From a virus, in the IMG/VR virus record IMGVR_UViG_3300025133_000609, positions 1 to 23,362 of that record: DNA of 23,362 bases, one strand, 5' to 3'. This document shows positions 1 to 23,362 of the stretch, piece after piece; position 1 is the first letter of the stretch; every line of letters starts with the position of its first letter. Position numbers and translations under genes: made by a program. Below the pieces are notes generated by a model. That model saw only the letters and a program-made list of their open reading frames with translations. It was not told the origin of the DNA and searched no databases.

Positions 1-222
1 CGCGTAGGACAGTCCGTCGTTGCGCGGCTGGTGCTTGCTGCGCTTCGTCACCCCGTCGAGCTTACTGCGCCCCTGCCGGTAGAGTTCCGCCTGCCGGGCG
101 TCGCTGCGGACCCCTTCCAGGATCGTGCAGTCGTGCGTCTCGACCACCTTGCGGAACAGGTGCCGGAGTTCGGGGCAGCAGGTGTCGAGCTTTGACGCGG
201 ACGCGCGGGAGAAGGACGGCAT
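1..222 (-). CDS. Endolysin, M15-type L-alanyl-D-glutamate peptidase (N-terminal part, cut by window edge)
   Basis: Translating down from the ATG at 222 gives 74 residues that stay open to base 1; the C-terminal part lies outside the window. The sequence fits the VanY/M15 phage endolysin family (as in phage T5 lysin), zinc peptidases that cut the L-Ala-D-Glu bond of peptidoglycan. Visible family marks are a short helical start (S8 to L22), the 'EGVRSDARQAELYRQGRSK' block at residues 36-54, and S62-K63-H64, where H64 is the expected first zinc ligand. The window ends at S72-Y73-A74, just where the family's next metal ligand (A-V/I-D) should follow. The start overlaps the holin candidate's stop as TGATG and has an AGAGAGG ribosome site about 8 bases upstream. 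No signal peptide is seen, so export would depend on a holin. Family assignment is firm; activity cannot be judged from the fragment. Confidence 0.88.
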   Translation of the reverse strand, partial: MPSFSRASASKLDTCCPELRHLFRKVVETHDCTILEGVRSDARQAELYRQGRSKLDGVTKRSKHQPRNDGLSYA

Positions 223-464
223 CAACCCGGCCTCTCTGCCAGCGTCGGGAGCTCCTCACGGGGGTAGCCCTTCGCTGGGTAGTAGACGGCGCCGGTCTTG
301 TCGTGCCGGTGGTGCGCGACCAGCCCCTCAACGTGCTCCGAAGCCTTGACCAGGCGCGACATCATGAACGCCACCCAGGAGGCCCACACCGTTGCTCCGA
401 CGATGATGGCCCCCGCCGTCATGAACAGGGGAAAGTAGCTCGTCACGACTTCCATCGTCGTCAT
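222..464 (-). CDS. Small one-span membrane protein, holin candidate
   Basis: An 80-residue protein with one clear membrane segment at about residues 11-35 (Y10 to M35, rich in A, V, I, F and W). It is followed by a basic, histidine-containing tail ('VAHHRHDKTGAVYYPAKGY') and an acidic, proline-containing end. Charge balance (E5 before the span; R37, K40 and H/R/K after it) suggests N-terminus out, C-terminus in. It directly precedes the endolysin with a TGATG junction, the usual place for a holin, and holins are often this size. A longer frame starts at a TTG at 482, but GAGAGG sits 8 bases before the ATG at 464, so I take 464. Function rests on context and topology. A spanin or another lysis-associated membrane protein is possible; there is no lipobox or long coiled coil. 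Confidence 0.68.
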   Translation of the reverse strand: MTTMEVVTSYFPLFMTAGAIIVGATVWASWVAFMMSRLVKASEHVEGLVAHHRHDKTGAVYYPAKGYPREELPTLAERPG

Positions 465-472
465 GCCGAAAG

Positions 473-478
473 CCTCTC
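473..478 (-). promoter_or_regulatory. Ribosome binding site deciding the start of the holin candidate
   Basis: Reads GAGAGG on the minus strand, 8 bases before the ATG at 464. It lies downstream of the alternative TTG start at 482, so it supports the shorter 80-residue protein. Confidence 0.7.
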
Positions 479-513
479 GCAAGGGCGCCGCAACGCCATT
501 ATCGGGTCCGTAA

Positions 514-756
514 TCACCGCGACTTCAGCTTCCGCATTTTCCCGCGGGTGCTGATCTGGTAGCGGTGATCGGGGTCCGACAGCGAATCGTCATCCTTCGC
601 GTCCATGAAGACGGAGACGATCCAGCCCGTCGCCATCTCCTTGCACACGACGTAGCCGGTCTTCGTGGCGTCGCAGTCGGCGGCGCACATGCGAGCCGCC
701 TGGTCAGCGTCGATCCGGAGCAGCTGCTTGATCGGGAAGGTGTGGGTCGTGCTCAT
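514..756 (-). CDS. Hypothetical 80-residue protein between fibre and lysis genes
   Basis: Not recognised. The ATG at 756 overlaps the stop of the lectin-like gene by 4 bases (ATGA), and GGGAGG lies about 10 bases upstream. The start matches the operon's coupling pattern, so the gene is very likely real. The protein is soluble, with no membrane span. It has three cysteines (C23, C27, C38) in a central stretch 'AADCDATKTGYVVCKEMATG', then a probable beta segment 'GWIVSVFMDA', an acidic linker and a strongly basic end ('TRGKMRKLKSR'). A 49-base gap separates it from the holin candidate. Longer frames reading through from 990 are shadows of the upstream gene. A small virion or lysis accessory role is only a guess from position. 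Confidence 0.7.
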   Translation of the reverse strand: MSTTHTFPIKQLLRIDADQAARMCAADCDATKTGYVVCKEMATGWIVSVFMDAKDDDSLSDPDHRYQISTRGKMRKLKSR

Positions 757-1511
757 GTCGCGACCGCCTCCCAGCGGTACAGGGCCCAGTGGGCGATGTC
801 GATCGTGAAGTCGGCGGCGCCGTTGCGGCGAACCAGGAATCCGAACTCGTCCGTTGCCGCGGCGTGCGGCACTGCCTGCTGCGGGGTAATGCTGAAGGAC
901 GAGTCGCACGTGTAGGTGAGGTCGTCGGTCAGCGGGTCTGACGACGGGAACGCACTGGCGTAGTAGAGGCGGCTGGAGAGGTTCCACCACTCGATCGCCA
1001 ACACCTCCTCAGTGTTGTTGAGGCGGTTCGACTCGACGTTGGAGCCGTTGTTCCGGCGCTGCGCACGGACGTTGCCGCCGGACGTGTTGTCGTTCGCGAT
1101 GCGATGCCGGTAGCTGTCGGCGGTGTCCCGCCACATCAGGGCGCACCGATCGTTCGTGTTCGGCAGCGTTGGCGCGCTCGTGAACTCCAGGACCATCAGC
1201 ATGCGGTCGGTGACCGCGTAGTCCGGGATCACGTCCACGATCGGCCGCGCGACAACGACGTTCCCCGAGCTTGCCGAGGTGGTCACCCGCAGCGACGTGT
1301 TCGCGATGACGCCGAGGACGCTGGCGTTGCTGTCCCCGGTGACCTCGCCGCCGCCTGTGCTCCAGGTCTCGCCGCTGTCGTCCGTGTACGTGCCCCCGCC
1401 CTTGATGTCGACGGCGGTCCCGTCGTTCTGCGGGTCCATGTACCACTTGCGAACCCACTGCCCCGCAGCAGCCCCTCCAGCTGTGGCCCCGTATGTGCTG
1501 GGATGGCCCAT
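753..1511 (-). CDS. Lectin-like tail fibre/spike protein, receptor-binding candidate
   Basis: A 252-residue protein. The first 25 residues are glycine- and alanine-rich and could be an attachment segment. The rest alternates short beta strands and polar loops in the style of a concanavalin/laminin-G-like sandwich, for example 'RMLMVLEFTSAP', 'NDRCALMWRDTADSYRHRI', 'VLAIEWWNLSSRLYYASA' and a final 'DFTIDIAHWALYRWEA'. Such jelly-roll domains are common in phage receptor-binding proteins. It is the last large virion-type gene before the lysis genes, a usual place for a host-range determinant. The ATG at 1511 forms TGATG with the upstream stop; the ribosome site is weak, suggesting translational coupling. 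No intramolecular chaperone or hydrolase motif was recognised. The fold call is by sequence pattern only, so function is inferred. Confidence 0.7.
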   Translation of the reverse strand: MGHPSTYGATAGGAAAGQWVRKWYMDPQNDGTAVDIKGGGTYTDDSGETWSTGGGEVTGDSNASVLGVIANTSLRVTTSASSGNVVVARPIVDVIPDYAVTDRMLMVLEFTSAPTLPNTNDRCALMWRDTADSYRHRIANDNTSGGNVRAQRRNNGSNVESNRLNNTEEVLAIEWWNLSSRLYYASAFPSSDPLTDDLTYTCDSSFSITPQQAVPHAAATDEFGFLVRRNGAADFTIDIAHWALYRWEAVAT

Positions 1512-1900
1512 CAGGACACCGCGGCCTTCTGGAACTCCAGGTGGATGTTGAGCTCGTGGCCGGTTCCAGAGTCAGCCTCGCCGGTCAGGTAGAGCGCATC
1601 CGTCGACTTGACCGGGATCGGTGAGGTGAACTGCGTGGAGTCCCACTCGTCGCTGGCGCCGGTCAGCGCAGCGTCCCACTCGAACATCTCGATCCCGTCG
1701 GAGCTCGCGTTGTAGAGCCGGATCGTGAAGGTGGCGCCGCCGCCGGCAGGGTTCGTCGCCCGCACAGCGGTCACGACCAGGGGCCCCGGCAGAGCAGCCG
1801 AACTCGAGCCGTGCGTCACGACCGTCCGGCTGGACTCCGAGGTTCCGATCGACGTGATGTTCGTGTCGTCCGTTCGTCCGAAAATGGGTTCCGTCTGCAT
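1511..1900 (-). CDS. Small beta-rich virion protein (129 residues)
   Basis: A 129-residue protein starting at the ATG at 1900, with TTGGAG 7 bases upstream and 12 bases after the stop of the giant internal protein. It is rich in T, S, A and G and alternates predicted strands ('PLVVTAVRATNPAGGGATFT', 'FTIRLYNASSDGIEMFEWD', 'LYLTGEADSGTGHELNIHLE'). This is the look of a small beta-sandwich fibre, decoration or adaptor protein. It resembles in style the 147-, 176- and 208-residue proteins of the same cluster. TGATG coupling to the lectin-like gene suggests they work together, perhaps as connector and receptor-binding protein. No specific family was recognised. Confidence 0.72.
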   Translation of the reverse strand: MQTEPIFGRTDDTNITSIGTSESSRTVVTHGSSSAALPGPLVVTAVRATNPAGGGATFTIRLYNASSDGIEMFEWDAALTGASDEWDSTQFTSPIPVKSTDALYLTGEADSGTGHELNIHLEFQKAAVS

Positions 1901-1912
1901 AGTGTCTCCAAA

Positions 1913-4900
1913 CTACTCGACTTCTGGCGGGCCGAGGTAGTTGTCTTCAGCCTCGTCGTCAAGCGATGACGCCGGTGCCATGAATCTCTGGGGGCGATAG
2001 ACCGGGCGGTCGTCTCTCGGCAGGAACCGATCGAGTTCCCGCTCGATTCGTCGGAGATCGCGCTGGTAAACCTCCAACGGGTCCTTCTCCAACTTCATCG
2101 AGTAGGTGCCGGCCATGACCGCAAGGATCCGTTCGGCCATCGACTCCGACCATGCGCTGACCTCTCGCGGGTCTTCCTTCGGGACCATCGCCCGCTGGTA
2201 GGCGCCGAGGAGGCTGTTCAACGGCGTGTCCCTGAAGAACGCGACCCGGCGCGGCGCGTCCGTCACGAACCCGGTGCCGTCTCGCTTCTTCACTGGCCTG
2301 ATCTGCATCAACTCCAGGAAGTACGGGGGCATGATCTGGCGGGCGTCGTCGTCGGTCCACCCGACCTTGTTCCCGATCCAGATGACCTCATCCGGCGCTG
2401 CGCGTCCGCCGAGGTTCTGATTGAAGAAGTACGCGCCGATCTTCCATGGGACATTGAGATCGCCAGCCGCAGCGGCCCGTTCCTCATCGAGCAGCGCCCC
2501 GCCAGCGACGAGATCGAACTTCTTTTTGGCGGACTGGACGGCATCGAACATCGGCGCACCGCGCACCGACATCGCCTTCGCGTGACCCATGTTCAGCAGG
2601 ATCGATGGCTGCGCGAACGTCGGGATCTGCCGCAGGTCCGACTCCGTGAACTCTCCGCGGTTGTAGATGCTCAGGAGTGTCGCGAGGTAGGCGTAGGCCC
2701 CTGGGTTCTTCGCCGCCCACTGAGCCTGTAGCCGGAGGTTGCCGGCGTCCCAGGTCCAGAAACCAAACACGCGGCGCATGACCTCGCGCTCGAGCGGTGT
2801 GATCTCGGAGTAGTTCCGAAGCGCGTCGTCAGTCGTCCGCGTGGCGACCGCGCGGCTCGCTCCCTTGCGGCGCATCCCGAGGTAGATGGCGGCGCGGGCC
2901 TGAGTCTCCAGCCACCCATTCATCTCAGAGGTGATCCGCACCCATCCCGGCGCCCCGATCGCCCCGACGACCCCGCCAATGCCAACGGCGTCGAAGGGGG
3001 TTCCGAGGAGCGAGCCGGCGAACGCCCCTGCCGACCTGGTAGGGGTGATGGCGCCAGCTGCGGCCCCGATCATCGCGCCAGTCGAGCCGGCGACCCGAGC
3101 CCCCGCCGCCGCTCCAATCGCAGCGCGCTTGAGGGCCTTCGGGAGTTCCTGCTTCGCGGCTTTCGCGGCCAGCGCGGCGAGGTCGGCCTTGCGGGTCGAC
3201 GATGTCACCTTGCCGAGCATCCCGGTCCAGAGATCCGTGGAGCCCGGAGCGCTTTCCACCATCGCAGACGCGAGGGTCGTCCAGACCCCGCCCTTTGCGG
3301 CATCCGCCTCGATCTCAAGCCCTGGAGCGAGCTCGACCCGCCCGCGCTCAGGAGAACTCGCCGTGACGGGCTGCTTCCCGCCGAACAGCCGCAGGTCGCG
3401 AGCGGCGGACGAGACCGGGTCGACAAGCCCCTGCTCCTGGCGGAATGCCGAAGTGAAGGCTGCGGAGAGGATCCCGTCCTCGAGCATCTCCTGCTCGATC
3501 TGTCGCAGCGTCACGAGATCGCCGTCGAGCCTGATCATGAAATCCGGGGAGACGCCGGAGGCGACCATCGCGCCGATCGTGTGAGCCACTGGATCCAGCG
3601 CGGCCGACCCGGCAGCCTGCAGCCCGCCTGTGACATTGCCGACGACGTTGACGAACGTGTAGCCGGCGGTGCTGCGGAACGTGGTCAGCATGACCTTCGC
3701 CCACGAGTGGACGGCGTCGAAGACATCGAGGGTCGCAGAAGCCGCCTTCGCCCCGCCGACAACGCTCTTGTCGAAGATGGTCCGGCCCTGCCCCTTTCCA
3801 GCGATGAACTTCTGCAGGCGATCGCGCATCGATCCGCCGTCCGAGTACCACCAGTTGATGTACTCAGCGACGGGCTTCGGCAGGTAGACCGGGGCCTCAA
3901 GCGCAGCACCCGCCTCCTTGACGTAGACGTAGACCTTCGACTTCGCCTGAGCGGAGAGGTCGCGGATTATCTCGTGCTCAAGCACTTCGCGCGCCGTTTT
4001 GCCCTGCTCGAGCAGAGAGATGATCATGTCGTGCTGAGGCTGGAGCTCTTCGGGGAGGCTGACCTTGTTGTGGGCCCCGACGAGCGGACCGCGGTCGACC
4101 CGTGCGTAGCCGATGGCGGATGCGTGAAGGTCGCCCTCCCATCCGAACTGCTGCGCGATGCGCTGACCAGCTGGGAACCGAAGCCGTAGGTCGGCGATGA
4201 AGTGGCGGTCGGCGAGCGCGGAGTCCGCTTCACGTAGGAACTGGGCCAGCATCGGAACGGGGTCGGTGACCAGAGATGCGATCTCACGGCCGTTCCGCTC
4301 CAGGAAGGCCTCGACGAACTCGTCCGTCGGCGCCCCCTTGCCGCCCGATCGGTCCCACGCGCTTTTCACGGCCATCGCGAACAGGCGGCGGCGTTCCGCT
4401 GCAACGCCTACATCCTGCAGGTCGACCATCCCGGGGGCCAGGTAGGTCGGGCGGACAGGCTCGCCCCGGAGCGCCTTCTGCATCGACAGACCGTCAGCCC
4501 TGACGAGCTTCGGGAGCAGCAGGTCGAGGTCCAGGTTCGCGACGACCTCGTCGACACTCGTGCCCTTGACCCCCTGAGCGACGAGATGCTCGTGGAGCTC
4601 GCGGGCGTAGGTCCGAAGGACGCCGCGGAGCCCTTCGGCCGCAGCGCGAACCTTATCGTCGACCGCCTTCTTCTTCGGGAGCCGCTTCGCAGTCGCCATC
4701 TTCACGGCGCTTGCCCGCTCGCGAGGGGTCAGATCGGTGAACTCGCGCATGGAACGAACCCGGGCGAACAGGCCGTTCGCTTCATCCAGGTTCCGCTTCG
4801 CTGCACGGTGTGCGTCTACCGCGTAGTCCCGAACGAACTCTGAGATGTCCCCCTTCGGCTTGACTCGCCTGAGACCGTCCGCGGCGCGCGCGTACTCAGC

Positions 4901-7852
4901 AGCAGTCCGCGACGCATCCCTCTTCGCCTTCGCGAGAGCGTCGTCGGCATCCTTCAGCATTGCCCTGACAGCGCCGAGTTCGCCGCGCACGTCCGGCAGC
5001 ATTCCCACGTCGCCGCTGGCAGTGATCCGCCGCTCCGTAGAGAGCAGGAGGTTCTCGCGCCGACGGAGCTCGTTCATCGAGTGCGCGCGCCGCTCTGTCT
5101 TCAACTTCTCGACGTGCTCCGTCTCGATCTTGTGCTTGATCAGAAGTGCGTCAACGTCCTCAGACGCGACCAGGTACTTGTCCCACCGCTCCATCGACTT
5201 GCTCTTGTCGCCGAGCGCCTTTTGGACACGGAGGCGTGCGCGGAGCGCGGCATCCTCTGCAAGGGCGAACACCCTTTGCGAGTCGAAGCCCATTTCGTCG
5301 CCGAGCGCGGTGAGTGCCTCAAACGCCTCATCAAGCTTGCTGGAATCCAGGGCATCTCGAATCCCGTCCATGTCGGCGATGTCGCCGGCCATCCTGGCGA
5401 CCTGCGCGAGAGTCGCCTTGACGGCGGAATCCTTCGCCCGCTCCTGAGCAGCGTCAGACACCGCCCGCATCCTGGCGACGCCTTCAACATGCCGCCCAGG
5501 CGTTGGCGACTGCAGGAGTTCGGCGATCTCGTCGACCTCATCCCGAAGGTCGCGCATCCCGCGCATGAACCCCTTTGCGGCGGCGATCTCCATGACGAAC
5601 GATGGGCCGTCGGTGGTCACGGACAGATCGGACAGATCGCTCATCTTCGCCGCAGCCGCGAGAGAGCGGTGCTGGTCCCCGTCCATGACGAGAGAGTGGG
5701 CCTTCATCCGGCTCTCCTTGTCGGGGTGGTTCCGAAGGAATCCTGCGATGAAGGCTCGCCGCCTGTCTGCGAGAACCTCTGTCGATCGGTTGTTCCTGCG
5801 CAGATCGTCGACAAGCTCCGCGAAGGCCGCAGGGTGCATGAGCTCCCCGCGCTGGTAGGCGTGCCAGATCCCCACGCTGTTCGGGCCGGCGAGAGGCTGC
5901 GCCTGGTGCGCGCCGAAGGTCAGGGCAGACGTGGTCCGGCGGATTCGCTCGAGGCTCCACGGGGTGCTGCGCGAGCCGATGAACTCCCGCCCCGGCTTGT
6001 ACTTGCTCATCCACTGCATGACGCGAGACGCGACACGGAGCCGGGCCGCGTCTGTGACCCCACTCATCCGCTTTGAGACATCGGCAGAAAGCCGCGCCGT
6101 CCCGTCCGCATTCATGCCGATGAGCGTCTTCCCCTCCTTGTTCGCAGTTCGCAGCGCATCCATGAACGCCCGCTCACTGTCCTCGAAGGCGAGTGCGCGC
6201 ATGTCCGCGACCGCCTCTGCAGACTTCGGGTTCGCTCCGACGGGCACATCGGGGATCGTCTCGTCGAGCCACTTCGACCATGCCTGGAGCGTCCGCGAGT
6301 CCCCGCGAAGCTGAACCTCGCCGCGGAAAGCAGCATCCACCAGCTGGACGAAATCCTTCCCGAACTGCTGCTGCGCCTTGACGCCGTTCGCTGCGGCGTT
6401 GTTCCTCGTCGGGATCTGCGACAGCACCCCCTGGCGAGCAGCCTGCAACTCCTCGAGTTCGACCGCCAGGTTCGCCCTGGTGGCGTCATCGGCCAGCGCC
6501 ATGTCGTTCGCCACATCCTTGATCTGGTCGTCGACCTTCTTGAGCTCCTTCTGGCCGAGGCGGGCCAGCGTGGTGAACTCCTCCTCCGAAGCAGCGCGCA
6601 CAGCGTCTCCTGTGGCCTCCAGGGCTTCGTCGAGAGCGCCGGCCCCACGCCGCGTCAACTGAGTCCCGAGCCTGCGGGACAGGACCCCTGGGGCCTGGAT
6701 CAGCGCCGTCGGGTCGAAGATGGCAGTCCCGATGAACCCGATGAACTCCTTTGCACCCTCCGACCCTTGCTCAATCGCCTCGTTCATCGCGTACTGCCAA
6801 CGGCGAACGCGGGCCTCCTCCGACTCGCCGTCGATGCCGGGATGAACGACACTCCCGAAGGCAGTGCTCGCAGCGACGGACAAGGCCTGCGCCAGCGGAC
6901 TGGCATCCGTGAAAGCGTCCCGAAGCGGGGCGGTGGGGTCCAGCCACGCGGGGAGTTCCCCCGTGTAGGCGAAGTCGACCATCCCTTCCTCGACCGGATC
7001 CACGAGAGTCTCGTCGAGCTCCGCGATCAAGTTCTCCACGTCTTTCTGATTGAGCGCCTCGTCGCCGGTCTTCCCGGCGTTTGCCGCCCTGCCGAGCAGC
7101 ACGCCCATGATGTCGCCGACGTACCCGTAGACCTCATCCCCGATCGGCTGCGCATCGAGGTAGGTCTCCTCGAAGGCCTGCTGGCCGAGCTCCTCGATGT
7201 CCCGGTCCTGCATGATGAACGATGCCGGGCGGCGCCCAGACGCGACGACCTCCTTGTACTGGTCCGCGGTCAGCATCAAGGGGTCTGGGTCGTTCTCCAG
7301 AGCGAACGAGACCTCCCGCTGCAGCGCATCCATCGTCGCCGCCTTCGACGCCAGCGCCAGCTGAGGGCGCCAGGTCACGTTCTCAAAGGTTCGGATCGCA
7401 TCCTGGAATGCGTTGACCCCATAGGAGACGGCGATGCTTCCGCCCTTTGCGAGCGCAGACTTCGCCTCGCTCAAACGGAGTTCCTTGTCGGCGACCTCGC
7501 CCATTCCCTCACCGAGCCGGTCCAGAGCAAGGAAGCCCGCCGCAAGCCGGTCGCCTACCAGCGGGACACGGAGCTTCTCGGCCAACCGAACAGCGTCGGC
7601 AAGCCTCTCGCCCTTCAAGGTCTTCGGGAGAGTCGCGATCTCCTCAACCCGCGTGATGAACTTGCCGGGGGTGGGGTCGATCGACTGAAGGCGCTTGAGC
7701 CTGTGGACCGTCAGCGCCGCCGGAGTGACGACGAAATCCTCATCGTCGAAGGCCGAGCCGAGTTCGACTTCCGGCTCCGAATCCGGCTGCACAGGGTCGG
7801 GCTCAAAACTCGACCCAGCAGCCGGCACAGCCGAATCGGGCTCAAACGGCAC
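1913..7852 (-). CDS. Giant internal virion (DNA-ejection) protein, 1979 residues
   Basis: A quarter of the window. It starts at GTG 7852, right after the TAG of the previous gene, with AAGG 8 bases upstream. The N-terminus (about 1-40) is acidic and proline-rich. Most of the protein is helical, with strong coiled-coil character near 885-1000. Near 1320-1405 is a block resembling large phage ejection proteins ('YLPKPVAEYINWW', then 'WAKVMLTTFRSTAGYTFVNV' and V-G-N). Near 1575-1637 is an A/G-rich stretch with repeated small-x-x-x-small spacing ('AAIGAAAGARVAG', 'GAMIGAAAGA'), like a membrane-inserting glycine zipper. Near 1690-1710 is 'RRVFGFWTWDAGNLRLQAQ', resembling the F-P-F-Y-T-W type motif of phage internal proteins. 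No lysozyme or transglycosylase catalytic motif was recognised. Its place after three internal-protein-like genes fits the role of T7 gp16-like cores. A tape measure is less likely because tail-tube and chaperone genes are absent. Confidence 0.82.
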   Translation of the reverse strand: MPFEPDSAVPAAGSSFEPDPVQPDSEPEVELGSAFDDEDFVVTPAALTVHRLKRLQSIDPTPGKFITRVEEIATLPKTLKGERLADAVRLAEKLRVPLVGDRLAAGFLALDRLGEGMGEVADKELRLSEAKSALAKGGSIAVSYGVNAFQDAIRTFENVTWRPQLALASKAATMDALQREVSFALENDPDPLMLTADQYKEVVASGRRPASFIMQDRDIEELGQQAFEETYLDAQPIGDEVYGYVGDIMGVLLGRAANAGKTGDEALNQKDVENLIAELDETLVDPVEEGMVDFAYTGELPAWLDPTAPLRDAFTDASPLAQALSVAASTAFGSVVHPGIDGESEEARVRRWQYAMNEAIEQGSEGAKEFIGFIGTAIFDPTALIQAPGVLSRRLGTQLTRRGAGALDEALEATGDAVRAASEEEFTTLARLGQKELKKVDDQIKDVANDMALADDATRANLAVELEELQAARQGVLSQIPTRNNAAANGVKAQQQFGKDFVQLVDAAFRGEVQLRGDSRTLQAWSKWLDETIPDVPVGANPKSAEAVADMRALAFEDSERAFMDALRTANKEGKTLIGMNADGTARLSADVSKRMSGVTDAARLRVASRVMQWMSKYKPGREFIGSRSTPWSLERIRRTTSALTFGAHQAQPLAGPNSVGIWHAYQRGELMHPAAFAELVDDLRRNNRSTEVLADRRRAFIAGFLRNHPDKESRMKAHSLVMDGDQHRSLAAAAKMSDLSDLSVTTDGPSFVMEIAAAKGFMRGMRDLRDEVDEIAELLQSPTPGRHVEGVARMRAVSDAAQERAKDSAVKATLAQVARMAGDIADMDGIRDALDSSKLDEAFEALTALGDEMGFDSQRVFALAEDAALRARLRVQKALGDKSKSMERWDKYLVASEDVDALLIKHKIETEHVEKLKTERRAHSMNELRRRENLLLSTERRITASGDVGMLPDVRGELGAVRAMLKDADDALAKAKRDASRTAAEYARAADGLRRVKPKGDISEFVRDYAVDAHRAAKRNLDEANGLFARVRSMREFTDLTPRERASAVKMATAKRLPKKKAVDDKVRAAAEGLRGVLRTYARELHEHLVAQGVKGTSVDEVVANLDLDLLLPKLVRADGLSMQKALRGEPVRPTYLAPGMVDLQDVGVAAERRRLFAMAVKSAWDRSGGKGAPTDEFVEAFLERNGREIASLVTDPVPMLAQFLREADSALADRHFIADLRLRFPAGQRIAQQFGWEGDLHASAIGYARVDRGPLVGAHNKVSLPEELQPQHDMIISLLEQGKTAREVLEHEIIRDLSAQAKSKVYVYVKEAGAALEAPVYLPKPVAEYINWWYSDGGSMRDRLQKFIAGKGQGRTIFDKSVVGGAKAASATLDVFDAVHSWAKVMLTTFRSTAGYTFVNVVGNVTGGLQAAGSAALDPVAHTIGAMVASGVSPDFMIRLDGDLVTLRQIEQEMLEDGILSAAFTSAFRQEQGLVDPVSSAARDLRLFGGKQPVTASSPERGRVELAPGLEIEADAAKGGVWTTLASAMVESAPGSTDLWTGMLGKVTSSTRKADLAALAAKAAKQELPKALKRAAIGAAAGARVAGSTGAMIGAAAGAITPTRSAGAFAGSLLGTPFDAVGIGGVVGAIGAPGWVRITSEMNGWLETQARAAIYLGMRRKGASRAVATRTTDDALRNYSEITPLEREVMRRVFGFWTWDAGNLRLQAQWAAKNPGAYAYLATLLSIYNRGEFTESDLRQIPTFAQPSILLNMGHAKAMSVRGAPMFDAVQSAKKKFDLVAGGALLDEERAAAAGDLNVPWKIGAYFFNQNLGGRAAPDEVIWIGNKVGWTDDDARQIMPPYFLELMQIRPVKKRDGTGFVTDAPRRVAFFRDTPLNSLLGAYQRAMVPKEDPREVSAWSESMAERILAVMAGTYSMKLEKDPLEVYQRDLRRIERELDRFLPRDDRPVYRPQRFMAPASSLDDEAEDNYLGPPEVE

Positions 7853-9529
7853 CTACTTCACCTTGCCATGCACGCCGCCGACGACGACCGAGTCGCCGAC
7901 GCCGATGTCGCCCCGGGCTTTCGCAGCATCCATCTCGGCCTCGGTAGCGAACGACGGCGGTCCGCCGCCGCCACCCTCTCCGTTGATCTCTCGAAGAAGC
8001 TCATCCCTCGCATCGGCAGCGGGCCCCTTCAGCCCCATCGAGCGCAGCGCATTCGACGCCCGCCGACGGTCCTCTGCGCCGCCAATGAACGCCCCATCGA
8101 TCAGCGCCTTCATCGCCCGGAAAGTAGCTGCGTCCACGTCCTTCAGCACTTTGCGCTCGAGGTCGAGCCGCTTGATTCGGTTGGACTCAGACCTGGCCGG
8201 CGAATGGGTGTAGCTGTGGGTCGGGGTCTTCTTCGTCTCGCGCCGCCCGCCCTCTTCCTCCATCGCGAAGCCGTGCTTCTGCGTCGCCTTGTGACCACCG
8301 ATCAGGGTCTCGATGATCTTCGATGGGTTCGCAGACGGGGTCCGCCGCATCGTCTCGTTCACGGCTTCGTTGATTCGCGCGACCTCTGCCGGGTCATCAA
8401 CCCCGTAGGAGCGGATCGAGTCCGCGAAGTCGATGTCGGCTGCGACCGCCTCCTCAGCCTCCTTCTGCGCCGCCTTGTTCCGCGAGAGGAAGTCTTCGAT
8501 CTGCCGCTTGTTGACCTCCCGCTCGAACTCGAACGCTCGCGAGACGATCCCATCGAGGTCTTCGGGGACCTGGCCGCCGAACGCCTCGAAGACCGATGCG
8601 TCTCCCGTGCGCCGGTAGCGAAGGACCGCGGTCGCCAGGGCAGTCGGGTCAAGGATCGTCCCCGGGTCGGCCCCGATCTCCACAGCTGGGTTCTTCAGTC
8701 CCCCCGGCAGATCCGCGAGCAAGGCAGAGGCTTCTCGCTCTTCCCGAAGGGCGCCCTCAAGGCCGACGTAGGCGTCTCGGAGCGGATCATCGCCAGATGA
8801 AATCTCAGGGGCCCTCCCCCGCATTCCGCCGATTGCAGAGAACGCCTGATCAAGCCGGCCAGGGTCCGTCACCCCAGGCGAGGCGGACGGGGACGCGACG
8901 CGAGAAGGTCCTTCCTCGCCGGCCACCACGGCGTCCCGCGGGAGCTCCCCGCCGCCGGTCCGCGACAGTATGTCGCCGCGAATGGCAGAGAGCCGACCCT
9001 CGGTTTCGCCAGAACTCCGCTGAAGCTCCTGGAACGCCTCTCGGGTCGCCTGCTCTGCGAGGAGATCGTCCTCAGCATGGGCGAGGGCGCGCTTTGCAGC
9101 GTGCGCCTGGGACCCGGCAGCCGCCCGATCCTCAGCCTGCCCCTGGAACTCTGCGGCGATATCAGAGCCGGGAATCGGCTGAACGCCACTGCCGCCGCCT
9201 GTCGCAGCACCCCCGCCGGACGTGCGCGACCTGCGAGCAGTAGCGGCAGAGCCGAGCAGATCTGCCATCGTCGGCTCGAGCGGGGACTGCCGGCCGGTCA
9301 GCGAACCAGCGACAGCGGCATCCTGCGCCGCCAGTCCTCGCTGGAAGTCGAGTTCCCGCCGCTGCTCCTGCGCCGCCTGCTGCTCCATCAGTTGCTCTTT
9401 GGCGGCGATCTGCTGCCCAGCCTGGATCCCGCGGACGATGCCGCCGAGAACGTCAGCCAGCCCGCCAGAGACCACGTCTCGACGGAGGGCGCCCGGGTCG
9501 GCGTACATGTCGGGGTGCTGGACAGGCAT
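7853..9529 (-). CDS. Internal virion (ejection) protein, 558 residues
   Basis: Starts at ATG 9529, joined to the upstream stop as TGATG with GGAG about 11 bases before. Residues 15-75 look like a long helix rich in A, Q, E and R ('GIVRGIQAGQQIAAKEQLME'). A glycine/serine-rich low-complexity stretch follows around 95-120, then a long helical A/E/R-rich body. The last 35 residues differ: 'FATEAEMDAAKARGDIGVGD' followed by S-V-V-V-G-G-V-H-G-K-V, a short helix plus an SH3-like beta hairpin I have seen at the ends of other phage internal proteins. The stop (TAG) directly abuts the GTG of the 1979-residue protein, so the two are probably made together. By size order (152, 248, 558, 1979) it matches the middle component of podovirus ejection cores such as T7 gp15, but I see no direct sequence likeness to gp15. 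No enzymatic motif was found. Confidence 0.75.
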   Translation of the reverse strand: MPVQHPDMYADPGALRRDVVSGGLADVLGGIVRGIQAGQQIAAKEQLMEQQAAQEQRRELDFQRGLAAQDAAVAGSLTGRQSPLEPTMADLLGSAATARRSRTSGGGAATGGGSGVQPIPGSDIAAEFQGQAEDRAAAGSQAHAAKRALAHAEDDLLAEQATREAFQELQRSSGETEGRLSAIRGDILSRTGGGELPRDAVVAGEEGPSRVASPSASPGVTDPGRLDQAFSAIGGMRGRAPEISSGDDPLRDAYVGLEGALREEREASALLADLPGGLKNPAVEIGADPGTILDPTALATAVLRYRRTGDASVFEAFGGQVPEDLDGIVSRAFEFEREVNKRQIEDFLSRNKAAQKEAEEAVAADIDFADSIRSYGVDDPAEVARINEAVNETMRRTPSANPSKIIETLIGGHKATQKHGFAMEEEGGRRETKKTPTHSYTHSPARSESNRIKRLDLERKVLKDVDAATFRAMKALIDGAFIGGAEDRRRASNALRSMGLKGPAADARDELLREINGEGGGGGPPSFATEAEMDAAKARGDIGVGDSVVVGGVHGKVK

Positions 9530-10275
9530 CAGCGGTTGAACTCCGAGAAGCCGGCCGACCGCTGGCGCTGCTCGCGCCGCCGCCGCTCCTCCTCTTCCTC
9601 CGCAGGCGTCTTGAAGCGGCCGATGCCGCCGCCGCCGGAGCGCTGCGAGAGGGTCGACGCGAAGGAGTCCGTGCCGCTGACCATCGGGTCAGACCCGGAT
9701 TGCTCGCCGGTGAAGCCGCCGCCTTGAGGCTGGGATGGACTCCCCGCGCTGACCCCCGGGACGCTCCCGCCGCCGCCCGCTGCCATGCTGCCGATGGAGG
9801 AGGTCGTGTCGATCAGGAACTTCATGACGTTGAGCGCGTTCTCACCGTCGGTGACGTTCGTGCGCGGGGTCATCAACCGCGCCATCTCCGCTGCCTCGAA
9901 GCCGGCGATGTCCCGGTCGAACTGCGAGCGAGCCCGCTCGTCGTCGAGCGCGGAGGCCTGAGCGGCGCGGCCCGAAGCGGCAGAATGCAGCGCAGAGCCG
10001 AGCCCGGTTCCGCTGACTCCGAGCCGCCGAGCGAGTTCCTCATTCCGGCCGAAGCCTGCCGCCGCCTGGTTGCTGCGAACCGCCCTCCGTTCGCCGAGGA
10101 AGTCCGACAGTCGGGCCTGCCGCTGAGGGAGCACGAACCGGTCGTACTTCTCCTGTGGGGTCAGGGGGCGACCGCCGACCTGCTCACCGTAGTCCGTGGT
10201 GAAGCCGCCGCCCGGCTCAGAGGTTGTGGACGGAAGGCCGACGCCGGTCTCATTGGAGACGTTCCGATCAGGCAT
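9529..10275 (-). CDS. Small internal virion (ejection) protein, 248 residues
   Basis: The frame is open from 10569, but the likely start is ATG 10275. GAGGGAGG lies about 6 bases upstream, and an 8-base overlap with the previous gene fits the operon. The N-terminal 45 residues are G/T/E-rich. A helical region (about 45-140) contains 'ARSQFDRDIAGFEAAEMARL', then a short hydrophobic stretch ('NALNVMKFLIDTTSSIGSMA', about 148-167). A disordered G/S/Q-rich linker follows, ending in a charged tail 'EEEEERRRREQRQRSAG'. The upstream 152-residue protein has the same order of parts and a nearly identical 'ARAQFDR' motif, so the two may be paralogues. Composition and position suggest a T7 gp14-like ejection protein that may contact membrane. 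No enzyme motif is visible. Confidence 0.72.
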   Translation of the reverse strand: MPDRNVSNETGVGLPSTTSEPGGGFTTDYGEQVGGRPLTPQEKYDRFVLPQRQARLSDFLGERRAVRSNQAAAGFGRNEELARRLGVSGTGLGSALHSAASGRAAQASALDDERARSQFDRDIAGFEAAEMARLMTPRTNVTDGENALNVMKFLIDTTSSIGSMAAGGGGSVPGVSAGSPSQPQGGGFTGEQSGSDPMVSGTDSFASTLSQRSGGGGIGRFKTPAEEEEERRRREQRQRSAGFSEFNR

Positions 10276-10726
10276 TGCCGGCCTCCCTCTTCTTCCGCTT
10301 CTCTTCCTTGTCGATCGCCTTGCCGGAAGCCACGCCGAGCGTGACGCCGGAGCCCGCGAGGCCGGAGACGGTGCGGAACGCATCCGCGACCTTCTGCTGC
10401 TCTGCGATGAGCTCTTGCAGCCGGGCGCGATCGAACTGGGCGCGAGCCTGAGCCTCTTCGCCCATGCTGACGCTGCGCTCTCTGCCGAGGACATCGCCGA
10501 GAGCCATCTGCTGCTGTGCCTGAGCCGCTGCCCGATCGCCGAACATGCCGCCGCGAGAGACCGGCCCACCGATGAGGCCGACGTTCGCGCCGCCCTCCTG
10601 GCGGTTCAGCGGTTGGCGGGCTGCAGCCAGTCGACGGTTCGACCGCTGCGAGAGAGCCTCCCCGATCCCGCCGCGAAAGCGCCGTTCGAGCGAGGGGTCA
10701 GACAGGCTGGAGAAGTCAAGCGGCAC
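10268..10726 (-). CDS. Small internal virion (ejection) protein, 152 residues
   Basis: Two GTG starts are possible. The GTG at 10732 has its AGGA only one base away. The GTG at 10726 has the same AGGA at a 7-base spacing, so I choose 10726, giving M-P-L-D-F-S-S-L. The upstream gene's TAG stop forms part of that ribosome site. The protein is R/A/Q/G-rich. Residues about 65-115 are helical and contain 'EEAQARAQFDRARLQELIAE'. A G/V/A-rich hydrophobic segment follows ('VSGLAGSGVTLGVASGKAI'), then a lysine/arginine tail ('DKEEKRKKREAGNA'). The layout matches the next gene (248 residues) and resembles small podovirus ejection proteins by composition. Function is inferred from context. Confidence 0.7.
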   Translation of the reverse strand: MPLDFSSLSDPSLERRFRGGIGEALSQRSNRRLAAARQPLNRQEGGANVGLIGGPVSRGGMFGDRAAAQAQQQMALGDVLGRERSVSMGEEAQARAQFDRARLQELIAEQQKVADAFRTVSGLAGSGVTLGVASGKAIDKEEKRKKREAGNA

Positions 10727-10733
10727 AGTCACA

Positions 10734-10738
10734 TCCTA
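10734..10738 (-). promoter_or_regulatory. Ribosome binding site fused to upstream stop; decides the start of the 152-residue protein
   Basis: Reads TAGGA on the minus strand. TAG (10736-10738) is the stop of the 217-residue gene, and AGGA lies 7 bases before GTG 10726 but only 1 base before GTG 10732. This spacing favours the 10726 start. Confidence 0.6.
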
Positions 10739-11389
10739 CGTGTAGAAGGCCTCAACACGAATACCACGTCCCGTTCCGTAGAACTGAACGATGTCGGGGA
10801 CGGCGCCCCCGGTGCCGCTGGAGCCGGAGAAGTCCAGCTTCAGCCATGCGTCGTAGGTCCCAGCGGGAGCGCTCGCGGACAGCCCGTCGAGCCGGATCGG
10901 GATGCTCCGGTGCTCATCGGCGCTCGCGACCGACCATTCCACGTCGACCTGGCGCAGCGTCGTGTCATTCAGGGACAGCGTCGCGGTCAGGGTGATCGTC
11001 AGATCGCTGATCGATGTCCACTCGTGCTTGACCTTGTGCAGGTCGAAGAACGCCGAGACTGCGATGTCCGCGGTCGCTGTCGTCGTGATCCGCTTCGCGC
11101 AGTCCGTCGGGGAGTAGATGTTCGTGTGCTCGCCGAAGGGCTCCCCGCTCAGGACGACCGACAGCGTCTCAACGTCTGCGACCAGAGGCTTCGCATCGAG
11201 CGCCTCCGTCACAGTGTTCGGCTGAACGTGCTTCGCCTTGAGCGTCTTGCTCACGGAGATGTTGTTGATGTCGATCGCGCCGTTGATCGCTTCGCCGAGC
11301 CCGGTCGAATCGTGGTCCAGCGCACTGTTGATCTCAGCGGAGGAGAGCGCCGAAGCGTCGGTGATCGTGGGGGCGGTGTACGCGCTCAT
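10736..11389 (-). CDS. Fibre-like virion protein 3 of a tandem trio (217 residues)
   Basis: Starts at ATG 11389, overlapping the upstream stop by 4 bases (ATGA); no strong ribosome site is seen, so coupling is likely. The N-terminal 65 residues look like a polar, partly helical attachment segment ('SAEINSALDHDSTGLGEAIN', 'ISVSKTLKAKHVQPN'). From about residue 75 the sequence becomes beta-rich: 'SDLTITLTATLSLNDTTLRQ', 'IPIRLDGLSA', 'AGTYDAWLKLDFSG' and 'VQFYGTGRGIRVEAFYT'. The same plan, a short helical stalk then a beta-sandwich head, is seen in the two preceding genes. I infer a tail-fibre or spike component. No particular family was recognised and there is no catalytic signature. Confidence 0.72.
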   Translation of the reverse strand: MSAYTAPTITDASALSSAEINSALDHDSTGLGEAINGAIDINNISVSKTLKAKHVQPNTVTEALDAKPLVADVETLSVVLSGEPFGEHTNIYSPTDCAKRITTTATADIAVSAFFDLHKVKHEWTSISDLTITLTATLSLNDTTLRQVDVEWSVASADEHRSIPIRLDGLSASAPAGTYDAWLKLDFSGSSGTGGAVPDIVQFYGTGRGIRVEAFYT

Positions 11390-11916
11390 CGGTGGACCCG
11401 GGTCACGATGATCTGAGCGTTGCTGAACGAGACGGAGCCGGTGTTCTCCCGGACGTAGAGCTCCAGCGTGTGCGACGAGCCGGTCGCCTCGAAGAGGTGC
11501 GCGACCTGCAGCGCCATCTTCTCGTCGGCCTCGAGCGAGTAGGTCCGAATGGTCGAGGCCACAGCGACCGTGTCGAGGTACAGCTGGACGTTCACGTCCG
11601 CATCGGCGCTGCTGTCGTCTTCGACCTCGACCTCAGCGATGACAAGCACGGCTTCGCCGCTGGTTGCAGCGAGCGCTCCAGAGGACAGGACCGAGGTCAG
11701 CGACGCGATGCCGTCGGCGTCCGTCCACGGCCCCGCGTCTGTCGCCTTGTCGATCTCCCGCCACGTCCCGGTCAGGTGCCGGTGGTGGACCGCGCCGTCT
11801 TCAACGTGCCACTCCTTGACCGCGTTGACCATGGTCTCGATGTCATCGAAGTTCGCCTGAACCTCGGTTGCGTCGAGGTCGTCTCCAGGCTCGATCTTGT
11901 TGGTGAGTCCAGCCAT
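11386..11916 (-). CDS. Fibre-like virion protein 2 of a tandem trio (176 residues)
   Basis: The ATG at 11916 forms TAATG with the upstream stop. A longer GTG start at 11946 would overlap more and is less likely. The N-terminus 'NKIEPGDDLDATEVQANFDD' followed by 'HVEDGAVHHRHL' is the kind of short helical collar plus turn often seen at the start of phage tail-fibre proteins. From about residue 85 a beta-sandwich pattern follows ('AVLVIAEVEVEDDSSADADV', 'VQLYLDTVAVAST', 'GSSHTLELYVRENTGSVSFS', 'AQIIVTRVHR'), reminiscent of C1q/TNF-like heads where a strand 'LYxDG' and a 'aGsHtv' hairpin recur. The adjacent 208-residue protein has the same landmarks. Role in adsorption is inferred. Confidence 0.75.
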   Translation of the reverse strand: MAGLTNKIEPGDDLDATEVQANFDDIETMVNAVKEWHVEDGAVHHRHLTGTWREIDKATDAGPWTDADGIASLTSVLSSGALAATSGEAVLVIAEVEVEDDSSADADVNVQLYLDTVAVASTIRTYSLEADEKMALQVAHLFEATGSSHTLELYVRENTGSVSFSNAQIIVTRVHR

Positions 11917-12542
11917 TAGCGGGCCCAGCCAATCACGCCGATCCACTGGAGCGCGGCAGAGATCCCCGCGGCGCTGCCGACGCTGCTTCGCCAGTCCCGC
12001 GTGCGCATGGTGACGCGATGGGTGCCGGCAGGCAGGAACATGTGCTCTCGGACCAGGACGTTCGTCTTGAAGACGGTGTGCCCATCCGTCATGGAGGCTG
12101 TCGCCTGCGCGGCCCCCGGCTGACCGTCGATGTAGAGACGGGTCGTCCAGCGCCAGTCGTCCGGCGTGCCGGTCGAGACGGCGCCCAGTTGGAATGACCC
12201 GATGATGTGGACACGAGCGCCGACGTAGGTCGTGAACTCAAGCTCGAGCGGGTCGCCTGCGCCATCCTCGACCAACGTCCAGGTCGAGTTCTCCGAAGGC
12301 GTCGGGAACGAGAAGGAGCCGGAACCATCCACGCGAAGGAGCGAGCCGCCGGAGTGGGTCAGCGCGAGCGCCTCCGTCGACTCCGACGGGAGCACCGCCA
12401 TCGCAGTCGTGATCTGCGAGTCGGCGAGGTTGTTCTGATCGAGCGTCGTGACCGCGCGCTCTGCACGGTTGAACTCGCGCATGAGCTCGTCCGCGTCTGC
12501 GATCTGCGAGGAGGCGAATACCGTCCGAGGGGCGTACAGCAT
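11916..12542 (-). CDS. Fibre-like virion protein 1 of a tandem trio (208 residues)
   Basis: Starts at ATG 12542 (TGATG with the 66-residue gene), with AGGGGG a few bases upstream. The N-terminal 45 residues are helical and polar ('ADADELMREFNRAERAVTTL', then 'NLADSQI'). The rest reads as a beta-sandwich: 'GARVHIIGSFQLGAVS', 'WTTRLYIDGQPGAAQ', 'FLPAGTHRVTMRTRD' and a C-terminal 'ISAALQWIGVIGWAR'. The 'LYIDG' strand and 'PAGTHRVTMR' hairpin match the style of C1q/TNF-like fibre heads, and the same landmarks occur in the next gene. It follows the nozzle gene and is probably part of the tail tip or fibre assembly. This is inference from fold pattern and context. Confidence 0.75.
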   Translation of the reverse strand: MLYAPRTVFASSQIADADELMREFNRAERAVTTLDQNNLADSQITTAMAVLPSESTEALALTHSGGSLLRVDGSGSFSFPTPSENSTWTLVEDGAGDPLELEFTTYVGARVHIIGSFQLGAVSTGTPDDWRWTTRLYIDGQPGAAQATASMTDGHTVFKTNVLVREHMFLPAGTHRVTMRTRDWRSSVGSAAGISAALQWIGVIGWAR

Positions 12543-12742
12543 CAGGCCCCCTGCTCGAGCGCTCGCGTGGCCCGCTGGAGGCTCGCATCGTCCAGGTCGT
12601 GGATCCGCGGCAGTCCCGCCAACGTCAGCGCCCGGTTGATGGCGATGAGAGGCATGCGCCGCGCGGCCGGCAGAGAGAAGCCCGTGTCGTGAAGTTCGAT
12701 CACGGCCAGGATGGCGCGGTGAAGCAGGCGTTCGGCGCTCAC
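12542..12742 (-). CDS. Hypothetical 66-residue protein between nozzle and fibre genes
   Basis: Not recognised. The GTG at 12742 overlaps the nozzle stop by 4 bases (GTGA), a G-rich ribosome site (GGGGGG) lies about 8 bases upstream, and its own stop overlaps the next start as TGATG. This tight tiling strongly supports a real gene. The protein is helical and mildly basic: 'LLHRAILAVIELHDTG', then 'ARRMPLIAINRALTLAG', then an acidic-to-basic last helix 'DDASLQRATRALEQGA'. It has no membrane span of usual length and no cysteine. It may be a small tail-assembly or joining protein; that is a guess from its position. Confidence 0.7.
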   Translation of the reverse strand: MSAERLLHRAILAVIELHDTGFSLPAARRMPLIAINRALTLAGLPRIHDLDDASLQRATRALEQGA

Positions 12743-14682
12743 GAGTTCGCCCCCCGGTCAGTGCCTTCCGTGCGCCTTCCGTGCTCTGCCCACTCGATGT
12801 AGAAGCCGACGATCTTCCAGGGCGTGGCGCCGGCAGCCGTCGAGAAGCGAAGTTGAAGCGCCTTCCCGGTCAGGTCGCTGATCGCGATCCGCCGCGAGCG
12901 GGTTCGGGCAACGTCCCACGAGCGGGTCGTGTCCCAATTCCCGTCGTCCCACCTGGTGCTCGTCGTGTCTGCCAGGGCGAAGGTCGTGCTGCCTTCAGCA
13001 GTCCGGTCGTCCCAGTTCTTGAACCACTCCATGGTGCATGAGTAGTTGCCGGTCTGGACGAAAACGACCTCGACCCACTTGAAGGTCTTGTCGCTGTCGG
13101 GCGAGCCGAGGTCGAGCCAGTGGGTGCTCCACGAGCCGGAGAAGCTGTCGTCGCGGATCTTCCCGCTGCTGTTCCACTGCCCCAGGTCCCACGTGTCCTG
13201 CCCGCCGAGCGAAGACTTGAAGCCGACGAGAACCTCGTGCTTGTACGGAAGGGCGCAGCACAGCGGGAAGTCCTCGATGATACTGAACGCTGCTCCGGCG
13301 CCGCCGCCGAGCGCGTCAACGTGGACCGCAAAGACCGCGCGGTTCTCGTCGCCCTCGCGAGCCACGCTGAAGTAGATCCGTCGGTCTTCGATGCTCGCCC
13401 AGGCGAACGCATCCTCGAGGTAGGCAGGCGGAAGCTGGATGATGATGTCGTTGAGCTCGTTGCTGATCGGGACGACGCGGACGCCGTCGAAGACGTAGAC
13501 GCCGCTGTCGGACAGGAAGAAGACCCGCCCGTCCATGCTCGCGATGGCCCGATCGCTGACCGCTCCGACGCCGGTGAAGACCGGAGCCAGGATCGGGGTC
13601 TCCGTCTTGTCGTGCGTCAGCTGGAACATCGAACGCCGCTTGAACACGACCGCGAAGTCCTGAGCGAGCGCCCAGCCGGTGACCACGTCTCCGTCGCCGG
13701 ATGCCACGTCGATGAAGTTCGTGCTCGCGACCGATTCCGGGGCCGGCGTGCCGTTGATGAGCCGGGAGTAGTGCAGGAGCGAGGGGAACTCCACGCTCCG
13801 GTAGTAGACACGACCGCGGAACGGGAACGTGAACAACGAGAGCGGAGGAGCGAGATTGCTGCCCGTGAGCGCCAGCGTGTCGGTCGAGGTGAAGCCAGGC
13901 GCAATGTGGTCGAAGAACGTCTGCGAGCGGATGCCGCGCATCTTCTGGATGAAGTACCAGGAGCCGCCGTCGACCCTGCGGTAGTAGTTGCTCTCGACCA
14001 CGTCGTCGCTGGGCGTGTCGTCGTCGCCCCAGACGAACATCGTGTAGCGGTTCGAGCCGGTGGCGGCCGACGTGTCGAGCTTGTTGCTGGGAGAGGAGGC
14101 CTCTGACTCCTGTCCGTGGTCGTTCACCCACGTCCTGCAATACTCAACCTCATGGTCGTCGTCCCCCTCCTTCCACGACAGGTTCGTGTAGATGCCATCG
14201 ACCGAGCCCTCGCCGAGGTAGGTGACAGGCTCCGAGGGCGGGGAGGCGACCCCGAGCGGGGTCAGGTGCCGACCGTCCCACTTCATGTTCGAGTCGCGGC
14301 CGTTCGTGATGATCAGGATGCCGCCGACCTGGGTGAAGCGGACTGAGTGCCGAAGCCGCGAGGCGGTCGTTCGCCCAGACTGGATCACGGACAGGCCTTC
14401 GCCCTGCAGCACGGAGATCCGGTCGGAGTAGGCGAAGAGGAGCTCAGTCGACCCGTTCGCGTAGAAGGACGCCATCGCGTCGATCCGACCGTTGAACGGT
14501 ACCGACGAGTCGTCCCAGTCGGTCAGCGGAACGATGCCGGGGGACTTGCGAACCTCCCCGCGGCGCGTGAAGACCACGCCCGCCATCTTCGTGCTCGAGC
14601 CCTGCCCCTGCCAGACGCGGGTGTCCAGGCCTGCGACGTTCGCAGGGAAGAAGCGGCGCTGCGTTCCGGCGCTGCCGCTCAT
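12739..14682 (-). CDS. Beta-propeller tail nozzle / stabilisation-type protein (647 residues)
   Basis: The start is ATG 14682, two bases after the adaptor's TAG. The frame is open further upstream, but that extension overlaps the adaptor C-terminus and looks like shadow. Residues 1-45 ('SSTKMAGVVFTRRGEVRKSP') and repeats such as 'ELLFAYSDRISVLQGEG', 'GGILIITNGRDSNMKWDG', 'DFAVVFKRRSMFQLTHDK' and 'DGRVFFLSDSGVYVFDG' are the blades of the phage propeller proteins that form podovirus tail nozzles (functionally like T7 gp12 or P22 gp10). Residues about 150-275 look like a fibronectin-III-type insertion ('DHGQESEASSPSN', 'SNYYRRVDGGSWYFIQK'). The C-terminal 150 residues are beta-rich. Its position right after the adaptor agrees with the role. 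The family call is good by pattern; the exact fold is unverified. Confidence 0.82.
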   Translation of the reverse strand: MSGSAGTQRRFFPANVAGLDTRVWQGQGSSTKMAGVVFTRRGEVRKSPGIVPLTDWDDSSVPFNGRIDAMASFYANGSTELLFAYSDRISVLQGEGLSVIQSGRTTASRLRHSVRFTQVGGILIITNGRDSNMKWDGRHLTPLGVASPPSEPVTYLGEGSVDGIYTNLSWKEGDDDHEVEYCRTWVNDHGQESEASSPSNKLDTSAATGSNRYTMFVWGDDDTPSDDVVESNYYRRVDGGSWYFIQKMRGIRSQTFFDHIAPGFTSTDTLALTGSNLAPPLSLFTFPFRGRVYYRSVEFPSLLHYSRLINGTPAPESVASTNFIDVASGDGDVVTGWALAQDFAVVFKRRSMFQLTHDKTETPILAPVFTGVGAVSDRAIASMDGRVFFLSDSGVYVFDGVRVVPISNELNDIIIQLPPAYLEDAFAWASIEDRRIYFSVAREGDENRAVFAVHVDALGGGAGAAFSIIEDFPLCCALPYKHEVLVGFKSSLGGQDTWDLGQWNSSGKIRDDSFSGSWSTHWLDLGSPDSDKTFKWVEVVFVQTGNYSCTMEWFKNWDDRTAEGSTTFALADTTSTRWDDGNWDTTRSWDVARTRSRRIAISDLTGKALQLRFSTAAGATPWKIVGFYIEWAEHGRRTEGTDRGANS

Positions 14683-14684
14683 GA

Positions 14685-15866
14685 CTAGCTCGCTGTGGTC
14701 AGGACGATGGGACGGCGGCGGGGGCTGCGCTTGCCCAGCTGGATCGGACCAGTCCGGTTCACGGCGTGCCGGCCCCGCATGTCGGCGATGGCCCGAAGGA
14801 ACTGCGCGCGGGTGTCCGAGGCAGCAGCCCACTCCTTGACCGCGCGGAGAGCGATGCTCTCAGCCCCGAGCAGGAGCGTCGGAACGTCCTCCTCCGGCAC
14901 GGGCAGCGGATCCGTGTCGTCCTGGAGCTCAGGCGGGAGCACGACCGCTCGCACGCCCACCTGGTAGACCTTGTCCGGCGGGGGCCAGAAGCGGAGGTAG
15001 GGCTGCGCACCCTCGAGCGTGGTCGGAGCGCCGAGGTACTCGTCGGCGAAGGAGTCGTTGAAGACCGCCGTAGGACTCGTCTGCTCGCCCAGGAAGTGCG
15101 GGGTCGAGCCGCCGGCCTTCGAACGGTAGTGCCGAACGCCGAGGTCTTGCCGCGTGTCCGGTGTGATGTTGACCGTGTTGTCCGAGACGGTGACGCCGTC
15201 GGACGGAGACAGCCGGGACTCCCCGCCAGTCTTCGGATCCCAGTAGGTCTGCCAGTAGAGGTGGACGCCGTCTGGGCCGGAGCCTGCTCCAGAGTCGACA
15301 GCCGAGGGACCTGTGACTGGAGCCGGCAGCCTGTCGCGCCGGTAGAAGCCGAACAGGATCGGGCGCCCCGTCGAGGAGATGTCGTTGAAGCGGAGATCAC
15401 CACCCTGCTCGTAACAAATCTCGACCGGGGACGCCGACCCGTCGTAGAGCAACACCTGGCGGATCTTCCGAACCCCGCGCGGAAGCGCGAGCTCGTCGCA
15501 GAGCACCGTGATGTCGTGGGTCCCCGACGCATCCGGCCAGGGGTACTCGATGTGGATCTTCGTCGCCGAAGACTCGACGTTCGTGCAGCGGAGGACCCGC
15601 CCGTCGATGAGCAGGGTGTGGCCGAAGGGGGTGGAGTCCGCCGCGGTCGAGAGGGTGACCACGCGGCTGTCCTGAGTCAGCGTCGCGTCGTCGAGCGTCT
15701 CGCTGGTGCGGAGAGGAAGCTGGAACTCCCGCAGGAGCCACGGCCAGTCGAAAGACCGACCGAGCTCCTGCGAGGCGTCGTTCAGGTACGTGTCCAGCTT
15801 CGCATCGGTGACCGACTCGTCTTCGAGACGATCACGGAGCCGCTGCCTCGCCGTAGAGAGTTCCAT
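14685..15866 (-). CDS. Head-tail adaptor (connector) protein with inserted Ig/FN3-like domain
   Basis: A 393-residue protein from ATG 15866, with GAGGGAG about 6 bases upstream. The first 50 residues ('ELSTARQRLRDRLEDESVTD', 'LNDASQELGRSFDWPWLLRE') match the helical start of phage adaptor proteins that dock below the portal. A beta-rich segment follows ('QDSRVVTLSTAADSTPFGHT', 'GRVLRCTNVESSATKIHIEY'). Residues about 185-275 read as a fibronectin-III-like insertion ('WDPKTGGESRLSPSDGVTVS', 'VRHYRSKAGGSTPHFLGEQ'). The C-terminal helices ('LLLGAESIALRAVKEWAAAS', 'FLRAIADMRGRH') return to the adaptor core, and the end is basic. It sits between capsid and nozzle genes, as expected. The fold comparison is from memory. 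Confidence 0.78.
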   Translation of the reverse strand: MELSTARQRLRDRLEDESVTDAKLDTYLNDASQELGRSFDWPWLLREFQLPLRTSETLDDATLTQDSRVVTLSTAADSTPFGHTLLIDGRVLRCTNVESSATKIHIEYPWPDASGTHDITVLCDELALPRGVRKIRQVLLYDGSASPVEICYEQGGDLRFNDISSTGRPILFGFYRRDRLPAPVTGPSAVDSGAGSGPDGVHLYWQTYWDPKTGGESRLSPSDGVTVSDNTVNITPDTRQDLGVRHYRSKAGGSTPHFLGEQTSPTAVFNDSFADEYLGAPTTLEGAQPYLRFWPPPDKVYQVGVRAVVLPPELQDDTDPLPVPEEDVPTLLLGAESIALRAVKEWAAASDTRAQFLRAIADMRGRHAVNRTGPIQLGKRSPRRRPIVLTTAS

Positions 15867-15884
15867 GCGGCTCCCTCAGAAGGC

Positions 15885-16328
15885 CTAGTGGGCCTCCCGG
15901 TACTGCACGATCAGGGTCACGTCGTTGAGGTCGGTCGCGCTGCCGTTCTTGACGAACGTGAACGCGAGCACCGAGCCCATCTCCAACCCCTGGTTCTGAT
16001 CCGGCGTGACCGAGTACAGGTCGTGCGCCGCGATGGCCGTCCCCCCGGTCTCGTTGCCGACGACCGTGGAGAGCAGGTTGACCGTCTCGGTGCCGTCGAT
16101 CCCCTTGTCGATCAGCTGGCACTCCCAGTAGTCGGAAGCGTCGAGCCCGTCCGCATCCGAAGACACGAACCAGGCATCGTCGACCCACACGTCCGAAAAC
16201 GGGAAGCCGAAGAGGTACTGCTCGCTGTCGTCGACCAGACCGACGTGCAGGCTCGCCGTCTTGCGGCCGAACGTGCGCGAAGCGATCTTGTCGCAGTCCT
16301 TCGAGAGCGGCTTGATGACAGCAGTCAT
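15885..16328 (-). CDS. Small beta-rich structural protein, possible capsid or neck accessory (147 residues)
   Basis: Starts at ATG 16328 with a strong TAGGAGG site 5 bases upstream; that site includes the previous gene's TAG stop. The protein has a basic start ('VIKPLSKDCDKIASRTFGRK'), a tryptophan/aspartate-rich middle ('VWVDDAWFVSSDADGLDASD', 'YWECQLIDKG') and ends in beta strands ('GSVLAFTFVKNGSATDLNDV', 'TLIVQYREAH'). It lies between the decoration candidate and the adaptor, and its strong ribosome site suggests many copies. It could be a second decoration protein, a head fibre or a neck protein. I do not recognise a named family. Confidence 0.72.
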   Translation of the reverse strand: MTAVIKPLSKDCDKIASRTFGRKTASLHVGLVDDSEQYLFGFPFSDVWVDDAWFVSSDADGLDASDYWECQLIDKGIDGTETVNLLSTVVGNETGGTAIAAHDLYSVTPDQNQGLEMGSVLAFTFVKNGSATDLNDVTLIVQYREAH

Positions 16329-16333
16329 TCTGG

Positions 16334-16339
16334 CCTCCT
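16334..16339 (-). promoter_or_regulatory. Strong ribosome binding site fused to upstream stop (147-residue protein)
   Basis: Reads AGGAGG on the minus strand, 5 bases before ATG 16328. With the preceding T it forms TAGGAGG, whose TAG (16338-16340) ends the decoration candidate. Confidence 0.75.
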
Positions 16340-16910
16340 ACAGTCCCTTGAGGAACACGGCGATGTTGCCCTCGTCGTTGTCGGTCCGCGCCTCGAGCGC
16401 GATGCCGACCGAGCGGAGGACCTGAAGCACGTCGTCGATCTTCGCGTTGAGCGAGGCGACAGAATGCCGGACCTCATCCTGGTCGTAGGTCGCGCCGATG
16501 GCCGGAAGCGTGGTCGCCGCCGTACCGCCCGACGAGTCCGTCAGGCTCGCCAGCGAAGGCTGAGTCGCCTCCGTGACCAGGTAGTCGTCGCCGTCGCTGC
16601 GGTAGAGCAGGTCGCCGATGGCGATGTCCTGGGTCGTCTCGACCGCGACGGCGGGGTGGTAGCCCCAGAACTGCACGGGGCAGTCCGACTCGTCGAGGAT
16701 GGTCTGGTTGGTCTTCCGCGGGATGGCGCCGGTCGGAGCGAGGTACTGCTCGACGTTGTCCGTCTGCGGAACCGACAGCGTGAAGCCGTCGAGGTCGCCC
16801 GTGCCAGAGACCAGGTTGACCGAGACGACATCGCCGCCAACGCGGTCTCCGTCCTTGAGCTTGCCGCCGCCGATGATCTTCCCGGCGGCTCCAGAGGTGG
16901 GGTACGTCAT
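16338..16910 (-). CDS. Capsid decoration / head-fibre-like protein candidate (190 residues)
   Basis: The frame opens at 16940, but AAGGAG sits 6 bases before ATG 16910, so I take the 190-residue form beginning M-T-Y-P-T-S-G. Residues 1-110 are beta-rich ('GGGKLKDGDRVGGDVVSVNL', 'AVETTQDIAIGDLLYRSDGD'), the style of small capsid-associated proteins encoded just after a major capsid gene. The C-terminal third has 'TLPAIGATYDQDEVRHSVAS' and 'LNAKIDDVLQVLRSVGIALE', a pattern I know from phage head-fibre or structural proteins; its heptad-like helix may drive trimer formation. It is 10 bases downstream of the major capsid stop, with strong expression signals. Decoration is inferred from position and composition. 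Confidence 0.72.
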   Translation of the reverse strand: MTYPTSGAAGKIIGGGKLKDGDRVGGDVVSVNLVSGTGDLDGFTLSVPQTDNVEQYLAPTGAIPRKTNQTILDESDCPVQFWGYHPAVAVETTQDIAIGDLLYRSDGDDYLVTEATQPSLASLTDSSGGTAATTLPAIGATYDQDEVRHSVASLNAKIDDVLQVLRSVGIALEARTDNDEGNIAVFLKGL

Positions 16911-16916
16911 GACGAA

Positions 16917-16922
16917 CTCCTT
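16917..16922 (-). promoter_or_regulatory. Ribosome binding site deciding the start of the decoration candidate
   Basis: Reads AAGGAG on the minus strand, 6 bases before ATG 16910. It is fused to the TAA stop (16921-16923) of the major capsid gene and rules against the longer start at 16940. Confidence 0.78.
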
Positions 16923-18039
16923 AGCTCGCGGCCGAGCCACCGAAGTCGGTGACTCCGAGGCGCTTGAGCGAACGGGTGGCGGGGAACCCAGCGAACGGGA
17001 TGTTCCACTGGACGGCGGCCTGCTGGGCGCCGAGGTCGTAGGGACCTTCGAGGTTGAAGTCGTGGTTCGGGACCAGGATGAGGTGGACGCCGGGGATGGA
17101 CTCGGCGCCGCGGGCCTTCGGATTCTTGCCCGGAACCGCGAAGTGCTCCTTCTTCATGCTGAAGGACGACTTCTTCGGACGCCGCTTGCCGGTCGTCGTC
17201 AGGAAGTAGGTCCGCCCGGTGCCGGCGAGCACGTCCTCGATGACCACGGGGACGCCGCGGTACATCAGGGACTCGAAGCCGGTGTCGGCGAGGGTCAGGT
17301 CGAGGTCCTGCTCCGACGGGAGGAGCGTGTCCTCGTAGAGGAAGTAGACGTCCTCGTCGGTCGGCATGATGTCGGGGCGGGTCGTCCCGTTCTTGCTGCA
17401 CTCGAAGAGCACCGTGCGCCAGGTCGACAGGCCGTTCGTCGCGAACGACGTGATCTGCCCGTAGCGGTTCCGCCAGTTCTCGAAGGAGCCCTGGGAGATG
17501 CCGGCGATCGAGGCGTTGGCCGTGGCCTGCTGGGCTTCGGTGAGGGTCTGGATGAACTGCTGGAACCCGTACATGTCGTTCGCGCCGGCCGAAGCGCCGG
17601 TCTTGTCGCCGAACAGCTGGGCGGTGAACTCCTTCGCGGCGGCTTCCGCAGCGATGGCCTTCTTCGTGTTCATCAGGTTCAGGACCTGGAGCTCGCTCGA
17701 CGAGTTCTTCTCCATCTCGATCTTGCTGAGCTTGATGAACGCGCGGGTGATGCCCTCGTGGGTCGCGGCATCCCAGCGAGCGGTGTCGGGTCCGTCCTCG
17801 GGCGTCGCCGAGTAGGTGCCGAACTCCGTGTGGGACTCGACGTTGGTCGAATCCTGGATGACCACGGGGCAGTGGTAGTCCGCGCCGACGGAGCGGTACC
17901 GAACCGCGCCCCCGTTGAACATCCACATCGACGTGGGCTTCGCGGTGGCGATCTCGAAGGCGAGATCCTTCCGCATGGCGACCATGGTGGTCGAGTAGAG
18001 GCGGTTGAGCGCCTGGTTCATCGTCGTGGCAACAGCCAT
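16921..18039 (-). CDS. Major capsid protein (HK97-type fold)
   Basis: A 372-residue protein from ATG 18039, with AGGAG 8 bases upstream fused to the scaffold's TAG stop. The region 'YGQITSFATNGLSTWRTVLF' through 'PDIMPTDEDVYFLYEDTLLP' and 'LADTGFESLMYRGVPVVIED' is the characteristic P-domain/A-domain pattern of one large HK97-fold coat family (a P-D-x-I-x-x-T segment, then a-D-x-G-F-x-s-L-x-Y-x-G-x-P-V, then a Y-F-L strand). The N-terminal 40 residues are helical, and residues about 110-150 ('SELQVLNLMNTKKAIAAEAA') look like the spine helix. No N-terminal protease-cleaved delta domain is fused, which fits the separate scaffold-like gene upstream. It lies between scaffold and decoration candidates. 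Confidence in role is high. Confidence 0.9.
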   Translation of the reverse strand: MAVATTMNQALNRLYSTTMVAMRKDLAFEIATAKPTSMWMFNGGAVRYRSVGADYHCPVVIQDSTNVESHTEFGTYSATPEDGPDTARWDAATHEGITRAFIKLSKIEMEKNSSSELQVLNLMNTKKAIAAEAAAKEFTAQLFGDKTGASAGANDMYGFQQFIQTLTEAQQATANASIAGISQGSFENWRNRYGQITSFATNGLSTWRTVLFECSKNGTTRPDIMPTDEDVYFLYEDTLLPSEQDLDLTLADTGFESLMYRGVPVVIEDVLAGTGRTYFLTTTGKRRPKKSSFSMKKEHFAVPGKNPKARGAESIPGVHLILVPNHDFNLEGPYDLGAQQAAVQWNIPFAGFPATRSLKRLGVTDFGGSAAS

Positions 18040-18047
18040 CAGTCAGT

Positions 18048-18052
18048 CTCCT
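18048..18052 (-). promoter_or_regulatory. Ribosome binding site of the major capsid gene, fused to scaffold stop
   Basis: Reads AGGAG on the minus strand, 8 bases before ATG 18039. Together with the preceding T it contains the TAG stop (18051-18053) of the scaffold gene, so termination and capsid initiation are physically coupled. Confidence 0.75.
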
Positions 18053-18893
18053 ACGCGCCCCGCCGCAGTGCGGCGAATTCGCGTCTCACGACATCTTCCA
18101 TGCTTTCGCTCCCCCGACCTTGCTTCTGCGAGGTGCGGGGCTTCGGCGAACGCGCGGCTTCCGTCTTCTCTGCGCGCTTCTGGGCGCGCGCCTTGTCGAG
18201 TTCCGCCTTCGCCGACCGAGCCGCGAACTTGAGCGCGAGGGTCGGGTTCGTGCGGGCGAGTGTGCTGAGGTCGTCGTCGTTGTCGATGATGAGGCCCACC
18301 AGTCGCCCCGCCTCGGGATCGTCGAACTCCGCAGGGAGCGTCTCCGAATCGAGCATCGAGTCGTACGCTTCGCGTACGGTCTGGTGGAACTTGCGACGCT
18401 CGAGGTCGGGAGCGATGGGCTTCAGGCGCTCATCAACGGCGCCCGCAAGCTGTCGCTTGACCTCCTGCTTCGCGTAGAAGGCGACGATCTCCCGCGCGGA
18501 AGCCCCTTCGGGCGGCTCCTCTGCTTCGGCTTCGGGCTCGGGAGCCTTCGGCTGCTCGACCTCTTGCGGACGGGCGATGCCGTCCAGCCGAGCCATCATC
18601 GTCTCCATCATCTTGTGGAGGTTCGCGTTCTCCTCTCGGAGCGCCTTGATCGCGTCGGGCTCTTCGACTGCCGGAGCAGCCTCCTCCTCTTCCGCGACCT
18701 CGGCCGGAGCCTCGTCTTCGACGACTTCCTCGTCCGGCTCGTCATCGTCAAGGGCAAAGAAGTCGTCACGCTCCTCGGCGTACTCGGCGAAAACCTTCGA
18801 CACTTCGTCCGCGAACTCGGTGTCTTCGGTGATCTGCGAGTCGACGGAGGGCGCTTCAGGCTCCGGTGCGCTCGGGCTGACTTCAGGATCCAT
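18051..18893 (-). CDS. Scaffolding protein candidate (280 residues, acidic, coiled coil)
   Basis: The first 80 residues are strongly acidic and proline-rich ('DDDEPDEEVVEDEAPAEVAE'). A coiled-coil helix follows at about 80-105 ('AIKALREENANLHKMMETMM'), then a second acidic linker (111-130), a helical middle ('AREIVAFYAKQEVKRQLAGA', about 133-152) and a basic C-terminal helix ('MEDVVRREFAALRRGA', 265-280). Acidic disordered start, coiled coil, basic C-terminal helix and a place directly before the major capsid gene are the classic marks of phage scaffolding proteins, whose basic tail binds the coat. The ATG at 18893 has a modest TAGG site 8 bases upstream and follows the largest gap of the window. 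No protease motif is seen. Confidence 0.82.
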   Translation of the reverse strand: MDPEVSPSAPEPEAPSVDSQITEDTEFADEVSKVFAEYAEERDDFFALDDDEPDEEVVEDEAPAEVAEEEEAAPAVEEPDAIKALREENANLHKMMETMMARLDGIARPQEVEQPKAPEPEAEAEEPPEGASAREIVAFYAKQEVKRQLAGAVDERLKPIAPDLERRKFHQTVREAYDSMLDSETLPAEFDDPEAGRLVGLIIDNDDDLSTLARTNPTLALKFAARSAKAELDKARAQKRAEKTEAARSPKPRTSQKQGRGSESMEDVVRREFAALRRGA

Positions 18894-18947
18894 GAAGGAA
18901 ACCTACACACCGTCCGGGCACATTGTGAAGCGCTTCTTCACAATCTC
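18894..18947. other. Largest intergenic gap (54 bases), between zinc-ribbon and scaffold genes
   Basis: It holds the 9-bp hairpin at 18922-18944 and a weak ribosome site for the scaffold gene. No clear -35/-10 pair and no T-tract after the hairpin are visible in the minus direction. It is locally AT-rich compared with the rest of the window. Confidence 0.7.
18922..18944 (-). repeat. Perfect 9-bp inverted repeat with 5-base loop (operator or RNA hairpin)
   Basis: The arms are ATTGTGAAG (18922-18930) and CTTCACAAT (18936-18944), separated by five bases. The inner GAAGCGCTTC (18927-18936) is itself a 10-base palindrome, so two pairings compete. The hairpin begins 3 bases after the zinc-ribbon/winged-helix stop codon. 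It lacks a T-tract, so a simple factor-independent terminator is unlikely. It could be a protein-binding operator, an mRNA-stability or processing stem, or part of a promoter region for the capsid genes. Confidence 0.7.
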
Positions 18948-19511
18948 TCAGCCGGGGAGGGCGTACATCCCTGGCTTCGGACGGACCAGAATGCCGGCGG
19001 TCGCCGCCTTGAGCAGGCACTTCCTGACCGTCTGGTACGGAGCCGTGCTGACGGAGCGGGCGAGGGCGTCGTAGTCCATCGGCGCCTTGTGGGCGCGGAG
19101 GAGCTTGACCACTTCAGGGATGACCTTCATCTGCACAGCGGAGAGGTCTTCGTTCGGGTCGAAGGTCACCTCGCCCTGATCGCTGGTGGGGTCGATCTTC
19201 CCCTTGTTGGCGATCCCGTACTCCTCGCGAGCCTTCTCCCAGCCCTTGCGGTTGGTGAACTCGATCCCGTTCATCTCGGGCGGGTGCCGGCCATCGCTGG
19301 AGTCGAACGTCCCGCTGTGATGGGTGCCGAAGCAGTCGATGTGGAGCGACTCGGGCCGGATCAGCCTCTTCGGCTTGTTCGACCTGCACTTCGGGCAGCC
19401 GACCTTTGTGAAGCCGCGCTTCGCAGCCTCGATGTTGGCTCGCATCCCCATGTGGATGACGAACTCGTGCTTGCACTTCGGGTGGCTGCAGCGGAAGTCG
19501 TAGTCAGGCAT
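18948..19511 (-). CDS. Zinc-ribbon plus winged-helix-like protein (187 residues)
   Basis: Starts at ATG 19511, with GGAGGA 4 bases upstream and an 8-base overlap with the portal stop; the longer frame from 19598 lies inside the portal. Residues 1-44 form an FmdB-like zinc ribbon: 'MPDYDFRCSHPKCKHEF' with C8 and C13, then C39-P-K-C42. Residues about 130-187 resemble a winged helix ('VVKLLRAHKAPMDYDALARS', 'TVRKCLLKAATAGILVRPKP', G-M-Y-A-L-P): three helices then a hairpin wing. The middle (45-130) has no family I recognise. Zinc-ribbon proteins of this sort occur between portal and scaffold genes in some phages, without a known role. A DNA- or RNA-binding function is inferred. It is immediately followed by a perfect inverted repeat, which could be its target. 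Confidence 0.8.
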   Translation of the reverse strand: MPDYDFRCSHPKCKHEFVIHMGMRANIEAAKRGFTKVGCPKCRSNKPKRLIRPESLHIDCFGTHHSGTFDSSDGRHPPEMNGIEFTNRKGWEKAREEYGIANKGKIDPTSDQGEVTFDPNEDLSAVQMKVIPEVVKLLRAHKAPMDYDALARSVSTAPYQTVRKCLLKAATAGILVRPKPGMYALPG

Positions 19512-21423
19512 TCGGTCCTCCGATCCCTCCGACGGCTGACAGAGACGGCGGGCCAGGCTGTGGCTGGGGCGAACCGCCACCCTGACCTCCCGTTGCATCC
19601 ACGGATGCTGGGCGTCGGACGCCGTCTGTGATCTGCCCGGCGATGTCCCCGATCGGGCCCATGAAGGCTTCGGGGTTCTCGCCGTAGATGTCGAAGATGC
19701 GCTTCAGCGTGTTCTGGATGATGTCGGGCGGGACCGCGCCGACCTGAACCGCTGGCGTGAAGTTCTGGACGATGAGGTTGATGGCGCTGACCAGAGAGAT
19801 CAGCTGCTCCTGCTGCGCGCCCGGGTTCCGCGGCTCCATCGAAGACGCCTCGACCTGCACGTCGAACCGGCCCTGGATCTTCTGCGGGTCGAAATCGAGG
19901 AACTCGGGGCCTTCCGGTCCGGCGATCCGCATCTGCTGCGAGGCAGAGGACATCTGGCGGAAGATCGCCATCTGCTTGTCCATGACTCGCTCGAGCCAGT
20001 CCGAGAAGACCTCCTGGCGAACGCCCATCCGAGCGCGCGATGCCCGGTCGGCGATGCGCGCCTCGGTCGCGGTGTCTGCTCCTGCCGCGTTCCCGCGCTG
20101 CACGGAGTCGACGGTGCCGACCTCCCTCATGGACTGCTGGAGCAGGCCGACGGCGAACGGCGTCGAGTCGGGGGCCTTCAGTTGAGGCATGACCGCGAAC
20201 GCACTGCGCACGTCGTCGAGGTTCGTCATCAGCGCTTCGGCGTCGCCCTCGCCTTCGAGCCAGTTCTCGATCTCCTCCTGCGAGGCGATGCCGGCGGCGA
20301 CGAGCAGCTTGATCCGACTGTTGAGCCGGTGGTTCCGCAGGACGTAGTGGATGATCTCGTTGAGCCGGGTCGCGAGCGGGCGGATCGTCGCCAGGTCGGA
20401 GACCGTGGTGCTGAACCAGCTGCCCGGCACGTCCGAGAAGCGGAGCGCGTCGTAGGGCCAGCCCGGCATGATCATCGGGTCCTCGATCGAGCCGATGACC
20501 TTGAGCCCGTCGGCCTTCCCTCCAGGAGAGAGGAACCACGTCGTGAACCTGCGGCGAGCGCCTCGACTCTTGACCCAGTGGTGGAGCTCGAAGACCGTGA
20601 CCGAGTCGTTCTCCGTGAACCGCTCCGCGTCCAGGTTCCCGATCTTCTCCTCGGGCATCGGGATCGGCCGGACGACCGTGTCCGCCTCGACTTCGTCGGG
20701 GATCTTGAACTTCGGGGTGTCCCTGAGCTCCTCGAGCGGAACGACGTAGCGCTCCATGACCCACGGGCTGTCACTGAGGTCCGCGTAGCCTGCGGGCTTG
20801 AAGAGGTTCCATGGCGCGACGCGGCGCATGGCCGGAAGCGCCTCCTCCTCCATGAACGGCACGTCATCCCGGTCCGCGAGCTTCCGCGCGGCCTTCTGGA
20901 CCTCCGGGTCCATGCCGGCCAGATCGCCCGGCTTCCCCTCGCTCCCGTCTTCGTAGTCGGCGACGTGGCGCGTGTTGACGGCATCCGGGCTGTCCCAAAC
21001 GGTCTTCCCGATCCCGTGACCGCAGAGCAGGACATCGAGCACGATCTGCCGCGTGCGCGGGGTCGACCCGTTCCGCTTCCAGAAGTAGTTCCCGGCTGCG
21101 CCCATGACCCGCTGCTGGCCCATCTGCTCACGCTGAGTCGGGACGAACGTGAACATGGGGCGCCGCGGCAGCATCCCGGCGACGATCGTCTGAGCCTCGC
21201 TGAAGAGGTAGTTGATCCAGGGCCGATCGCTCGCGTAGGTGTCCATCGGGGAGAACGGCGCGGCTGCATCGTTCTCGTGCCAGGTCGGCTGCCCCTGGTA
21301 CTCCCGCCAGATCCCGCCCCAGAACTCCTCGTGGGGGCGCATCTCGTGAAGAGCGGCGCGGAACGCTCGGCTCCACTCCTCGATCTCGTCTTCGCTGACT
21401 CGTCGGTGTCGGATGGCTGCCAT
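19504..21423 (-). CDS. Portal protein (639 residues)
   Basis: The dodecameric DNA gate at one capsid vertex, onto which the terminase docks. The ATG at 21423 is joined to the terminase stop as TGATG, with AGAGGA about 9 bases upstream. Recognisable pieces in order are an N-terminal helical part with 'PWINYLFSEAQTIVAGMLPR' (about 69-88), the crown/wing region with 'LDVLLCGHGIGKTVWDS', 'RRVAPWNLFKPAGYADLSDS', and near 440-480 'ADTATEARIADRASRARMGV' followed by 'FSDWLERVMDKQMAIFRQMS'. That last part is the long stem helix block typical of portals of podoviruses and relatives, where T-A-T-E precedes a helix. The C-terminus has a long helix and a G/Q/P-rich disordered tail. Position right after the large terminase confirms the assignment. 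Confidence 0.88.
   Translation of the reverse strand: MAAIRHRRVSEDEIEEWSRAFRAALHEMRPHEEFWGGIWREYQGQPTWHENDAAAPFSPMDTYASDRPWINYLFSEAQTIVAGMLPRRPMFTFVPTQREQMGQQRVMGAAGNYFWKRNGSTPRTRQIVLDVLLCGHGIGKTVWDSPDAVNTRHVADYEDGSEGKPGDLAGMDPEVQKAARKLADRDDVPFMEEEALPAMRRVAPWNLFKPAGYADLSDSPWVMERYVVPLEELRDTPKFKIPDEVEADTVVRPIPMPEEKIGNLDAERFTENDSVTVFELHHWVKSRGARRRFTTWFLSPGGKADGLKVIGSIEDPMIMPGWPYDALRFSDVPGSWFSTTVSDLATIRPLATRLNEIIHYVLRNHRLNSRIKLLVAAGIASQEEIENWLEGEGDAEALMTNLDDVRSAFAVMPQLKAPDSTPFAVGLLQQSMREVGTVDSVQRGNAAGADTATEARIADRASRARMGVRQEVFSDWLERVMDKQMAIFRQMSSASQQMRIAGPEGPEFLDFDPQKIQGRFDVQVEASSMEPRNPGAQQEQLISLVSAINLIVQNFTPAVQVGAVPPDIIQNTLKRIFDIYGENPEAFMGPIGDIAGQITDGVRRPASVDATGGQGGGSPQPQPGPPSLSAVGGIGGPNA
19516..19521 (-). 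promoter_or_regulatory. Ribosome binding site deciding the start of the zinc-ribbon protein
   Basis: Reads GGAGGA on the minus strand, 4 bases before ATG 19511. It favours the 187-residue protein that begins with the zinc ribbon over a longer frame. Confidence 0.75.
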
Positions 21424-22919
21424 CAGAAGCGGTTCCTCTTGAGCCGGCGAATGTGTCGCTGGAGCCGGTCCTGCCTCCGACCGTACTCCTTGAGGTCTGT
21501 GATGGTCCAGTCCCGCATGTCCTGGGGCACCTGCCGCTCCCTGGAGACGCCGAAGCCGGCCTCAGAGCGCTCGAACTCGCCGACGATCCCGTAGCGCCAG
21601 GCGTCCAGCGCATGGTCGAGCGCGTGCGGGTCGATGCGATCCCGAACGTTGCCTTCGTTGTCGATGACGTAGGTGTAGCCGCGGATCTCCCTGATCAGGT
21701 TCTTGCACTTGCTGGAGATCAGCATGCGCGGCTGGCCGGTCTCATGGTCGGGCGCCAGAAGCCGCTCAACGGTCTTGATACCGTCGATGACGCTCCCCTG
21801 GCCCTTCTTCGTCACTCTGGCGGGGATGCCCGCTCGCCGGTAGTGGAACACGTCCTGCGTGCCCTTGCTGACATCGCAGTAGACCATCGTCAGCCCGAAC
21901 TCGCGGTGGAGCGGCCCGACCCTCCGAACCCAGCAGTCGCCGCCGCCTTCGGAGTAGGTCGGCAGCCGGTCGACGTAGATCTCATCGATGACGTAGACGA
22001 CGCCTGTGGGCACATGCTGTCCGAAGAGCAGGAAGCAGCCGGGCGATGCCCAGCCCCAATCCTGGCCTCCCCAGTACCGCATCGACTCATCCGGCACGAC
22101 ATCGGGGTCGATCACGTGCAGCAGCGGATCGAACTCGGTGTAGACGATGCCCTCGAAGGTGTCCCAGGAGGCCTCGAAGTCTCGCTTGTACCAGCGTTCA
22201 GGCATGGTCCGCCGCGCGCGTTCGAGCTCCTTCCGCGGGAACCAGGGGTTCTGAGAGGTCGTCCAGTGGTGGACACCCGTGTCCTCGAGGAGATCCTGCT
22301 GGTCCCACACCTCCGGCTTCGCCCAGGAGTCAGGTCGCGGCGAGCCGGTCCCGATCAGCCACCCCTCCTTGTCCGCGAGCCGGTTCCGAAGCTGCAGGTA
22401 GGAGGCATAGGGCAGCGTGGCGATCTCATCCGCCCACACTCCGCTGACCGCGGCGCCCTGAAGCTGAGTCTCGTCGAAGCCCGTCTTCCGCTGGACCAGG
22501 ATGCCGCCGCGCAGCCAGAGCTCGCCGTCGACCTCGCCGATGATGAGCGGCTCCACCCTGCGGAGCACGTCTCGGAACATGGCCCACGAGAGCTTGACGA
22601 GCTCGAAGGTCGGGGCGACCACCCAGTACGTGGCGAACGGCTTGTCGCGGCTGCTCCGGGGGATCTTCCCAGCGGGAGACCACTCGTGATTCGGGTCCTT
22701 GAGGAGCTCGATGCAGTGCGAGACCACGCGAGCGGTCGACTTCTCCCCGCCCATGTAGCTCTTGCCGGCGCGGACTCCGCAGAAGGCGAAGACATCGCGG
22801 CTGCCGTCCTTGTAGAAAGCCTCGCTCGGGGGGAAGGGTCGCTCTTTGAGGTTCGCGAGCAGCGGACCCTGGACTGAGAGGGTCTTCGCCTTCTCAGGCT
22901 TCGACTTCGCCTTCGACAT
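21423..22919 (-). CDS. terL: Terminase large subunit (packaging ATPase and nuclease)
   Basis: A 498-residue motor that cuts concatemeric DNA and pumps it through the portal. The ATPase half shows a Walker A 'CGVRAGKSYM' (about 47-56, K53 and S54), a Walker B with D164-E165 ('VSGVWADEIA') and a coupling motif 'GTGSPRP' (190-196). The RNase-H-like nuclease half shows D287 in 'GGQDWGW', D349 in 'MVYCDVSKG' and D435/D439 in 'DPHALDHALDAWRYG', the expected acidic metal cluster. The C-terminus is basic, as if to contact portal or DNA. The frame is open to a TTG at 22934, but that codon overlaps the TGAGG ribosome site, so I choose ATG 22919, which overlaps the resolvase gene by 26 bases. No small subunit is visible; it would lie outside the window. 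Confidence 0.94.
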   Translation of the reverse strand: MSKAKSKPEKAKTLSVQGPLLANLKERPFPPSEAFYKDGSRDVFAFCGVRAGKSYMGGEKSTARVVSHCIELLKDPNHEWSPAGKIPRSSRDKPFATYWVVAPTFELVKLSWAMFRDVLRRVEPLIIGEVDGELWLRGGILVQRKTGFDETQLQGAAVSGVWADEIATLPYASYLQLRNRLADKEGWLIGTGSPRPDSWAKPEVWDQQDLLEDTGVHHWTTSQNPWFPRKELERARRTMPERWYKRDFEASWDTFEGIVYTEFDPLLHVIDPDVVPDESMRYWGGQDWGWASPGCFLLFGQHVPTGVVYVIDEIYVDRLPTYSEGGGDCWVRRVGPLHREFGLTMVYCDVSKGTQDVFHYRRAGIPARVTKKGQGSVIDGIKTVERLLAPDHETGQPRMLISSKCKNLIREIRGYTYVIDNEGNVRDRIDPHALDHALDAWRYGIVGEFERSEAGFGVSRERQVPQDMRDWTITDLKEYGRRQDRLQRHIRRLKRNRF

Positions 22920-23361
22920 GCGGAACGACCTCAATGCGAACGTGGGGGGCGACTCCCCTGGGAGCGTAGACGGTCATGATCGTGCTGAACCAGACGAATC
23001 GGTCGTCGCGGAGCACTCCGGCCTTCACCAGAGCGTCTTCAGCGAGCTTCAGGACGTTCGTCGCGTCCGGCGTGGTCTGGTGCGGGAGCGGCCGACCGTC
23101 CTTCTGCCACGGCTCGCACTTGCAGGCGCGCTTGTGGGAACAGTCAGCCCAGCCAGGACGGGGGAAGGAAGCGTCGACCCGGATGCACAGCGGGCCCTCG
23201 AGCGGCTCCTCGCCCTTGTACTCGGCCTTCAACTGCTTGACCGCGGCCTTCTGCCAGTTGCGGGCGTTCTTCGCCAGGTGCGCTCCGGGCTTGCCGCCAC
23301 GGACGTGCTGGTTGAGGCGCCAGCCAGAGGGCTTGCCGGGAATGGTGAAGGAGATGGTCAC
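22894..23361 (-). CDS. rusA: RusA-like Holliday-junction resolvase
   Basis: A 155-residue protein from the GTG at 23361, at the window edge, so the ribosome site and any longer start cannot be checked. The N-terminal 'TISFTIPGKPSGWRLNQH' is the usual first strand of RusA proteins. The signature region is 'TTPDATNVLKLAEDALVKAG' then 'VLRDDRFVW', with D99, N102, K105, D109 and D119-D120. RusA of E. coli uses a P-D-x-D-N pattern; here the second aspartate is T101, a variant I recall in phage RusA relatives but cannot verify. An insertion at about 73-86 carries C74, H76, C80 and C82. The enzyme would resolve branched replication intermediates before packaging. It overlaps terL by 26 bases, so the two are translated from one message. 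Confidence 0.85.
   Translation of the reverse strand: MTISFTIPGKPSGWRLNQHVRGGKPGAHLAKNARNWQKAAVKQLKAEYKGEEPLEGPLCIRVDASFPRPGWADCSHKRACKCEPWQKDGRPLPHQTTPDATNVLKLAEDALVKAGVLRDDRFVWFSTIMTVYAPRGVAPHVRIEVVPHVEGEVEA
22929..22933 (-). promoter_or_regulatory. Ribosome binding site deciding the terL start, inside rusA
   Basis: Reads TGAGG on the minus strand, 9 bases before ATG 22919. It overlaps the TTG at 22934-22932, which makes that codon an unlikely start. Confidence 0.65.
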
Positions 23362-23362
23362 A

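Follow-up and report, generated by a model that had tools for sequence, protein, structure and literature searches.

A predicted regulated leaderless promoter, with an inverted repeat around its -35 element, inside a phage head operon

Why should a gene for a small protein of a nucleic-acid-binding fold type, followed at once by an inverted repeat, stand in the middle of a phage head operon? The locus lies in a 23,362-base virus record, analysed at its full length and called the window here, in which the head genes are all on the minus strand in the order terminase, SU10-type portal, 187-aa protein, scaffold-like protein, major capsid protein, further genes and SU10-type adaptor. The portal ORF, assigned by family match, occupies 19504-21423 (minus strand), and its end is overlapped by the start of the 187-aa gene (18948-19511, minus strand), which runs from an ATG at 19511 to a TGA stop ending at 18948. 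The place given to this gene by the original prediction, between portal and scaffold, is therefore real. Downstream follow the scaffold-like ORF (18051-18893, minus strand; 280 aa with an acidic N-terminal part) and the major capsid gene (16921-18039, minus strand; PHROG 9953, major head protein). A scaffold function is suggested by place and composition, and profile searches of Pfam and PHROG gave this protein no clear family match. The 54-base gap between the 187-aa gene and the scaffold gene has a GC content of 52%, compared to 66% for the window.

Elsewhere in the window, two minus-strand ORFs (10268-10732 and 9529-10569) overlap by about 300 bases in the region 10268-10735, so that either one start is wrong or a gap of 166 bases is left, and neither ORF matches Pfam or PHROG at E 0.01. 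Positions 1913-7852 encode a 1979-aa protein, for which Pfam and PHROG gave no matches at E 0.01 either. No tRNA was found in the six loci scanned.

Searches of viral contigs with four head-region proteins (zinc-ribbon, portal, capsid and terminase) yielded three lineages and no others: lineage W, consisting of the window and two near-identical contigs; lineage B, with three near-identical contigs (L005-L007); and lineage C, a single contig (L008). The order terminase, portal, zinc-ribbon gene, scaffold, capsid, adaptor is identical across W, B and C, and the zinc-ribbon protein of the window is 55% identical to that of C and 43% identical to that of B. A search of genomes with the portal gave no match, and none of 50,697 phage records matched the 187-aa protein; its homologue in L008 gave one weak 38-residue match against named phages. 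No close named relative of this phage group turned up in the phage records searched. In a near-identical relative of the window, a promoter-like TTGACT-N18-TACCGT and a small inverted repeat, CCGTCC/GGACGG, were seen before a gene that has a Shine-Dalgarno motif and resembles a small terminase subunit (L016, 400-551). A small cysteine-rich protein is also encoded between terminase and portal in the podophage MW202803 (L031:2852-3169), where it is annotated as DNA-directed RNA polymerase, probably owing to its cysteine ribbon alone.

Profiles, alignment and an AlphaFold2 model divide the 187-aa protein into an FmdB-like zinc ribbon (residues 1-51), a middle region of low confidence (about 53-117) and a C-terminal winged helix (122-187). 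Residues 1-51 resemble the FmdB-type ribbon (Zn_ribbon_8, PF09723) in all three lineages, and cysteines 8, 13, 39 and 42 are invariant. The Zn_ribbon_8 scores in the three lineages were 20.5, 23.6 and 17.8 bits, all below the curated cut-off of 34.4 bits. The zinc ribbon of the original prediction is thus upheld by its four retained cysteines and its likeness to FmdB, but not by formal Pfam membership in any lineage. Beyond its low score, the protein departs from FmdB through its additional middle region and its winged helix, and its first cysteine pair is spaced wider than is typical of FmdB ribbons. Over residues 1-51 to 1-58 the region matched ribbons of genome-encoded proteins as well as a viral model named FmdB, and the nine loci found when the zinc-ribbon alignment was searched against genomes shared the ribbon only. 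The middle region, and neither the ribbon nor the winged helix, contains an RHPPEM run that is invariant in the three lineages.

The AlphaFold2 model was built from the three sequences only and has a mean pLDDT of 67.6, with low confidence in the middle and a confident C-terminal part. There, helices at 124-141, 147-153 and 159-172 and a strand at 182-184 have pLDDT values of about 79-91, so that three helices and a wing are both present in residues 122-187 of the model. Compared with winged helices, these residues matched 9j89_A best (Z 11.1, rmsd 1.5, 63 aligned), with further structural matches to Rpa2 (Z 10.4 and 10.1), SelB (2pjp, 9.4) and BlcR (9.2). Thus, the model supports the C-terminal winged helix that had been proposed from the sequence; its ligand is not settled by the fold, because the matches include DNA-, RNA- and protein-binders. 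AbiEi_4 (PF13338) matched weakly (15.0, 12.6 and 16.2 bits, all below the curated cut-off of 25 bits), the matches being confined to the C-terminal 23-29 residues in each lineage. A sequence search of solved structures returned nothing convincing (best E 0.08), Pfam and PHROG profile searches matched the 187-aa protein to no virion or assembly family, and a literature search combining FmdB, phage and zinc ribbon found no papers, a statement that extends to that search only.

The inverted repeat is as originally described: two perfect 9-bp arms with a 5-base spacer at 18922-18944, reading on the minus strand ATTGTGAAG, five bases, CTTCACAAT, and beginning 3 bases past the stop of the 187-aa gene. 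Its description as the sole such structure in the window holds for arms of at least 8 and a spacer of at most 10. In thirty Markov-1 copies of the window, distinct loci with arms of at least 9 averaged 2.1 per copy, so that one such repeat per window is unremarkable; when the 54-base gap itself was shuffled 20,000 times, a fraction of 0.00065 held such a repeat, in what was a post hoc test. The motif TGAA-N7-TTCA has one copy on the coding strand of the window, which is the dyad site, and the looser TGAA-N7-TTCR has one extra copy, at 3657 of the reverse complement, within the portal gene.

If protein and palindrome belonged together, relatives that keep the gene should keep the palindrome as well. 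Both other lineages retain the 187-aa gene, but the perfect palindrome is gone from both and a degenerate dyad is found on the same axis; the comparison thus goes halfway against the proposed link, whose strong form fails, and a perfect palindrome is rejected as a family-wide mark. Watson-Crick pairs on the axis of the window number 9/9 in W, 5/9 in C (one more with G-U) and 6/9 in B, and two dyad pairs are changed on both sides among the three lineages. With G-U counted, 77.8% of cells pair, compared to 29.6-44.4% after sliding by 1-3 columns, and 53 of 500 shuffles reached the observed value. With three rows only, this conservation is a hint and not proof. The arms differ in their invariant positions, 3/9 in the left arm and 6/9 in the right, which is the holder of the -35 element described below; the left half in lineage B shares bases with the stop codon of the gene before it, whose TGA may be kept for another reason.

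The alignment from the dyad to the scaffold ATG is gap-free in the three lineages, and TTNNCA-N18-TAGNNT-N6-ATG is common to all of them. The -35-like hexamer is TTCACA in the window (18924-18929, minus strand; TTCGCA and TTTTCA in the relatives) and falls within the repeat's right arm. The -10-like hexamer is TAGGTT (18900-18905, minus strand; TAGTTT and TAGGGT in the relatives), 6 bases before the scaffold ATG and directly preceded by an invariant GTG. Within the hexamers 8/12 positions are invariant, compared to 14/46 in the rest of the gap (Fisher 0.026, post hoc). The pattern GTGTANNNT-N6-ATG occurred once at the scaffold start in each of seven records, which represent three lineages only, and the reversed pattern did not occur; one extra match was present in each of two near-identical records of a single lineage. 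By itself, TANNNT-N6-RTG was found twice in the window against 1.85 expected, and is thus neither rarer nor commoner than chance. The -35 hexamers agree with TTGACA at 5, 4 and 4 of 6 positions with a spacer of 18 bases; a sigma-70 consensus scan at 9/12 did not list the scaffold site.

None of the three scaffold genes has GGAG, GAGG or AGGA within 20 bases of its ATG, whereas all three capsid and all three adaptor genes do; the Shine-Dalgarno motif is also missing from 2/3 portal genes, 1/3 zinc-ribbon genes and 1/3 copies of gene 15885. The first T of TAGNNT stands 12 bases before the scaffold start codon in every lineage. As reported in PMC3160421, leaderless genes in high-GC groups are marked by a TANNNT whose first T lies about 12 bases ahead of the start codon, and by this TANNNT-N6-ATG spacing rule the transcription start is predicted at the first base of the scaffold ATG (18893, minus strand). 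Leaderless SigA-type promoters of this kind are described for TA-led genes of Actinobacteria and Deinococcus-Thermus (PMC3160421) and for M. tuberculosis (PMC3898074). The present site is like them in the position of TANNNT, the high GC and the absent Shine-Dalgarno motif, and is set apart from them by its place in a phage head operon ahead of a scaffold gene, by its weak -35 within a dyad and by a start that is predicted. Together, these features make a leaderless promoter before the scaffold gene probable, and the TANNNT element, the GC content and the leaderless starts suggest a host among Actinobacteria or Deinococcus-Thermus.

A similar layout is found elsewhere in these phages. Genes for Xre-type regulators, 48% identical, lie upstream of the terminase genes in lineage B (L019:2729-3188) and lineage C (L020:5321-5780). 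The L019 gene starts behind TTGACA-N16-TAGCCT-N6-ATG, which is the extra match mentioned above, and the L020 gene behind TTGACA-N16-TAAACT-N6-ATG; the upstream regions of both genes have TAGACGCGCG in common. The phages thus appear to reuse the arrangement TTGACA-N16-TANNNT-N6-ATG with a consensus -35, compared to which the scaffold -35 is weaker; the Xre sites act as an internal positive control for the predicted layout. The Xre promoters contain no TGAA-N7-TTCR, no shared inverted repeat and no dyad like that of the scaffold gene. No Xre gene was found in the lineage of the window, where the contig ends early.

Counted from the predicted transcription start at the ATG, the centre of the repeat falls at -40, and the repeat includes the -35. 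In the reading that we favour, RNA polymerase with the main sigma factor of the host would recognise TTNNCA-N18-TAGNNT and begin at the first base of the scaffold ATG, so that scaffold and capsid would be translated from a leaderless mRNA; presumably both would also be read from the terminase-portal read-through transcript. A poor -35 with a long spacing, set within a dyad centred at -40, makes it probable that the promoter is controlled. The region around -40 is where class II activators and many repressors attach. The controller might then be a dimeric DNA-binding protein at the dyad, either a class II type activator, as Mu Mor and GIL01 gp6 are, or a repressor, and as repressors also bind at such sites the sign of control may be either. 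On balance we think it likely that a regulated internal late leaderless promoter for scaffold and capsid lies inside the head operon; that the dyad is the site of a regulator has slightly less than an even chance. The start site, the leaderless translation, the dyad as operator and the identity of its binder are all things that we infer from sequence.

Phage promoters with a regulator site at this position are known. The Mor dyad of the Mu middle promoter Pm is centred at -43.5 and overlaps the -35 (PMC4287176), and the gp6 site of the GIL01 late promoter P3 lies over its -35 (PMC6182141). The putative site described here is like both in lying over the -35 of a phage promoter, at -40 compared to -43.5 for Mor, and unlike both in that the candidate regulator would be a zinc-ribbon/winged-helix protein; no Mor/C or LexA match was present among the window proteins scanned. 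Cluster O mycobacteriophages, as PMC4351075 describes them, carry 17-bp dyad repeats in more than 30 copies, with SigA promoters. They resemble the window in having dyads in short gaps, and probably also in a high-GC host, whereas the window has a single copy.

The nearest candidate to bind the dyad would be the winged-helix protein of the neighbouring gene, which the same operon would yield immediately beforehand. The connection between protein and site is based on adjacency, co-occurrence in the three lineages and a nucleic-acid-binding fold type, and other head genes co-occur too. We regard it as unlikely that this protein is the regulator at the dyad. The late-gene switch or autoregulation of the original prediction has gained a putative regulatory site before the scaffold gene in a sharper form, with the -35 of a predicted leaderless promoter in the repeat and its centre at -40, but the tie between protein and site is one that we infer.

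Rather than regulating, the 187-aa protein may be a part of head assembly or packaging, with ribbon and winged helix contacting protein or DNA in the procapsid or motor while the dyad is served by another regulator, such as an Xre protein or a host factor. We give this a substantial chance, somewhat short of even, and an assembly role is as plausible for the protein as a direct link to the dyad, or more so. Its gene stays in the head cluster in all three lineages, the invariant RHPPEM falls outside both domains, another small cysteine-rich gene adjoins the portal in the remote podophage MW202803, many winged helices contact proteins (cullin WHB is among the structural matches), and lineages B and C do have Xre genes. 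Against it speak the lack of any virion or assembly family match in Pfam and PHROG, the absence of a scaffold-like dyad from the Xre promoters and, as far as its early-ending contig reaches, the failure to find an Xre gene in the window's own lineage. The palindrome may instead be a chance feature, with the promoter alone, or the start region alone, being conserved. This we consider rather unlikely: the Markov copies and the loss of the perfect form from the relatives favour it, but the shuffling probability of a repeat inside the gap, the pairing on the same axis and the two pairs changed on both sides do not.

Two further readings place the function of the repeat in RNA. A hairpin in the read-through transcript could stabilise, process or translationally control the scaffold mRNA, with the zinc-ribbon protein perhaps an RNA-binder. 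In the window, the 23-base repeat by itself reaches -8.9 kcal/mol (z -3.9), and RNA-binders such as SelB are among the structural matches. In the two relatives, however, the homologous stretch of 23 bases gives only 0 and -1.8 kcal/mol. Folding of the entire gap is no stronger than that of its shuffles (z -1.1, 0.2 and -0.1 in the three lineages), in the window the minimum-energy fold of the entire gap lacks the hairpin, and Rfam at its gathering threshold gave no match. Moreover, with a transcription start at the ATG the repeat would lie outside that transcript. An RNA element is thus disfavoured and seems to us improbable. An intrinsic terminator that reduces read-through from the terminase-portal part would fit the position of the repeat right after a stop codon. 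The stem lacks a T run, it is not one of the four sites listed by a terminator scan and, as noted, the hairpin energy is lost in the relatives; we reject this reading, which we hold to be very improbable.

Compared with these explanations, we continue to favour a regulated leaderless promoter before the scaffold gene. Capsids need far more copies of scaffold and capsid protein than of portal or terminase. If the prediction is true, this copy ratio could be set in a simple way by a regulated leaderless promoter placed inside the operon, between portal and scaffold, and leaderless initiation would serve structural proteins that are highly made. The predicted promoter combines known parts in a new way and is more sharply defined than the site first described. 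For a ribbon/winged-helix protein without a match in 50,697 phage records, the dyad site offers a concrete and cheap test of its role. More doubtful still than a direct link to the dyad is that such proteins may form a new family of phage late-gene regulators, with an FmdB-like ribbon and a winged helix, which would be encoded within the head operon, bind the dyad at -40 and switch on or autoregulate the leaderless promoter, thereby setting the dosage of scaffold and capsid apart from that of terminase and portal.
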